Below, one piece after another: positions 1-64,000 of a DNA stretch of 64,000 nucleotides. Origin of the DNA: Lewinellaceae bacterium (GTDB lineage Bacteria; Bacteroidota; Bacteroidia; Chitinophagales; Saprospiraceae); NCBI GenBank assembly GCA_024644235.1, contig JAHELJ010000020.1, forward strand, positions 1 to 64,000, given 5' to 3'. The notes under the pieces are model-generated. The model was given only the letters and a program-made list of their open reading frames with translations. It ran no database searches and had not been told where the DNA came from. A program made the translations under genes and the position numbers. Positions within the stretch are counted from its first letter, which is position 1, and every line of letters starts with the position of its first letter.

Positions 1-464
1 TTCCGCTACCTAGCGGTGTGCTCTGATCCGACTGTGAAGGGCGAAGGGCGAAGGGCTAAGGCGAAGGCGAAGGCGAAGGGCTAAGGCGAAGGCGAAGGGC
101 TAAGGCGAAGGCTAAGGCGAAGGCTAAGGCGGCAAAAGTGGTGAAAGGGAGAAAAGGATAATCGATTAACGACGAACGACAAACGAGCCGGACAAAAGGC
201 CAATGGTCAAAGGTTAATGGAAGGTTTATGAATGTAATGTGTCAGTATTCCAATTACAGACATCAATAGGCACGCTTCTGAGGTAATTCGTCATTCGTCA
301 TTCGATACCCCTAAATCCCCTACAAGGGGACTTTGACTTTATTTTATGTTTGAGCTGGTCTGACCAATGCATCATAGTCCAGAACATCGTAGGAACTTCC
401 CAAGCCGCACGTCTCAAGTCGCAAGTGGTTGTACCGCACACCGCATGCCGCATGCCGCTAGCCG
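1..464. other. Repeat-rich intergenic region
   Basis: No convincing gene is visible. The stretch holds the AAGG-word array at 36-130, then runs of similar words (cgacgaacgacaaacgag near 169-186; caaaaggccaatggtcaaagg near 193-213). A small inverted repeat TCCCC-TACAA-GGGGA lies at 316-330 inside a cccctaaatcccc context that is common in intergenic DNA of Bacteroidota. Near 433-466 there are reiterated ccgcatg/ccgctag words. The hairpin lies downstream of garD and could contribute to its 3' end, but no T-tract follows it on that strand. Confidence 0.6.
36..130. repeat. Short tandem array of 15 units, (G/T)AAGG(G)C
   Basis: Read directly, the segment parses without remainder into 15 consecutive units. 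Five are GAAGGGC and ten are 6-base GAAGGC or TAAGGC. There are no spacers. The 6/7-base alternation puts it out of phase with any codon periodicity, and no open frame uses it. Confidence 0.85.
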
Positions 465-1979
465 CTAAGTGATTGGTCCTGGATTAAAAAGCACAAGGTC
501 ATTTCGCAAGCCTAGTTTATCTGCTGCAACTAACTTCCTTCCACTAGCAGCCTCGAGGATCAGCTGAAACAACTCCCATCCCAGCTCTTCTATCGTCTTT
601 TGACCGGTGAGGAGCTGACCGGCGTCCAGATCAATCAAATCAAACCACCGTTTGCCTAATTCGGAGTTGGAACTCACTTTAACTACCGGCACCATGGACA
701 ATCCATAAGGAGTGCCCCGGCCGGTAATAAAAACATGCATGTTCATACCAGCTGCTAATTGGAGGGTGCCACAAACGAAATCACTTGCGGGTGTTGCCAC
801 AAAATTCAATCCCTTCATCTGCACCTTGTCTCCTGGAGAAATGACATCAACGATCGGCTGCGTACCGGACTTGGCGATCGAACCCATCGCCTTTTCAACC
901 ACATTGGCAATTCCCCCCCTCTTGTTTCCCGGCGTTGGATTGTCTGAGCGGTCACCACCTCCTGCCTCCAGATAATTTTGATACCATTGAAATTCCTCTA
1001 ACAGTTTTTTTGCTACTGTCTCATTGGCACACCGCTCCACCAACTGGGTGGCAGCGTCCATGACTTCGGTGACTTCAGAGAAAAAAACAGTACCTCCAGC
1101 TCTGACAATCAGGTCGGCCGCAAAGCCAGCTACTGGATTTCCGGAAAGGCCCGAGAAAATATCACTACCTCCACACTGCATCCCTACTACCAGATCCGAT
1201 GCCGGACAAGTTACTCGCCGACGGCGGTTGAGCCGCTCCAGATGTACGGTTGCCTTACTTATGATCCCATCTACCATAGCCTGAAATCCTTCAAAACGAG
1301 GATCCTGCAGATATACCAGACTATAATTATCACCATCGATGAGCAGTTCAGGACGTAATTTCTCACAACCTAAACCAAGCACTAACACTTCATTCCCCAG
1401 ATTGGGATGCTGAGCCAGATTACGGATGGTTCTCTTCGGAATCACTGCTGCCGGCACATCGATGGCCACCCCACATCCGTAGTGGTGATTCAGACCCACG
1501 ACGTCATCTACATTGGGATACTTCGGTAGTAGATCCTTTTTTATACGGCTCACAACATGCTCGATAACCCCCGACACACATTGTACACTCATTGTAATAC
1601 CTAAAACGTTCTTCGTTCCTACTGTTCCATCGCTATTGCGGTAACCCTCAAAGGTGTAGCCGTCAAGTTTTTCAACCTCCTCATCGGTGCTTTTCGAAAA
1701 ATCAATCCTAAAAAACTCGGGCGAAGGCGGGGTCTTGATGTAATCATTCTTTAGCCAGGTACCTTTTGATACGGACTGATTGGCGTAGCCAATAACGGTG
1801 TTGTAACGTACAACCGGATCATTGATGGATATATTTTGCAAGGCCACTTTCTGGCCAAAAGGGATAGGCTCAGCTGCTTTCAGCGATCCAAAGAATATTT
1901 CACCCTCAAACAAACCGTCAGGTTTGATTACAATGGCTACATTATCGGCAGAGGACACCCTTATCACATCCGAGACCAT
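465..1979 (-). CDS. garD: Galactarate dehydratase (GarD, UxaA/GarD family)
   Basis: Dehydrates D-galactarate (mucate) to 5-keto-4-deoxy-D-glucarate, an iron-dependent cytoplasmic reaction. The 504 residues match the usual length of about 520. An N-terminal SAF-type domain (about residues 1-90) precedes the catalytic domain. Strongly GarD-like blocks include EGYTFEGYRNSDGTVGTKN, DLLPKYPNVDDVVGLNH, HYGCGVAI, MQCGGSDIFSG, NPTPGNKRGG, TPASDFVCGT and GRGTPYGL. These fit GarD better than the related altronate dehydratase UxaA, whose middle section differs. It is transcribed away from the esterase/DapA pair, with about 135 bases between the starts. It shares its product with the two glucarate dehydratases further on, so the locus can handle both galactarate and glucarate. 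Confidence 0.93.
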   Translation of the reverse strand: MVSDVIRVSSADNVAIVIKPDGLFEGEIFFGSLKAAEPIPFGQKVALQNISINDPVVRYNTVIGYANQSVSKGTWLKNDYIKTPPSPEFFRIDFSKSTDEEVEKLDGYTFEGYRNSDGTVGTKNVLGITMSVQCVSGVIEHVVSRIKKDLLPKYPNVDDVVGLNHHYGCGVAIDVPAAVIPKRTIRNLAQHPNLGNEVLVLGLGCEKLRPELLIDGDNYSLVYLQDPRFEGFQAMVDGIISKATVHLERLNRRRRVTCPASDLVVGMQCGGSDIFSGLSGNPVAGFAADLIVRAGGTVFFSEVTEVMDAATQLVERCANETVAKKLLEEFQWYQNYLEAGGGDRSDNPTPGNKRGGIANVVEKAMGSIAKSGTQPIVDVISPGDKVQMKGLNFVATPASDFVCGTLQLAAGMNMHVFITGRGTPYGLSMVPVVKVSSNSELGKRWFDLIDLDAGQLLTGQKTIEELGWELFQLILEAASGRKLVAADKLGLRNDLVLFNPGPIT

Positions 1980-2115
1980 GAGGTTGATGAGATTATCTAT
2001 CCAAATGTAATCCTATTCAATCATGAAATCTGTTGCCAACGATCCGTAAATGTTTAAATTAAATCCACTAAAGAAATCATACTTCGTCACTATCTCGATC
2101 AAATTCAATCAAACA

Positions 2116-3657
2116 ATGCGAATCAAGACAGTAATCTTCACAGCTTCTTTATTGATCTTTTTCTCCAGTGCATTGGGTGCCCAGGTAAGGTTGCCCGCAA
2201 TATTTAGCGACCACATGGTTTTCCAGCAAAAGCAGAGTAATCCGGTATGGGGCTGGGCCACCCCGGGTGAAACCATTGTAGTGGAGATCCACGGTCAGAG
2301 TCACCTTACCAAAGCAGATGGTGAAGGTAATTGGCGAGTGGAGCTGAGACCTATTCCTGCAGGAGGGCCATACCAATTGCATATTCAAGGGGAGTCAAGC
2401 AAATTTTTCATTGAAGATGTTCTTGTGGGTGAAGTTTGGATCTGCTCGGGTCAATCCAACATGGCCTGGTCCATCCAAAATTCTTTTGATGCGGATCTGG
2501 AAGAGCTATCAGCAGACTACCCCGAAATCCGCCTGATTACCGTACCGCGGGTAGGCACCCAAGAACCACAAGAGGATTTTGCCGGCAGCTGGGATAAATG
2601 TTCGGCAACTACTATCGCTGATTTTTCTGCCGTGGGTTATTTCTTTGGTCGTCGTCTTCATCAAGTGCTAGATGTACCGGTTGGATTGATAGATAATGCC
2701 TGGGGTGGTTCTGCAGCTGAAGCTTGGATTCGCCGGGATGTCCTGGAGAACGACGTGCGCTTCGATCAGCTGATGGACTGGTGGGAGCAAGAGGAAAGCA
2801 CCTATGATTACGAAAGTGCGCTGACCGAGTGGCACACCAAACATGCTACCTGGCTGGCATCGGGAAGGCAAGGGGATCCACCCCGTAAGCCCGCCAATCC
2901 GATGGCAGGGAACCATCGTCCTGGCAACATCTACAACGGAGTATTACACCCAACGATTGGTTATGGAATCCAAGGGGTAATCTGGTATCAGGGTGAATCC
3001 AATGCTTCGCGCGCTTATCAGTATCGGGATCTTTTCCCTCTCATGATAAATCATTGGCGGGAAGAATGGGGTGAAGGTAATTTTCCGTTCTACTACGTTC
3101 AATTGGCTGACTTCCTGGCTGAGACCGAACAACCCGAAGAAAGCGCCTGGGCCGAACTCAGGGAGGCACAGACGATGACCATGGATCAGGTGGAAAATAC
3201 AGGGCAAGCGGTGATCATAGACGTCGGGGAAGGAAGGGATATTCACCCCCGCGATAAAAAGACAGTAGCCGACCGCTTGGCACGCTGGGCATTGGGCCGT
3301 GACTATGGTAAAGACATAGCATATCGAAGTCCCACCTACCGATCTATGCAGAAAGAAGGCAACAGGATCGTACTCACGTTTGATCATAGCAGATCCGGAC
3401 TCTATTCATTTGATAGGGCAGATCCGGTAGGCTTCGCCATTGCCGGAGAAGACAAAAATTTTGTGTGGGCAGAGGCGAAAATCATTGATAACAACCGGGT
3501 TGAAGTATGGAGTGATTCCGTATCAAATCCCGTGGCAGTGAGATATGCCTGGGCCAACAATCCGGTTTGTAATCTTTATAGCCGGGAGGGATTACCAGTT
3601 ACGCCATTCCGTACGGATGATTGGTCTGGGGTCACTGTAGATAATCATCACCGGTGA
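2116..3657 (+). CDS. Secreted sialate O-acetylesterase-like SGNH hydrolase
   Basis: Probably removes O-acetyl groups from acidic sugars or polysaccharides outside the cytoplasm. The start at 2116 is preferred over an upstream in-frame ATG at 2050 because it places a signal peptide first (MRIKTVIF..., hydrophobic core, cleavage near ALGAQ). Family marks are an N-terminal beta domain (LPAIFSDHMVFQQ), the nucleophile block ICSGQSNMAW, GGSAAEAW, GVIWYQGESNA and the acid/base block DVGEGRDIHPRDK. About 513 residues is typical for the DUF303/SASA family. The next gene starts at or just after its stop codon, so the two are likely co-transcribed. The exact acetylated substrate cannot be told. Confidence 0.85.
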   Translation: MRIKTVIFTASLLIFFSSALGAQVRLPAIFSDHMVFQQKQSNPVWGWATPGETIVVEIHGQSHLTKADGEGNWRVELRPIPAGGPYQLHIQGESSKFFIEDVLVGEVWICSGQSNMAWSIQNSFDADLEELSADYPEIRLITVPRVGTQEPQEDFAGSWDKCSATTIADFSAVGYFFGRRLHQVLDVPVGLIDNAWGGSAAEAWIRRDVLENDVRFDQLMDWWEQEESTYDYESALTEWHTKHATWLASGRQGDPPRKPANPMAGNHRPGNIYNGVLHPTIGYGIQGVIWYQGESNASRAYQYRDLFPLMINHWREEWGEGNFPFYYVQLADFLAETEQPEESAWAELREAQTMTMDQVENTGQAVIIDVGEGRDIHPRDKKTVADRLARWALGRDYGKDIAYRSPTYRSMQKEGNRIVLTFDHSRSGLYSFDRADPVGFAIAGEDKNFVWAEAKIIDNNRVEVWSDSVSNPVAVRYAWANNPVCNLYSREGLPVTPFRTDDWSGVTVDNHHR

Positions 3658-3659
3658 TC

Positions 3660-4598
3660 ATGAGCAAAGTAGCAACCGTAGAATTGTTGGATCACCTCAA
3701 TTCCGTCACCACCATTCCCATCATACCCTTTCGAAATGGGCAAATTGATTTCGAGGCACACCGGACCAATATCCGGTACCTCATGCAAAACAATCATTTG
3801 AGCGATGGTCGTCCGAGAGTGATTTGTGTTGCCGGCACCAGCCTGATCCATCACTTAGATCCAACGCAGCAAACAAGGCTGTTGCAGATTACCGCTGATA
3901 CCATGGACGACGGAGGCATCCTGATTTCCGCTCTGATGCCAAATCCCTTAAGGATCATGCAACAATTGACCGAGGAGCAGCTGGATCTCCACCGGCCACC
4001 GGATGCATTTCTGATTATGCCTGTGGTTGGCATCTATACATCTGGCGGTCTTTATTCAACTCTGATGAAACATGTCGACCGTTACGGACCAAAAGGCGCG
4101 AAATTTATTTTCTATCATCGGAATCAGCGAGATTCAGCACAGGTTATTCAGCTCATTCGCGAATCGCCCCATTTTATTGGAGTAAAGGTCGGTACTAGCG
4201 AAGAGGATGTGCCGAAGCTGGTGGAAGAGATCGGTGAGAGTGGAATTGTTATTTGGGGCAAAGGAGATCGAAGTACCAAGGCGGCTCAGCTCGGCACAAA
4301 AGGACACACCTCCGGCATCTCCGTGCTCTATGCCAAAGCCGGTGACTTGATTAACAATGCGCAAAGGGAAGGGGATTATGACCGGTCACAGGAAATTGAA
4401 AAGCGCGTCGCCCCATTAGAAGAGCACCGGTTTGAGAATGGACGGGAAAACAACTACACCGCGGTAGTAGAGGCCATGATTCTGAGTGGTTTCTCGGATA
4501 TCGATGCCGGCGACGGTGGCCCATTTAATCCCCGGGTGTCCGCTGAAGTCTCCGAAAGAGTGCAGGCAGCCATACAGAATCTGGAGGACCTGCACTAG
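3660..4598 (+). CDS. DapA/dihydrodipicolinate synthase-family lyase or dehydratase
   Basis: A (beta/alpha)8 class I aldolase-type enzyme that works through a Schiff-base lysine. Visible marks are the N-terminal TTIPIIPFR, the tyrosine in FIFYHRN and the lysine in FIGVKVGTSEED. The glycine-rich GTGE-type loop of true DapA is replaced by VAGTSLIHH, so lysine biosynthesis is unlikely. About 312 residues is usual. The ATG at 3660 follows the esterase stop by two bases; a GTG at 3654 overlapping that stop is an alternative. Beside garD and two glucarate dehydratases, a 5-keto-4-deoxyglucarate dehydratase/decarboxylase or aldolase role is a reasonable inference, but the sequence alone does not prove it. 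Confidence 0.8.
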   Translation: MSKVATVELLDHLNSVTTIPIIPFRNGQIDFEAHRTNIRYLMQNNHLSDGRPRVICVAGTSLIHHLDPTQQTRLLQITADTMDDGGILISALMPNPLRIMQQLTEEQLDLHRPPDAFLIMPVVGIYTSGGLYSTLMKHVDRYGPKGAKFIFYHRNQRDSAQVIQLIRESPHFIGVKVGTSEEDVPKLVEEIGESGIVIWGKGDRSTKAAQLGTKGHTSGISVLYAKAGDLINNAQREGDYDRSQEIEKRVAPLEEHRFENGRENNYTAVVEAMILSGFSDIDAGDGGPFNPRVSAEVSERVQAAIQNLEDLH

Positions 4599-4636
4599 TT
4601 TTGATCACTCCCTCCATGGGTCTTTAATCATATTTG

Positions 4637-6562
4637 TTACTGGTCTACACGTGGTCCGTAAACTGGGTGGTCGCGTCCATATTCGAAAGCACCAAGGTCA
4701 GGGGCAGAGCCCTCGAAGCCTTCATTGATATTAGGGAGAATAACACCGGCATCAATGGCATCACAACCTGCTACCAGGTTGAAATCGAGGCCTTCGGGGA
4801 AGTAAACTTTGTGGGGAAACCCGGCATCAGGTTGTTTGATATTGCGAAATATTTCGGTCGTCACAGTTCTACTGTTCTTTTCGAGCCCAGACGATCCCCT
4901 TAGGTCATCCAGGTTGTCAAACAGCAAGGGTTCTGGTCGTGCTGAATAGTCATTGGGGCCATTTTTCGGGACAGCGATGCTGAATGGGGGCACCATAGCA
5001 GATTGATTATAGGCGAATCCGTTATAATCGGAGGTACTGTAGCGTGTATAGGTGATCAGACGGAATAAATGCTTGGTGGGATGATTGGTTCCGAAAAATA
5101 AATTATTGCGAAAATGGACGTTGGAGATCCCCACCACATTTGAATTTTCGGCGATAAAGGTATTATGGTAGATAAGCACCCCGGCTGGATTGGCTCCCCC
5201 GGTTTTGATGGCGCCACCAAAAGGCACGTTGTAAATGAGATTACCGATGAAGTAGACCGGACCACCAAACATCGGCTGAACACTCAATCCCTGATGAGCA
5301 GCGTTGAATCCGCGATTATTAAATACTCTGATATTGTGGACGCCTCCATCTGATTCGATAAAATCGTCTACCATCAGGAAGATGTCATTATTATAAATGT
5401 CGATCGAAACACATTTCAGATCCTGTTCTTCTTCCGGAATACCATAAGTGCTGATACAAATACCATCGTGGAAGAAGGAGATCTTGTTGTGGCAGATCAC
5501 ATGTCCCTGACCATACACTTTCACACCGTAATATGAATTGACTGGACTGGGGCCATAAGTCTTCATATTGGCCCAGCCATTCAACCTATGATGATCATCT
5601 CTCCCGATCATCGTATTGTCGGCTATATAGAAATTTTTTGCTCCCGCCCAATCGGTATGCACACCGATGCCGACATCTTCCAACCGGCAATTCCTGACAG
5701 ATAGATTGGAGCAGCCCATAACATCCTTCGCTCCGCCGTAAAAAGCGACCTCCGCGTTCCGTATGGTGATCCCCTCAAAAATATGATGATCCGCTGCCAT
5801 CACATCAAACAGCCTGAAGGCGTTGTCCCCATCGAAGATGACTTCGCCATCTCCCGCGGCTTTGATCGTAATCGGCTTTTCTTCCGTCCCATCGAGTGTC
5901 AATACGTAGGAACCAAAAAAAGGAATTTGATGAGGATTAATGTAATCCCTCCGGTCGGCCTTATATAGTCCGGCATGAATGAGAATGGTGGTACCTGGCT
6001 CCACCGGCCGGCAGCGCACTACATCCCAATCTCCCAATCCCGGTCCGTAGTAGGCCTCCAACAAACCCGTAAAGTAAGGCTCCTCACGATTGCCCTCGTG
6101 ATTTGGCGGGTATACATGCAGCACCGGTCCCTGCGGATAGGATTGGGGTACCTGCCGAGTCTCAACATTGACTTGTTGTACAGCTATACCATTCACCCCA
6201 TCCGGATCCGACATTTCAAAGCGACACTCGTACCTTTCAGCCGGATCGAGACCAAAGATGCTACCAGCAAACATGTGTGGAGTCCAGTACTCCAGGAATT
6301 CCCTGACCCGCCACACCTTCTCCCCTCCAATACGCAACATGGGCTGAGCGGTCCTCCAGATGTTTTCTCCCACTTTGCGGAAGCTAACCTCAACGACTGC
6401 ATTTCGATTTTCATCACCCTCGATCTTCCATTCAAAGCCGAGGCTGTGCAATGTAGATGGTTCTACAGTAAACTCCCCGGCAGTCACGCTATCCTGCTCA
6501 AGGTGGATGATCATTAAAATTAAAAAGGGTGTAAGACCGAGGGCAAGGAGATAAGATTTCAT
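4637..6562 (-). CDS. Secreted right-handed beta-helix protein, possible polysaccharide lyase
   Basis: 641 residues. An N-terminal hydrophobic segment (MKSYLLALGLTPFLILMII) looks like a signal peptide or anchor. It is followed by a fibronectin-III-like domain (about 30-140; WKIEGDENRNAVVEVSFR) and a long parallel beta-helix region (about 170-620) with repeating hydrophobic/Asn turns such as NLSVRNCRLEDV, NFYIADNTMIG and NIRVFNNRGF. The end carries the APDLGAFEYG motif common in secreted beta-helix proteins. Such proteins are often polyuronate lyases or epimerases, which would supply uronic or aldaric acids to the neighbouring genes. No lyase active site can be assigned with certainty. It is the last gene of the minus-strand run, 75 bases after the glucarate dehydratase. 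Confidence 0.8.
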   Translation of the reverse strand: MKSYLLALGLTPFLILMIIHLEQDSVTAGEFTVEPSTLHSLGFEWKIEGDENRNAVVEVSFRKVGENIWRTAQPMLRIGGEKVWRVREFLEYWTPHMFAGSIFGLDPAERYECRFEMSDPDGVNGIAVQQVNVETRQVPQSYPQGPVLHVYPPNHEGNREEPYFTGLLEAYYGPGLGDWDVVRCRPVEPGTTILIHAGLYKADRRDYINPHQIPFFGSYVLTLDGTEEKPITIKAAGDGEVIFDGDNAFRLFDVMAADHHIFEGITIRNAEVAFYGGAKDVMGCSNLSVRNCRLEDVGIGVHTDWAGAKNFYIADNTMIGRDDHHRLNGWANMKTYGPSPVNSYYGVKVYGQGHVICHNKISFFHDGICISTYGIPEEEQDLKCVSIDIYNNDIFLMVDDFIESDGGVHNIRVFNNRGFNAAHQGLSVQPMFGGPVYFIGNLIYNVPFGGAIKTGGANPAGVLIYHNTFIAENSNVVGISNVHFRNNLFFGTNHPTKHLFRLITYTRYSTSDYNGFAYNQSAMVPPFSIAVPKNGPNDYSARPEPLLFDNLDDLRGSSGLEKNSRTVTTEIFRNIKQPDAGFPHKVYFPEGLDFNLVAGCDAIDAGVILPNINEGFEGSAPDLGAFEYGRDHPVYGPRVDQ

Positions 6563-6637
6563 GAGGAAAAAATTTAGTGCTGATTTTCTTGTAGATGCTC
6601 TTACTACTGAGTTATATCTCCTTAGTCACGGGTCGGA

Positions 6638-7939
6638 TTACCATCTTGTCTTTTCAAATTTCCATTGCGGGTCTAGCTTTTGCATCTCGGCTTCGTCATC
6701 TCTTTCTTTAATCCCACATTGTAAATAATTCTGATTCAGTCTCTCCAGAGATGGGCGGTCGAGTTCAACTCCCAGTCCGGGACCGGAAGGTACGTTTAGG
6801 CTGCCTTCTTCAAATTGAAACCTGCCGCCTTCTATGATTTCCTCTGACTGCCAGGGATAATGAGTATCGAGAGCAAAAGGCACCTCGGGCAGAGCTGCCC
6901 CCAAATGCGTCATCGCTGCCAGCGAGATACCAAGGTGACTATTGGAATGCATGGACAGCTTTCTGCCGAAAACCTCACAGAATGCCGAAAGCTGCATCGA
7001 GGCTTGAAGTCCTCCCCAAAAATGATGATCACTCAGAATAATATCTTCTGATCCCAATGCGATACTCGATGGCAGGTCGGCAAAAGAGGTCGTGCACATA
7101 TTGGTAGCCAATGGCACATTCAGCCGCTTTCTCAACAGCGCCATGTTCTCCTGACCCCTCACTGGATCTTCCAAATACTCCAAGTACTTCTCCATCTCCT
7201 TGCCAATCTCTGTAGCAGTATCGAGAGACCAGGCTGCATTGGGATCAAAGCGGATGGGCATTTCTGTGAAATGGTCGAAGAGCGCTTTTACTGCTTCCAG
7301 TTCTTCCCAGGGTGGGAATGCTCCTCCCTTAAGTTTGATCGATTTGAACCCAAAAGATTCACACATTGATCCGGCTTGCTTGATAACTCCCGCCGGATCC
7401 AGTGCCCCTACTTGCCGGGCTTCTGCCCAGCCCCGTGCCGAGTCATCTTTTCCAAAACCATGCTCTCCTCCCGCTCCTTCTTGCTTGTAAAACAGGTATG
7501 CCGCATAGGGAACTTGGTCCCGGCGCTTGCCTCCCAGCAGATCACACACCGGTCGGTTCACTACCTTGCCAACGATGTCCAGGCAGGCTACTTCAATCGC
7601 GCTGAATACATGAACCAGCTTCCGCTGATCCCATGGTGCATCGCCACGACGCTGATCAGATCCAAAATGCTGCCTCAGTTCGTCCCTGATCAAATTCATC
7701 TGGAACGGGTCCTTGCCCAAGATCAAATCTCCCGCCATCTTGAGCGCTTGGTCAATCAAGGCGCTACCCGGAATTTCACTGATGCCGGAAATACCATCTT
7801 CAGTGACCAATTCAACAATAGTTCGAAGAGCAAATGGCGCGTGGATTCCCGCGGCGTTCAACAGAGGAGGATCAGTTACCGCAATAGGCGTAATGTGTAT
7901 TTGGGCAATTGACGGTCCCGGTCTTTGACTGGCGATCAT
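6638..7939 (-). CDS. gudD: Glucarate dehydratase, cytoplasmic copy
   Basis: Enolase-superfamily enzyme converting D-glucarate (and usually L-idarate) to 5-keto-4-deoxyglucarate with Mg2+. 433 residues, close to E. coli GudD. The N-terminal capping domain begins ITPIAVTDPPLLNAAGIHAP. Barrel motifs are the catalytic KLK in SIKLKGG, metal ligands in RFDPNAAW and LEDPVRG, the asparagine in ATNMCTTSF, SDHHFWGG and the catalytic histidine in SMHSNSHLG. All expected active-site residues are present. There is no signal peptide, in contrast to its paralogue at 9426-10847. It begins 14 bases after the GntP stop, so the two are probably co-transcribed. Confidence 0.92.
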   Translation of the reverse strand: MIASQRPGPSIAQIHITPIAVTDPPLLNAAGIHAPFALRTIVELVTEDGISGISEIPGSALIDQALKMAGDLILGKDPFQMNLIRDELRQHFGSDQRRGDAPWDQRKLVHVFSAIEVACLDIVGKVVNRPVCDLLGGKRRDQVPYAAYLFYKQEGAGGEHGFGKDDSARGWAEARQVGALDPAGVIKQAGSMCESFGFKSIKLKGGAFPPWEELEAVKALFDHFTEMPIRFDPNAAWSLDTATEIGKEMEKYLEYLEDPVRGQENMALLRKRLNVPLATNMCTTSFADLPSSIALGSEDIILSDHHFWGGLQASMQLSAFCEVFGRKLSMHSNSHLGISLAAMTHLGAALPEVPFALDTHYPWQSEEIIEGGRFQFEEGSLNVPSGPGLGVELDRPSLERLNQNYLQCGIKERDDEAEMQKLDPQWKFEKTRW

Positions 7940-7953
7940 GATTCGGCTGTTTT

Positions 7954-9400
7954 CTAAACCAAAGGAAACAATTTAGCTCCGATCAGGATCACGATCAAAC
8001 CTGTCAGACCCATGATGGTGAGAAGAGGTGAGAAGGTCTTGAGCGCCTCCTTTTCGGTGAGATTACTCATTTTACAGACTATCCAAAACCCGCTGTCGTT
8101 CATCCAGGGTATGAGTTTCGACCCGCAGGCGATGGCCAATCCGATGTAGACTACATGATAGGGAAGCTGGGCTTCGGTACTCATCCCAGATAGGATTCCA
8201 GCGGCAGTAATCATAGCCACAGTGGCAGAACCCTGTGCCGTGCGAACAATTGCTGTGATCAGAAATGCCAGTGGAATCAGAGCCATCTGATATCCCTGGG
8301 TCAAATCAGCGATGTGTGCACTGATATCTGTCTGTTGCAGCATAGCCCCGAATGCTCCCCCTGCCGATGTAATCAAAATGATCAACCCTCCACTAAGCAG
8401 GGCATCCTGAACTGACTTCTTGATCGATCCTTCTCGGTCGGGTCTCGATACGAGCAAAAGAATAGCGATCAACGCTCCCAGAATCAAAGCCAGGTTCTTT
8501 TCACCACCAAAATCAAGAAGCTGTACCAAAAGACGTAGCAACAGGGAAGGCGAATCAATTGCTCCAGGAGCAAACGTTTCCAGTGCAGCCTTTGCAGTAA
8601 TTAACCCTACTGGTAAGAGAATGGGTAACGTCGAAACCAACAAACCCGGAAGAGCACCAACTTCTCTTGCCGCCAATTTGCGAATTTCTTCCAAAGGAGC
8701 TTCCGGAGAGTCACGCAAGGGTATCTGCCACCTAGCATCTGCCCATTTAGCGAACCAAAAACCAGCAACGATGGTGAACAAACCGACAATCAAACCACTT
8801 ACGATCATCATCCCCATTGGGATATCCAATTCTACCACGAGGAAGAGCGGACCGGGAGTGGGAGGTACCAGAGAGTGGGCCATCACTCCTCCCGCTGCTA
8901 TACAAAGTACCAGCAGAAGGTAGTTCCTGCCAATTTTCGCAGCCATGGCTTTTGCTAATGGTATCATGAGATAGAAAACCGTATCAAAAAAAACCGGTAT
9001 GGCCAGAAAAAAGCTGCTGCCAAGAAACGAAACGGGAGCCCTCTCCTCCCCGGTGATCTTTAGCAAAGAGCGAACTATCTTTTCTGCAGCTCCGCTTTCC
9101 AACAAGCATTTGCCAATGACCGCAGCCATGGCAATTAAGATACCGATCTTGCCACAGGTATCACCAAAGGCAAGGGCAACGCGAGCTCCAATGGCTCGAC
9201 CAGCTAATTGGCTGGGATCGATTCCGTGGCTTAGCGCATATGATTGCAAGGCCTGGTCAGGAGTGAGAATAGCCACGATGAGAGCACCTAAGATGAGTGC
9301 CAGAAATGCGTGTAAGCGTAGCGCGATGATACCGCCTACTACTACAATTAAACCAACCAGCAGAATGAGTAGAGGACTAATTTTCTATTTGCTTTTGCAT
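7954..9400 (-). CDS. GntP-family permease for gluconate/aldarates, apparent 5' frameshift
   Basis: Inner-membrane secondary transporter of the Ion-Transporter/GntP family, here likely importing aldaric or aldonic acids. The body has about 12 hydrophobic segments with GntP blocks such as FGDTCGKIGILIAMAAVIG, PVFFDTVFYLMIPLAKA, VPPTPGPL, AQGSATVAMITAAG and MNDSGFW. The only ordinary start in the main frame is a GTG at 9274-9276, which would drop the first membrane helix. That helix (PLLILLVGLIVVVGGIIALR) is encoded in frame just upstream, between 9277 and 9384, without a start codon. An ATG at 9398-9400 lies one frame off. Removing one A from the AAAA tract at 9381-9384 gives MQKQIEISPLLILL and restores a full-length permease. 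Confidence 0.87.
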
Positions 9401-9425
9401 TATGAAATGGACTTCTGCGCCACCA

Positions 9426-10847
9426 TTACCATCGCTCCGGTATTCGTTGCCAGCCGGGCTTTACTTTCTGCATTTCTATTTGATCATTTCGCTCGGTCAA
9501 TCCGCAGTCCAGATAATTTTGATGTAGCCGCGCCAGTTGTTTGCGATCGAGTTCAACACCTAATCCGGGCCCACTTGGCAGCTGTACTGCTCCCTCCTCA
9601 AAGTGATATCTTCCCTGGGTGATGACCTCATCGGTCTGCCAGGGATAGTGCGTATCCAGATCAGCAGTGAGGAAAGGATAAGCTGCTCCCAGATGGACCA
9701 TCGCGGCCAGAGAAATGCCCAGGTGACTATTGGAGTGCATGGAAACACCTCTTCCAAATATGTCGCAAATCCGGGCGAGCTCCATGCAGGCTCTAAGCCC
9801 ACCCCAATAATGGTGATCGGTGAGGATAATGTCTTCCGAGCCTAGTTCAATGCTGCCAGGAAGATGTTCGAAAGCAGTGGTGCACATATTTGTTGCCATC
9901 GGGATCTTGAGCGATCTCCTTACAGTCGCCATGTTTTCCTGCCCTCGCACCGGATCCTCAAAATATTCAAGGTATCCTTCCAACTGCTTTCCGTATCTGA
10001 TGGCCGTATCAATTTTCCAGGCAGCATTGGGATCCAACCTGATCGGCACTTCCGGACCAAATTCATTCCTTAATGCCTTGACTGTGTCTACTTCCACCTG
10101 TGGCTCGAAAACTCCACCTTTCACCTTCAGTGACTTAAAACCAAATTGCCTGGTCATAGTGATCGCTTGTTCAACCAACCCCGCCGGATCCATAGCTTCT
10201 TCTTGTCTGCCCTTCAACCAACCTTCAGCCAGTGGATCCGTTTCAAATCCTAACGGTCCTCCGGCACCTTTGTGCTTATAAAATAAATAGGCTGCAAAGG
10301 GCACCCGCTCTCTCATCTTACCGCCCAATAGATCCACCAATGGACGGTTAATAATCTTACCGATGATGTCAAGGCAAGCGACTTCGATGGCTCCGTATAC
10401 CCTCCTGAGCATCCTCAGATCCCATTTGTTTTTACCGGATTCGTCTTGTGCAGTCGCAAACATCTCGTCCGAGAGATGTTGAAGTATTTCGTGCAACTGA
10501 AAGGGATCCATACCAATCACAGAGGCAGCAGCGAAATCCATAGCTTCTCGAATCCTTTCTCCACCGTGCAATTCACTTATTCCACTGATTCCATCATCAG
10601 TGACTAGCTCGATCACCAGACGAAGAGCATACGGTGCATGCAGCCCCGCAGCATTTAGCAAGGGTGGGTCTTCGATTGCTATGGGAGTGACTATGGCTTC
10701 CTTGATTAATGGACCACTTTGCGGCAGTTTCACTCTCAATTTACTTCCAGCGGTCAGAGAGGGTAGAAAGGAAAACCCGCCGGTCATCATTGCAGCCCTG
10801 ATTACCGTCCTTCTTTTTGGATCCAGCTTATCGGCTTTGCTATTCAT
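9426..10847 (-). CDS. Glucarate dehydratase paralogue with Tat-like leader
   Basis: Second enolase-superfamily glucarate dehydratase. It is clearly homologous along its length to the copy at 6638-7939 and 40 residues longer. The extra length is an N-terminal leader with a twin-arginine pattern (DPKRRTVIRAAMMTGGFSFL), suggesting export of the folded Mg2+ enzyme to the periplasm. Active-site motifs are intact: SLKVKGG, RLDPNAAW, FEDPVRG, ATNMCTTAF, TDHHYWGG and SMHSNSHLG. It lies directly upstream of the permease, 25 bases from that gene's probable ATG. If exported, aldarate could be dehydrated before uptake, and the permease might carry the keto product. Export is inferred from the leader only. 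Confidence 0.88.
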   Translation of the reverse strand: MNSKADKLDPKRRTVIRAAMMTGGFSFLPSLTAGSKLRVKLPQSGPLIKEAIVTPIAIEDPPLLNAAGLHAPYALRLVIELVTDDGISGISELHGGERIREAMDFAAASVIGMDPFQLHEILQHLSDEMFATAQDESGKNKWDLRMLRRVYGAIEVACLDIIGKIINRPLVDLLGGKMRERVPFAAYLFYKHKGAGGPLGFETDPLAEGWLKGRQEEAMDPAGLVEQAITMTRQFGFKSLKVKGGVFEPQVEVDTVKALRNEFGPEVPIRLDPNAAWKIDTAIRYGKQLEGYLEYFEDPVRGQENMATVRRSLKIPMATNMCTTAFEHLPGSIELGSEDIILTDHHYWGGLRACMELARICDIFGRGVSMHSNSHLGISLAAMVHLGAAYPFLTADLDTHYPWQTDEVITQGRYHFEEGAVQLPSGPGLGVELDRKQLARLHQNYLDCGLTERNDQIEMQKVKPGWQRIPERW

Positions 10848-10885
10848 TTATTGATTTGAACTAGCCAGATTCTACCTAATCGTTC

Positions 10886-12016
10886 TCAGCCAATTGCAAT
10901 TCTCTTTCCACCTTTCTTGGCCGATTTATACAAGGCATCAATGACGATCATATCCTTCAGCCCATCTTCTCCCGAAGCGATGACGGGTGTACCATCCAGA
11001 ATATTCCGGGCGAATGCATCCATCTGTGCCGCCTGTTGATTGTGAATCGGGAGATCAATTTTGTCTTCACCTTTATAACCTGTTGCACCGGAGTAACCAA
11101 AGCATGGTTCCAGACCATAATTACCTTTCTCTGCCGAGATGTGGAGAAAGTTTGCCCGGGCCGCATAGCTTGAGCTGCAGTTCGCCAGAGTGCCATCTGG
11201 AAACTCAAGGGTAAAAACAATGGTTTCTTCCATCCCATCCATCCGATTTGGATAGGTGTTATAAGTCTTTGCCCACACAGCAACCGGTTCGAGGCCTGTG
11301 CTGTATCGTGCCGCATTGATGGAATAAACACCTACATCCATCAGCGGTCCGCCACCAGCGAGGCTTCGGTCGGTATACCTCCAATTATCCCCATGTACTC
11401 CAAAGAAAGAGTGCGAGCTTCTGATTTCCTTCAATGCTCCCAGCTCCTTTTCACGACCGATGCGCATGATTTCCTGGTGATTGGGATCATATTGACAGCG
11501 GTATCCGATCTGGAGGAGTTTGCCTGCTTTTGCGCATGCTTCCACCGCCTCAGCCGATCGCTTCGCGTTGATGTCAAAAGGCTTCTCGCAGATTACATGT
11601 TTGCCCGCCTGAGCGGCTCTGATTACAAAATCAGCGTGCATGGAGTTGGGCAATACCACATAGACTATGTCGATATCCGGATTGTCTGCGATGGAATCAA
11701 AATTTTGATAGTTGTATATGTTTTTATCCTCAAGGTTGTATTTGGACTTCCAATCGGGAATCTTGGAGGGCGTACCGGTCACGATCCCTTTTAGCTGGCA
11801 GAATTCAGTTACTTCCAACCCCACGGCAAGTTTATGCTTGGCATAATATCCAAGGCCAACCAAGGCGACTCCAAGCTTGCTCTCGTCAAAAGATCTAGCT
11901 GAAAGCTTTGTATAGGGAAACGATAGAACTCCCAGCGAGCCAAGTGCAACCGAGGCACCTGCTTTTCTTAGGAATGATCGTCGATCTTGTTTTTGATGAG
12001 ATAAATTGTTATTCAT
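10886..12016 (-). CDS. Gfo/Idh/MocA-family oxidoreductase with Tat leader
   Basis: NAD(P)-dependent sugar or sugar-acid oxidoreductase of the glucose-fructose oxidoreductase type. The Tat leader (QDRRSFLRKAGASVALGSL) is followed by a Rossmann domain (LGVALVGLGYYAKHKL), the conserved ICEKPFDIN lysine block near the middle and the C-terminal GFO_IDH_MocA_C domain (ELGALKEIRSSHSFFG, GGGPLMDVGVYSINAARY). 376 residues is normal. It sits between the PLP enzyme and the exported glucarate dehydratase, 38 bases from the latter, and all three have Tat-like leaders. The substrate is not evident; oxidation or reduction of an aldonic/uronic acid derivative fits the context. Confidence 0.88.
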   Translation of the reverse strand: MNNNLSHQKQDRRSFLRKAGASVALGSLGVLSFPYTKLSARSFDESKLGVALVGLGYYAKHKLAVGLEVTEFCQLKGIVTGTPSKIPDWKSKYNLEDKNIYNYQNFDSIADNPDIDIVYVVLPNSMHADFVIRAAQAGKHVICEKPFDINAKRSAEAVEACAKAGKLLQIGYRCQYDPNHQEIMRIGREKELGALKEIRSSHSFFGVHGDNWRYTDRSLAGGGPLMDVGVYSINAARYSTGLEPVAVWAKTYNTYPNRMDGMEETIVFTLEFPDGTLANCSSSYAARANFLHISAEKGNYGLEPCFGYSGATGYKGEDKIDLPIHNQQAAQMDAFARNILDGTPVIASGEDGLKDMIVIDALYKSAKKGGKRIAIG

Positions 12017-12103
12017 AAAACAAGTTTTTTTCAGGACTTATTCAACATAAAATATAGTTTTCTCAGGATATGTCACCACATAGATTACGCTCTTGGACTT
12101 TTA

Positions 12104-13396
12104 TTATGCCAGAGACTCTATGACTTTAAGTGCTTTTAACACCTCATCCTCGGTGTTGATGATACAAGGAGTGAGACGAGGATAACTTACACGATAAGGG
12201 GAGGTACTGGCAATGATTTTTCGTTCGTGTAATTTGTCAACAACATCCTGAGGCTTCATGCCACTTACCTCAAAGCAATTGATGCCGCTAGAAATCTCCA
12301 TTGATCGGGGGGTATGCAGGTTCACATGCTTCATATCGGATAAGCCATCTTTCATCATTTGATTTAACTGATGGGTCCTGCTTTCGATTTTGTCCTTACC
12401 AATCTTCATATGAAAATCGAATGCTTCATTCAAGGCCCACCGGTGTTCATACGCGTGAAATCCTCCCGGCGAATGTAAATCACTGAAACTCACTTCACCT
12501 TCCGGCTCCAATCCCATCCACATGCCATAAGGAGCTTCTCGGAAGGCAGGGATGGTAGGTGTCATCATATGCCAGGCATCTCTCTTGCCCCAAAGAATGC
12601 CAGTACCTCTAGGTCCGAATAACCACTTGTGTGTACCCGCGGCAAAAAAGTCGCAGCCCAAGGACTCCATCGAAATATTCTCTACACCAAAGCCATGTAC
12701 TCCATCTACACAAAAGTAGATCCGATCTGAGAAGTCACGATCTGCATTTCTTGACTTGATTACATCCGCCATTGCCCGAATGGGCAATTTGACTCCTGTA
12801 CAAGAATGCACCCAGGTGACTGCCACGATTCTTGTGCGTTGGCCAATGGCTTGGCCCAATCTTTCGACAATTTCATCAACCGATGCCTTTGCTGGATCAT
12901 CATAGAGCGAAATGCGTTTTATAGATGCTCCGTTCTTTTGGGCAGCGAATTCCAAAGCCTTTTCCGAGGAATAATGGTCATGTGTGGTAGTTAGAATTTC
13001 ATCTTCGCTGTTCAGCTTCAGACCCGAATAAAGAATTCCCAAGCCCATGGTGGTGCTGTCTGTCAAAGCAATTTCTTCCGGATCTGCCTGCAGATAACCA
13101 GCTGCGGAAACTTTCACTTTCTCAATTGCCGGGATCCAATTGTCCTCCCAAAAAAGCACAGGATGCTGATCAAATTCCCGGTGATACATTTCAATGGCAT
13201 CTCGCACCGGTTTTGGATGCGCGGCGAAAAGCATCTGAGCCATGTGAATGTAATCAGCATGAAGGGGAAATTGTGCTCTTACACCAAGCCAACCATCATC
13301 AGGTACCGGATCAGTACTGGCATAGCTTGGCAACGGCAAGACACTGGAGGCACCCAATGCCAAACCGGAGTTTAGTAAGAATTTACGTCGATTCAT
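12104..13396 (-). CDS. Class V aminotransferase-fold PLP enzyme with Tat leader
   Basis: 430 residues. The leader is short and twin-arginine (MNRRKFLLNSGLALGASS). The body is a fold-type I, class V PLP enzyme related to cysteine desulfurase and isopenicillin N epimerase. Visible are ALTDSTTMGLGILYSGL (cofactor phosphate region), VTWVHSCTG, FCVDGVHGFG (PLP-ring aspartate) and FAAGTHKWLFGPRGTGILW (Schiff-base lysine). The exact reaction is unknown. It heads the minus-strand run and faces the phoX-like gene across a 140-base divergent spacer. Export of a PLP enzyme requires a folded-protein route, which agrees with the leader. Confidence 0.82.
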   Translation of the reverse strand: MNRRKFLLNSGLALGASSVLPLPSYASTDPVPDDGWLGVRAQFPLHADYIHMAQMLFAAHPKPVRDAIEMYHREFDQHPVLFWEDNWIPAIEKVKVSAAGYLQADPEEIALTDSTTMGLGILYSGLKLNSEDEILTTTHDHYSSEKALEFAAQKNGASIKRISLYDDPAKASVDEIVERLGQAIGQRTRIVAVTWVHSCTGVKLPIRAMADVIKSRNADRDFSDRIYFCVDGVHGFGVENISMESLGCDFFAAGTHKWLFGPRGTGILWGKRDAWHMMTPTIPAFREAPYGMWMGLEPEGEVSFSDLHSPGGFHAYEHRWALNEAFDFHMKIGKDKIESRTHQLNQMMKDGLSDMKHVNLHTPRSMEISSGINCFEVSGMKPQDVVDKLHERKIIASTSPYRVSYPRLTPCIINTEDEVLKALKVIESLA

Positions 13397-13517
13397 TGCG
13401 ATTCATTTGATTATAGAATTCTTCCAATTAAAGATAACTCATATCTGTTTTGTATGATTCGACCGAAAATTGTCTTGATTTGTCGAGGTAGTGAATAACC
13501 TTTTCGAGAATAGATAG

Positions 13518-13525
13518 TACATTTG
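13518..13525 (+). promoter_or_regulatory. Candidate -7 box TACATTTG for the phoX-like gene
   Basis: Matches the Bacteroidota TAnnTTTG consensus. No TTG lies at the preferred -33 spacing. A transcript from here would begin close to the ATG at 13537, which makes the second ATG at 13546 the more likely start. Confidence 0.3.
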
Positions 13526-13545
13526 AGTCTCTCACAATGCAAAGA

Positions 13546-14946
13546 ATGAAACGAAGGATTTTTATGCGTCAGGGTTTGAAATACAGCCTTGGCCTGGTAG
13601 CCCTGCAAACTTATCTCTCAGGGTGTCAACCTGATTCAAAATTGATTCATGGCAACCTCCATCCCGGATACGGGCCGTTAATGCCTGATCCTGACCGAAT
13701 TTTGGAACTGCCGGAAGGCTTCAGTTACCGGGCAATTTCACAGAGAGGAAATAAGATGACTGATGGATTATACGTACCGGGCCTTGCTGATGCCATGGCA
13801 ACTTTTCCGGCTGAAGACGGCAAGATTCTCATCATCAGAAATCACGAAGTTAGACCCGATGATCCTGGTAATGGTGCTTTTGGCGACAAGCTGGAGCTCC
13901 TTGAGCAAATGGAATCTAGTCAATTTTACGATTTCGGAGGAGGTACTATGCCTTGCCTAGGTGGGACTACTACCATGCTTTACAATCCGCAATCGAAACA
14001 GGTGGAGACAGAATACTTAAGCCTCGCAGGAACAATTCGTAACTGCGCCGGAGGACCTACGCCGTGGAACTCATGGATCAGTTGTGAAGAGGATGTCAGT
14101 GTTGCCGATGGTAGTTTGGAGAAAAATCACGGGTACAATTTCGAAGTGCCTGCCCAGGTAACCCCAAAGCTATTTGATCCGGTTCCCCTCAAAGCCATGG
14201 GACGATTTAATCACGAAGCAGTGTGTGTCGATCCAAGAACGGGTATCGTATACCAGACCGAAGACCGGAGTGATGGCTTGATCTACCGGTACCTACCAAA
14301 TGTTCCCGGGAAACTTTCAGAAGGGGGGAAACTTCAAGTTCTGGCCATCAAAGACCGGCCTTCCTTCGACACACGCAATTGGAAAGATCTCTCCATCGAA
14401 CCTATGGAAATACGTCAGTCATACCCCGTTGAATGGCTTGACATCAGTGGTATAGATGCTCCGGATGATGACTTACGTTTGCGTGGCTTCGAGCAAGGAG
14501 CCGCTCGCTTCGCCCGGGGGGAAGGCATGTGGTTTGGTGAGGGAGAGGCCTTCTTCGCCTGCACAAATGGAGGCCGTCTCGGCTTCGGGCAGATTTTCCG
14601 GTACGTGCCTTCAGCAGACGAAGGCCAACCTGGCGAAAATGACAATCCCGGACGCTTGGAAATCTTTGTTGAGCCAAATGACTCAACATTGGTTCAGAGT
14701 TGCGACAATCTGACGGTTGGAGCTAACGGGGACCTGGTAATTTGCGAAGACATGCCCACTCCTCGTATAGTAGGTATCACTCCTGATGGCGCGATATATC
14801 ATATTGCAAAAAATATTGGATACTCTTCAGAATTCGCTGGTGCAGTATTCTCCCCAGACGGTAACACGCTATTTGTAAACATACAGGGACCGGGCATCAC
14901 CATGGCAATCGAAGGACCATGGAACCAACGAAGGGAATTGGGTTAG
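13546..14946 (+). CDS. phoX: PhoX-family (DUF839) phosphatase, Tat lipoprotein
   Basis: Calcium/iron-type alkaline phosphatase family releasing phosphate from organic esters at the cell envelope. The start at 13546 gives a Tat-type leader (MKRRIFMRQGLKYSLGLVAL) ending in a lipobox, YLSGCQ, so the protein is probably lipid-anchored; an ATG three codons upstream is possible. PhoX blocks seen are ILIIRNHEVRPDDPG, GGTTTMLYNP, NCAGGPTPWNSWISCEED, GRFNHEAVCVDPRTG, VYQTEDRSDGLIYRYLP, CTNGGRLGFGQIFRY and DNLTVGANGDLVICED. These supply the acidic and cysteine ligands of the metal site. The next gene begins 12 bases after the stop. Confidence 0.88.
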   Translation: MKRRIFMRQGLKYSLGLVALQTYLSGCQPDSKLIHGNLHPGYGPLMPDPDRILELPEGFSYRAISQRGNKMTDGLYVPGLADAMATFPAEDGKILIIRNHEVRPDDPGNGAFGDKLELLEQMESSQFYDFGGGTMPCLGGTTTMLYNPQSKQVETEYLSLAGTIRNCAGGPTPWNSWISCEEDVSVADGSLEKNHGYNFEVPAQVTPKLFDPVPLKAMGRFNHEAVCVDPRTGIVYQTEDRSDGLIYRYLPNVPGKLSEGGKLQVLAIKDRPSFDTRNWKDLSIEPMEIRQSYPVEWLDISGIDAPDDDLRLRGFEQGAARFARGEGMWFGEGEAFFACTNGGRLGFGQIFRYVPSADEGQPGENDNPGRLEIFVEPNDSTLVQSCDNLTVGANGDLVICEDMPTPRIVGITPDGAIYHIAKNIGYSSEFAGAVFSPDGNTLFVNIQGPGITMAIEGPWNQRRELG

Positions 14947-14958
14947 CGTAGACACTTG

Positions 14959-15669
14959 ATGGACTTCGATTGGATCTTCTTTGATTGTTTCAACACCCTG
15001 ATCGACGACTTTGATGAAGAGGGAGATGAGACCGGAATGAAACCTCTTGCTCATATTCCGGTGGAGGCCGGAATCTTCCCTACCAAGCAAGCATTTTATA
15101 AAGCATATCTCGACTGGCGTCTTTCATATTGGAACGGTAACCATTGGAAAGAGCTGCATCTTGAAGAACGATTGACCCAGGTGCTATCTGAAAGTGGAAA
15201 TGCGACAAGAGAAAGGGCAGCTCAAGTGAGTCGTCAGATGGTGAAGCTTTTTCATGAACTTTTTCCGAGAGATGTTCGTCTTGCACCAGATGTAAAATCA
15301 ATGTTGAATAAAGTACGGGGAAAAGTAAAAGCCGCAGTAGTGAGCAATTTCTTTCTTCCTGGATATCCAGAGGCGATGCTGAAGAAATTCGGTCTTGATC
15401 AATATTTCGAACTCATTTTAGATAGTGCGCAATTTGGAGTAAAGAAACCTGGAGCCTCATTGTATCACCATACGGCTGAACGCCTTGGTTTGAATCAATC
15501 ATCTTATGACAAAATTCTCTTCATCGGTGACAACCTGACAAATGACGTGCTGAAACCCATTGAACTTGGCATGCAAGCTGTCCACTTCGACCGGTCGGAA
15601 GAAAGAGGTGGTGAGGCTACTCCGGAAAATTTAACTAGTATTCGAAATTGGTCTGAATTTTCGCTTTGA
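14959..15669 (+). CDS. HAD-superfamily hydrolase, subfamily IA type
   Basis: Small phosphatase or dehalogenase-like enzyme of 236 residues. Motif I is FFDCFNTLID, with the nucleophilic aspartate but phenylalanine where phosphatases usually carry the second aspartate; this resembles L-2-haloacid dehalogenase-type members. Motif II is VVSNFF, motif III the lysine in FGVKKPGASLY, and motif IV FIGDNLTNDVLKP. A helical cap (about 20-110) lies between motifs I and II. The ATG at 14959 is preferred over the adjoining TTG. It is probably co-transcribed with the phoX-like gene. The substrate is unknown. Confidence 0.82.
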   Translation: MDFDWIFFDCFNTLIDDFDEEGDETGMKPLAHIPVEAGIFPTKQAFYKAYLDWRLSYWNGNHWKELHLEERLTQVLSESGNATRERAAQVSRQMVKLFHELFPRDVRLAPDVKSMLNKVRGKVKAAVVSNFFLPGYPEAMLKKFGLDQYFELILDSAQFGVKKPGASLYHHTAERLGLNQSSYDKILFIGDNLTNDVLKPIELGMQAVHFDRSEERGGEATPENLTSIRNWSEFSL

Positions 15670-15706
15670 TTGGGATTGCCATCACAATCTTTTATCTTTT
15701 ATCTCG

Positions 15707-16387
15707 ATGTCGACCAGCGTTCAAATCGAAGAGAGTTGGAAATCCATTCTGGAAGATGAATTCGCACAGCCATATTTTGCAGAGATCAAAAGTTTCCTGG
15801 TGGAGGAAAAGAGAAAAGGCAAAGTCATTTATCCTCCGGGTTCTTTGATCTTTAACGCCTTTAATACAACTCCATTCGATAAAGTAAAGGTGGTTGTGCT
15901 TGGTCAGGATCCTTATCATGGGCCGAAACAAGCCATGGGCCTCTGCTTCTCTGTTTCTCGTGATGTACCTGCTCCTCCATCGCTGAAAAACATATTCAAA
16001 GAATTGCATCTGGACCTCGGCATTCCGATTCCATCACATGGTGATCTCACGTACTGGGCCGAGCAAGGGGTTTTCCTTCTAAATGCCATGTTGACAGTCG
16101 AGCGTGGAAAGGCCGGTTCACACAGTAAAATCGGTTGGCAGAAATTTACAAATGCCGTGATTAGCATTCTTTCTGAAAAAAGAGACGGACTTATCTTTCT
16201 TCTTTGGGGGAAATTTGCTCAGTCAAAAATTTCTCTCATCGATCAACTCAAGCATCATGTATTGCAATCAGTACATCCCTCTCCTTTCACAGGCGATGCC
16301 TTTTTTAATAACCACCATTTCAGTCGCACCAATGAACTATTGCTCAAACAAGGCCAGGTACCCATCGACTGGCGATTGCCGGAATAG
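15707..16387 (+). CDS. ung: Uracil-DNA glycosylase, family 1
   Basis: Removes uracil from DNA as the first step of base-excision repair. 226 residues, standard length. The water-activating motif GQDPYHG carries Asp68; the uracil pocket follows (MGLCFSV, LLNAMLTVE). The leucine-loop motif HPSPFTG contains His190. N- and C-terminal ends (SLKNIFKEL, FFNNHHFSRTNELL) fit the bacterial UNG family. The start is the first in-frame ATG, 37 bases after the HAD gene. It converges with the protease gene, whose stop lies 8 bases beyond. Confidence 0.97.
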   Translation: MSTSVQIEESWKSILEDEFAQPYFAEIKSFLVEEKRKGKVIYPPGSLIFNAFNTTPFDKVKVVVLGQDPYHGPKQAMGLCFSVSRDVPAPPSLKNIFKELHLDLGIPIPSHGDLTYWAEQGVFLLNAMLTVERGKAGSHSKIGWQKFTNAVISILSEKRDGLIFLLWGKFAQSKISLIDQLKHHVLQSVHPSPFTGDAFFNNHHFSRTNELLLKQGQVPIDWRLPE

Positions 16388-16395
16388 AACGATAT

Positions 16396-17388
16396 TTATT
16401 TGAGCTCGCTCGGGATCACTCCGATTGAAACTTTGCGTCCACCTCGCAGTACCGAAAGTGTAATCTTCTTCCCAATCGAATCCTCGTTGAGATATTTATG
16501 CAGAATGTCGACGGAGCCCACTGGCCTCCCTTCAAACTGAACGATGATGTCACCAACTCGAAGTTGATTATTGTAGATGTTGATGTCTGGCACAACCTCA
16601 ATAACATAAACACCGGTTTTTGTTGATAGCTGATTAGCTTCGATCATTCTTCTAGTCAGGCTCACCGGTTGAGCGGCGATGCCCAACTGAGATCTTTTTA
16701 CCCGGCCATACATTATAATCTGACCTGCAACATAGGCTGCAAGATTGGATGAAACCGCAAAGCACAGACCTTGGGCTGCTGCCACCACCGCTGTATTAAC
16801 CCCTATTACTTTACCTTCGGAATTGACCAAAGGTCCACCGCTATTACCCGGATTCAAGGCAGCATCGGTTTGAATCACGTCATCTATTAATCGCCCATTC
16901 TTTGCACGTAGTGTCCTCCCCAATGCGCTTACGACCCCGGTAGTCACCGTGTGTTGAAGCCCCATTGGATTTCCAATTGCGATGGCAATTTGTCCTGGTT
17001 CCAATTCATCTGAGTCTGCAAAGTGCAAAGGCTTCAAGTCACCATCTCGAACCTGTAAAACTGCCACATCCGTGGAAGGATCTACTCCGATTAGCTTGGC
17101 AGAGATCTCTAATCCATCTGCGAAGCCAACTTCCACTTGTAGGGCCCTCTCGATTACATGATGGTTGGTCACCAGATAACCATCAGATGATATTATAAAA
17201 CCGGAGCCGGATCCTGGTACCTCGATTTTCTTTCTGCTTTGGGGGTGTCGAGCTTCTTTCCGCACTTGCACATGTACTACTGCCCGTGCCGTACTTTTCA
17301 CCACACCCGTCACCGTAGAGGAATAAGCATCCAACAATTGGCGATCATTCGATATCAGAATTGGAGATTCTTGAATTGAACTATTCAT
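16396..17388 (-). CDS. HtrA/DegP-like S1C serine protease with one PDZ domain, no signal peptide
   Basis: 330 residues. The trypsin-like domain (about 30-215) has the catalytic triad His77 (TNHHVIE), Asp107 (PSTDVAVL) and Ser183 (LNPGNSGGPL). One PDZ domain follows (about 225-325; VGDIIVQFEGRPVGSVDILHKYL). The usual HtrA export signal is absent: the protein starts MNSSIQESPILISNDRQLL, without a hydrophobic segment. It may therefore be cytoplasmic, which is unusual for quality-control HtrA. Nothing in the neighbourhood indicates a specific substrate. Confidence 0.9.
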   Translation of the reverse strand: MNSSIQESPILISNDRQLLDAYSSTVTGVVKSTARAVVHVQVRKEARHPQSRKKIEVPGSGSGFIISSDGYLVTNHHVIERALQVEVGFADGLEISAKLIGVDPSTDVAVLQVRDGDLKPLHFADSDELEPGQIAIAIGNPMGLQHTVTTGVVSALGRTLRAKNGRLIDDVIQTDAALNPGNSGGPLVNSEGKVIGVNTAVVAAAQGLCFAVSSNLAAYVAGQIIMYGRVKRSQLGIAAQPVSLTRRMIEANQLSTKTGVYVIEVVPDINIYNNQLRVGDIIVQFEGRPVGSVDILHKYLNEDSIGKKITLSVLRGGRKVSIGVIPSELK

Positions 17389-17548
17389 TGTTTTTCAATT
17401 AATGATCGTAATGATCTTACTTCGCCCAACTACCGTACCAATAGCCGATTCATGCACTTTTGACCATAAAGTCGAGGATGATGAGCTAAAAACTGGTCAA
17501 AATGGCACATTAAACACAAAAATGAATAGTCAACAGCAACGAGAGATA

Positions 17549-18517
17549 TCAGTGCTGATCTTTCATCCATTTTTCATATTCAGACACAATTTCTTCAGCA
17601 CTGATAAAAGGTTTATAGATAATCCGAGCTCGAAAAGAGTAGACCTGATTGATCACGAAATTTGGAATCAGAAATTGAAAATCCCAGGCAGGGTTGTCCG
17701 GTCCGCCACCGGTCGGAGATTGGGAGAAACGGATCACCTGGTCGGTATCAAAAAAATAAGCAAGAACCATATCATGAAAACGGCCATAGTAAAAAGGCTT
17801 CTCAAAATGAAATTTTGAGAAATGACTTGCCAAGGTGGCGTTGAAGTTAGGTGCAAAATAAAATGAATCTTTTTCCAAAACAGCTCGGTGGGTGGACACC
17901 TCTCCATGTTTAGGTGAGTAGGCCTCTATCCATTGAGGGTCGTTTCCACGTCCTTCATATCCGATAAAATAAATTCCTTTGTCCAAAGGTCTATCGATAT
18001 AACTAGCCCAGAACATTCCAGCATATCCATGTCTAAAAAACTCGTCTGAATGAATGATGCATTGAAAATCAACATCAATAAAATGAGGCTCGGTGAGACG
18101 GAATTTAGTCAGGCTTTCGACATTTGATAATCTGGTGCGCGCCTGATACAGCCATGCTTCATGTTCTCCCGGCTGAAAAAGTTGCATTGGCAACCTTCGC
18201 GGCTCAAACAATTCAATCAAGGAATCGCCTCCAAAAATATGTTCCAAATTAAAGCCGGCATAATCGCGGACAAAAACGGACAGATCAAGCTCAGAATGAG
18301 TAAGGCTGGCAATACCATTGTAACCAGCTTTGTGCTGCGTTCCCATAGCTTTATTGTCTACAAAGGTCGCGGTGAGAGATCCATCCGAGAGCGTCACGAC
18401 GTCAATAGTTTCCATATTCCCAGGTAATAGAGACTGAGCCCCAGCCATTGCTATTGCTGACATGAATCCCAAAACCAAAAGTGCTTCCTTTGAAATAATC
18501 TTGCCCCCTCTCATCAT
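17549..18517 (-). CDS. Secreted protein of unknown function
   Basis: 322 residues with an N-terminal hydrophobic segment (EALLVLGFMSAIAMAGAQS) resembling a cleavable signal peptide. The mature part is rich in aromatic residues and looks mainly beta (TEPHFIDVDFQCIIHSDEFF, KGIYFIGYEGRG, FDTDQVIRFSQS). No family was recognised. Its start overlaps the cfa stop in an ATGA arrangement, indicating translational coupling with cfa. The second ATG (18514) is an equally possible start. A role at the envelope is the most that can be inferred. Confidence 0.75.
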   Translation of the reverse strand: MMRGGKIISKEALLVLGFMSAIAMAGAQSLLPGNMETIDVVTLSDGSLTATFVDNKAMGTQHKAGYNGIASLTHSELDLSVFVRDYAGFNLEHIFGGDSLIELFEPRRLPMQLFQPGEHEAWLYQARTRLSNVESLTKFRLTEPHFIDVDFQCIIHSDEFFRHGYAGMFWASYIDRPLDKGIYFIGYEGRGNDPQWIEAYSPKHGEVSTHRAVLEKDSFYFAPNFNATLASHFSKFHFEKPFYYGRFHDMVLAYFFDTDQVIRFSQSPTGGGPDNPAWDFQFLIPNFVINQVYSFRARIIYKPFISAEEIVSEYEKWMKDQH

Positions 18518-19680
18518 TCCCTTATCGTAAGGTAGTTTTCTTCCCAGCCTTTACTCAACACGATCTGCCATAGTTGTAACTCCCTGGCTTGGAAGGCTCC
18601 GGCACTGGAGAGTAGGTAGTATTTAAACATGCGATAAAATCGGTCTCCGTATTGATCCTTAAACTGACTCCAATTCTTGCTGAAATTTTGGAACCACGCC
18701 TTTAACGTGGGCACATAGTACAATCCGAAATTGTGCCAGTCTTCAATGGTAAGTAACCCCTCAAAGGCAGATGTCAATTGTTTCGCTGACGGAATCAAAG
18801 AGTTGGGAAAAATATACTTTGTAATCCAAGGATCAGCATAAGTAAGTGACGTGTTACCTCCTATAGTATGTAATAAGAAAAGACCTTTGTCTTTTAGATT
18901 ACGAAAGACGATCTCAAGCAACCTCCGGTAATTCTTGTATCCCACGTGTTCGATCATTCCGCATACCAGTATTTTGTCATATTGGTCTGACAGATCCCGA
19001 TAGTCCATCCTTCTAATTGTCACTGGAAGGTTTTTGCAATATTCCCTGGCATAATCATACTGAGATTCGGATATCGTGATGCCGTCCACGGAACAGCCGT
19101 AATGTTCTGCAGCATATTTGGCGAAACCACCCCATCCACAGCCAATGTCAAGAACTCGATCGCCTTCTGATATTTTGAGTTTTCTGCAGATCAGTTCAAG
19201 TTTTTGTTCTTGAGCGAGATCGAGATCATCTGTATCCTTAAAATAAGCACAGGTATATTGATTGTAGGGATCCAGAAGAGTGGCATAGAATTCATTTCCT
19301 AAATCGTAATGCTGTATTGCTACTTTTTTTGATCTGGTTCTCGATTGCTGATTCTGAAAATAGGATCGAAGCCCTAGCATTATATTCTGAAAAGATGGCT
19401 TGACATATTGATAAAGCTTGGCATCAAGTATCCGATAAAAGAACTGATCTAATTTTTCAGCACTCCACCATCCATCCATATACGATTCTCCCAGGCCTAG
19501 TGATCCTTGACTGATCAGTCTTCCGTAAAAGCCCTCGTTGTGGACCTGAATATCCCAGGAATTGGGACCGTTAACCCGAACTCCTGCTTTTAAAAGTAAT
19601 TCCGAAATAAATCGTTGTGCTTTAGATTTTGACTGCGTTGAGATCGTTGTTTCCATGTGGCCGGCAGTTTTCTTATGCAA
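18514..19680 (-). CDS. cfa: Cyclopropane-fatty-acyl-phospholipid synthase
   Basis: Transfers a methylene group from S-adenosylmethionine to the double bond of unsaturated phospholipid acyl chains at the inner membrane. 388 residues. The N-terminal lipid-binding domain includes GSLGLGESYMDGWW. The SAM-binding Rossmann domain has VLDIGCGWGGFAKYAAEHYG. Catalytic-region motifs are QHYDLGNEFY, YTCAYF, MIEHVGYKNY, LHTIGG and KYIFPNSLIPS. An internal start at METT (residue 9) is possible. The unknown secreted gene overlaps its stop by 4 bases. Confidence 0.95.
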   Translation of the reverse strand: MHKKTAGHMETTISTQSKSKAQRFISELLLKAGVRVNGPNSWDIQVHNEGFYGRLISQGSLGLGESYMDGWWSAEKLDQFFYRILDAKLYQYVKPSFQNIMLGLRSYFQNQQSRTRSKKVAIQHYDLGNEFYATLLDPYNQYTCAYFKDTDDLDLAQEQKLELICRKLKISEGDRVLDIGCGWGGFAKYAAEHYGCSVDGITISESQYDYAREYCKNLPVTIRRMDYRDLSDQYDKILVCGMIEHVGYKNYRRLLEIVFRNLKDKGLFLLHTIGGNTSLTYADPWITKYIFPNSLIPSAKQLTSAFEGLLTIEDWHNFGLYYVPTLKAWFQNFSKNWSQFKDQYGDRFYRMFKYYLLSSAGAFQARELQLWQIVLSKGWEENYLTIRE

Positions 19681-19756
19681 GGGTTACTAGTGATAAATTA
19701 CAAATTTTGCCTTGCAACCTATACTTCGTCAATGATACATATCACACGATAAAGAG

Positions 19757-19786
19757 AGATGGGCCCAGATACCTCTGAGCCCATCT
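19757..19786 (-). terminator. Hairpin terminator after the 19823-20635 lipoprotein gene
   Basis: An 8-bp perfect stem, AGATGGGC/GCCCATCT, with a 14-base loop. On the minus strand it is followed by a moderately pyrimidine-rich stretch (ctctttatc). It lies between the lipoprotein stop and the cfa start. Confidence 0.6.
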
Positions 19787-19822
19787 TGTGATTACATTGT
19801 ACTCGATCAGTTTCTTATGGAG

Positions 19823-20635
19823 CTAGTCAGCGGCGTAAAAGCGCAGCTGCAACAGCTTCAGACCGTTGTTGTCATAATTCCAAAAATAATTTTCAAAGCA
19901 GGGATCAAATAACCATACATCAATGTCTTCCACCACGGGGTCATTCTCATCAGGCGTATCTTCATAGCCGAGACAAGCCGCTAGTTCTGGATCAAGATCC
20001 GGATCGACATTGATAACTAGTTTCAGCAAATTCTCAGTGACATCAACCACTTCAGGCTTACCACCACCTCCTTTTCCTCCTCCTTTTCTTTCAATAGTGA
20101 CACCGTTGCTGCCACACCAAATATCCGTAGAGCTGTCGAGGTTCTCTTCTGCACAAGTAGTGATAGTGGCTGATCCACCCGGTGTGCCGAGTGCCCTGGC
20201 TTTAATGTGATATGCTGGTGGTTCACCATCTTCCGGATTTGGATCAGGAAGTTGAAAAGCCGCACCATCGTCATCAGTTGCATTGGCATCAATAACATCA
20301 AAATCACCCTCTTGCAGCAGGATCTTGTTGATCTTGTCAAGATCATCCCACCCTTTTCCTTCTTTCCATTTTCCACCGGGGTTCGTCACAGTTTCGCCAC
20401 CATTGAGGCGCACGAAAATGCGATGACCATTGTTGTTGTCCATATCAGCTTCTTTGTCTTTCGGTACCCCGATAATGTTCAACTGATAGTCATGGCTGTT
20501 TCCATTGTTTGCATTCTGCACAAACACGTCCGGGGATGCTTGTGCACTTTGGGTTTGGTTGTTTAGGCTTGCTTCCTTTTCACAACCTAGACCGATCAGG
20601 GCTAGGGAAGCCAAGGCCAAAAATTGTTTCATCAT
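19823..20635 (-). CDS. Putative lipoprotein of unknown function
   Basis: 270 residues. A lipoprotein signal (FLALASLALIGLGCEKE) gives a clear lipobox at residues 15-18. The mature protein is strongly acidic and rich in Asn, Asp and Gly, with a glycine/lysine linker (ERKGGGKGGGGKPEV) near residue 185 between two folded-looking halves. The second half contains DIDVWLFDPCFENYFW. No family was recognised. It stands alone, with its own terminator and a 308-base upstream spacer. Confidence 0.7.
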   Translation of the reverse strand: MMKQFLALASLALIGLGCEKEASLNNQTQSAQASPDVFVQNANNGNSHDYQLNIIGVPKDKEADMDNNNGHRIFVRLNGGETVTNPGGKWKEGKGWDDLDKINKILLQEGDFDVIDANATDDDGAAFQLPDPNPEDGEPPAYHIKARALGTPGGSATITTCAEENLDSSTDIWCGSNGVTIERKGGGKGGGGKPEVVDVTENLLKLVINVDPDLDPELAACLGYEDTPDENDPVVEDIDVWLFDPCFENYFWNYDNNGLKLLQLRFYAAD

Positions 20636-20943
20636 GATAAAATATTGTTTAAAGGTGAATGAAATACAATACCATCTGGACAGAGCTACTGCTCCTCCAT
20701 CATCAATAGTATTGAGTCAGTTCGAATGACTGAGCACAGCAAGAAGAGAGGATTACTTCAGGACTAAGGTCCTGGCAAACTATTCTTGCAATGCAGGAAT
20801 AACGGGCTTCAAAAAAGGAATCAATTAGGTGAGAGATGATCGATTAAATCCGTTCGATCGGTATTAAAACCAGTAGGTAAAGGTTTTATTGTACGCCGGT
20901 AGAATTTATCCCGGTGAGCATAGCGTCAGGCCGTGATTTCGCA
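20636..20943. other. Intergenic spacer, no gene seen
   Basis: Contains only small inverted repeats, for example AGGAC-TAAG-GTCCT near 20760-20773. The promoter of the downstream minus-strand lipoprotein gene must lie here, but no good TAnnTTTG box was seen. Confidence 0.5.
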
Positions 20944-21711
20944 TCAGGAACCGAACTGAGCGCGGGCTCTTGCAACCAAAAAAATATTAGTTATGAAAAC
21001 TAACACCACCGCCAGGCAGAGATATGCTATTGCAGGATAATCAGTCCAATGCCGGACGATTACTGCTACATACGCCCAGATTACCACCAGACCAAAGGCT
21101 ATGTCGCGGAACTTCCAGAAAACCGATATGGTGATGGCCGCAGCAGCGGTCAACATGATCAACGTCCATTGTTCATCGGAAATCCCAAATCCATTCCAGT
21201 TGTAGTAGTTCAGAGCAGAACTGACATTGAGAACAGTAGCCAGGGTGATCCAGGCAAAATACATACTGAAGACAAGTTGCTCAGTCCAGTAGTTGAGTTT
21301 ATTACTATCCTTGGCAAGCTGCACAAAAAGCCGACGGATCTGATATAGCGACACCAGCATGAAAATGATCACGATAACGCTGAGCCATAGCCAATTGTAT
21401 GAAGCGCAAACCAGCCATACACCATTGGCCACTACGTTGGCGGAATACCAGAGTCTAATTTCGATCCAGTCCCGGGAATTTCGATCTTTTCTGAAAAGCT
21501 GATAGACAGGGAAGACAAGAAGCCCCAGGTAAATCAGGCCCCAGATCGAAAAGGCATACCCCTCTGGTATGATCAATGGTTCGACATAATTCCCGGTCTG
21601 ACCAACCGGATTGGGTCCCATCATGCCGACGGTGGTGAGTCCATAAAATATGATCATCACTGCCAAGGCCGCAAAAGAAATCAGAACACTGGTGGGATGC
21701 GAAATCTTCAC
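20944..21711 (-). CDS. TspO/MBR-like tryptophan-rich membrane protein
   Basis: 255 residues with about seven hydrophobic segments, longer than canonical TspO (about 160). The block IIPEGYAFSIWGLIYLGLL matches the tryptophan-rich sensory protein family, and further aromatic helices follow (GVWLVCASYNWLWLS, YNWNGFG, YVAVIVRHWTDYP). The function of this long subgroup is not established; TspO proteins bind porphyrins and related ligands. It starts 6 bases after the DUF2911 stop and is probably co-transcribed with that gene. Confidence 0.8.
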   Translation of the reverse strand: MKISHPTSVLISFAALAVMIIFYGLTTVGMMGPNPVGQTGNYVEPLIIPEGYAFSIWGLIYLGLLVFPVYQLFRKDRNSRDWIEIRLWYSANVVANGVWLVCASYNWLWLSVIVIIFMLVSLYQIRRLFVQLAKDSNKLNYWTEQLVFSMYFAWITLATVLNVSSALNYYNWNGFGISDEQWTLIMLTAAAAITISVFWKFRDIAFGLVVIWAYVAVIVRHWTDYPAIAYLCLAVVLVFITNIFLVARARAQFGS

Positions 21712-21717
21712 CGGAAA

Positions 21718-22311
21718 CTATGTTGCTTCTTTGATGGGTATCACGATCGCCAACTTATCCCAGGATAATGAAATTGCGCCGGCACCGCCCAGGCTAGGCA
21801 GAACTTGATAGGTGAGAGATTCTACTTGCTCGTCAAGAACTGTTGGCACCACCTCAAATCGCAGAACATCTTCCGCCGGGTCATAATCGTCGGCGAGGTG
21901 TTGCTCATAGTTTTTGTTTAGTATGACGGTCCATTTCTCCTTCCCCGGTATGGTGAAAAATGCATACTTCCCAGCCGGAACCGGCTGCCCGTTCACCAAC
22001 ACATCCTTGCTGAAATCCATTGAGGTAGCACTATGAGCGCCCGACACCCACACGTTATCGTAAGCAACCAGCCCTCCCCAGATCACCCGCCCCCGTACAC
22101 TGGGAGAAGAGTAGTCAATATGAACGTGTACATCACCAACGTTTGCCATGGCAGCCTTCCGCGGACTCAGCGAGCTACCCGAAGACGTGGTTGTACTGTG
22201 ATCGTGCTCTACCTGCTCAGCAGTGTCTTCAGTGTCGCCCTGAGGCTGGTTTGAACAGCTTACTGCTAAAAATGCAGCACAGATAAGAAGTATCCATCTT
22301 AAATTTTTCAT
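21718..22311 (-). CDS. DUF2911-family lipoprotein
   Basis: 197 residues. The signal peptide ends in a lipobox (LAVSCSNQ). A low-complexity His/Thr/Ser linker (about 25-48) precedes the DUF2911 domain, recognisable by SPRKAAMANVGDVHVHIDYSSPSVRGR, IWGGLVAYDNVWVSGAH, PAGKYAFFTIPG and KWTVILNKN. The family is widespread in Bacteroidota and has no known activity. It is divergent from the Nramp-like gene, with about 77 bases between the starts. Confidence 0.88.
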   Translation of the reverse strand: MKNLRWILLICAAFLAVSCSNQPQGDTEDTAEQVEHDHSTTTSSGSSLSPRKAAMANVGDVHVHIDYSSPSVRGRVIWGGLVAYDNVWVSGAHSATSMDFSKDVLVNGQPVPAGKYAFFTIPGKEKWTVILNKNYEQHLADDYDPAEDVLRFEVVPTVLDEQVESLTYQVLPSLGGAGAISLSWDKLAIVIPIKEAT

Positions 22312-22388
22312 GGGCCTAAGATAGCCATGAAAAAGCTTTACCTCATATGATCATCTGAAATATTAAGTTTACGACGTTACTCCCTTTC

Positions 22389-23612
22389 ATGGCAAGATTA
22401 ACCAAGGCATTCAACCAATTCGGACCCGCTATCATTACGGCTGCGCTGGTCTTTGGTCCGGGAAGCATTACGATTACCACGAAATTAGGAGCCACCTTTG
22501 GTGACAGCATTTTGTGGGTGGTTGTGATGTCGGTGATCTTCATGTTGATCTACACCCGGATGTCCACCCGGATTGGCCTGTCGACGGATCAAACCCTGAT
22601 GACGGTGGTGAGAGAATCGTGGGGTACACCGTTGGTGATCATTCTCGGTTTGGGCATCTTTCTCATTACGTGCTCTTTTCAGGCAGGAAATTCGATCGGG
22701 GCCGGAGTCGCCTTTGCAGAATTGACCGGTAGCAAGACGGTGCCCTGGGTGATATTTTTTGCCCTCGCCTCCATCGCTCTATTGTTCTTTAAGTCGTTTT
22801 ATCTGATCCTGGAAAAAGTCATGACCGGACTGGTCTTGGTCATGCTGATCTCTTTCCTGATCACACTGATACTAAGTCAGCCGGATTTGATTTCCATAAC
22901 CAAAGGATTGATCCCCACGATCCCAAAGGGTTCGGTTTTCCTTTCCAGTGCCCTCATTGCCTCGAGCTTTTCGGTGGTGGGCGCTTTCTATCAGTCCTAC
23001 CTGGTGCAGGAGAAAGGCTGGCGAATCGATCAGTTGGCCACCGCCAGCAAAGAAAGCAGAAACGGGATCATCGTACTGGGTATCCTATCCACCATGGTAT
23101 TGCTTTGTGCCAGTTCCGTACTACATGAAAAACAAATTGAGGTGAACACCGCCTCGGATCTGGGTATGGCCCTCGAACCACTGTTTGGTCGTTTTGCCAC
23201 AGTAGCATTCATGATTGGCTTTTTCGCAGCCTCATTTTCTTCACTGATTGGCAATGCTACCATCGGAGGGGCCCTGCTGTCCGATGCCCTGGGTGCCGGA
23301 AAACAATTGAGCAGTGTCAAGGTGCGAATAGGCATCGCCCTTATCATGATCACCGGTGCAGGGATTGCGATCGCTTTTGGCGGCCTGCCAATCCAGTTGA
23401 TCATCTTCGCGCAGGCCATCACCATCGTCATCGCTCCACTGGCAGCGCTGGTGATCTTAGGGGTAGCCAATCGCAAGGATATTATGGGTCTGCGAAGCAA
23501 TACACCATTTCAAAACATCCTCGCCTGGATCGGATTACTTATCTTGATCCTATTGGCCATATACAACATATTCAGAATCTTTTTTCCTCATCTCCTATTC
23601 ATAGATGCGTAG
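22389..23612 (+). CDS. Nramp-related transporter lacking the canonical metal-site residues
   Basis: 407 residues with 11 predicted membrane helices and clear Nramp framework (FGPAIITAALVFGPGSITITT; LVQEKGW after helix 6; NATIGGALLSDAL). The two signature motifs are altered. The helix-1 DPGN motif reads GPGS (residues 23-26), losing the metal-binding aspartate and asparagine. The helix-6 MPHN region reads SVVG, losing the methionine and histidine. Manganese or iron transport is therefore doubtful. It overlaps the downstream epimerase gene by 8 bases in a four-gene operon with sugar-type enzymes, so an organic substrate or a non-canonical ion is more likely. Confidence 0.85.
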   Translation: MARLTKAFNQFGPAIITAALVFGPGSITITTKLGATFGDSILWVVVMSVIFMLIYTRMSTRIGLSTDQTLMTVVRESWGTPLVIILGLGIFLITCSFQAGNSIGAGVAFAELTGSKTVPWVIFFALASIALLFFKSFYLILEKVMTGLVLVMLISFLITLILSQPDLISITKGLIPTIPKGSVFLSSALIASSFSVVGAFYQSYLVQEKGWRIDQLATASKESRNGIIVLGILSTMVLLCASSVLHEKQIEVNTASDLGMALEPLFGRFATVAFMIGFFAASFSSLIGNATIGGALLSDALGAGKQLSSVKVRIGIALIMITGAGIAIAFGGLPIQLIIFAQAITIVIAPLAALVILGVANRKDIMGLRSNTPFQNILAWIGLLILILLAIYNIFRIFFPHLLFIDA

Positions 23613-24621
23613 TCTCCAAGAGCTCGAAAACAAATTGACAAGTCCGAACCGGGCGTTGATTGAAGATCTCCGTCATCTCAATGGCGATATCATCATTCTT
23701 GGTGCCGGAGGCAAGATGGGTCCTAGTCTTTCGATACTGGCAAAGCGGGCAGTACTTGAGGCTGGCATAAATGTTCGCATTATTGCCGTATCAAGGTTTT
23801 CAGATGAAAGAGTCCGGGAGAAAATGGAGGACGCGGGAGTGGAAACCATCAGTGGTGACCTGCTGGATGAAAGCTTCCTTCAATCCCTTCCTACAGTGGA
23901 AAATGTCATCTTCATGGCCGGTCAAAAATTTGGAACCTCTGGGAACGAAGGATCTACCTGGGCTATGAACACCTACCTACCTGGCAGGGTGGGCCATTAT
24001 TTTTATCAATCACGAATAGTTGTTTTTTCCACCGGAAATGTATATCCGCTTGTACCGGTAGATAGTGGTGGTGCCACTGAACAAACGCCTCCCGGTCCAG
24101 TCGGCGAATATGCGCAGTCGTGCCTGGGTAGAGAAAGAATATTTCAGTATTTCTCCTCGGTCAATCATACTCCCACGGTCATCTTCCGGCTTAACTATGC
24201 GCTCGACCTCCGGTACGGTGTGCTTAACGATATTGCGAGGATGGTATGGAATAATCAATCAATTGATCTCAGCATGGGCTACGTGAATGTCATCTGGCAG
24301 GGAGATGCGAATTCGTTTGCCTTGCGATCACTGCTGCACTGCAGTTCACTCCCAACCATCCTAAATGTAACCGGACCGGAAGTGATCTCCGTCGAGTGGT
24401 TGGCAAAAGAGTTTGGTCGCATGATGGATCGCACTCCCAGGTTCACGGGCACGCCGGCTCCGACTGCCCTTCTAAGCAATGCTGGGGAAGCTCTCCGGCG
24501 CTTTGGCCAGCCAGTCGTCAGCCTGCAATATATGATGACCTGGACTGTGCAATGGATAGAGTCGGGAGGGGCGGATCTGCAAAAGCCCACCCACTTCTCA
24601 GAAAGAAAAGGTCAATTCTAA
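23605..24621 (+). CDS. NAD-dependent epimerase/dehydratase family protein with altered YxxxK motif
   Basis: 338 residues, extended short-chain dehydrogenase fold. The nucleotide site is IIILGAGGKMGPSLS (residues about 29-43), and the TGNVYP strand follows in order. The usual catalytic YxxxK appears as YAQSC, so the lysine is replaced by cysteine. GRERIF and FRLNYALDLRYGVL occupy the positions of the following helix and substrate loop. Classical sugar epimerase chemistry may be changed or lost. It overlaps the transporter gene by 8 bases and precedes the DapA-family gene by 6. Confidence 0.83.
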   Translation: MRSLQELENKLTSPNRALIEDLRHLNGDIIILGAGGKMGPSLSILAKRAVLEAGINVRIIAVSRFSDERVREKMEDAGVETISGDLLDESFLQSLPTVENVIFMAGQKFGTSGNEGSTWAMNTYLPGRVGHYFYQSRIVVFSTGNVYPLVPVDSGGATEQTPPGPVGEYAQSCLGRERIFQYFSSVNHTPTVIFRLNYALDLRYGVLNDIARMVWNNQSIDLSMGYVNVIWQGDANSFALRSLLHCSSLPTILNVTGPEVISVEWLAKEFGRMMDRTPRFTGTPAPTALLSNAGEALRRFGQPVVSLQYMMTWTVQWIESGGADLQKPTHFSERKGQF

Positions 24622-24627
24622 TTTCTG

Positions 24628-25710
24628 ATGAAGGGCATTCTGACAATTGAAAAAAAGAAAAAGCTGCATCAGGGATTGGTGATCCCGGCTCACCCGCTGG
24701 CATTGACAGCTGACCGGAAAATCAATGTGCAAAGTCAACGGAGGTTGACGCGGTACTACCTGGAGGCGGGGGCCGGAGGCATTGCCGTGGGGGTGCATAC
24801 CACGCAGTTTGCGATTAGAGATGCAGCACACAATCTCCTTGAAGAGGTGCTTACTCTGGCCAGTGAAGAGGTGGCTAAGCACCCACGGGGTTCTGAAGTG
24901 ATCCGGTTGGCCGGAGTGAGTGGTCCCACTAGTCAGGCCGTCGCGGAGGCCGACCTGGCAAGAGCATTAGGATACGACCTGGCCCTGATTAGTCCCAACG
25001 GTCTGCAAGAGTGGACCGAAGCACAATTGCTTGAACGCGCTCAGAAGGTCTCCGCCGTATTGCCGCTATTTGGATTTTATCTGCAACCAGCCGTGGGTGG
25101 AAAAGTCCTTGGTCCGAAGTTTTGGAAGGCATTTGCCGAAATCCCCAATGTATGCGCCATCAAGATCGCACCCTTCAACCGCTATCAAACTCTTGATGTG
25201 GTCAGAGCGGTTGCCGCCTCTTCACGTAATGAAGAAATTTCCCTTTATACGGGCAATGATGACAACATTGTTAACGATCTGCTCACCACCTATGAAATCA
25301 TGACCCCTAATGGCATGATCAGAAAAAATATCGTCGGTGGTCTACTCGGACAATGGGCCTGCTGGACAAGCAAAGCAGTAGAATTACTTGAGGAAATCCA
25401 TGCAGTCAAAGAAAATGCTTCAGGTCATGGATCCATTCCTCAATTGTTGAGTCTGGGCCAGAAGATCACGGATGCCAACGCAGCGATCTTTGATGCCGCC
25501 AATCAATTCCACGGCTGCATCCCAGGTATTCACTATGTACTCCAAAGACAAGGTCTGCTCGATGGAATATGGTGTCTCGATCCTGGCGAGACACTCTCGG
25601 CTGGACAAGCCGATGAGATTGAACGGGTATATGACGATTACCCTGAATTGAGTGATGATCAATTTGTTTCTCATTTCCTGCAGAAGGACCTCCAGGCACA
25701 TGGCCACTGA
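24628..25710 (+). CDS. DapA/dihydrodipicolinate synthase-family lyase
   Basis: 360 residues, longer than DapA (about 290). Schiff-base class I aldolase fold with GAGGIAVGVHTTQF in place of the DapA GTTGE loop, the tyrosine in FGFYLQPAVGG and the lysine in VCAIKIAPFNRY. It is only distantly related to the DapA-family protein at 3660-4598. Encoded in one tight operon with the Nramp-like transporter and atypical epimerase, it probably cleaves or dehydrates a keto acid derived from the transported compound. The GNAT gene overlaps its 3' end by 11 bases. Confidence 0.85.
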   Translation: MKGILTIEKKKKLHQGLVIPAHPLALTADRKINVQSQRRLTRYYLEAGAGGIAVGVHTTQFAIRDAAHNLLEEVLTLASEEVAKHPRGSEVIRLAGVSGPTSQAVAEADLARALGYDLALISPNGLQEWTEAQLLERAQKVSAVLPLFGFYLQPAVGGKVLGPKFWKAFAEIPNVCAIKIAPFNRYQTLDVVRAVAASSRNEEISLYTGNDDNIVNDLLTTYEIMTPNGMIRKNIVGGLLGQWACWTSKAVELLEEIHAVKENASGHGSIPQLLSLGQKITDANAAIFDAANQFHGCIPGIHYVLQRQGLLDGIWCLDPGETLSAGQADEIERVYDDYPELSDDQFVSHFLQKDLQAHGH

Positions 25711-26560
25711 CTCCTTTCAGATCCGATCGATGACAGAAGCCGATCTGCCGCATTGCGTGCGACTGAGCGAGGAAGCCGGATGGAATCAACTGCATACTGA
25801 TTGGGGGTTCCTGGCGAAAGCCGGGTCGGAATACAATCTGGTAGCCACTCTTGATGATCAAATCCTGGGCACTGTGACCGCGCTTCCCTACTCAAACCGT
25901 TTTCTCTGGATCGGTATGATGCTCGTTGATGTGAGCTACCGCCGCCGGGGAATTGGAAAGCACCTGCTCAGCAAGCTGATGGAAAATGCTGATCCATCCT
26001 GCTGCTTCGGATTGGATGCCACTCCCCTGGGTGAAAAATTATATGACGTACTCGGCTATAAAAAGATGGCAAACTTACACCGCTATGGGCGGCCGGCCAA
26101 CGGAAAGAAGGATAGTACATCAACGTCTTCGAATTGCCGGAAAATCACGCCGCTGGACCTTGATCGAATCATCTCTCATGATCAGGATATCTGCGGAGTA
26201 GATCGTTCTTCCGTACTCCGTTATCTGTATCGAGCAGCGCCTGACTATGCCTGGTTGCTGGAGTTCGATGGGCAGTTAGCCGGATATATGATGGGCCGTC
26301 CCGGAAGACTTGCCGATCACCTGGGGCCATTTGTTGCAGTTTCAGCAGATGTGGCTCTGACTCTCCTGGAAGCTGCGCTCTTTTCGTCCCCCAAGACTTT
26401 TGTCATCGATGTTTTTGATCATCAAAAAGAATGGATCGACACGCTGAAGGATTTGGGTTTTGAGGCGCAAAGACCACTCTACCGGATGTTTCGGGCAGAT
26501 CCTATCACGACACTGAGCGGCCCGAAAATCTTTGCAGTTGCCGGTCCGGAACTAGGATAA
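25700..26560 (+). CDS. GNAT-family N-acetyltransferase, two-domain
   Basis: 286 residues from the ATG at 25700, which overlaps the lyase stop and places the GNAT fold at the N-terminus; an upstream in-frame ATG at 25652 would add 16 unlikely residues. The first GNAT domain (about 5-140) has the acetyl-CoA motif VDVSYRRRGIGKHLLSKLM. A second, degenerate GNAT-like domain covers about 150-280 (YLYRAAPDYAWLLEFDGQLAGYMMGRPG). Two-domain proteins of this type acetylate amines or are uncharacterised. It is the last gene of the plus-strand operon, converging on the esterase gene. Confidence 0.83.
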   Translation: MATDSFQIRSMTEADLPHCVRLSEEAGWNQLHTDWGFLAKAGSEYNLVATLDDQILGTVTALPYSNRFLWIGMMLVDVSYRRRGIGKHLLSKLMENADPSCCFGLDATPLGEKLYDVLGYKKMANLHRYGRPANGKKDSTSTSSNCRKITPLDLDRIISHDQDICGVDRSSVLRYLYRAAPDYAWLLEFDGQLAGYMMGRPGRLADHLGPFVAVSADVALTLLEAALFSSPKTFVIDVFDHQKEWIDTLKDLGFEAQRPLYRMFRADPITTLSGPKIFAVAGPELG

Positions 26561-26590
26561 AAGAGATGACCGAATCAGGTTATGGAATGC

Positions 26591-28645
26591 CTAGTTATCT
26601 GCCACATTCAGCGAAAGATCTGGATACCGGCCAGCGACAGTCTGCAGCATCTGCCAAGGTTCAGAGTCGGGAGTTGAAGACCTCGTGATGCTGACATCAT
26701 GCTTGCCAGCAGCCATTAGCACCGATGCTGGCATATCTATATGCCTCATAATTCCCAGATAATAAGGTCCTTGGTCATGACTGGGAGGAAGGTCACTAAG
26801 GAACAGTTGTAAACGATCAGTTGTAAATAAAGAAGCATACAATAACTTGCCCGCCTCGACTCCATGGGCAGATACTATAAATGTTTGGCCATCCCTTCTT
26901 TTAGTAATCGCCCGGAGGGCTTGTTTCAGATCCCAGGTCTGCATCGCATCTAAAGATTGACCCAGTAGATAAAACCTCCGCTTGATATGGACCTGCTTAC
27001 TGTCACTCCCATGGAATTGAGCCGGCCCTATTCCCCGGGCACTAATTAAATAAATGCTGCCGCCGACATCTATGAGTTCCTGCACTTCATCCTGTTGAGA
27101 CTGGTCGAGACCCAAATCCTTCCATAGTGAGTGCTCAGGGAAAAAGGCATCCAAATATTCAGCCCATGCTGACCAGTTGGTATCATCAAGAACGATGACT
27201 TGACTTTCTTGATCGGCACTTTGCCCGCTGTTCTCAATGTGGAAAATTGGCAACTTGGTGTGCTCATCTGTTTTCAGTTGATAGAGCGTTACCTCAGTAT
27301 TGTCTCGTTCGCTGGATTCCACCTCCTCCATCATTGGCTCCTCCTCCCAGGGCCAAAATTCGAATATCTGGGAACGTAAGATCTCCTGGTACCGGCCTTC
27401 TAAATCCGGAAGAGAGGCTGACTCCAGCTGCTCAAACACGGATGGAGCCAGAGGTACAAAACTTTCATCGATACGCGCATTGACGGCATCCGTCGGCAAC
27501 TGATCGAAGACCCGCAATGCTTCCGGATCAAAAAATTTCACGGCAGGTTTTTCGATTAGATCATCATGCCCCTGTAGGTGTTGATTAAACCAGCGGAAGG
27601 CATGGACCCGCAGCTCCTGTACATCCTGATGCGGGCCGGCGGTAGTATGTAATGCCAGGGCTTCCCGTGTATCCAGCTTTTGGTACACTTCCCGCACGGA
27701 CTGAAAGACATCAAACACTCCGTCGATGGGAAAGATGGGATCCCGGTCGGTATTGCTGATGAGCAAATGACGGGGAGCCACGAGCGCAGCCACCTTGGCA
27801 TAATCCCACTGATGATAGTTGAATATGTACATGCAATCACAATGACCCTCCACACAGCCTTCCACCACGTGGTCGTTCATATTGGTGATACCCGCTACCG
27901 GCACAGCTGCTTTTACCCTTTGATCCAAAGCGGCAATCCACCAAGTGGTAGCTCCCCCTCCACTCCTTCCTGTTACCCCAATACGGTCAACATCTACCTC
28001 TGGGCGCTCACTGAGGTAATCAATCGCTCTGATTCCATTCCAGGCCTCCACACCCGCCGGCGTATACCCTCTTGACATCCACCACCACCGGTCGTATCGA
28101 TAAAGGCCATGGTGAATTCCTTCGATTTCACCCAATTGTACCGTGTCAAGGATGAGACAGACATATCCGTGCCGAGCAAACCAGGCGGGATGATGTTGGT
28201 AGTGCACTTTCGCTCCGTAGTTGTAACCATCTTTCACCACGGTGGCATGACCGCAGACATAGAGGATGGCCGGCATCGGTCCTTCAACATTTTTGGGTAT
28301 ATACAAGTTGCCGGTGACATACAATCCGGGTACTGACTGAAAATGTACTTTCTCGACAGTAAACTCGTCATGTTCGACCACTCCCGTCACAGTAGCCCTT
28401 AGTGGACTCTTTGCTGGATAGGGCAGTAGTCCCAGCATTTCCTGCAGTTGCTCTCGGGCTACATCCGAATACGACTGCCAATCGGATATTTCTCTGAGTT
28501 CTTTCCTGGTGGTTTCCGCAAGGGCTTGGGTCTCTGAGCTAAAGTAGGCTTCCAGTTGTTTGTCGAAATCCCACGATGGTTCCAGTGGTGTTTGTTGAAA
28601 GCTGAAAACAAGCAGCAGGAAAATGGAAAGAAAAAGCTTCATCAT
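26591..28645 (-). CDS. Secreted alpha/beta-hydrolase, acetylxylan-esterase-like
   Basis: 684 residues with an N-terminal signal peptide (MKLFLSIFLLLVFSFQQTP). The hydrolase domain (about 60-380) has the oxyanion region LYVCGHATVVKDGYN, the nucleophile elbow GVTGRSGGGATTW, the acid in SNTDRDPIFP and the histidine in TAGPHQDVQ. A cysteine-rich block (EGCVEGHCDCMYIFNYHQWDY begins near residue 265) is typical of this uncharacterised subgroup. A C-terminal half of about 300 residues shows a second hydrolase-like region lacking a clear nucleophile. It is likely to deacylate oligosaccharides for the adjacent GH2 enzyme. It lies 25 bases after the Gfo/Idh gene. Confidence 0.82.
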   Translation of the reverse strand: MMKLFLSIFLLLVFSFQQTPLEPSWDFDKQLEAYFSSETQALAETTRKELREISDWQSYSDVAREQLQEMLGLLPYPAKSPLRATVTGVVEHDEFTVEKVHFQSVPGLYVTGNLYIPKNVEGPMPAILYVCGHATVVKDGYNYGAKVHYQHHPAWFARHGYVCLILDTVQLGEIEGIHHGLYRYDRWWWMSRGYTPAGVEAWNGIRAIDYLSERPEVDVDRIGVTGRSGGGATTWWIAALDQRVKAAVPVAGITNMNDHVVEGCVEGHCDCMYIFNYHQWDYAKVAALVAPRHLLISNTDRDPIFPIDGVFDVFQSVREVYQKLDTREALALHTTAGPHQDVQELRVHAFRWFNQHLQGHDDLIEKPAVKFFDPEALRVFDQLPTDAVNARIDESFVPLAPSVFEQLESASLPDLEGRYQEILRSQIFEFWPWEEEPMMEEVESSERDNTEVTLYQLKTDEHTKLPIFHIENSGQSADQESQVIVLDDTNWSAWAEYLDAFFPEHSLWKDLGLDQSQQDEVQELIDVGGSIYLISARGIGPAQFHGSDSKQVHIKRRFYLLGQSLDAMQTWDLKQALRAITKRRDGQTFIVSAHGVEAGKLLYASLFTTDRLQLFLSDLPPSHDQGPYYLGIMRHIDMPASVLMAAGKHDVSITRSSTPDSEPWQMLQTVAGRYPDLSLNVADN

Positions 28646-28670
28646 TTAGCGTCATTAACTACCTGGACAT

Positions 28671-29669
28671 TTACTTGTCATGAAAGGCCATGACTTCTGA
28701 AAGGAGCACGGGATCCCCTCCTCGCCGCTTACTCTCGTGCGCCGCTTCCATAAACGCAAAAATCTCCACGGTTTCTTCCGGATCCACCGGTGATTCACCA
28801 TTCTCAAAAAACCGGGCAATTTCCCGCACGAGGTGCTCATATCCTTCGTATCTCCCGGCTGGAGCAATTCCATCTTCACCGAAGGCCACTCCTCCATAGT
28901 CTGTCTTCCCGGAACGGATACCCCGGAAGGTCCCAATGCGGCCATCGGCCCACTCTCCCACCACGATCTCCATACCGTCGTGATGGATTCTTCTCACCTG
29001 CCGGCATCCCCTCCCCATCACGGTAAAAAGGGATTCGACGCCATGAATGCCATACCAAAACAGATCGGGATGGGTCTTCTCCAAGGTGGCCGGAGAATAG
29101 ATATCCGCGGCAATCACTTTACCGATGCTGCCATTTGCAATAGCCTGGGTGCTTGGCGCAAAGCGTAGAGAGGAAGCTGAAAAAACCGGTACCTGGTGCT
29201 GGTCGGCCTCTCGTAGGATGGTCCTGACGTCTGAAAGCGATGCAGCAAGTGGTTTGTCAATAAACATGGTTTTACCAGCAGCAAATACTTGCCGGGCCTG
29301 CTCCAAATGGCGCCTGCCGTCGTTGGTCAACAACAACACCTTCTCCACTTGTCCTAATAACTCATCAATGGAATCGACGACTTCCACATTCATCTCCCGC
29401 ATTTCCTCGGTATAGCGAGGAATTCTGCTGGTACTCGATTCGATGTCCAGGCTACCGTGGGGATAAGCATGGGTGACCCGGAAATTTGCTTCAAACTCCG
29501 GATCATTAAAAATCCTGGTGAATGCGGGGGCATGAGAAGTGTCCAGACCGATGATCCCGACCGGGACTTCATCAGTCCTTTGCATTTGTTTCTTTCGTAA
29601 AAGCCGTTCGCTCAAAACCAGGCCAAGGCTACCATGTAAGACGGTATGAATTAGATCTCTACGTTGCAT
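28671..29669 (-). CDS. Gfo/Idh/MocA-family oxidoreductase
   Basis: 332 residues. A short leader (MQRRDLIHTVLHGSLGLVLSE) has a weak twin-arginine look. The Rossmann domain starts VGIIGLDTSHAPAF. The catalytic lysine block is MFIDKPLAASL, a variant of EKP. The C-terminal half is shorter than in the copy at 10886-12016 and only distantly similar. It lies between beta-galactosidase and esterase in a minus-strand run. The substrate is unknown; modification of a sugar released by those two enzymes is plausible. Confidence 0.82.
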   Translation of the reverse strand: MQRRDLIHTVLHGSLGLVLSERLLRKKQMQRTDEVPVGIIGLDTSHAPAFTRIFNDPEFEANFRVTHAYPHGSLDIESSTSRIPRYTEEMREMNVEVVDSIDELLGQVEKVLLLTNDGRRHLEQARQVFAAGKTMFIDKPLAASLSDVRTILREADQHQVPVFSASSLRFAPSTQAIANGSIGKVIAADIYSPATLEKTHPDLFWYGIHGVESLFTVMGRGCRQVRRIHHDGMEIVVGEWADGRIGTFRGIRSGKTDYGGVAFGEDGIAPAGRYEGYEHLVREIARFFENGESPVDPEETVEIFAFMEAAHESKRRGGDPVLLSEVMAFHDK

Positions 29670-29757
29670 ACCGTTTAAAGCTACTACATTATCCGATTAT
29701 AGATCACGTGTAGATGCTCTCAACTCAAAAAGGAGTATTTGTAGCCTATTTTTAGGT

Positions 29758-32700
29758 CTAAAACCCTTGAATGATGAAAGCGTACTGATACTTTAGGGAC
29801 GGAATCCGGTCCTCGGGATGGGGCTTCGAGCGAATGGACCAGGTATCGTCTCCACCTACTCCCATCACTTTATGATCGATATTCAGTTCGATAAAATCGC
29901 GCTTTGGCAACAGGTGACGGTGAGTGATATTCTCCAGATCTTGTGTAGTGTTTGAGCGAGCGGAGATGTTGAGATCATTCCCCTGTATTCTCAATCCCAT
30001 GCCATCAGGATTTTTCAATTCAAACCATCGCACAGCGCTGCGGTTGCCGTTCTCTTGTGGCCGAATGTATGGTGTCGAAAGTTCGTCGAGCATCATCTTA
30101 TACAGACCGAAGCGGGCAGAACCATCCCGATCGATGTAGGATTCATGCGGACCTTTCCCGTAAAATGACACCGTCGAATATTCGGCCGGAATCCTCAGCT
30201 GCATACCTACTTTCGGCACTTCGGGAAGCCCTTCCACAAGATCGAAGGTGACTTCTACTTTCACCTTGCCATCTTCTCCGATCAGATACGACATGTGCAT
30301 CTTACCCACATCTGTGATTTGGTGACTGGTGAACACCTGGGCAATACCTTCCCCTTCTTCTGACTTGATGGATACCAACTGAAGCTGCCGACCTGCTGCT
30401 TTCCAGATTTCATGATTACTGATTCCCCAGGCCCGGTCGTTGTCGTTTGGTGCACGCCAGAAATTTGGCTGCAAGCTGCCTGCCAATAGCTCGGCACTTC
30501 CTTTTCGATAGCTTGTCAACTCGCCAGTCTCCTTGGAGAACTTGACTTCACCCCCTGAAAAGGCTACGGTGATAGTCGATGCATCTTCTTCGACTGATGC
30601 GCCAGCCAGCGGCTCCATATGACCCCAATCAGATGAACTCAGGATAAATTGCTGATGCGCTATTTCAAATCCAGGATCCGACCAGAGGGTCGTCTTTGGG
30701 TTGCGAATGCTGATATCCAGGATGTAATCTTTTGCATTCCCATTTATTGAGACTGGAATGCTAGTGGTCCAGCTCTTACCTGGGTCCACATCAGCCATCT
30801 GAAATTTTCCTTCGTCTGACGGTTTTCCGTCGGCCAGCAATTGCCAATGCAGTTCGTACTCCTTGAGTGAGGTGAAATGATGATGATTGACCAACTCGAT
30901 ACCATTACCTGACTGCCGGATCTCTACCGGTTGAAAGGCATGCTTGCATTCAAACAGTGCTGGCTTGGGCGTACGATCAGCAAAGATGAGCCCGTTCAGA
31001 CAGAAGTTGCCATCAGTAAATTCCTCTCCAAAGTCACCGCCGTAGGTGATCACTTTTTCACCATCAACGGTCTGATAGAGGCCCTGATTGACCCAATCCC
31101 AGATGAAGCCACCGATGAACCGGGGATGCTCCCGGAAGGCTTTGGCAAACTTGTCGAGATGTCCGGTACTGTTGCCCATCGAGTGGGCGTACTCGCAATA
31201 GATCAGCGGCCGCTCATCCTCCAGTTCCAGCAAAGCCTCCATGCGCGGAAGCACAAAATACATCCGGCTGCGTACATCCACATAATCATAATCCCGGGTA
31301 ATCTCACCATCCTGCCACCAGGCTCCCTCGTTGTGGATGAAACGAGAGGGATCGTATGAGCGAGTCCAGGCGGCCATCGCTTCGTGATTGGGACCGGTGC
31401 CGGCTTCGTTGCCGAGCGACCAGCTGATGATCGATGGATGATTCTTGTCACGTTCTACCATTCGAACCATACGGTCGAGCATGGCGGCGGCATAATCTGA
31501 GCGCATGGAAATACTACCGCCTATGGAGTGTGTTTCCAGGTTGGCCTCATCCATTACATAGAGTCCATACTGATCGCATAAATCGTACAGATATGGGTCG
31601 TTGGGATAATGGCTGGTCCGCACAGCATTGATGTTATGTCGCTTCATGAGGAGGATGTCTTCCAACATCCGCTCCCGGCTCACTGCCTTGCCGGTTTCCG
31701 GGTCGTGATCGTGCCGGTTCACTCCGTAGAGTATGACTCGCCTACCATTGACCTTCAGACCCTCTCTCCCCCATTCCACTTCCCGGAAGCCCACCGCCAT
31801 CGAGGTTGACTCTATCACATTTCCTTCATCATCTTGCACGCTCACCAGCAGCCGGTACAGATGTGGCTTTTCCGCCGACCATTTCCGCGGATTGGTCACT
31901 TCCATTTCTATCGCATGCCGCGGGATTTCGGCGTTCGTGGGATTGGACGTACCCCGGCTGTAAAACCTGACCACTTCTTCCATGGACAATTGGGCAGAAG
32001 TCAAGATCTTCTCACCATCATAAAGTGTCGCTTTGATCTGTAAGTCTCGCACGGCATCGGCTTCCTTGTAATACATCAGAGGCTGGACAGAGAGGATGGC
32101 GTCTTGATAGTTTTTATCCAAGTCCGTCTTGACAAAGACATCTTGTAAATGCGCTTTGGGCCGGGCAGTGAGATACACCTCCCGGTGGATACCGCTCAGT
32201 CGCCAGTGGTCCTGATTTTCGATGTACGAGCCGGCGCACCACCGGTACACCTGGGTGGCCAGCGCGTTGCTCCCTTCCTGCACAAAATCGGTGATGTCGA
32301 ACTCGGCCGGCAGCCGACTATCCTGACTGAAACCTACCGAGTGCCCATTCACAAAAAGCTCGAAGGCACTGCTCACTCCCCCAAAATGAATGATGATGCG
32401 CTTTTCACTCCAATCTGCCGGTATCTCAAAAGTTCTCCGATAGTGCCCGACCGGATTAGAGCGATGCATATCTTCTCCTTCTCCCCGGATGTGGGGAGGA
32501 TTGGGAGGCTCAAATCCCACATAAATGTTGGTATAAATGGCCGAGCCAAAGCCTTGCAGTTCCCAATTACCGGGCACTTGTATGTCAGACCATGAGGTGT
32601 CATCGAAATCCGATTGTTGGAATTCTTTCAGCCGTTCTGACGGATTGTGGACATAGTGAAACTTCCAGGTGCCATTCAGCGACTGGTACCAGGGAGACTG

Positions 32701-32877
32701 TTCCCGTTCACCGGTAAGCCCACGAGCCTCATCGGGAAAGGGATAAAAGGTAGCACTGGCAGGCAGCTTGTTGATGGCAAAGCTCTGGGGATTTTGCCAG
32801 TGTTCAACCTGCGCATGGATGAAACTGACAGTCAAAGAGAAAAGGAATAAAAACAATAAGGAGTGCCGGTAGATCAT
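29758..32877 (-). CDS. lacZ: Beta-galactosidase, glycoside hydrolase family 2, exported
   Basis: 1039 residues with a signal peptide (HSLLFLFLFSLTVSFIHAQ), so it acts outside the cytoplasm. Domain order is the jelly-roll sugar-binding domain (about 50-220), immunoglobulin-like domain, TIM barrel (about 335-630), second Ig-like domain and the C-terminal Bgal_small_N domain (about 750-1035). Barrel motifs are YGVNRHDHDPETGKA, INAVRTSHYPNDPYLYDLCD, the acid/base glutamate in SWSLGNEAGTG and the nucleophile in LIYCEYAHSMGNS. Length equals E. coli LacZ. It heads the minus-strand run with Gfo/Idh and esterase, consistent with stepwise release of acylated galactosides. Confidence 0.94.
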   Translation of the reverse strand: MIYRHSLLFLFLFSLTVSFIHAQVEHWQNPQSFAINKLPASATFYPFPDEARGLTGEREQSPWYQSLNGTWKFHYVHNPSERLKEFQQSDFDDTSWSDIQVPGNWELQGFGSAIYTNIYVGFEPPNPPHIRGEGEDMHRSNPVGHYRRTFEIPADWSEKRIIIHFGGVSSAFELFVNGHSVGFSQDSRLPAEFDITDFVQEGSNALATQVYRWCAGSYIENQDHWRLSGIHREVYLTARPKAHLQDVFVKTDLDKNYQDAILSVQPLMYYKEADAVRDLQIKATLYDGEKILTSAQLSMEEVVRFYSRGTSNPTNAEIPRHAIEMEVTNPRKWSAEKPHLYRLLVSVQDDEGNVIESTSMAVGFREVEWGREGLKVNGRRVILYGVNRHDHDPETGKAVSRERMLEDILLMKRHNINAVRTSHYPNDPYLYDLCDQYGLYVMDEANLETHSIGGSISMRSDYAAAMLDRMVRMVERDKNHPSIISWSLGNEAGTGPNHEAMAAWTRSYDPSRFIHNEGAWWQDGEITRDYDYVDVRSRMYFVLPRMEALLELEDERPLIYCEYAHSMGNSTGHLDKFAKAFREHPRFIGGFIWDWVNQGLYQTVDGEKVITYGGDFGEEFTDGNFCLNGLIFADRTPKPALFECKHAFQPVEIRQSGNGIELVNHHHFTSLKEYELHWQLLADGKPSDEGKFQMADVDPGKSWTTSIPVSINGNAKDYILDISIRNPKTTLWSDPGFEIAHQQFILSSSDWGHMEPLAGASVEEDASTITVAFSGGEVKFSKETGELTSYRKGSAELLAGSLQPNFWRAPNDNDRAWGISNHEIWKAAGRQLQLVSIKSEEGEGIAQVFTSHQITDVGKMHMSYLIGEDGKVKVEVTFDLVEGLPEVPKVGMQLRIPAEYSTVSFYGKGPHESYIDRDGSARFGLYKMMLDELSTPYIRPQENGNRSAVRWFELKNPDGMGLRIQGNDLNISARSNTTQDLENITHRHLLPKRDFIELNIDHKVMGVGGDDTWSIRSKPHPEDRIPSLKYQYAFIIQGF

Positions 32878-33356
32878 AGAAGCTCAATTCAAAGTGGTGA
32901 TTGCTGATAAAAAAGCTCTGAGGTGGTAAACGGGCCGCAAGATAAGGGTCAGCAGGGAGGATGCCAAATCGACGAAAGTCTATAAGTCTAAAGTCTGAGG
33001 ATTGAATGGGACAAAGGTTAAGGGTAAAGGGCGAAAGGTCCATGCAAGACTGGTACCTTCCAATCGAGATGCCCTGTCTCCGCTTCGAGTGGCCTAACAA
33101 TACACGATCGGCTACCAACGGAGACGAGGCACCCGCCAGGCTTTGATCTTTAACCTTTTGCCTTTAACCGATCTAGTCAATCCGAAAAACTAATCACCAA
33201 TAACAATTTGGAATTTGGGTTCTCGAACCGAATACCGATCACCCATGACCGACTACCGGATGATCCCGCCAGGCTTTTATCGTTCATCGTTTGCCGTTAA
33301 CCGCAAAAGTTCCGATCACCGATACCCTATCACCGATCTTGGAGGGAGTCCCGACT
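32878..33356. repeat. Intergenic region of diverged low-complexity word repeats
   Basis: No gene seen. Repeated words include gacaaaggttaagggtaaag near 33009-33028, ctttgatctttaaccttttg from 33141 and ttttatcgttcatcgtttgc from 33276. Two diverged direct copies begin CCCGCCAGGCTTT at 33132 and 33265, each running on through TTTGCC.TTAACCG towards ATCACC words. The style matches 1-464 and 39960-40045. Confidence 0.6.
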
Positions 33357-33692
33357 TCATTCTTCGTAGGTGAGGAGAATCGTGAAGGGTCGGTCTGAAA
33401 CCAAGGGAGATCCTGAGCCATTTACAACAATGATATCAGTATCGTTCACAGCGAACCATTACCAAAGTGCATCGTTAAAGCCGCTTAGGTTTTCATTGCT
33501 AGGGCCTACTAGTATGGTGGTATTCCCAGTTGCGGTAAAAAAGGCGTCAAGCAGGATTTGCACACCCAGAACTTTTACTTCCTGCCTTCCCCATTCTGAA
33601 TTCGACCCTGTGACAACCGCGGCTAAAACGTGCAGTCCTCAGAAGGATTCTACCTTCCACCTGATATTAAGTGATTCCCACTTTTGACCACT
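33357..33692 (-). pseudogene. C-terminal remnant of the adjacent secreted-protein family
   Basis: Reading the minus strand gives a frame broken by TGA and TAA codons. Its last 30 residues (VNDTDIIVVN, SPLVSDRP, ILLTYEE) align with the end of the intact gene at 33833-34546 (IADTEILIIN, SPIQSRP, IIITYKE). The true stop would be at 33357-33359. The N-terminal half of the family, including signal peptide and IDKNS motif, is missing. A 20-codon open frame just upstream (33667-33729) is in another frame and is probably chance. Degradation is inferred from two stops; a sequencing error would have to occur twice. Confidence 0.7.
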
Positions 33693-33832
33693 CTTTAATG
33701 AGATCTAATAGCTGTTTTGGTTCCAGCATTTTGTGTGTCCTTCAAGTACCCGGGGAATCAGAGTCTAGCAACCAGCATTTCGAGTTTTGGTGTGTTGAGG
33801 ACGACTATATAAAAGATGGACCTTGAGTCGGT

Positions 33833-34546
33833 CTATTCCTTGTATGTTATTATTATCTTCAATGGCCTGGATTGAATTGGGCTTTCCTGTGGAGGAAGAC
33901 CAAACGTATCATAGGACTGATTAATAATCAATATTTCGGTGTCCGCAATAACATAAATGTAGAGAAATTGATTTAATGGCGGTCCTGACCCGGCTGTGTT
34001 TGGGGGAATGTAAGAATTGTTTCCTAGATGCATCATCATCTGGACATCTATGATTGTTGATGGATCACTAATTCCATGAAGAACCTCTATTTGTCCAGTT
34101 TCACTACTTGATGAAGTTGCGGTTAATTCTTTCATTTTGATATTCGGAGCACCCTCTCCCAGTTTCGTATATCCATTGACATGCAGGGTCGCTTCCGGAG
34201 AGGTGGTACGCACACCCACCCTTCCAGTACCTCTCAGTGAGAGGATGTCACCTACCCCATTCAAGTAGAAATTCAGACGATCTTCCAACCCTGTGTTGTC
34301 AGGACCAATTTTGCCTGCTATATCCCAGAATCTATTGTTCGTGCTTGAGTTAAACAAACTATTGGTTATTCTGAACCGGGCATAGTCATTTTCATTTTCA
34401 AACAGAAGGATCTGGGCGCCATCCAACCCGCCTAGCACGGAGTTCTTATCGATCCGTAGACCGGTGTCCTGGGCATGGGAGTGATCAGAAGCTACCAGGA
34501 AAAGGAGAGTAGACAAAATGAGGACTATTCGATTTTGATGTGGCAT
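33833..34546 (-). CDS. Secreted modular protein, DTGL-IDKNS family, copy B
   Basis: 237 residues from the ATG at 34544-34546, which begins a signal peptide (NRIVLILSTLLFLVASDHSHAQ); longer frames upstream overlap a truncated paralogue. The N-terminal module (about 25-130) carries DTGLRIDKNSVLGGLDGA, NDYARFRITNSLF and GLEDRLNFYL, followed by the tail-fibre-like VGVRTTSPEATLHVNG turn. The unique C-terminal domain (about 140-237) ends in TEILIINQSY and RPLKIIITYKE. The module resembles surface or tail-fibre-type structural proteins of Bacteroidota; no enzymatic motif is seen. It lies in a tandem family with copy A and two remnants. Confidence 0.78.
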   Translation of the reverse strand: MPHQNRIVLILSTLLFLVASDHSHAQDTGLRIDKNSVLGGLDGAQILLFENENDYARFRITNSLFNSSTNNRFWDIAGKIGPDNTGLEDRLNFYLNGVGDILSLRGTGRVGVRTTSPEATLHVNGYTKLGEGAPNIKMKELTATSSSSETGQIEVLHGISDPSTIIDVQMMMHLGNNSYIPPNTAGSGPPLNQFLYIYVIADTEILIINQSYDTFGLPPQESPIQSRPLKIIITYKE

Positions 34547-34553
34547 GTTGATT

Positions 34554-34661
34554 TTATTTAAGTGGCAAAAAATCTTTATCGATCCTGATGCTAGCACCCT
34601 GACAGGATACTGAGCCTGTACCCAGGATCAGGCATACTACACCGGAGATATATTTTCTCAT
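34554..34661 (-). pseudogene. Truncated 35-residue copy of the DTGL-IDKNS family
   Basis: The minus-strand frame from ATG 34661 reads MRKYISGVVCLILGTGSVSC, then QGASIRIDKDFLPLK and a stop. It aligns with the start of copy A (MKNLISSLTFLILCTGSIHS, QDTGLQIDKNSFLGG), so it is the signal peptide and first few residues of a deleted paralogue. The stop falls directly before the start of copy B. It may still be translated as a short exported peptide. Confidence 0.65.
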
Positions 34662-34759
34662 AATTGTTTTTTTGACTGATTAAGAACTTTTATGAAATCC
34701 ATCTGACTCTCAATGCCCGGATCTTGGAGTTGATTATAAGGTGGACATGCTAAGCAAGG

Positions 34760-35626
34760 CTAACAGAGTAACTGAAAGTGAATGGCATAATCACCACCAC
34801 AGCAGCCATCCCGGTCACCATCAAACAGGTTATCATTTTCACCCTTGACAGAAGAAGAACCGGAACCCACAATGCTCAGATTAAAACCGTCAAAGCAATT
34901 GCTTACAAAATCTGTCCAAGCATCATCTGTTTCTATGATCAAACTGGTATTCGCGTTGGCCCAGGTAAAGGTGCCACTAGCGGAGTTACCGTTGGTACCC
35001 CAGACCACGACATTGGTTCCATACTCGAAGGTTTCGATAGCCATCCGATGACTGAAATCGATGGTGATACGCAGTCGAGCTCCACTGAGAATTTCAAAAT
35101 TTGAGGAAGTTGATTCCGTAAATGGATCAACTACATAGGGGCAAGCGCAGCTTTGCGAGAGGTTGGTCCACTTTGTGCCATCATACCCCTCAAACTCACT
35201 TGTAGTAGAATTAAAACGAAGGGCGCCGGCTGCAGGAGATGAACCATCATCCCCAATCTTGATTTTGCCGATGACATCCAATGTGGCAGCCGGCGATATC
35301 GTTCCAATTCCAACCCGGCCATTGCCCCTCAAGGAGAGTATGTCACCAAAACCGCGCAGATAGAAATTTAGCCGATCCTCCAGACCCGAGGAATTTACTC
35401 CGATCCGCCCTGCTATATCCCAGTAGCGATTGTTTGTGGATGCATCAAACAAACTATTTGTCATTCGTAATCTTGCGTAGTCATCTTCCGCTTCAAACAA
35501 GATGAGATGAGCACCTTCTAGACCTCCTAAAAAAGAATTCTTGTCGATCTGAAGACCGGTGTCCTGACTGTGGATCGAGCCTGTACACAGGATCAAGAAT
35601 GTTAAGCTGCTTATTAAATTTTTCAT
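34760..35626 (-). CDS. Secreted modular protein, DTGL-IDKNS family, copy A
   Basis: 288 residues with a signal peptide (MKNLISSLTFLILCTGSIHS). The N-terminal module (about 20-125) is nearly the same as in copy B: DTGLQIDKNSFLGGLEGAH, DYARLRMTNSLF, GLEDRLNFYL and VGIGTISPAATLDVIG. It continues with a typical GALRFNSTTSEFEGYDGTKW segment. The C-terminal domain (about 165-288) is unlike copy B: a beta-rich region with DFSHRMAIETFEYGTNVVV and a cysteine-rich end (DGCCGGDYAIHFQLLC). Shared N-terminus with different C-termini points to module exchange. Function unknown, probably surface-exposed. Confidence 0.8.
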   Translation of the reverse strand: MKNLISSLTFLILCTGSIHSQDTGLQIDKNSFLGGLEGAHLILFEAEDDYARLRMTNSLFDASTNNRYWDIAGRIGVNSSGLEDRLNFYLRGFGDILSLRGNGRVGIGTISPAATLDVIGKIKIGDDGSSPAAGALRFNSTTSEFEGYDGTKWTNLSQSCACPYVVDPFTESTSSNFEILSGARLRITIDFSHRMAIETFEYGTNVVVWGTNGNSASGTFTWANANTSLIIETDDAWTDFVSNCFDGFNLSIVGSGSSSVKGENDNLFDGDRDGCCGGDYAIHFQLLC

Positions 35627-35733
35627 GGTTTTATTTATGCGATTGAATCACCCGATAGAGCTTTCTAAGATTTTGATTAACTAATCAGCTATTCCCATGA
35701 AGGAACCGATTTGCCACAGCCTCGCTGAATCTG

Positions 35734-35937
35734 CTAGAGCTTTAATAAGCCCAGCTCAAATCCACGACGCACCAGCCCACCGGTAGTCTTTACATCCAGC
35801 TTTCTCAGCAGTCTTTGCCGGTGGCTCTTCACAGTTTCGAAACTGATGTAGAGCGATCTGGCCAGCTCTTTTGAAGTGAGATCCCGGGATAAAAGCAGTA
35901 GGATCTGTCGCTCGCGAGGGGTTAGATTATCTTGCAT
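35734..35937 (-). CDS. Small LuxR-type helix-turn-helix regulator
   Basis: 67 residues from the ATG at 35935-35937, almost all of it a GerE/LuxR DNA-binding domain: LTPRERQILLLLSRDLTSKE, LARSLYISFETVKSHRQRLL, RKLDVKTTGGLVRRG. A longer frame upstream to 36048 is open but looks non-coding (cysteine/histidine-rich and without a receiver or sensor domain). Stand-alone LuxR domains usually respond through partner proteins or arise from loss of a receiver. It lies upstream of the DTGL family on the same strand and could control it. Confidence 0.75.
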   Translation of the reverse strand: MQDNLTPRERQILLLLSRDLTSKELARSLYISFETVKSHRQRLLRKLDVKTTGGLVRRGFELGLLKL

Positions 35938-36247
35938 TGCACGGATTTTTAAACTGTCTTTTCCAAAGATGCATGCAAGAGGGCCAGAGGCCATACAGCG
36001 ATGTAACAAAAACCTGCACAAATGTAACATGCGATCTAATTGACTCATTTACAAATAATTAAAAGAAAGGATATCGCCCTATCTTGCTGCTCTACGCTGA
36101 TTTGATTGAGGGATTATAATATCAAGCAGGGTGATCTTGGTCACAAGATGAAATGGTAAATGGTATCAAAATCCTTCTCGAAGATCGAAGAACGAACAGC
36201 TCACTCAATATTTTCTTAGATTGGACTGCACACAGCATTCATGAACA

Positions 36248-36814
36248 ATGAATCGTCGTAAAGCACTGAAAAAAACCTCCTTGTTGATTGGATCTGCCCT
36301 TTCCACCTCAGCTCTGGTGGGATTCTGGAAAGGCTGTAAATCGCCGGCAGCGGAGTCAAGCTCAATGCTTTCGGAGGAGGAGATGAAACTAATTGCAGAA
36401 TTAGCGGAGGCAATTCTTCCCCGAACTGATACGGCAGGAGCCATTGATGCCGGTGTACCAGAATTCATTGAACTGATTTTGATGGATGTGTCCACTCAAG
36501 AGGAAGTCGACAAATTCAAAGCCGGTCTCCAGGTATTTGATGATAACTGCGGAGCCATGACCGGACAGTCTTTTTCTGCTTGCAGTGGAGCGGAAAGGGA
36601 ATCTTTCTTGTCAGCTATTGAAGAAGGAAAGTCGACGATCGAAGAGATCAGCATTACCTTTTACCAAACCATCAAACATTTCACCCTCCTCGCCTACTTC
36701 TCCTCCGAAGCCGGCATGACCCAGGCCCTAAACTATCAGCCTCTCCCGGGGGGGTATGATCCCTGTGCCAGGATGGATCCTGGAGAGCGAATCATGGTGA
36801 GCGCCAGAATATGA
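36248..36814 (+). CDS. Gluconate 2-dehydrogenase subunit 3-like protein
   Basis: 188 residues. The Tat-like leader MNRRKALKKTSLLIGSALST is followed by the family block LSEEEMKLIAELAEAILPRT, DAGVPEFIELIL and HFTLLAYFSSEAGMTQALNY. In known complexes this small subunit escorts the GMC flavoprotein through the Tat system and stabilises it. The GMC gene begins 12 bases downstream and has no leader of its own, which fits a hitch-hiker export arrangement. Confidence 0.88.
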   Translation: MNRRKALKKTSLLIGSALSTSALVGFWKGCKSPAAESSSMLSEEEMKLIAELAEAILPRTDTAGAIDAGVPEFIELILMDVSTQEEVDKFKAGLQVFDDNCGAMTGQSFSACSGAERESFLSAIEEGKSTIEEISITFYQTIKHFTLLAYFSSEAGMTQALNYQPLPGGYDPCARMDPGERIMVSARI

Positions 36815-36826
36815 AAATTCAACCAG

Positions 36827-38509
36827 GTGGCTAAAGCAAATACATACGATGCGATAGTAATTGGCTCCGGGATGACGGGTGGTTGGGCGGCTAAGGAACT
36901 ATGTGAAAAAGGATTGAAAACCCTAGTCCTGGAGAGAGGACGTGATGTGAAACATGGCGATTACCCCACGGCAAACATGGCACCCTGGGAATTTAAGCAC
37001 CGAATGCTGAAGACCAGGGAAGTGAAAGAAAACTACCCTATCCAAAGCACCAATTACGCTTTCAGTGAGGCTACCAAACATTTCTATGTAAATGACAAAG
37101 AGAACCTTTACACCCATCCTGAGGGCAAGCCCTTCCGTTGGATCCGCGGATACCAGGTAGGCGGTAGATCGTTGATCTGGGGACGACAGTGCTACCGCTG
37201 GAGTGCGCTGGATTTTGAAGCCAATGCCAGGGAGGGGATTGGGGTGGACTGGCCCATCCGTTATAGGGATATCGAGCCCTGGTATGCCTACGTGGAAAAG
37301 TTTATCGGCATCTCCGGTCAAGCAGAAAGCCTTCCGCAATTGCCGGATAGTGTTTTCCTGCCGCCCATGCAAATGAATTGTGTAGAAAGAGAACTGAAAA
37401 AAGGCCTGGAGGAGAACTGGCCGGACCGCCGACTCACGATGAGCCGGGTCACCAATCTCACGCAAGCACACAATGGCCGGGGAGCTTGCCAGTACCGGAA
37501 TCTATGTGAACGCGGTTGCCCTTATGGTGCCTACTTCTGCAGCAACAGCTCCACCTTGCCGGCAGCCGAGAAAACGGGCAACCTGACACTTCGGCCGCAC
37601 TCGATCGTCCACTCGATAATCTACGACGAACAAAAAGACCGGGTGACTGGCGTGAGAGTCCTAGATGCGGAGTCAGGTGATATGATTGAATTTCAGTCCC
37701 GGATCATATTTTGTTGCGCTTCGACACTCGGCACGACCTGGTTGCTGTTGCATTCAGCCACCCCCAGGTTCTCCGAGGGACTGGCCAACTCCAGCGAGGT
37801 GCTCGGACATTATCTGATGGATCATCATAAATTGGTAGGTGCCCAGGGAGGCTATCCCGGTTTCGAGGACCAGGTTGACCGTGGTCACAGGCCATGTGGG
37901 ATACACATCCCCCGGTTCAGAAACCTCAGAGAGCAACATCCTGATTTTCTGCGCGGTTATGGTATCTGGGGAGGAGCCTATCGGGCTGGCACCAATCGGC
38001 CTACGAATACACCCGGTTTTGGGGCTGCATTTAAAGAAGAGATCACGAAGCCTGGTCCCTGGGGAGTCATGCTGTACGCCTACGGAGAATGTCTTCCTCA
38101 CCATGACAACAAGGCCGAACTAAATGATGCGGTAAAAGACAAATGGGGCCTTCCCACTTTGACTATCTCGGCAGAATTCCGTGAGAACGAGTTGACCATG
38201 CGCAAGGATATGCAGGAGCAATGTGTGGAGATCCTGGAAGCCACCGGGAGCACCTCTGTCCAGCCCTGGGAGGATGTCAACATACCTGGTTTCTCTGTAC
38301 ATGAAATGGGCACCGCCCGCATGGGCAAGGATCCCAAAACCTCTGTGCTCAATGGTTTCAACCAATGCCATGATATTCCCAATCTCTTCATCACCGACGG
38401 CTCTTGCATGGCTTCATCGGCCTATCAAAATCCGTCATTGACTTATATGGCGCTTACGGCAAGAGCATGTAATTATGCGGTAGAGCAGCTGAATCGAATG
38501 GAACTTTAG
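36827..38509 (+). CDS. GMC oxidoreductase, gluconate/glucose dehydrogenase large-subunit type, probable Fe-S site
   Basis: FAD-dependent alcohol/sugar dehydrogenase of 560 residues, exported with its small subunit. The FAD-binding site is AIVIGSGMTGGWAAKEL near the start. GYQVGGRSLIWGRQCYRW is the second FAD contact, and the C-terminal catalytic region has HEMGTARMG and QNPSLTYMALTARA. Cysteines 221, 227 and 231 (CQYRNLCERGC) have the Cx5Cx3C spacing reported for the 3Fe-4S cluster of bacterial FAD-glucose dehydrogenase. It starts with GTG at 36827; the nearby ATG at 36811 is out of frame. No cytochrome subunit follows, so the electron acceptor is not encoded alongside. Confidence 0.9.
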   Translation: MAKANTYDAIVIGSGMTGGWAAKELCEKGLKTLVLERGRDVKHGDYPTANMAPWEFKHRMLKTREVKENYPIQSTNYAFSEATKHFYVNDKENLYTHPEGKPFRWIRGYQVGGRSLIWGRQCYRWSALDFEANAREGIGVDWPIRYRDIEPWYAYVEKFIGISGQAESLPQLPDSVFLPPMQMNCVERELKKGLEENWPDRRLTMSRVTNLTQAHNGRGACQYRNLCERGCPYGAYFCSNSSTLPAAEKTGNLTLRPHSIVHSIIYDEQKDRVTGVRVLDAESGDMIEFQSRIIFCCASTLGTTWLLLHSATPRFSEGLANSSEVLGHYLMDHHKLVGAQGGYPGFEDQVDRGHRPCGIHIPRFRNLREQHPDFLRGYGIWGGAYRAGTNRPTNTPGFGAAFKEEITKPGPWGVMLYAYGECLPHHDNKAELNDAVKDKWGLPTLTISAEFRENELTMRKDMQEQCVEILEATGSTSVQPWEDVNIPGFSVHEMGTARMGKDPKTSVLNGFNQCHDIPNLFITDGSCMASSAYQNPSLTYMALTARACNYAVEQLNRMEL

Positions 38510-38556
38510 AATTTCTTTCACTCACCAAATCTTTTGGTCAGGATTGCCTTTTCAGG

Positions 38557-38579
38557 TTCTCTTCTTTAACTTAAGAGAA
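38557..38579. other. Inverted repeat between GMC and AraC genes
   Basis: TTCTCTT and AAGAGAA form a 7-bp stem around a 9-base loop, 48 bases after the GMC stop and 18 bases before the AraC-type start. It could be a weak terminator or a leader hairpin; no T-tract follows. Confidence 0.35.
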
Positions 38580-38596
38580 GGAGAAAACCATTTGCT

Positions 38597-39448
38597 ATGC
38601 CACACCCTCATGAAATCGATCTGAATGTTCTGCTTGATGGATTTACAAAAGGCTACAATGCTAATACTAGATCAAATCATCGCAAACTGAATTTTAATGC
38701 TGCACCACATTTGGTTCTACCGTCAATCCGATCAAGTCAACTAATAGCTGATCTCACCTGTCTACTGAGCTCCAAGAAACTTTCACCGGACGGTGATTCT
38801 GACAGAATCGAAATATCCATCCAACAACAAGATGAGTGCACATTTCTGGCAAACTGGCAAGAAGAAGCCCTCTGGCATGGAGAAACGAATGAAGTGCCTT
38901 CTGCAGAATCGCCAGCATATATTTTGATTTCTCGTGACACTCAAATCACGATTGTCGTACCGAGGAGAAAAACTAAATCTCACACAAATTTTGCTCCGGA
39001 CAAAAATAATAATCACCGTGCCCTCATTATTCCCTTCTACTCGGTGGTCAAGTCAAGGCTAAGATCACATTTTAAGAACAGAAAAAATCTGGAGAGGGCG
39101 GCTCAAAGAAAAAATGCCAAGCAAGGTGCTTTTCTCAAGCAGGTCAATTCAATCATTGATATAAATATGGATAGGGAGGGATTCGGTGCGGTCGATCTGG
39201 CGAAAGCTATGGCCATGAGTTCTTCTCAGCTATTTCGAAGAATAAAAACTCTGACGCACATGTCTCCCGGTCGATATATTCAGTTCGTCCGGTTGGAAAA
39301 AGCTAAAGAACTATTGGAGCAGGGCAAATACAATGTAAGTGAAGTGGCCTTTTCTGTTGGATTTGTCAGTTGCAGTCATTTCACGCGGGCATTCCAGAAG
39401 CAATTTGGATTTAATCCCTCGTCGATCAGGCAATCCATTGCGAAATGA
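38597..39448 (+). CDS. AraC-family transcriptional regulator
   Basis: 283 residues. The C-terminal 95 residues form a double helix-turn-helix AraC domain: GFGAVDLAKAMAMSSSQLFR, MSPGRYIQFVRLEKAKELLE, YNVSEVAFSVGFVSCSHFTR and FGFNPSSIRQS. The domain resembles the output part of Bacteroidota hybrid two-component sensors. The N-terminal 180 residues contain no recognised cupin, receiver or sensor domain and a basic linker (about 150-175). It may regulate the adjacent dehydrogenase pair or the SnoaL-like gene. Confidence 0.88.
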   Translation: MPHPHEIDLNVLLDGFTKGYNANTRSNHRKLNFNAAPHLVLPSIRSSQLIADLTCLLSSKKLSPDGDSDRIEISIQQQDECTFLANWQEEALWHGETNEVPSAESPAYILISRDTQITIVVPRRKTKSHTNFAPDKNNNHRALIIPFYSVVKSRLRSHFKNRKNLERAAQRKNAKQGAFLKQVNSIIDINMDREGFGAVDLAKAMAMSSSQLFRRIKTLTHMSPGRYIQFVRLEKAKELLEQGKYNVSEVAFSVGFVSCSHFTRAFQKQFGFNPSSIRQSIAK

Positions 39449-39503
39449 AACAGTGAGTCAAATTTTTGGAATATCCAGGCAAATTATGGTTGGTATCAAC
39501 TCC

Positions 39504-39511
39504 TAATTTTG
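39504..39511 (+). promoter_or_regulatory. Candidate -7 box TAATTTTG for the SnoaL-like gene
   Basis: Fits TAnnTTTG, 20 bases before the ATG at 39532. No TTG at the preferred distance upstream, so support is partial. Confidence 0.3.
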
Positions 39512-39531
39512 GATAATAAATAATTATTGTC

Positions 39532-39912
39532 ATGAATAAATTATCCGAAAACAAAGATCTGATCCTGCGATATGGTGAAGCGCTCAGTAAGGAGAAAACG
39601 CTTGAAACATGCCACAAATTTACCACCGACCAGAAATTGATTGAGCACATACAATTCTTTGAATCCGTTTTTCCCAATTACCAAGTATTTCCAGACGAAA
39701 TGATTGCAGAAGGGAACAAAGTAGTGATGCGTGCCCGGCTCACCGGACGGCATGAGGGTGAATTTCAAGGCATACCTCCTACCCATAGGGAAATCGAATT
39801 CCCCTTTGTCATCATGTATCAAATAGAAGGAGGAAAGATCGTCGACCATTGGCTGATCGCTGACCAAATGACGCTGATGGAACAACTAGGTGCTGTCGAA
39901 GCTAAGGCATAA
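39532..39912 (+). CDS. SnoaL-like (ester cyclase/NTF2-fold) protein
   Basis: 126 residues, typical NTF2-fold size. Family features are the N-terminal helix NKDLILRYGEALS, FFESVFPNYQVFPDEMIAEG, VVMRARLTGRHEGEFQGIPPT and the ending GGKIVDHWLIADQMTLMEQLG. SnoaL proteins are polyketide cyclases, but most environmental members have unknown substrates. It follows the AraC gene by 83 bases, with its own possible promoter. Confidence 0.85.
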   Translation: MNKLSENKDLILRYGEALSKEKTLETCHKFTTDQKLIEHIQFFESVFPNYQVFPDEMIAEGNKVVMRARLTGRHEGEFQGIPPTHREIEFPFVIMYQIEGGKIVDHWLIADQMTLMEQLGAVEAKA

Positions 39913-39959
39913 TCTAAACTTATTGTTCCACTGTGTAGACTAAGGTGATGTACCTACCA

Positions 39960-40045
39960 ATTCTTGGCGCCTTGACCCTTTGTCCCCGACGCCGGTAGGC
40001 AAGCTTGACCTTTGACACCATTTCGCCCCTTTAACCCCTTTTGCC
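39960..40045. repeat. Low-complexity word-repeat spacer
   Basis: Contains cttgaccctttg, cttgacctttgacacc and cgcccctttaacccctttt words, reverse-complement in style to the AAGG words at 1-240. It lies just downstream of the membrane-protein gene on the minus strand. No gene. Confidence 0.5.
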
Positions 40046-40047
40046 AC

Positions 40048-40605
40048 TTACGGCCACAACCAACCAAAGGTACCCGCTGTCAGCAACGCATAGATCAAGC
40101 CATCAAAAACAGATTTCGATGTTGCACTCCAGTTCTTGCCAAACCAGATGGAGTTTTGCAAGAGAGCCAGAGCATACCCCAGAAAAGCAGTGGTTCCAGC
40201 GAAGCGGAATACTTCCAGATAATGGGCACCAGGTTCCAAGGCACGACCCGAAATATAGGCAGCAAAGATGCCCACCACCAGGCAGTAAATGAACCATTGG
40301 ATCAACTGACCGGTCATTGATGGAACTCCACTCGGCCAAACGGTGATAATAGCGACTGGTCCCTGCTTCCTCTTCTCGAGAAATTCCTCACTCCTCATAT
40401 CCTTCGCATCCTTCGGACAGGGCATGACGTAGTCACCCGGTGGGATGTTAAAACCTCGTAAGGACGCCATAACTTCCTCCTCTTTCGGAAGCGCTTTATA
40501 ATCGGAGCGATGGTAATTGAGAAACATGTGAATGACCGAACTTATGATAAACACAAAGACGGCAGACAGCAGAATGGGGAGCCAGAGCGATAGTATTGAA
40601 ACCAT
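40048..40605 (-). CDS. Membrane protein of unknown function
   Basis: 185 residues. An N-terminal helix ([21 protein letters not shown]) is followed by a soluble segment (about 30-95; [32 protein letters not shown]) and about three further helices ([57 protein letters not shown]). I recognise it as a recurring conserved hypothetical but can assign no function. It is divergent from the rpsU leader. Confidence 0.78.
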
Positions 40606-40736
40606 AATTCAGATTGTTTTTGGAAAGATAAGCAGTGATCCACATAGCAGCAAGAGAAATCGAGCGTTCAACTGCTGATGTCATGGCGGCATGTCGATAC
40701 ATTTGAACTTATCTCTCTTCCTAAGCGTTAAAATTG

Positions 40737-40744
40737 TAGCTTTG
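40737..40744 (+). promoter_or_regulatory. Candidate -7 box TAGCTTTG for rpsU
   Basis: Matches TAnnTTTG and lies about 145 bases before the rpsU start, giving a leader long enough to include the hairpins at 40805-40849. The -33 TTG is not at the best spacing. Confidence 0.35.
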
Positions 40745-40804
40745 GGCGGCTTCGAAGAGGTGGGGTCAAACAATCTTCGTTGGTTTGTATAAAGTCTAAT
40801 TCCC

Positions 40805-40849
40805 ACCAATCAGTACATTTTAACAAATTGATTGGTCCTGGAAACAGGA
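40805..40849 (+). promoter_or_regulatory. Structured 5' leader of rpsU, two adjacent hairpins
   Basis: Stem 1 is an 8-bp perfect pair, ACCAATCA (40805-40812) with TGATTGGT (40829-40836). Stem 2 follows directly: TCCTG-GAAA-CAGGA (40836-40849), 5 bp closed by a GNRA-type GAAA tetraloop, the two stems competing for one base. The element ends 39 bases before the rpsU ATG. Placement and form suggest regulatory RNA, perhaps for autogenous control, but this is inference. Confidence 0.5.
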
Positions 40850-40888
40850 TGAAGCAGCTTTCATTTTTGAAAAAAATAATGATAATAT

Positions 40889-41092
40889 ATGACGTTAATT
40901 ATTAATGTGAAAGAGGACGAATCGATCGATCGCGCCATCAAGAGGTATCGTAGAAAATACAGAGATACCAAGGTGCGTGAGGAAATTATGAAGCGCAAAT
41001 ACTACACCAAGCCCTCGATAAAAAGACGAAAGGAAATTCTTAAAGCTGAGTACAAACTCAAAAAGGAACTAGAGGCCAATTCGAATCATTGA
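40889..41092 (+). CDS. rpsU: Small ribosomal subunit protein bS21
   Basis: 67 residues, basic. The start MTLIINVKEDESIDRAIKRY fits the conserved bS21 N-terminus; YRRKYRDTKVREEIMKRKYY and KPSIKRRKEILKA follow. bS21 sits near the 3' end of 16S rRNA on the 30S platform; in Bacteroidia it helps hide the anti-Shine-Dalgarno sequence. The 20 bases before the ATG are nearly all A/T, with no Shine-Dalgarno. An AGGA lies about 40 bases upstream in the leader hairpin. It is followed by a sucrose-phosphate synthase gene. Confidence 0.95.
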   Translation: MTLIINVKEDESIDRAIKRYRRKYRDTKVREEIMKRKYYTKPSIKRRKEILKAEYKLKKELEANSNH

Positions 41093-41106
41093 CACAGTCT
41101 TTCCCC

Positions 41107-41136
41107 TTGACTTGCCCTAGGATCTGTCAAAGTCAA
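41107..41136. other. Inverted repeat between rpsU and the SPS gene
   Basis: TTGACTT (41107-41113) pairs with AAGTCAA (41130-41136). It lies 15 bases after the rpsU stop and might be a weak terminator; no T-run follows on the plus strand. Confidence 0.3.
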
Positions 41137-41189
41137 ACCAATTCCTCGTCAATGGGAATAATTCTTACGGCAATTTTGTAATCAACACC

Positions 41190-43340
41190 TTGAAAAAATT
41201 TCGAATTCTAATCATCAATCTGCATGGCCTGTTAAAGGGCAGTGGATTGGAAATCGGCAGGGATGCTGATAATGGAGGGCAGACCCGCTATGTGTTTGAA
41301 CTGGCGGAGTATCTCTCAAGAGATCGTCACATTGCGCATGTGCATCTGATGACTCGACTAATTGACGACCCCCAGCTTTCAGATGAATACTCGCTACCCA
41401 TTGAAATCGTCAACGACAAGCTTGATATCAGAAGGATTGCCTTTGCAGGCAAAAAATATCGACTGAAAGAAGATCTATGGGATCATCTTGATCAATTTGT
41501 AGCGAATGCACACAAACACCTGAAAAAATATAACATCCTGCCCGATTTCATACATAGTCATTATGCGGATGCAGGGTACGCCAGTTGTGAACTTGCTTCT
41601 TTACTTAAGGTTCCCTTTGCACACACCGGTCATTCTTTGGGAATAGCCAAGAAAGAGAAATTAGAAGCAATGGGCTTATCAAAAGATGAAGGCGAAAAAA
41701 AATTTAAATTTTCAAAGCGGATCGCTGCGGAAGATGAAACCTTGAAAAGGGCAAAATTTATTGTCACTTCCACCAGCCAGGAGTTGGAGACCTACGAAAA
41801 ATATTCTAACTATTCTGCAGCGACCTTCAAGATACTGGCTCCGGGAACAGATACCGAAAAATTTATTCCCTATTATCAGACTTATCCCGACCAGGATGTA
41901 CCTGAGGAAGAACTGCAGAGAAAATACTGGGTAGCCGATTACATTGAAAAATTTCTTGCTAATCCCAATAAGCCGGGAATTTTATCTCTGTCAAGACCCG
42001 ACCGTAGAAAAAATCTTCACACTCTCATAGAGGCCTATGGCAAAGACAAAGAACTACAGTCTTTAGCAAATCTGATCATTTTTGCCGGTATCAGAAAAGA
42101 CATTGAAAAAATGCCTGAGAGTGAGCGAGAGGTTTTGATTGAGATACTGTTATTGATGGATAAATACAATTTATATGGAAAGCTAGCCATTCCAAAAAAA
42201 CATGATGTAGAAAATGAGGTGGCAACCATCTATAGATATTGTGCTGAAAAAAGAGGGGTTTTTGTAAATCTGACTTTACACGAAAATTTCGGTCTTACTC
42301 TGATAGAAGCTGGAAGTACCGGACTACCTGTAGTGGCAACAAAAAATGGTGGTCCCTCTGAAATTATTCCAAAATGCAAGAATGGAGTTTTGGTTGATCC
42401 ATTAAATTATTCTGAAATCAATCAGGCGATTAAACGCATATTGACTGATGAAGAAAAATGGAAAGATTATTCGAATCAAGGCATTATCAATGTTCAAAAA
42501 CACTACAGCTGGGGCAACCATGTGAAAACATATGTAAAGTGGGTGCGGGAAGCAGTGGAATCTCATGAAAAGACGGTTGAAGATTCCCGGGTAAAACTGA
42601 AGGGAATAGGTAAATTATTTGCTTCCGATATCGATGGCACTCTAATCAGTGAGGAGCACGATCATGCTGGTCTGGAAGAGCTGATCACCCTGATAAATAG
42701 TCGTCCGGCTGATCTTGCGATTGCCCTGGCTTCTGGCAGATCCATCAATCTGGTCCTTAAAGTAATTGAGGAATTCCAACTTCCCCTGCCCGACTTTCTT
42801 GTCTGCGCGGTTGGATCGCAAATCTATTACCGGCATAACCATGACTTCAGATTGGATAGAGGATGGAGTAGTTACCTCGATAAGGACTGGAATCGACAGG
42901 AAATCCTGAGGAGACTGAGAAGCCTGGACTGGCTGGATCTGCAAGAGGATGAGGCGCAAAACCCCCACAAAGTGTCTTATTATATTAAAGACGAGACTTT
43001 TAAATCGGAGCAATTTGATGCTGTGCTTGGTAAGTACCGATCCATGATTTCAGTCATCTACTCTCACAATCTCTTTCTGGATATTCTACCACGTCGGGCT
43101 AGTAAGGGAAAGGCTTTGAAATATATTTGCCGGAAGTGGTCTATTCCATCTCATGATCTATATACCGCAGGAGATTCCGGCAATGATCTGGATATGTTGG
43201 TGGGTTCCGGAAAAGGAATTATCGTGAGTAATCATGCTCCCGAGCTTCGAGACATACCTACTCGCAAGAACTTATTTCGTTCGACGAAACCAGCTGCAGC
43301 AGGCATCCTCGAAGGTCTTCGTCACTATGGAATCTTCTGA
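41190..43340 (+). CDS. Sucrose-phosphate synthase fused to sucrose-phosphate phosphatase-type HAD domain
   Basis: Makes sucrose-6-phosphate from UDP-glucose and fructose-6-phosphate, and may dephosphorylate it to sucrose, a compatible solute. 716 residues. The GT-B glycosyltransferase (about 1-465) has GRDADNGGQTRYVFELAEYL, HSHYADAGYAS, ILSLSRPDRRKNL and the donor-site block LHENFGLTLIEAGSTGLPV. The HAD domain (about 475-716) keeps motif I DIDGTL (Asp480, Asp482), ALASGRS and motif IV GDSGNDLDML, so it looks active. The start is a TTG at 41190, chosen because the family begins here (KFRILIINLHGLL) and no ATG is near. A GH32-like gene follows. Confidence 0.92.
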   Translation: MKKFRILIINLHGLLKGSGLEIGRDADNGGQTRYVFELAEYLSRDRHIAHVHLMTRLIDDPQLSDEYSLPIEIVNDKLDIRRIAFAGKKYRLKEDLWDHLDQFVANAHKHLKKYNILPDFIHSHYADAGYASCELASLLKVPFAHTGHSLGIAKKEKLEAMGLSKDEGEKKFKFSKRIAAEDETLKRAKFIVTSTSQELETYEKYSNYSAATFKILAPGTDTEKFIPYYQTYPDQDVPEEELQRKYWVADYIEKFLANPNKPGILSLSRPDRRKNLHTLIEAYGKDKELQSLANLIIFAGIRKDIEKMPESEREVLIEILLLMDKYNLYGKLAIPKKHDVENEVATIYRYCAEKRGVFVNLTLHENFGLTLIEAGSTGLPVVATKNGGPSEIIPKCKNGVLVDPLNYSEINQAIKRILTDEEKWKDYSNQGIINVQKHYSWGNHVKTYVKWVREAVESHEKTVEDSRVKLKGIGKLFASDIDGTLISEEHDHAGLEELITLINSRPADLAIALASGRSINLVLKVIEEFQLPLPDFLVCAVGSQIYYRHNHDFRLDRGWSSYLDKDWNRQEILRRLRSLDWLDLQEDEAQNPHKVSYYIKDETFKSEQFDAVLGKYRSMISVIYSHNLFLDILPRRASKGKALKYICRKWSIPSHDLYTAGDSGNDLDMLVGSGKGIIVSNHAPELRDIPTRKNLFRSTKPAAAGILEGLRHYGIF

Positions 43341-43444
43341 TTTCCAAATTTGGCAAGATATCTGTGCCATTCTACCCAAAGATCAATGTTTTGCAGGTCC
43401 TGATCGAAATTTTGAAATCTAATAAGATGATAAAATAGCTTGGA

Positions 43445-44914
43445 ATGTATGCCGGTGCTGGGTTTAGTGATTGGGAAATTGGTGACATAGACGTATTTAT
43501 TGAGGGTGATGTCTATCATCTCTTCCATTTGATCATCCCTAATCATGATTACATAGCTCACGCCATTTCCCACGATGGTATTTCCTGGAAGCGCGTGAAA
43601 AATGCACTCTTTGTGGGAGATCCCGGATCGTGGGATGATGATATGCTTTGGACGATGCACACGGTAAAAGTAAACGGTCACTACCACCAATACTACACCG
43701 GTCTGCGACTTCGAGACCGGGGCATTACCCAGAAAATCGGCCTGGCGAGTAGTTCAGATTTGTACACATGGGAAAAACAAAATACAGGTATATTTCCTTT
43801 GAGTTCTCGGGGTCCCTTTTACGAAGATGTGGAAAATATGCCCCGGAAATGGTTGAGTTTTCGCGATCCTTTCTTCTACGAGGAAAATGGGAGATCATTC
43901 TTGTTGGTCTGTGCCCGTGCCGCTCATGGGCCATTCTCGCGAAGAGGATGTATTGCTCTGTTGGAACTTGAAGAATCAGGAATCAAATACCATCCACCGA
44001 TCTTATACCCCCGTATGTATGACGACGTGGAATGTCCTTGTGTCTTTAAACTGGATGGAAATTATTATCTAATCGGATCAATCCGGGAAGACGTAAAGGT
44101 TCGCTATTGGTTTAGCGATCAGCTGATGGGTGAGTATCATTGTTTTCACTCGGATGTTCTATTGCCCCAGGGAAATTATGCAGCCCGGGTAGTAAAAGAC
44201 AATGGGCACTTTCTTATTTACAATTTCTACTACACAGATAATCAAGTGAATTCTAAGCGGGTGCTTCCTCCTCCCAAACAATTGGTCACTGATGACAGAG
44301 GTCGTTTGGCCTTGGTCAGTTTCTACCGATGGGAGAAGATGGTTGAATACGAACTATTGCAAAACAATTTTCCAGAGGCAAGAGTTTTCTTCGGCAATCA
44401 CACGGCAAGTCTTGAAATAGAACGAGATCGATGGAATATGAGATCAAGGAGTGGTTATGAGCTCTTTTATTTTCAGAGTCCCTCCACCAGTTTTATCTGG
44501 GAGGGTACCATTGCACTCGTCGGATTAGGCAAATGCGGACTTCTTTGCGATATGGATGACCAGGGCAACGGCTACTTCATTCCCTTCGATGTGGTAAACG
44601 GTGTGGTAAAAATCCGAACCTGGGGCAGCAATCCGGAAAATTTAAAGCAAGACTTTATTTTTAGCGACCTGCAGTCAAATCTATTTCCAGTTCCTGCTAA
44701 TGGCATTTTTTCATTCCGGCTTATCCGCTGCGGAAATTACATCGAATTATCGATCGATGGCGTGATCAGGCTTTCATTGATGGATTACAAGTTCAGTGCA
44801 GCTGGCCTGGGACTTTACTCCGCCTCATCAGAAATTGTGCTCACCGAAAGTAAATGGAAGTGTCTGCCAGACCCCAAGGAAGAATATGCCAGCCAGGAGG
44901 ACCCTATCATCTAA
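43445..44914 (+). CDS. GH32-like beta-fructosidase/invertase-type protein
   Basis: 489 residues, five-bladed beta-propeller plus C-terminal beta-sandwich, no signal peptide. The clan GH-J landmarks are in order: an N-terminal strand GDIDVFIEGDVYHLFHL at the place of WMNDPNG (candidate nucleophile Asp14 or Asp16), SFRDPFF (RDP motif) and DVECPCVFKLDGNYYLIGS (EC motif with the acid/base glutamate). The sandwich domain begins near residue 330. The altered first motif makes specificity uncertain. Next to a sucrose-phosphate synthase, turnover of sucrose or a fructoside inside the cell is the likeliest role. Confidence 0.82.
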   Translation: MYAGAGFSDWEIGDIDVFIEGDVYHLFHLIIPNHDYIAHAISHDGISWKRVKNALFVGDPGSWDDDMLWTMHTVKVNGHYHQYYTGLRLRDRGITQKIGLASSSDLYTWEKQNTGIFPLSSRGPFYEDVENMPRKWLSFRDPFFYEENGRSFLLVCARAAHGPFSRRGCIALLELEESGIKYHPPILYPRMYDDVECPCVFKLDGNYYLIGSIREDVKVRYWFSDQLMGEYHCFHSDVLLPQGNYAARVVKDNGHFLIYNFYYTDNQVNSKRVLPPPKQLVTDDRGRLALVSFYRWEKMVEYELLQNNFPEARVFFGNHTASLEIERDRWNMRSRSGYELFYFQSPSTSFIWEGTIALVGLGKCGLLCDMDDQGNGYFIPFDVVNGVVKIRTWGSNPENLKQDFIFSDLQSNLFPVPANGIFSFRLIRCGNYIELSIDGVIRLSLMDYKFSAAGLGLYSASSEIVLTESKWKCLPDPKEEYASQEDPII

Positions 44915-45064
44915 AATTCCGTACGACATTCAGTAATATAAAGATGGGTTAGCAGTGTAAGGTTGTACGCAACAGCGAAAACTGGTTCAACTTTTGTCGT
45001 TAAATCTACCAAGGCTAGTACTTCACCTCCAATACATTCCGTTCTGAAAATTGAAAAATGAATT

Positions 45065-46720
45065 ATGATTCGAATTAGCCTCATTCTGATTGTAGTTCAC
45101 ACTTGCTGTTTTTCAACATTTGCTACCGACTATCATGTCGGCCCTTCTGAAGCCTACACCAACATCGGAGACATCCGCTGGGATACCTTGAAGGCTGGTG
45201 ACCGGGTATTCATCCACTGGCGATCCACGCCGTACAAGGAAAAGTGGGTGATCAACCTGCAGGGCACAGCAGACAACCGCATTGAGATCATCGGGATCAG
45301 CGGGCCCCAAGGTCAAAAGCCGCTTATCGATGGTGCTGATGCCGTCACGGTGCCACATGTAAATTTCTGGAATGAAAGCCGGGGAGTGATCAAAATTGGT
45401 GGTTCTAACACTCCGGTAGATGATTTACCAGCTTACATCACAATCAACAACCTCGAAATTCGTTCCGGTCATCCAGCCTACCAGTTCACAAACGATAATG
45501 GCCAACCGGAGACATATGCCAATAACGCTGCTGCCATCTATGTGGAAAAGGCTGCTCACCTCATTATCCGCAACTGCACGCTGCACGATTGCGGGAATGG
45601 CATTTTTATCGGAGCCTTCAACGGTCAGACGGAAAACATCCTAATCGAACATAATTACATTCATGGTAACGGTATTGTGGGAAGCGCTTTCGAACACAAC
45701 ACGTACACGGAAGCCATAGATATAACCTACCAATACAATCACTTCGGGCCACTGAGAGCTGGTGCAGATGGAAACAATCTGAAGGACCGTTCTGCCGGAC
45801 TGACCGTACGGTACAACTGGATAGAAAGCGGCAATCGCCAGTTGGACCTGGTGGATTCAGGATCCAGCGTCTTAATCAATGATCCCAGGTACCGGACCAC
45901 CCATGCATATGGCAATATCCTAATCGAACCCGATGGTGCCGGTAATTCACAGATTGTTCATTACGGAGGGGATGGCGGAACGACCGTCAACTTCCGAAAA
46001 GGAACCTTCTACTTCTTCAATAATACCATTGTATCATCCCGCAATGGAAACACGACTTTGATGCGATTGTCCACAAACGACGAAACCGCTGAAGCGTTCA
46101 ACAACATCATCTTCAACACTGCTGCCGGTAGCAATTTGGCCATGATTTCGGGAACAGGAGTCTTCAACATGTCCCATAATTGGATAAAAACAGGTTGGCA
46201 GATCTGCCACTGCACCCCCACAGGATCCCTCAATGACTTGGGTGGCAATATGACAGGAACCGATCCCGGATTTAATAACCTCAACACGCAGGATTTTACC
46301 CTGAAGTCTATGGCAGCGGTGATCAATCAAGGCGACACTTTGCCGGCTGCCATGCTTCCTGATCATGGTGTAAAAAGAGAATACCGCAAGCATATATTTT
46401 ACCAATCGCGACATGACGACATTCAGATGGACATGGGAGCATTTGAGTTTGGGAGCTCGATGAGTAATTGTGCATCAATCACCGATTTCGTTGGTGGCAT
46501 CTGGAGTAACGGCAATCCTTCAGTAAGCACATTGGCCTTCATCGGGGATTTATACGATACTTCCACCATGGGCAGTTTTACAACCTGCTCTTGTACGGTC
46601 ACAACAGCCGGGTCGTTGACAGTGATGAACGGAGATTCTGTGACCGTTGAAGAAGTTATGCAAGCTGATGGCCCACTGGAAGTGCAGAGCGGTGGAGTGC
46701 TATCGGTGCAGAACCAATAG
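45065..46720 (+). CDS. Secreted right-handed beta-helix protein with C-terminal WSNG-type domain
   Basis: 551 residues with a signal peptide (IRISLILIVVHTCCFSTFA). The beta-helix spans about 40-400 (ITINNLEIRSG, LIIRNCTLHDCGNGIFIGAF, ILIEHNYIHGNGI), with the MGAFEFG motif closing it near 460. The last 80 residues form a short beta-repeat domain (FVGGIWSNGNPSVSTLAFIG, TTAGSLTVMNGDSVTVEE, LEVQSGGVLSVQNQ) like those at the ends of many exported Bacteroidota proteins. Possible polysaccharide lyase or adhesin; no active site assigned. Confidence 0.82.
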   Translation: MIRISLILIVVHTCCFSTFATDYHVGPSEAYTNIGDIRWDTLKAGDRVFIHWRSTPYKEKWVINLQGTADNRIEIIGISGPQGQKPLIDGADAVTVPHVNFWNESRGVIKIGGSNTPVDDLPAYITINNLEIRSGHPAYQFTNDNGQPETYANNAAAIYVEKAAHLIIRNCTLHDCGNGIFIGAFNGQTENILIEHNYIHGNGIVGSAFEHNTYTEAIDITYQYNHFGPLRAGADGNNLKDRSAGLTVRYNWIESGNRQLDLVDSGSSVLINDPRYRTTHAYGNILIEPDGAGNSQIVHYGGDGGTTVNFRKGTFYFFNNTIVSSRNGNTTLMRLSTNDETAEAFNNIIFNTAAGSNLAMISGTGVFNMSHNWIKTGWQICHCTPTGSLNDLGGNMTGTDPGFNNLNTQDFTLKSMAAVINQGDTLPAAMLPDHGVKREYRKHIFYQSRHDDIQMDMGAFEFGSSMSNCASITDFVGGIWSNGNPSVSTLAFIGDLYDTSTMGSFTTCSCTVTTAGSLTVMNGDSVTVEEVMQADGPLEVQSGGVLSVQNQ

Positions 46721-46726
46721 ACCAGC

Positions 46727-46750
46727 GGTGATAAAAGATCTTTATCGACC
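46727..46750 (+). terminator. Hairpin after the beta-helix gene
   Basis: GGT-GATAAA pairs with TTTATC-G-ACC, a 9-bp stem with one bulged G and a 5-base loop, 7 bases after the stop codon. No T-tract follows, so intrinsic termination is uncertain. Confidence 0.35.
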
Positions 46751-46834
46751 AGATCAATCCACTTATCTAATTTCTGGGCTTAGTCGAACGCATCCAGTGG
46801 TCTTTATTGTTGCTGATTGTGAAACGAATACCCA

Positions 46835-47125
46835 ATGAAAACAAGCCGCATCTCCACCTCCACAACCCTCATATTATTTGCCATCATTTTGTTTTCCTGT
46901 GCTTCACCGGAAGTCATAGATGCTTGTGTAGACACCACTTCGCGGAAAGGGTTCCTTTGGGGCTGTCTGCACGGCTTTCTGGCACCCCTCACTTTCATCC
47001 TTTCGATCTTCATGGACGATGTAACTATGTATGCAGTCAACAACACCGGCAATTGGTACGACTTCGGTTTTCTTTTGGGTATCGGAGGGTTCAGCGGGGG
47101 AATCTTTGCTTCAAGCAAAAAGTGA
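46835..47125 (+). CDS. Small lipoprotein of unknown function
   Basis: 96 residues. The signal sequence ends in a lipobox (ILFSCASP). The remainder has one or two hydrophobic segments (FLWGCLHGFLAPLTFILSIF; FGFLLGIGGFSGG) around a short polar loop with DVTMYAVNNTGNWYD. The glycine-rich end resembles small inner-membrane proteins with a two-helix hairpin. Open frames on the other strand and in another frame lack such signals. It precedes the P-type ATPase by 87 bases. Confidence 0.75.
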   Translation: MKTSRISTSTTLILFAIILFSCASPEVIDACVDTTSRKGFLWGCLHGFLAPLTFILSIFMDDVTMYAVNNTGNWYDFGFLLGIGGFSGGIFASSKK

Positions 47126-47212
47126 CGGTCATATACTGACATATAGAGGTCATGGGTCATCGTGATTGGCCTCATCTGATAGTCCCTGGTCAAGGTGGAA
47201 ATTTGAATTCGA

Positions 47213-49789
47213 ATGTCCATCTCCATGAAGACGGGTAGAGTTCCAGCCTTTAAAGCTGCCGCTATCAGCGGACTTACGACATCCCAGGTCGCTGAGCTAC
47301 GGGAAGAGTATGGAAGGAATGAAATAATCCGAAAGAAGAAGATTTCGGCTTGGTCTATACTTTTAAATCAATTTGCCTCTCCTCTCATCCTGATACTGGT
47401 TGTTGCGGCAGGATTGTCACTGTTGATCGGCTATCTGCCTCTGCAAGAGCCACGGGAAATCGATGCAATACTTATCATGGGTATTGTACTGCTGTCGGGG
47501 TTGTTTGGTTTTTTTCAGGATTATCGTGCTGAACGGACTATCGAGACATTGCAGGCTATGGCTACGCCCATTTCCCGGGTAATCAGGGATGGCGTTGAGC
47601 ATGAAATTTCTTCTGCAGATATAGTCCCTGGAGATATACTAGAGATAAAAGCCGGAGATCTCGTGGGTGCTGATGGAGTCGTTGTGCAAAGCAATGCCCT
47701 GCAATTGGACGAGTCGATCTTGACAGGTGAGTCTCTTGCGATCCGAAAGGCAAAGGGAGAGGAGGTATTCATGCATACCCACGCAACCTCTGGTAGTGCG
47801 ATGATCAAGGTGACTCAAACCGGAATGGAAACAAGAGTTGGTGAAATCGCCGGAGAGCTTCAGGAAATAGCCGAGGAAAAAACCTCATTTCAAAGAGAGC
47901 TAGCAGACCTGGGAAGAAAACTGTCTTTGCTCACACTGGTCATCACGCTGGTCGTGGGAGTAACTGGTTACTTCAAGTTCGGACTGTACCAGGGTTTGAT
48001 GACCGCGATCTCCTTGGCAGTGGCAGCAATACCAGAGGGCCTCCCAGCGGTGGTTGTGCTCGGCTTGGCTATTGGGGCCAGAGCAATGGTCCAAAAAAAA
48101 GCATTGATTCGCAGGCTTTCCGTTGCCGAGTCGATCGGAGCAGTAGATCTGATCTGCACAGATAAGACCGGTACATTGACAAAAAATGAAATGTCAGTGA
48201 CCAAGTATTTTGTCAATGGCGACGTGAGTGATGCTAGGGACAAATTATCTAAGGTCACAGATATCACTCTACAGCGCATGTTGCAATGCAGCTTTCATTG
48301 CAACAATGTAGAGACTTTATCTCAGGCTGACGAAACGAAAAAGTGGTCAGGGGAACAAACAGAGATCGCCATCCTTCAATTTGCCCTCGATCGAATGACC
48401 AATTCTTTGGAACAAGAACTAAATCGAATTGATGAGATCCCTTTTAGTTCCGAAAGAAAGATGATGACCGTAGTGGTGGAGGACGACCGTCAACAATTGA
48501 CTTACACAAAGGGAGCTCCGGAAGTGGTGATCGAAAAATGTTCTCATGTCATGTTGAAGGGAGAAATTCTACCCTTAGGGGAAGACGAAAAACGAATCAT
48601 TCTCAATCAAACAGAAAATTTTGCATCCGAGGCCTTACGTGTGATGGGGTTTGCTTTCAAGGAGGGTGTTGATGGATCACCTGAAAAGAATCTGATATGG
48701 CTTGGTCTGATGGGCATGACGGATCTGCCCCGACCGGAAGCCAAGGAGGCTCTCGCAGAATGTCACAGTGCCGGCATCAGAGTTATCATGATTACGGGTG
48801 ACAATCCCACTACAGCCAAGGCTATTGCAAGTGAGGTAGGTATGAAAAATACCGAGCAGGTACTTACCGGACCGGAAATCGATCTATTGCAGGACGAAGA
48901 ACTGCGTAAGAGATTGGATGCTGGATCAAATATTTTTGCACGTACTACTCCAATGCATAAACTCCGGATCCTGAATTTGCTCGAAAATGATTACACCGTG
49001 GCAATGACTGGAGATGGTGTAAACGATGCCCTTGCTATCAAGAGAGCTAGTGTCGGTATCGCCATGGGACAAAAAGGAACTGAAGTCACTAAACAGGTAG
49101 CCGATATCATTCTATTGGACGACAACTTCAGCACCATTCGTGATGCCATACGTCAGGGGCGAACGATTTTTCAGAATATTCGAAAATTTATCGATTACCT
49201 GCTTACTTGCAATATCGCCGAGGTGCTGGTGATATTCATAGCCACGCTATACTTTGACCTGGAAGGCCCGGTACTTTTGGCGGTGCAAATTCTCTGGATA
49301 AATCTTCTCACTGATGGACTGGTGGCGATTGCTCTCGGAGCCGATCCTCCGGCTTATGATGTGATGAAGCATCCTCCCAGGAAATTGAACGAACCCTTGA
49401 TTAATAAAAGGCTAGCTTGGCTCATCGGGCTTATCGGCTTGAAGCTCACAGCCATATTGCTCATCGCTTTTTGGGTGACTCTTCCACTGGGTCTGGAAAA
49501 AGCGCGAACTGTCCTATTATCTGGTTTTGTATTATACGAATTTGTCAGGATCGGTGCGATTCGTTCCCAGGAACAGATGGGCTGGTTCGACAATAAATGG
49601 CTCATTGCTGCACTCCTGGTATCAATGCTGCTACAACTGGCAATTGTATACACTCCTCTCAATGAGTTCTTTTCTCTAGTCCCGATAGGTGCATATGAAT
49701 GGATAGTGCTCCTTAGTGGAGCTGTGGTCGGTGGGATTTTGGCTTTTGGTATCACTAAGTTGGTCATTAAGCTCATTCCTCAACACTAG
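47213..49789 (+). CDS. Calcium-type P-type ATPase (P2A-like)
   Basis: Cation-exporting ATPase of 858 residues in the inner membrane. In order: N-terminal cation ATPase domain (SGLTTSQVAELREEYGRNEI), actuator motif LDESILTGES, helix-4 ion site VAAIPEGLPAVV, phosphorylation site ICTDKTGTLT (Asp317), the nucleotide-binding region with YTKGAPEVVIEKC, MITGDNPTTAKAIA and the hinge MTGDGVNDALAIKRASVGIA. A C-terminal transmembrane block follows (ILWINLLTDGLVAIALGADP). The AIPEGLP motif and LWINLLTDG fit P2-type Ca2+ pumps; Mn2+ or Na+ are alternatives. The ZIP gene starts 6 bases after it. Confidence 0.93.
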   Translation: MSISMKTGRVPAFKAAAISGLTTSQVAELREEYGRNEIIRKKKISAWSILLNQFASPLILILVVAAGLSLLIGYLPLQEPREIDAILIMGIVLLSGLFGFFQDYRAERTIETLQAMATPISRVIRDGVEHEISSADIVPGDILEIKAGDLVGADGVVVQSNALQLDESILTGESLAIRKAKGEEVFMHTHATSGSAMIKVTQTGMETRVGEIAGELQEIAEEKTSFQRELADLGRKLSLLTLVITLVVGVTGYFKFGLYQGLMTAISLAVAAIPEGLPAVVVLGLAIGARAMVQKKALIRRLSVAESIGAVDLICTDKTGTLTKNEMSVTKYFVNGDVSDARDKLSKVTDITLQRMLQCSFHCNNVETLSQADETKKWSGEQTEIAILQFALDRMTNSLEQELNRIDEIPFSSERKMMTVVVEDDRQQLTYTKGAPEVVIEKCSHVMLKGEILPLGEDEKRIILNQTENFASEALRVMGFAFKEGVDGSPEKNLIWLGLMGMTDLPRPEAKEALAECHSAGIRVIMITGDNPTTAKAIASEVGMKNTEQVLTGPEIDLLQDEELRKRLDAGSNIFARTTPMHKLRILNLLENDYTVAMTGDGVNDALAIKRASVGIAMGQKGTEVTKQVADIILLDDNFSTIRDAIRQGRTIFQNIRKFIDYLLTCNIAEVLVIFIATLYFDLEGPVLLAVQILWINLLTDGLVAIALGADPPAYDVMKHPPRKLNEPLINKRLAWLIGLIGLKLTAILLIAFWVTLPLGLEKARTVLLSGFVLYEFVRIGAIRSQEQMGWFDNKWLIAALLVSMLLQLAIVYTPLNEFFSLVPIGAYEWIVLLSGAVVGGILAFGITKLVIKLIPQH

Positions 49790-49795
49790 CAGAGT

Positions 49796-50623
49796 ATGGA
49801 TTACTTATCAGATTTTCTATCGCAGTATCATCCGGCCCAACAGGCTTTGATCGCTACTTTATTTACCTGGAGCATAACCGCATTAGGTTCCGCATTGGTA
49901 TTCTTCTTTAGGAAAATTGATCAGAAAGTACTGGACAGTATGCTTGGTTTTGCTGCAGGAGTAATGATCGCGGCAAGCTTCTGGTCACTACTAGCTCCGG
50001 CGATAGAAATAACTTCCAAAATGGAAAATCATGGAGCAGAATGGATGCCTGCTTTGATTGGTTTCCTTTCAGGGGGATTCTTCTTGTTTGCTGTGGACAA
50101 GATTCTGCCTCACCTCCATCCCGGAAACAAGTTGGCCGAGGCAGAAGGAATTCAAACACAATGGAAGCGGAGCGTGCTTTTAGTGCTGGCCATTACTTTA
50201 CACAATATTCCGGAGGGGCTGGCCATTGGCGTGGCATTCGGAGCGGTGGCATATGGTCTCCCCTCAGCTACAATCGGTGCAGCGGTGGCCTTAGCTATTG
50301 GGATTGGGTTACAAAACTTTCCCGAAGGAACGGCTGTATCGGTACCGCTAAGAAGAGAGGGCATGCCCAGGGGTAGAGCTTTCTTCTACGGACAATTATC
50401 CGCTGTAGTTGAACCCTTCTTCGGTGTTGTGGGAGCACTAGCAGTCCTAGCTATGCAACCACTTCTACCCTATGCTCTATCCTTTGCTGCTGGGGCGATG
50501 ATATTTGTCGTCGTCGAGGAATTAATTCCCGAATCTCACAAAGGAGGTAATACCGACTTGGCAACCATGGCTACGCTCATTGGCTTTTCGGTGATGATGG
50601 TATTGGATGTGGCTTTGGGTTAA
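49796..50623 (+). CDS. ZIP-family divalent metal transporter
   Basis: Imports Zn2+ or related divalent metals across the inner membrane. 275 residues, eight helices. The metal-site motifs are [15 protein letters not shown] on helix 4 and [17 protein letters not shown] on helix 5, both typical of the ZupT/GufA group; the first glutamine replaces a histidine, as in GufA-type proteins. It is probably co-transcribed with the P-type ATPase. Its stop codon abuts the stop of the universal stress protein gene on the other strand. Confidence 0.9.
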
Positions 50624-51463
50624 TCAACTCCCTGTTTCTAAGTGCACACTGAGTACCGGTAGGGATGCATGATTCACGATCTGTTCAGTTAGACTTTGCT
50701 TTAACATGCCAGCTAGTCCCGTTCGACCATGGGTGGCCAAAGCAATTAGATCTGCTCCTTGATCCTCTGCAAACTGAAGTATCCCTTTCTCAGGATTTTC
50801 TGCATTGTAGACATGTTGCTCACAAGGTAGATGGACGCACTGCTGTATGAAGGCAGCCATCCGTGCTTTGCTTCGTCTGGTTGTTTCAAAGTTTTCGCGA
50901 TCGTTCACGTATAATAGCTTGATATAACCACCCATCATATGGACGAAGGATGCAATCTTAGCAAAGGCCTCTCCTACCTCCTCTCTGAAGGAGGAAGCAA
51001 AAACAACTTGCTTCGGAGGAAAATCAACGATTGGCTGCTTGACGACCAATACTGGAGCAGTAGCCTGCCGAACCACGTGTTGAGTCTTGGTGCCCAATAA
51101 GGCACCAATCACTCCAGAGGTGCCATGAGACCCCATCACGATCAAATCATATCCGTGCTTGCTTGCGTGATCCACAATGCCTTTCACCTCCTGAGAAAAC
51201 TCAAGTACATGCTCAGACTGAACGCCCGCTTCATTAGCCAGCTCCTTGAAACGATTCAACATTGCTTTAGCTTCGGTGATCTCCTGCTTCACCTCAGGAA
51301 AATTGCCTTCCTCCTCCACGGTCAGACTAACCCAATCGACCGGAGTTGCCAACAAATGCATGAAGGTCACCTTACCTCTAGAATGCAGGGCTATCTTGAC
51401 GGCGACGGAAGCTGCTGCCTCAGCATAATCAGAAAGATCAACAGGTACTAGGATATTATACAT
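50624..51463 (-). CDS. Universal stress protein, tandem Usp domains
   Basis: 279 residues made of two Usp domains (about 1-145 and 150-279). The first starts ILVPVDLSDYAEAAASVAVK and keeps the ATP-type motif GSHGTSGVIGALLGTKTQHV. The second has ALATHGRTGLAGMLKQSLTE. Cytoplasmic stress or energy-state protein. The DUF5661 gene lies 3 bases upstream on the same strand, so the two are probably one transcript. Confidence 0.9.
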   Translation of the reverse strand: MYNILVPVDLSDYAEAAASVAVKIALHSRGKVTFMHLLATPVDWVSLTVEEEGNFPEVKQEITEAKAMLNRFKELANEAGVQSEHVLEFSQEVKGIVDHASKHGYDLIVMGSHGTSGVIGALLGTKTQHVVRQATAPVLVVKQPIVDFPPKQVVFASSFREEVGEAFAKIASFVHMMGGYIKLLYVNDRENFETTRRSKARMAAFIQQCVHLPCEQHVYNAENPEKGILQFAEDQGADLIALATHGRTGLAGMLKQSLTEQIVNHASLPVLSVHLETGS

Positions 51464-51466
51464 GAC

Positions 51467-51748
51467 TTAGCTATTACTAATCATCTGACTGCTCCAATAC
51501 TGCTCAGCCTCCTTTTCCATGGCTGACAACCTGGTATAATAGTCCTTGAATTCCTTCAAATGGGCCCATGCGATCTTTCCGGTAATGAACGGATCATCGT
51601 CCGACACGTTCGTCTCCGCATATCTACTACCATGTTCCAGTTCCACATTGATCCCCATAGTGAACTCGTCCAGATCAACTTCACCCCAGTCTATTCCAAG
51701 TTGATTTCCAATCTCTCTAGCTTCTGCTACCTTAAAACGCTCTTTCAT
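51467..51748 (-). CDS. DUF5661-family protein
   Basis: 93 residues from ATG 51746-51748, chosen because the family begins FKVAEAREIGNQLGIDW; an upstream start at 51814 would add residues not expected. The conserved core is DEFTMGINVELEHGSRYAET, NVSDDDPFITGKIAWAHLKE and FKDYYTRLSAMEKEAEQYW. Function unknown; family members occur in many bacteria, often with stress proteins, as here with the Usp gene. Confidence 0.85.
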   Translation of the reverse strand: MKERFKVAEAREIGNQLGIDWGEVDLDEFTMGINVELEHGSRYAETNVSDDDPFITGKIAWAHLKEFKDYYTRLSAMEKEAEQYWSSQMISNS

Positions 51749-51853
51749 AATCAATGGATTTTTCTTCCCCCTAAAATATCCCATCCCATTCCTCCTTATA
51801 TTGATGTAGATCAATCCAATTCGTGATCTCAGTTTTCAGACAAACCCTGATCA

Positions 51854-52885
51854 TTGTTAGGCTGGCTGACAATCGCTGTCATTTGTCGACCGAACCTGTT
51901 TGGCTTACTTCACTTGTCGGGAAAATTATTTGATTTGGTCGTTGACATCATTCTAATCGTAATTCTCGTGGCATTTGCCGGCACCTTCGCAGGACTAACA
52001 CTTGCCTTCTTCAGTCTGAAACTTAACGCATTGGAAACCAAAATCAGACTAGGGGACCAAGAGGCCCAGAGGGTCTACCGGCTTAGAAAAACAGGAAACC
52101 TACTCCTCTGCACGCTTCTTCTTGGCAATGTAGCATCATATACTGCGATGACCCTCTTCCTAGATGATCTTACACCGGGTCTGACGGCCGGTATTATTGC
52201 CACGGGCTTGATCTTTGTTTTTGGCGAAATCTTGCCACAGGCAGTCTTCCCCAGATTTGCACTAAAAATCGGAGCCAAGATGAGCAAATTTGTGTGGCTG
52301 TTCGTCATTCTATTTTATCCTTTAAGTGCACCGATATCATGGCTTCTTGACAAAATATTGGGAAAAGAGACTCCCGTATTATGGAGTAAGGAGGAACTTG
52401 GTGAAATCATCCGCTACCACGAAGATGTGGGCGATGGAATCATTGACCAGGATGAAGAGCGAATTATTTTAGGCGCCCTTTCTTTTTCCGAGATCACGGC
52501 AGGGGATATCATGATTCCAAAAAAGCAAGTTTTCTTCGTAAATCCGGAACAACTGATCGATGAGGCCTTATTGAACCAAATCCGGATGAAGGGATTCAGT
52601 CGAATTCCAGTGATCGATCATAAAAGCCAAGCTGCCCTGGGGATACTGTATATTAGGGATCTGATCTCGCTGAAACCAGGACAACAGATTGCTTCGGTTT
52701 ATAGGGAGAAGAATACGATCAGAATTCGATCGAATGTCAAACTAGACTGGCTTCTCGACCGGCTGATCTCACAAAAGATGCAGATGGCCATCGTTGAAGA
52801 TCAGTCAGGAGTATTTCGAGGAATTGTCACATTGGAGGATATCATGGAGCAGATACTGAGGAAGGAGATCGATGTTCAACACTAA
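51854..52885 (+). CDS. CNNM/CorC-like membrane protein (DUF21 plus CBS pair)
   Basis: 343 residues. The DUF21 membrane domain (about 25-175; AFAGTFAGLTLAFFSLKLNA, LLCTLLLGNVASYTAMTLFL, FVFGEILPQAVFPR) is followed by two CBS domains (about 205-340; ITAGDIMIPKKQVFFVN, GFSRIPVIDHKS, MAIVEDQSGVFRGIVTLEDI). The family exports or senses Mg2+/Co2+. The end lacks the usual CorC_HlyC domain, so it is short. The start is a TTG at 51854; it is uncertain. Confidence 0.87.
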   Translation: MLGWLTIAVICRPNLFGLLHLSGKLFDLVVDIILIVILVAFAGTFAGLTLAFFSLKLNALETKIRLGDQEAQRVYRLRKTGNLLLCTLLLGNVASYTAMTLFLDDLTPGLTAGIIATGLIFVFGEILPQAVFPRFALKIGAKMSKFVWLFVILFYPLSAPISWLLDKILGKETPVLWSKEELGEIIRYHEDVGDGIIDQDEERIILGALSFSEITAGDIMIPKKQVFFVNPEQLIDEALLNQIRMKGFSRIPVIDHKSQAALGILYIRDLISLKPGQQIASVYREKNTIRIRSNVKLDWLLDRLISQKMQMAIVEDQSGVFRGIVTLEDIMEQILRKEIDVQH

Positions 52886-52893
52886 CATAGAAT

Positions 52894-53850
52894 CTAAAAA
52901 CTCCAGTACGGCTTAAGGTTTTCGATCAAACCCCCTATTCTTTGTTCATACTCATTCTTGACCACTTCACTTGACGTACCAGGTGTTTCAGCGGCACTCT
53001 GCTCACGGCCATTTATGCCAGCCACAAAATTTTCGACGCTGCTCTTTAGTACCGGTGGATTATACCCCCCTTCCAGGACAGCGAATATATTGCTAAAGGT
53101 GTTCCTGAGTTCAGTTCCAACAGTATGAAATATCGATGTCGTGAAGTTAAGTTGAAGCAAGGGATCCATGGTATGTCCGTCAAATCCGGCTGAAATGGCC
53201 ACGATATCAGGATCGAATTGTTTTGCAATCGGTAAAAACCTCCGGAAGGAGTCCATCAGCAGATCATCGCCACTGCCGGGAGGCAAAGGCACATTAACGG
53301 TAAAACCTTCTCCCTGTCCCCGACCGATTTCAGCAACTGATCCGTAACCGGGAAACGCCGGATATTGATGTGTCGACCAATAAAGTACTCGATCACTATT
53401 ATAGAAAATCGCAGCTGTGCCATCACCATGGTGCCCGTCAAAATCGAAAATCAGAACCCGCTTGCCATCTTGGACAAGCCGTTGACAAGCAATTGCAATA
53501 TTGTTAAACAGGCAAAATCCGCTTCCGTGATCTGCGTATGCGTGATGTCCCGGTGGTCTTACCAAGGCAAAATCTCCATTTTCAGAAGCCTCTACCGTCA
53601 AGCCAACAGATTGGCAAGCAACCTGGTAGCTGTGCTCCGAAATGACTGTGTCTGAATCCAATCGACCAATCTTGGGCCACGCATTCCTGACCCGCTCTAT
53701 GTGATCCGGAGTATGCACTAAATGCAAAAGATCACTGGCATCTGGAGCCTGGATGGCGGTGACATTGTCGAATACTTCCAAACGGCCACGGTTCTCGGGA
53801 TGTGCACCGGTATCATGTTGTAGGAATATGGGATCAAAAAGTAGACGCAT
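52894..53850 (-). CDS. Histone-deacetylase-like amidohydrolase
   Basis: Zn2+ deacetylase-fold enzyme of 318 residues, cytoplasmic. Catalytic blocks are ALVRPPGHHAYADHGSGFCLF with the His-His pair, IFDFDGHHGDGTAAIFY with the zinc aspartate and histidine, ISAGFDGHTMDP with the second aspartate, and AVLEGGYNP. Bacterial members act on acetylpolyamines, acetoin-linked proteins or other acyl amides; the target here is unknown. It converges on the CNNM-like gene, with 8 bases between stops. Confidence 0.92.
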   Translation of the reverse strand: MRLLFDPIFLQHDTGAHPENRGRLEVFDNVTAIQAPDASDLLHLVHTPDHIERVRNAWPKIGRLDSDTVISEHSYQVACQSVGLTVEASENGDFALVRPPGHHAYADHGSGFCLFNNIAIACQRLVQDGKRVLIFDFDGHHGDGTAAIFYNSDRVLYWSTHQYPAFPGYGSVAEIGRGQGEGFTVNVPLPPGSGDDLLMDSFRRFLPIAKQFDPDIVAISAGFDGHTMDPLLQLNFTTSIFHTVGTELRNTFSNIFAVLEGGYNPPVLKSSVENFVAGINGREQSAAETPGTSSEVVKNEYEQRIGGLIENLKPYWSF

Positions 53851-53919
53851 TCAACGAATTTACTACAAAGCAGAGCTAAAATGGGATTACCTATTTTAGC
53901 AATCTTTTTGATTCAGACA

Positions 53920-54600
53920 ATGAGCACTTTCGCAATCGGAGATATACATGGATGTCTAACCGCTTTGAAAACGCTTTATAAAGCAGTTGGTATCTCAAGT
54001 GACGACACTATGATCTTTCTGGGAGACTATGTCGACCGGGGACCTCACAGCGCCCAGGTGATCGATTGGATTCTGGAACGAGATGATCGGAATGCTTTTG
54101 CCTTGAGAGGAAATCATGAAGTCATGATGATGGAGTTCTGCAGAAGAAAGGCACCCAGCAATCCCCATACTGAGAATTGGTTGAGGTATGGTGGTGCTGA
54201 GACTCTGGCTTCTTACGAGATCGATCCCAGCCGGCCAGATTTTGAAAAGATTCCCTCACGTCATTGGGCTTTCTTGGATAGAACACTCCCCTATCACGAA
54301 ATGGAAAATTTCATCTTCGTTCATGCCGGCTTGAAGCCTGGGATTGCTCTTTCCATGCAGTTGCCACGTGCCCTGTTCTGGCAAAAAATCGTAGGTGAAC
54401 CACAATCTTATGGAGATGGCAAGACTGTTATTTGCGGGCATACCGCACAGCGAAGTGGAGAGATAGCCAACTTTGGTCATACCATCTGCATCGACACCTG
54501 TGCATATGGCGGTCAATGGCTGACCTGCCTGGAGGTGGAAAGTGGGACCTACTGGCAGGCTAACCAAGAGGGTACGGTGCGCGAGGGGAAGCTGAGATGA
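53920..54600 (+). CDS. PPP-family serine/threonine phosphatase (bacteriophage lambda-type)
   Basis: 226 residues from the ATG at 53920, which begins MSTFAIGDIHG as the family does; an upstream ATG at 53881 would add a non-conserved stretch. The metal-binding motifs GDIHG, GDYVDRGPHS and LRGNHE are present, followed by HAGLKPG and VICGHTAQ. This matches PrpA/B and lambda-phosphatase proteins or symmetrical diadenosine tetraphosphatase relatives. It converges on the secreted protein gene, 4 bases between stops. Confidence 0.9.
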   Translation: MSTFAIGDIHGCLTALKTLYKAVGISSDDTMIFLGDYVDRGPHSAQVIDWILERDDRNAFALRGNHEVMMMEFCRRKAPSNPHTENWLRYGGAETLASYEIDPSRPDFEKIPSRHWAFLDRTLPYHEMENFIFVHAGLKPGIALSMQLPRALFWQKIVGEPQSYGDGKTVICGHTAQRSGEIANFGHTICIDTCAYGGQWLTCLEVESGTYWQANQEGTVREGKLR

Positions 54601-54604
54601 CTCC

Positions 54605-55672
54605 TTAGTTAATATCTACCTCGCCCTCTAAATCCACTTCCGCCCCAAGCTCTACCACCATTCCATCACCAGTGACATCTGAAATCAAAAGTGTACCTGC
54701 AGAAGTCTGTGTATAAATTGTGAAAGTGTTCAGATTAATGCCGGCTAGAGTCACATTCATAACTTCTATAAATCCTTCATTCAAGAGGCTTGCTCCAGCC
54801 ACAATCAAGCTAAGCCCAGCATTTATCAAGTTCTGAACAATCATAGATCCAAAATTGACCAATTCACCCCTGATTCCAATTCCAGATCCGATCGGGCCTC
54901 CATCAGATATTGCAATTACCCCTGTTGCCTGATTTATACAGGCTCCGGTATTGGAAACATCTAATGCAGCATATGGTCCTGTTCCATTCTGATTGAAATT
55001 CATAATGATTACAGAGTCGTGGTTTTCAAACATCACTCCAGACACTAATCCATTTTGAGAAACATGGTCTATAATAAGTCTTCCCTCATTCAGGAAGCTT
55101 TCAAAATTGAGTAGTCCGGCGGAAGTCGGACCAATTGCATTTTGAATTTCTACTATACCCTGATTATGAATCGAATCCGAGTTAGAAATTCCATCGCTAG
55201 TAATGGAATCTATCAAGATCCTACCAAGAAGCATGTTATGAACGATGCCGAGGTTGTGGATTCCATGCAGAACTGTCTGGCTAATGTTGAGAATCCCTTT
55301 ATTAGAGAGAAAACCATGGTTGAGCAAACCATGAGTAGGTGAATCATGAACATTTAGTTCAGCCCGACTCAGAGGCATTAAAGTATTATCGATCAAAAGA
55401 CTTGCTGCATCATCGATCTCGACATACCGCGCAAAAGCCACATGCCCGGGAGGTATTTCCACAGAACTGCTTCCCGCAATTAACACACTATCATTTGCGG
55501 TGGGCACTCCATTGGGAAACCAATTGTTGGGCTCATCCCAGAGGTCACTGACCACTCCAAGGAAAAGCTTGGATTGGGAGGTTCCGGATGTGGGCACAAG
55601 AAGGATAATAAAGAAGATCTTGAGAAGCGATTTAATGTAAGGTGGGGAGCAGCTTTTTAGCAATTTTTTCAT
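54605..55672 (-). CDS. Secreted beta-repeat protein
   Basis: 355 residues with a signal segment (LLKIFFIILLVPTSGTSQ). After a typical exported Bacteroidota segment (DLWDEPNNWFPNGVPTANDS), a series of about eight short repeats resembles GLLNHGFLSNKGILNISQT, GIHNLGIVHNMLLGRILIDS and LVNFGSMIVQNLINAG, i.e. strand-turn-strand with conserved N and G, building a solenoid. No sorting domain of the usual type ends it; the last residues are ELGAEVDLEGEVDIN. Function unknown. Confidence 0.75.
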   Translation of the reverse strand: MKKLLKSCSPPYIKSLLKIFFIILLVPTSGTSQSKLFLGVVSDLWDEPNNWFPNGVPTANDSVLIAGSSSVEIPPGHVAFARYVEIDDAASLLIDNTLMPLSRAELNVHDSPTHGLLNHGFLSNKGILNISQTVLHGIHNLGIVHNMLLGRILIDSITSDGISNSDSIHNQGIVEIQNAIGPTSAGLLNFESFLNEGRLIIDHVSQNGLVSGVMFENHDSVIIMNFNQNGTGPYAALDVSNTGACINQATGVIAISDGGPIGSGIGIRGELVNFGSMIVQNLINAGLSLIVAGASLLNEGFIEVMNVTLAGINLNTFTIYTQTSAGTLLISDVTGDGMVVELGAEVDLEGEVDIN

Positions 55673-55764
55673 TCGTGATTCCAGGTCTTGTTCAGGTCAT
55701 AAACCTAGATGAAAATCACATTTGGTAACATACCCCAATTGAGGTAATCTTGACTTGGAATACG

Positions 55765-57051
55765 CTATTGATTCTGAATCTCGAGCGTAGCACCGGCTGG
55801 CACCTCCACATTATTGTCTAGTGTAACATTAGGAGCTTGGAAGATGATATCTCCTGAGATCGTAACATTGGGGTCAGCGATGATTTCGCAAGATTGATAG
55901 GTCTGGGTACCACTTAAAGTCTCATTACTGAATGTCATCGGACTGCAGCTGTTGATCAGCTCAATCATATCGCTGCTGCTGTATACTGTGCCGGATCCGT
56001 TCGCACCGGTGCTGACTTCCGAATACACAGTCTTCATACCATCCCCGGCTGAGAGCTGCCAGGAATAATCAGGCAGATAATTCATCCAGTTAGACCAACT
56101 TACTCCATCGTTGCTGAATCGCATGGAAGTAGCAGATCCGGGGCCATAGACGTAGAGATTGACCATTTGGCTGGAGGTTGTGGCAAGCTCTCTTTCGATC
56201 ACGAGGGGGTAGACACCACTCCTACTACCAAAATTCTGGGTATAATAACGATCCATGTCGCCGATATTTGATCCGGGGTCACAGCTGCCGTTGTCCTGGT
56301 AGGTATTGTCATTGTCGGTATCCGGATCGTAGCCAGTACCGATTTCGCGATAGGTTGTATTCAAAATAGCGGCACGATGTCCCGAACTGTTCATCCATCC
56401 CACCATTGCCGCCTGCACATCAACATAATTGGCGGCGATGTTCTCTGCCGCTGAATTCCAATTGTATCCCGCCTCAGTCATCCGTTGGAAAGGGGATTTG
56501 TTACTGTGAAGATCGCAATGCGCGAAAAAATCAAGCTGTGCCATTCGAATACTATGTCCATCTGCAGCATCGTGTAGCTCCGAGACCTGTTTGTAAGGCG
56601 GTAGCATCCCATTGTTCCAACGCTCCACATTGGTAAGTTCAACGATCTCCTGTTCTTCATCGCCCGGCGCGAGCGTACGGGAGTGAGAAGGAGTCAAATC
56701 TGCACTACCAAGGAGCGGAGCTGGGAAAGGTGACGACCCAACAAGGTCCGGAGGTGAGTGCAAGCCGTAAGCCGACTCAATCTGGTATCCATCGAGAGGA
56801 TCATATCTTAGGGTAATCAAGAATTTCTGCCATCTAAACTTGAGAAATCCTAACCTCAAGTCGTCACGATCGTCGATGATTTTTACCGTTAATCGATTAC
56901 CATTTAACTGTCCGGTTCGCACTTTGGAGATCTGGATCTCAAAAGTATCATCACCTAGAACGGTGCTGATTTTGCCCTCCACAAGAAGTTTGCTTTGGGA
57001 CATGACTTGAGAGGTCAGCATGAACAACCCAATAAGGATGAAATATCTCAT
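55765..57051 (-). CDS. Secreted CAP (SCP/PR-1) domain protein
   Basis: 428 residues with a signal peptide (FILIGLFMLTSQVMSQS). The region 20-115 is beta-rich and unknown. The CAP domain (about 130-270) has EEQEIVELTNVERWNNGM, AQLDFFAHCDLHSNKSPFQR, AENIAANYVDVQAAMVGWMN, SSGHRAAILNTTYREIGTGY and QNFGSRSG. A Bacteroidota C-terminal beta-repeat domain follows (about 365-428; SGTQTYQSCEIIADPNVTIS, LDNNVEVPAGATLEIQNQ). Its terminal motif matches that of the beta-helix protein at 45065. Bacterial CAP proteins have unknown roles. Confidence 0.87.
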   Translation of the reverse strand: MRYFILIGLFMLTSQVMSQSKLLVEGKISTVLGDDTFEIQISKVRTGQLNGNRLTVKIIDDRDDLRLGFLKFRWQKFLITLRYDPLDGYQIESAYGLHSPPDLVGSSPFPAPLLGSADLTPSHSRTLAPGDEEQEIVELTNVERWNNGMLPPYKQVSELHDAADGHSIRMAQLDFFAHCDLHSNKSPFQRMTEAGYNWNSAAENIAANYVDVQAAMVGWMNSSGHRAAILNTTYREIGTGYDPDTDNDNTYQDNGSCDPGSNIGDMDRYYTQNFGSRSGVYPLVIERELATTSSQMVNLYVYGPGSATSMRFSNDGVSWSNWMNYLPDYSWQLSAGDGMKTVYSEVSTGANGSGTVYSSSDMIELINSCSPMTFSNETLSGTQTYQSCEIIADPNVTISGDIIFQAPNVTLDNNVEVPAGATLEIQNQ

Positions 57052-57270
57052 GGTATAGATAGATCAAGACTAGTACTAGATCGATATGAGTATGGTTCTG
57101 AAATGATGGGGTGAACTCCCACATGTTTCTAACTCAGAAATGCAGCAAATATTATGCCTGGTTGTAGCTTTCCATCGATTCGAAGCAATGTTAAAGAGCT
57201 GGGTGTGAGATACATATCGGATTAGTGATGATAAGAACTAGGGCAGGGTTGCGAGGAAATTGGTTTACGG

Positions 57271-57305
57271 TAGTATACGTATCTTACGGTAAGATACGTA
57301 TACTA
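57271..57305. repeat. Perfect 16-bp inverted repeat
   Basis: TAGTATACGTATCTTA (57271-57286), spacer CGG, then TAAGATACGTATACTA (57290-57305), an exact reverse complement. CGG also flanks each outer end. The arms contain the nested palindromes GTATAC and TACGTA. No T-tract or nearby gene end explains it as a terminator. It lies 220 bases upstream of the CAP gene start. Confidence 0.9.
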
Positions 57306-57464
57306 CGGTTAGTACGATTATCATGACTCCCAAATCCAGTCATAGCGAAACAATCGATTGGGTCCTCCCCTCCCCACTCAGTAAGAAATCTACGCCCCGG
57401 TAATATCACTGAGTTGCTTCTATTAACTGTCGATACTTCTTTTCTAATGTAAACCAAATTGAAA

Positions 57465-57542
57465 ATGAAAACCCCAGCGATTCAACTTCCTTTAACCGGA
57501 ACAGATGCATTCTTGCAAGTCTATGAAAATGCTAAGATTTAG
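57465..57542 (+). CDS. Possible 25-residue ORF
   Basis: ATG at 57465 to TAG, reading MKTPAIQLPLTGTDAFLQVY plus five residues. Normal-looking composition, but no match, no clear promoter and no ribosome site. Possibly a leftover gene start; weak support. Confidence 0.2.
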   Translation: MKTPAIQLPLTGTDAFLQVYENAKI

Positions 57543-57678
57543 CCCGCTGTCAAAACAGAAACCAGACCCCGAAAACTTCAGTATATAAGCATGAAAGGCG
57601 CGGTCAGAAAGATAGCTCACCCGCCTACCCTTCCAATTCCTTAAGACTTTCTATGGAATGTGTTGATCGGCTAAAACA

Positions 57679-57710
57679 AAAGGGACGATCTCGTCCAAGA
57701 TCGTCCCTTT
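57679..57710 (-). terminator. Rho-independent terminator of the S9 peptidase gene
   Basis: A 13-bp perfect stem, AAAGGGACGATCT/AGATCGTCCCTTT, with a 6-base loop, 18 bases after the peptidase stop. Read on the minus strand it runs into TTTTGTTTT. Confidence 0.9.
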
Positions 57711-57728
57711 CTAAATGTTCTCCTTCAG

Positions 57729-60419
57729 TTATTGGCTGTTTAGCTCCATCACCATCGTGGCACCACCCATCTGAGGTAGCGAAGCAGTCGACTTGACTAA
57801 TCCTCTTTTTCCCTCAGCCGAAAGCCATAAAGTGGTGTCACCAGGATTGTCGTCCAGTGCTTTGACTTCGGCCTTGTAGCTAGAATAAGATCCTGCCGGC
57901 ACTTCAACAGTTTCCATACCCACCACTGTGAGTTCGTATGATTTCACTTTTTGAGACTGCACATCAAACGTCCGATAAACTGTGCTGTATCCCTCAGTCA
58001 AAGGCAACCTGGCTAGTGTCTCATAAAGCCCGGCTCCGTCAGCAAATACGGGATCTTCCAGATCAACCTCAATCGGCTGATCATTTCCATTCATATTGAC
58101 CGTACCGGTAATCTTTGCACTGGAATGTTGCAAATCAATCTTCACCGGCCCTTGCTCTACTGCTCGGGAAACCGGCATCAGCGAACCTTTCTTCAACGTA
58201 CTCACATCTTTCATAGCTCCCATGGGTGTGGTTGCTGATTGACTAACTACCCAATTCCCATCCACTTCTTCTACTTTCAAATCCACATCCATAGGAATCT
58301 CCTGGGCGCCCATCTTTATCGTCATTTTATATGAAGTACTGGTGGGTGTCAGGTCCTCTACTGGCTCAGGAAGCTCTCCCCCGAGCTTGCTCTCATCCAC
58401 TGGCTTGGGCATCTCTACCGACTTTATATCCACTGTGATCTCCTCCAGTCGTTTTGCAATATTCTCTGGCATATCCTCCTGGTATCTGCCCCCGAGATGT
58501 TTAGCCAGAAATTTCTCTGTTGCAGCCAGAAATGCCATATTGTTCTCGGGCCGGGCAAAGCCATGACCTTCATCAGGCGCGCAAATGTACTCGACAGGCA
58601 ATCCAAGCTCACGCATAGCCACCACAATCTGATCCGATTCGGCTTTCTTCACTCTGGGATCATTTGCTCCTTGTACCACCATCAGTGGAACCCGGATCTT
58701 GTCGGCACTAAATAGTGGCGATCGTTTCATCAACTCAGCTTTGCCCTCTTCAGTACTAGGATCTCCCATCCTCTCATGAAACATCGTGCGAATCTGCTCC
58801 CAATACGGAGGAATAGACTCGAGCAATGTAATCAAGTTAGAGGGGCCAACTATTGACACTCCAGCGGCATAAACATCCGGGGTAAAAGTCAACCCAGCCA
58901 GCGTCGCATACCCGCCATAGGATCCACCCATGATGCCGATTTTCTCCGGATCGGCAATGCCTTCTTCAATGAGGTACTTCGCACCATAGGTGACGTCATC
59001 CTGCATCTTTTGCCCCCATTCTTTATTTCCGGCGTTTAGGAAAGCCTTCCCATAACCGGTTGATCCCCGGAAGTTGGGAATAAGTACGGCATATCCCCGA
59101 TTAGCCAAGAACTGCGCGTAAGAGTTGTAACCCCAGTAATCTCTCGCCCAGGGTCCACCATGAGGAAAGATGATCACAGGCAGATTCTTCGCTTCCACAC
59201 CTTTCGGCAGAGTCAGATACGCAGGAATCTCCATGCCATCGCTGGAAGCATATCTAACTGGCTTCATTGGAGCCAGATGCTCCACTGGCAATTTTGGTCG
59301 TGGCCGGTATTGAAAATCCAATGTTTTTTTATCCCTGTCGTATAGATAGGTGGCGCCAGGATCTACATCGCTATTCGCGTAAACTAAAAACTTGCGCTCA
59401 TCCTCGGTCGACGATCCAATATTCACTTCGACACCGGGTAGTTGCTCTTTAAGCCAATTGTATTCCTCCTCCCAATCTTTGTCTCGGAAGTAAATTCGCG
59501 TTTTGTCACCCGTGTAAGTAGTGGCCACCAATTCATCAGTTACATCGGAAAATATGGTACCACCAAAATCCACCTGGCCTTCGGGATCAGATTCAACCAC
59601 TTGCAGCGCCTGGGATGCGGGATTAAACAATGTGAGCTGTGTCAGATCAAGCTCATCCCCTTTGTTGGTCACCATGTATACTTGTTTGCCATCCTTATGA
59701 AAGCGTGAAACATAACAGGTCTCAAGGACACCGCAAGAGTAACACACCTTGAATTCATTGCCGTCAACTACCATAAATTCCGTGCTGCCGTCTGCTGTGG
59801 TGCGACTAGCCATGCGGATCTGGTCATCCAAATCGAAGATCCAATTCGTGATCTGATCGGTGTTTTCTCGCACCAGTTCCCGTTCTCCGGTAGAGATCCT
59901 CACTTTGTATAGGTCGTGCCAGGCAGCATCCCGGTCATTGAGACCAACATACAGTAGGTCGGGATCGGATTTAGGTACACGATAAAGCAGGGCTCGAACA
60001 CCTTCGAGGTTAGTAATATTCCGTGCCGAAGGCACATCTTCACCTTCTGCAGGATCTGCCCAGGGGTCGAGGGCAAATACGTGGTAGTCTTCGTTACCGC
60101 CTTCATCCTGCACATACAACAGATATTTGCTATCTCGGCTCCAGAAATAGCCAGGGATAGGGCGATCTTCGCTAGCGGTCACTGGCCTGGCTGCTTCAAA
60201 AGGCTCATCTGCCATCTTTACCCAGATGTTACGGACATCATTATAAGGTTTGATAAATGACATGTATTTGCCATCAGGAGATAATTGAGCGCCTATGATC
60301 TCCGGATTTCCAAAGAAGATCTCACGGTCAATTATTGGTGGTAAGCCCTCTTGCGCATTCGAATACTGAATGCTAAGGCTAAAGACTAAGATCATAATGA
60401 GGTTTACAGCTTTATACAT
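57729..60419 (-). CDS. S9-family peptidase (prolyl-oligopeptidase/DPP type) with C-terminal extension
   Basis: Exported serine peptidase of 896 residues; signal sequence NLIMILVFSLSIQYSNAQ. The N-terminal beta-propeller (about 30-370; LSPDGKYMSFIKP, WSRDSKYLLYVQDEGGNEDY) gates the alpha/beta-hydrolase domain (about 400-640). That domain has FPHGGPWARDYWGYN, the nucleophile in MGGSYGGYATLAG, the aspartate in VQGANDPRVKKAESDQ and the histidine in DEGHGFARPEN. About 220 further residues form a beta-rich domain (YKMTIKMGAQEIPMDVDLKV, ETVEVPAGSYSSYKAE) resembling DUF3108-like modules, which ordinary S9 peptidases lack. It has its own strong terminator. Confidence 0.92.
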   Translation of the reverse strand: MYKAVNLIMILVFSLSIQYSNAQEGLPPIIDREIFFGNPEIIGAQLSPDGKYMSFIKPYNDVRNIWVKMADEPFEAARPVTASEDRPIPGYFWSRDSKYLLYVQDEGGNEDYHVFALDPWADPAEGEDVPSARNITNLEGVRALLYRVPKSDPDLLYVGLNDRDAAWHDLYKVRISTGERELVRENTDQITNWIFDLDDQIRMASRTTADGSTEFMVVDGNEFKVCYSCGVLETCYVSRFHKDGKQVYMVTNKGDELDLTQLTLFNPASQALQVVESDPEGQVDFGGTIFSDVTDELVATTYTGDKTRIYFRDKDWEEEYNWLKEQLPGVEVNIGSSTEDERKFLVYANSDVDPGATYLYDRDKKTLDFQYRPRPKLPVEHLAPMKPVRYASSDGMEIPAYLTLPKGVEAKNLPVIIFPHGGPWARDYWGYNSYAQFLANRGYAVLIPNFRGSTGYGKAFLNAGNKEWGQKMQDDVTYGAKYLIEEGIADPEKIGIMGGSYGGYATLAGLTFTPDVYAAGVSIVGPSNLITLLESIPPYWEQIRTMFHERMGDPSTEEGKAELMKRSPLFSADKIRVPLMVVQGANDPRVKKAESDQIVVAMRELGLPVEYICAPDEGHGFARPENNMAFLAATEKFLAKHLGGRYQEDMPENIAKRLEEITVDIKSVEMPKPVDESKLGGELPEPVEDLTPTSTSYKMTIKMGAQEIPMDVDLKVEEVDGNWVVSQSATTPMGAMKDVSTLKKGSLMPVSRAVEQGPVKIDLQHSSAKITGTVNMNGNDQPIEVDLEDPVFADGAGLYETLARLPLTEGYSTVYRTFDVQSQKVKSYELTVVGMETVEVPAGSYSSYKAEVKALDDNPGDTTLWLSAEGKRGLVKSTASLPQMGGATMVMELNSQ

Positions 60420-60446
60420 ACTAGAAACTATTAGATTAAATACATA

Positions 60447-60477
60447 CCTGAATTCAGGGATACAAATTTGCGCAAAT
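60447..60477. promoter_or_regulatory. Two 12-bp palindromes upstream of the S9 peptidase gene
   Basis: CCTGAATTCAGG (60447-60458) and ATTTGCGCAAAT (60466-60477), both perfect, 7 bases apart, 28-58 bases upstream of the start at 60419. They may be binding sites for a dimeric regulator. No regulator gene is adjacent, so this is inference. Confidence 0.35.
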
Positions 60478-60656
60478 GTGCTAGTTATTACTCAATCTCA
60501 TTTCTACGAATCGACGAATGCAAGCTCTTTGACGAAGAATAACTTCTTAATCGCCTACTGACTAAGATCAGAAGCCCCATTGACCCCCCTCAATACAACA
60601 GTAATCGGCTGGTCCTACCTTATCGGTGATCTCATAAGAGATGTAAAATCAAGGTC

Positions 60657-61130
60657 ATGAAAAACAAAAAATTCAAAAGGATCAACACCTTAGGCTTTGG
60701 TTTGATGGCGGGTCTTCTCACTCTACTACTTCTATTCGCCTTGGCTTCCTGTAATCAGCAAGCACGTGGATTTGCTTTACCTCCCGGTGATGATGTCGAA
60801 GGTAAGACAGCTTTTGTCGATCTGGCCTGTGACCAATGTCATAGTGTCGCCGATATTGCCTGGAAGGGGCAAGAAGGAGCTGACATCCATGTAGCTCTTG
60901 GTGGATCGGTTACAACAATCAAGACCTATGGCGAACTCGTCACATCGATCATTAATCCTTCGCACCGGATTTCAGAAAGATTCAGGAGTGAATTAGTGAG
61001 TCGCAGATCGCAGTCGCCAATGCCCTTCTACAACCATATTATGACGGTGGAAGAGCTGGTCGATATTGTCACCTTCCTGGAGAAGCAGTACGCACTTACA
61101 CCTCCCACCACGTACTATCAGCCGTTTTAA
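60657..61130 (+). CDS. Small c-type cytochrome lipoprotein
   Basis: 157 residues. A membrane signal with lipobox (LLFALASCNQQ, Cys32) is followed by one c-type domain with the haem motif CDQCH (Cys58-His62). A likely axial methionine is in SPMPFYNH. The order GKTAFVDLACDQCHSV, SIINPSHRIS and MTVEELVDIVTFLEKQY fits class I cytochromes. Electron carrier at the outer face of the inner membrane; the partner is not apparent. Its stop codon overlaps the pncA stop on the other strand in a TTAA. Confidence 0.88.
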   Translation: MKNKKFKRINTLGFGLMAGLLTLLLLFALASCNQQARGFALPPGDDVEGKTAFVDLACDQCHSVADIAWKGQEGADIHVALGGSVTTIKTYGELVTSIINPSHRISERFRSELVSRRSQSPMPFYNHIMTVEELVDIVTFLEKQYALTPPTTYYQPF

Positions 61131-61753
61131 GAGGGTATTCCGGCGGGAGCGGTGAGCTCATCGTGGAGGATAGCTCCACGAGTGGTCAGCTCCTTCAATA
61201 TTTCTCTGTAGGAATCTTGCGAAATTGGCCGGATAGCTGGCATATACAGGTGACATTGAAATCCCTCATCCAATGCATCTTTAACGGAGTAATTCACACA
61301 ATAATCCCCGGCAAGTCCACAAAAAAACAGTCGCCAGATATCCAGGCCTCTTAAAAAACCTGCCAACCCGGTTTGATGCCGATGGCCGTTATCATAAAAA
61401 CCACTATAACTATCTACGGTGGGATCCATACCTTTTCGAAAAACAGCCTGAATGGCATTGGTATCTAGCTCCGAATGAAATTCCGCTCCCCTTGTGCCTT
61501 GTATGCAGTGATCAGGCCACAATGTCTGATTCAGTCCGTTGAGAATGGTTTGATCAAAAGGTATTTTGCCTTCGTGATTAGATGCAAAACTTCCATGATC
61601 TGGGGGATGCCAGTCCTGGGTTGCCACCACATAATCAAAGTACCCCACAACAGCATTAATTTCTGCAATAACTTCATTCCCTTCAGGCACCGGCAGTGCT
61701 CCACCGGGGATGAAATCGTTCTGCACGTCTATAATGATCAGGCAAGTCTTCAT
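61127..61753 (-). CDS. pncA: Nicotinamidase
   Basis: Hydrolyses nicotinamide to nicotinate and ammonia. 208 residues. The catalytic triad is Asp9 (IIDVQNDF), lysine in AVFRKGMDP and cysteine in GLAGDYCVNYSVKDAL; metal ligands lie in TQDWHPPDHGSF. Its start overlaps the pncB stop by 4 bases, coupling translation. The product is the substrate of PncB, so the pair forms the nicotinamide salvage branch of NAD synthesis. Confidence 0.95.
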   Translation of the reverse strand: MKTCLIIIDVQNDFIPGGALPVPEGNEVIAEINAVVGYFDYVVATQDWHPPDHGSFASNHEGKIPFDQTILNGLNQTLWPDHCIQGTRGAEFHSELDTNAIQAVFRKGMDPTVDSYSGFYDNGHRHQTGLAGFLRGLDIWRLFFCGLAGDYCVNYSVKDALDEGFQCHLYMPAIRPISQDSYREILKELTTRGAILHDELTAPAGIPS

Positions 61754-63165
61754 CTTCGAAACTTTTGAATTAAATCATCGCGCTCACTCTTCAGGGCTTC
61801 TGTAATACTGACCTTATAAATGTGGGGATTATTAAATCTCTTGTATTCCGGAGGAAGTTGTTTCAACCGGGCAGCACAATAATCTTTGATCTCAATCAAG
61901 GTTCTTGCTTCACTGTGTCGCAGACCCTTCTCCATTCTCTTGAAAAGTAAAGGCTCTCTAGTTGTCTCAGAAATTGACATCGACTTATAGGGGTCATGAG
62001 GGTGAAAGATCCAATCGATGTCTTTTTCATCTCTTATACTAATGGCATCGGTTCCTGAAAATCTTCCGTCATCAGCCAGCAGACGGTAAAGCTGTTTTCG
62101 ATGAGGAATGGTGATCTTTTCGGTACTCTCCGAAATTTTAATGGTAGGAACGTCAGCACGCATCGATAACTTGTAGACGCCATCCAAAGCAGCATCTGGC
62201 TGTCCGGTCACTAAACTGGTTCCGACACCGAAGACATCTATGGGAGCCTTCTGCTCCAGTAAGCTTTTGATCACAGACTCATCAAGTTGATTGGAGGTAA
62301 TGATGTTGACATATTCAAGTCCAGCCGCATCCAATTGCCTTCTGCTTTCTCTTGCCAAATAGGCCAGGTCACCGCTGTCCAATCGAATGCCCTGCAACCT
62401 GTATCCTTGCTTCTCAAGCTCTTTGCCCACTATAATTGCATTTGGGAGGCCACTATCCAAAGTCGAATAGGTATCCACTAATAAAACGCAAGTCTCTTGA
62501 TTATATCTGGCGTATTCGCGAAAGGCTTGTAGTTCGTCTGGGTAATACTGAATAAAGGAATGTGCCATCGTACCGCTCACCGGTATGTTGAAATCTCTTC
62601 CTGCCGTGACATTGCTGGTCCCATCAAATCCGCCAACGATGGCTGCCCGGCTGGCAAAATATCCGGCTGGCCCATGAGCCCGTCGAAGTCCAAAATCGAT
62701 CAGTTTGCGATCCCCGGCCACCCGTCTGATTCTGCTAGCCTTGGTAGCGATCAGTGATTGAAAATTCAGATGATTTAGGATGATCGTCTCCAATAATTGC
62801 GCCTCAATTATGTTTCCTTCCAATTGGAGGATAGGCTCAATGGGGAAGACAATTTCCCCTTCTTTGACACTATACAGCGATCCGGTAAACCGAAAATCCT
62901 TTAAATGTTCTAAAAACTGCGGATGAAATCCCTCCTGCTTTAAATATGCCAGATCTTCGTCCGTAAATCTGAACTGCTCCAGAATACCAATGAGACTTTC
63001 CAATCCCGCAAAAACGACATAGCCACCGCCAAAGGGTATCTTTCTGAAGAAGTAATCAAAAACAACTTGCTCAACACCTCTCCCGCTGAGAAAGTACACC
63101 TCAGACATTGTGAGTTCATAGAGGTCGGTGTAGGAGCCTGTATAGCCAAGAAATCCAGGTTGCAT
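61750..63165 (-). CDS. pncB: Nicotinate phosphoribosyltransferase
   Basis: Converts nicotinate and phosphoribosyl pyrophosphate to nicotinate mononucleotide. 471 residues. Landmarks are the N-terminal TDLYELTMSEVYF, the pocket FDYFFRKIPFGGGYVVFAG, the phosphorylation-linked region IDFGLRRAHGPAG, the SGTMAHSFIQYYP histidine and the barrel strands GIRLDSGDLAYLARE and FGVGTSLVTG. It belongs to the longer NAPRTase subgroup. It precedes pncA in a two-gene operon. Confidence 0.95.
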   Translation of the reverse strand: MQPGFLGYTGSYTDLYELTMSEVYFLSGRGVEQVVFDYFFRKIPFGGGYVVFAGLESLIGILEQFRFTDEDLAYLKQEGFHPQFLEHLKDFRFTGSLYSVKEGEIVFPIEPILQLEGNIIEAQLLETIILNHLNFQSLIATKASRIRRVAGDRKLIDFGLRRAHGPAGYFASRAAIVGGFDGTSNVTAGRDFNIPVSGTMAHSFIQYYPDELQAFREYARYNQETCVLLVDTYSTLDSGLPNAIIVGKELEKQGYRLQGIRLDSGDLAYLARESRRQLDAAGLEYVNIITSNQLDESVIKSLLEQKAPIDVFGVGTSLVTGQPDAALDGVYKLSMRADVPTIKISESTEKITIPHRKQLYRLLADDGRFSGTDAISIRDEKDIDWIFHPHDPYKSMSISETTREPLLFKRMEKGLRHSEARTLIEIKDYCAARLKQLPPEYKRFNNPHIYKVSITEALKSERDDLIQKFRR

Positions 63166-63239
63166 AAGATACGTGGCAGAATACTTGAAGGTAGTTTTTT
63201 CTTTCCACGTTCGGCAATAGGTGGGCCGAGGAGTGGATA

Positions 63240-64000
63240 CTAGTCCAAGGTCATCGGTTCTCCCAGATAGAAATCAAGCACCTTTTTCCTAAATAGTAGA
63301 TTGAACTTAGCAATAGTTGCCTCGCTGACAGCCTGATTTAAGCGTACCTGAGCATCCAGAAGGTCGTAGTTATTGGACATTCCCAGGCCAAAACGCTGAT
63401 TCATATTATCATAGGCATTCTGGAGATATTCCACCCTCCGCAGACCAGCATCATATTGCGCTTCTGCAGTCTTGAGGTCAGCTAATATCTCCTGTATCTG
63501 TAGTTCCAGCGCTCTTTGGTTTTGTCTATTCTGATTTCTCACCAAGGAAAGGTTATGTTTTGCTCTGTCTACGTCTGCTTTGAAGCGGCCCCGATCATAT
63601 ATTGGAATGTTTAATTGCACGCCAAGTGCAAATCCGAGGTTTTGATTTAGTTGTTCGAAAAAGGGAGTTCGAAAAGCACTGAGTGGAACAGATGTTTCCT
63701 GTTCAAAAAGTACACTTTCACCGTTGATAAAAACACCGTCGCTCGTAACTCGTTGTAAAGTAAAATCTTCAAGTGTCTGCGACAGCGTAGAATAATTGGT
63801 ATTTAGGCCGGCACCAAAAAACAAACTAGGCATTCGGGCAGATTCAGCCAATGCTACTCCTTTCTCGGCAGCCCTTTCACCAAAATCCATGGCTAATATT
63901 TCTGGTCGCGTACGCTTGACTTGATCCAACACAGGCAGAAAATTGTAGTCATCTAAATCAGTGTCGGGATCGACGGTAGGAATTTCCACTTCAAAGGGAC
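63240..64000 (-). CDS. TolC-family outer-membrane efflux protein, 5' part outside the window
   Basis: About 253 codons at the 3' end; the frame stays open to the last base, so the true start lies beyond 64000 (a GTG at 63987-63989 is internal). The sequence fits one half of an outer-membrane efflux protein: amphipathic helices RPEILAMDFGERAAEKGVAL, QNRQNQRALELQIQEILADL and the strand-type region QLNIPIYDRGRFKADVDRAK, ending FLYLGEPM-like (DFYLGEPMTLD). It is the exit duct of an RND or ABC efflux system whose other parts should lie further on. Confidence 0.85.
   Translation of the reverse strand, partial: PFEVEIPTVDPDTDLDDYNFLPVLDQVKRTRPEILAMDFGERAAEKGVALAESARMPSLFFGAGLNTNYSTLSQTLEDFTLQRVTSDGVFINGESVLFEQETSVPLSAFRTPFFEQLNQNLGFALGVQLNIPIYDRGRFKADVDRAKHNLSLVRNQNRQNQRALELQIQEILADLKTAEAQYDAGLRRVEYLQNAYDNMNQRFGLGMSNNYDLLDAQVRLNQAVSEATIAKFNLLFRKKVLDFYLGEPMTLD

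Follow-up and report, generated by a model that had tools for sequence, protein, structure and literature searches.

A widely conserved gene module, apparently undescribed and catabolic, that pairs a lysine-less SDR with a divergent DapA/NanA-fold lyase

Metal is bound in the Nramp transporter DraNramp by ligand residues of TM1 and TM6 (PMC6398981). Some Nramp-family transporters, such as PxpT and YcsG, are instead encoded inside organic-acid catabolic operons, and PxpT is required for growth of Corynebacterium glutamicum on 5-oxoproline (PMC13274462). The DapA/NanA superfamily of class I aldolases, whose members share a fold, a Schiff-base lysine and a catalytic tyrosine, includes DHDPS, N-acetylneuraminate lyase, KdgD and L-KDA dehydratase. 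In non-phosphorylative sugar-acid pathways (KdgD, KDG aldolase), a dehydrogenase, a hydrolase, a DapA-type lyase and importers for sugars or sugar acids are found in one cluster.

Here we describe a locus of a Lewinellaceae bacterium that has features of each of these systems. It lies within a 64,000-nucleotide stretch of contig JAHELJ010000020.1 (assembly GCA_024644235.1), which we refer to as the window. Like PxpT and YcsG, its Nramp-family transporter (A) is part of an apparent organic-acid operon, although the operon partners differ. The locus also resembles the non-phosphorylative sugar-acid clusters in its combination of activities, but the core of the module contains neither IlvD/EDD nor an enolase-type dehydratase, and the module adds a GNAT protein, M20 amidohydrolases and SdaAA/SdaAB.

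Layout and conservation of the locus

A preliminary description of this DNA proposed that four tightly linked plus-strand genes, A to D, form a complete small pathway of import, NAD-dependent modification, aldol-type cleavage and acyl transfer. The ORF coordinates confirm the arrangement (Table 1). A and B overlap by 8 bases, B and C are separated by 6 bases, and C and D overlap by 11 bases provided that D begins at the ATG at 25700. We used this start, as alignments of homologues begin at about 25700; the mechanical ORF start is a GTG at 25652.

Table 1. Genes of the module in the window
Gene	Product	Position	Strand	Details
A	Nramp-family transporter	22389..23612	+	407 aa; Pfam Nramp PF01566, E 2e-65
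B	Extended-SDR, epimerase/TerB-like oxidoreductase	23605..24621	+	338 aa; Epimerase PF01370, E 5e-06
C	Divergent DapA/NanA-fold class I lyase	24628..25710	+	360 aa; DHDPS PF00701, E 2e-06
D	Tandem two-domain GNAT acyltransferase	25700..26560	+	Acetyltransf_1 plus Acetyltransf_18 (Pfam)
E	Secreted-looking alpha/beta hydrolase, AXE1/glucuronoyl-esterase-like	26591..28645	-	Convergent; probable module member
F	Short Gfo/Idh-type oxidoreductase, possible Tat-like leader	28671..29669	-	Convergent; module member (cluster 6)

Four independent searches of 150 genomes of the same family, probably Saprospiraceae, detected B in 13, C in 12, A in 11 and a strong match to D in 12. A, C and D were present only in the 13 genomes that carry B (hypergeometric p 5e-15 to 8e-17, ignoring relatedness). 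In the single B-bearing genome without C (G045), B is cut at the end of a contig. A was absent from two genomes, G024 and G128, and the G024 operon has an MFS transporter in its place. As D is on a different contig from B-C or A-B in G086, G138 and G045, linkage alone does not explain its co-occurrence. Among 395 sampled genomes of the phylum, strong matches to B and strong matches to C were found in the same six genomes.

Scanning GTDB species genomes with an alignment of C yielded at least 592 confirmed loci, and we counted neighbourhoods in the best 80. Although these 80 were chosen by C alone, every one has B on the same strand as C and no more than 300 bases upstream of it. In four loci (L059, L084, L087 and L108), B was missed in the ORF clusters (antisense ORFs) and was recovered by tblastn. 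Carriers among these best 80 of at least 592 loci are Bacteroidota, Bacillota, Deinococcota (Trueperaceae) and Acidobacteriota, and plasmid records add Actinomycetota, Alphaproteobacteria and Planctomycetota, such that the pair spans at least seven phyla. On plasmids of Streptomyces, Rhodococcus, Prescottella, Nitratireductor, Tistrella, Sulfitobacter and Aquisphaera, B and C are adjacent or nearly so. A is directly upstream of B in 30 of the 80 loci, including three from Bacillota. The conserved core is B-C only; elsewhere, MFS or ABC transporters take the place of A, and D is frequently missing. Since the genes co-occur in the 150 genomes and B adjoins C in 80/80 loci, the four-gene array is not due to chance. 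Rare co-occurrence elsewhere had been named beforehand as the outcome that would count against the proposal, and the neighbourhood search gave the opposite result.

Contrary to what had been supposed, the unit is not limited to exactly four genes: F and probably E also belong to it, and other lineages add a GSDH, an M20 amidohydrolase or SdaAA/SdaAB. F has homologues (Gfo/Idh cluster 6) near C, at most 3.5 kb away, in 16 of the 80 loci, 15 of them on the same strand. On the Aquisphaera plasmid, where the order is GNAT-B-C-E, an E homologue with 31% identity directly follows C. Alpha/beta hydrolases recur near the B-C pair. As the 80 genome loci showed no E homologue up to 3.5 kb from C, support for membership of E is moderate. 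Because the F cluster recurs near C and an E homologue follows C in Aquisphaera, the module is best drawn here as A-B-C-D on the plus strand with E-F on the minus strand, E being the least certain.

The window contains a second sugar-acid-like cluster at 4637-13396 on the minus strand. It encodes a pair of mandelate-racemase/enolase-type proteins along with a GntP gluconate permease, a Gfo/Idh oxidoreductase and a class V aminotransferase; one further protein, of 641 aa, had no Pfam hit.

Features of the four core proteins

The preliminary description also held that none of the four proteins is a canonical member of its family. This is true of A, B and C, in which expected residues are missing or scores fall far short of the equivalog cut-offs, and fails for the architecture of D. 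None of B, C and D has an equivalog in NCBIfam.

A passes the broad NCBIfam Nramp_1 model (99 versus 50) and remains far below the cut-off for the MntH subfamily (PRK00701, 102 bits versus 430). In alignments, the canonical TM1 motif DPGN reads GPGS and the TM6 motif MPH is missing, and this loss of metal ligands is common to 20 aligned homologues from the module. The genome contains three other Nramp genes. The one closest to A, which is only 32% identical to it, adjoins a PxpA gene and also has glycine for the TM1 aspartate (L127, GPGT). It is part of an Nramp-PxpA-PxpB/C-like run, in which PxpB/C were assigned by eye from sequence and not with a model. Since its metal ligands are lost, its closest paralogue is beside PxpA and PxpT has the role described above, A is better read, by analogy, as an importer of an organic acid than as a metal transporter. 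An apparent pxpT-pxpA-pxpB-pxpC operon for 5-oxoproline lies in the same genome (L143, G000 C178 21501-25113), and its Nramp-family transporter, like A, has glycine in place of the TM1 aspartate.

B has the Rossmann fold of extended SDRs. Its predicted structure (pLDDT 94) matches TerB, GalE and RmlB with Z scores of 28-31, and the best match is TerB (6nd7; Z 31.3, rmsd 2.5 over 291 residues, TM 0.78). Like TerB and GalE-type enzymes, B retains GxxGxxG, as GAGGKMG, together with the Ser/Thr and Tyr residues. Unlike them, it lacks the lysine of YxxxK, shares only ~18% identity and is partnered with a DapA-like protein. The motif reads YAQSC in the window, with cysteine for lysine, and the position is not lysine in the aligned family either. 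With the catalytic lysine of standard epimerases and dehydrogenases absent, it is the fold that supports the proposal that B carries out an NAD-dependent modification. B could be catalytically altered or non-redox. As in NADP-dependent TerB, beta-2 is followed by an arginine (Arg64), which suggests that the cofactor is NADP.

C has the fold and the catalytic residues of the DapA/NanA superfamily. Its predicted structure (pLDDT 94) aligns with DHDPS (3pb2) with Z 34.0 and rmsd 2.2 over 295 residues, and NanA is the top Foldseek match among the matches listed. Lys179 and Tyr151, which align with the Schiff-base lysine and the tyrosine of YNVP, are invariant in 53 homologues. C differs from described members in its low identity to them (12-22%), ~60 extra residues and HT in place of the carboxylate-binding TT of GTTGE. 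No NCBIfam equivalog for DHDPS or NanA matched C, and its score against KdgD was 14.8 bits versus a cut-off of 373.95. Elsewhere (L042, 8665-10724), we observed a diverged B-C pair (~34-38% identity) whose C protein has Glu at the position of the catalytic tyrosine. The pair may belong to a related module that carries out different chemistry.

D contains Acetyltransf domains that score above the Pfam cut-off. It is an ordinary two-domain GNAT in architecture, yet it forms its own single cross-phylum family, with invariant WNQ and LDA motifs and a C-terminal GPxxG-like end. Homologues of D are encoded between B and C in Tistrella and Sulfitobacter, two Alphaproteobacteria, and before B in Aquisphaera.

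Neighbouring genes and a proposed pathway

In 11-12 Bacteroidota loci, a GSDH with a cytochrome c domain precedes A-B-C, in some cases together with SusC/D. M20 amidohydrolase genes lie within 3.5 kb of C in 18/80 loci, all on the same strand. SdaAA/SdaAB, which score above their equivalog cut-offs, are near C in 14-15/80 loci (SdaAA in 14/80 within 3.5 kb, all on the same strand). Tight B-C-SdaAB-SdaAA-M20 runs are often seen, and the order in Prescottella is SdaA-B-C-MFS-M20. In Paenibacillus, the pair is followed by sugar ABC importers with AraC regulators, and a solute-binding protein there is similar to the AlgQ-type proteins that bind acidic oligosaccharides. Two further partners were observed: a regulator-like protein with a GdpP-type GGDEF stretch and an HTH (cluster 3; L064, 12892-14250), within 3.5 kb of C in 31/80 loci, and a 650-aa beta-propeller-like protein (cluster 16; L054, 10071-12053), which recurs in Bacteroidota and Bacillota and had no match in the PDB.

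These neighbours agree in indicating that a polar small molecule, mostly one derived from sugar, is taken up and broken down; in some lineages it would contain nitrogen and give a serine-type product. There, the M20 amidases and the L-serine ammonia-lyase suggest chemistry that involves N-acyl groups and serine. As 21/80 loci have no tested partner other than B within 5 kb, the other steps may differ between lineages. We rejected a reading based on serine only as not general, given the number of loci with SdaAA/SdaAB. In the genome described here, the sole match to SDH_alpha is partial and at a contig end, so this step cannot be placed in this organism. The Sulfitobacter locus encodes an NMT1/ThiY-type binding protein and a RutR-like regulator, which hint at a pyrimidine substrate. 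Since other lineages use sugar importers, we keep this as a lead only.

On balance, we favour a conserved module that breaks down a small, polar, carbohydrate-derived organic acid, with a pathway that uses all six genes. The order of steps that we infer is as follows. F would oxidise the sugar, a role that a PQQ-type glucose/sorbosone dehydrogenase with cytochrome c may fill in other lineages, and E or another alpha/beta hydrolase would free or open it. A, as a non-metal member of the Nramp family, would move the resulting acid over the inner membrane, as MFS or ABC importers would elsewhere. B, an NADP-type SDR without the usual lysine, could then shift the redox state of one carbon, and C would form a Schiff base with the product of B through Lys179, leading to either retro-aldol cleavage or dehydration. 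D, or an M20 amidase elsewhere, may add or remove an acyl group on an amine, and any serine-type products would be deaminated by SdaAA/SdaAB.

There is moderate support for the general form of this proposal, in which an importer, an SDR and a Schiff-base lyase are combined with the handling of acyl groups. The idea of a complete small pathway survives in part: import, redox modification, lyase and acyl-transfer functions are conserved as a unit, but the four genes are not the whole of it. A linear order in which aldol cleavage precedes acyl transfer goes further than the evidence. Several points count against the favoured reading. In the window, E and F are encoded on the other strand from A-D. 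The transporters seen across loci (sugar ABC, NMT1/ThiY-type ABC, tripartite tricarboxylate, MFS and Nramp) fit no one substrate. The 21/80 loci with B as the sole tested partner, and the possibility that B is altered or non-redox, weigh in the same direction.

An oxidative amino-sugar route is one alternative, which we consider unlikely. A 2-amino-2-deoxy sugar would be converted to the acid with its N-acetyl group kept, or with D acting if the amine were free, after which B would add a keto group and C would split the chain into a three-carbon N-acyl amino acid and a triose-like unit; an M20 enzyme would free serine, which SdaAA/SdaAB would convert to pyruvate. The M20, SdaAA and GSDH counts and gene orders given above are consistent with this route, as is the presence of GNAT and M20 genes together in L115. 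However, most loci have no nearby M20 or SDH gene, the M20 matches are to broad aminoacylase/carboxypeptidase families, there is no clear link to GlcNAc genes, and the chemistry is our own construction. We think it quite improbable that the module is a widespread, undescribed route for N-acylated (amino) sugar acids, in which uptake by an organic-acid Nramp protein and the action of a lysine-less SDR would be followed by cleavage, an M20 enzyme and serine ammonia-lyase to give pyruvate. Cleavage would then fall to a new DapA subfamily, with a retro-aldol reaction yielding an N-acyl-serine-type unit.

It is distinctly doubtful that the genes form a small biosynthetic or metabolite-repair operon, with B as a TerB-like natural-product reductase and C condensing rather than cleaving. 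The structural match of B to TerB favours this idea, but TerB retains YxxxK, and the importers, SusC/D, GSDH, SDH and M20 genes point to uptake and breakdown. An analogy to TerB/TerC was also dropped, as the second enzyme in clusters of the close relatives of TerB is limonene-epoxide-hydrolase-like and not a DapA protein. We hold to the same degree of doubt the idea that this is a known pathway under generic annotation, such as a described sugar-acid route that uses these DapA and SDR families. These families are annotated generically and our literature coverage was open access; however, we found no paper on the B-C pair in the open-access literature, and NCBIfam offers no equivalog. Finally, a metal-linked system, with A importing a divalent metal and B-D modifying or salvaging a chelator, would fit the family-level Nramp_1 and strong Pfam scores of A, but is very improbable given the loss of the D, N and M ligands (roles in PMC6398981) from A and its module homologues, the replacement of A by MFS and sugar or organic-solute ABC importers, and the carbohydrate genes nearby.

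Every part of the locus belongs to a known superfamily, and the whole is a real, widely conserved module, probably catabolic. It also appears to be undescribed, as had been suggested, since searches of the open-access literature found no publication that describes the set. The B-C pair occurs in at least seven phyla and at least 592 loci, yet databases annotate it generically. Assigning a function to B-C would name a catabolic step that is common in soil and marine bacteria; the SDRs would gain a lysine-less member, and the DapA family a new specificity. It would likely also turn a clade of "Nramp metal transporters" into organic-acid importers.
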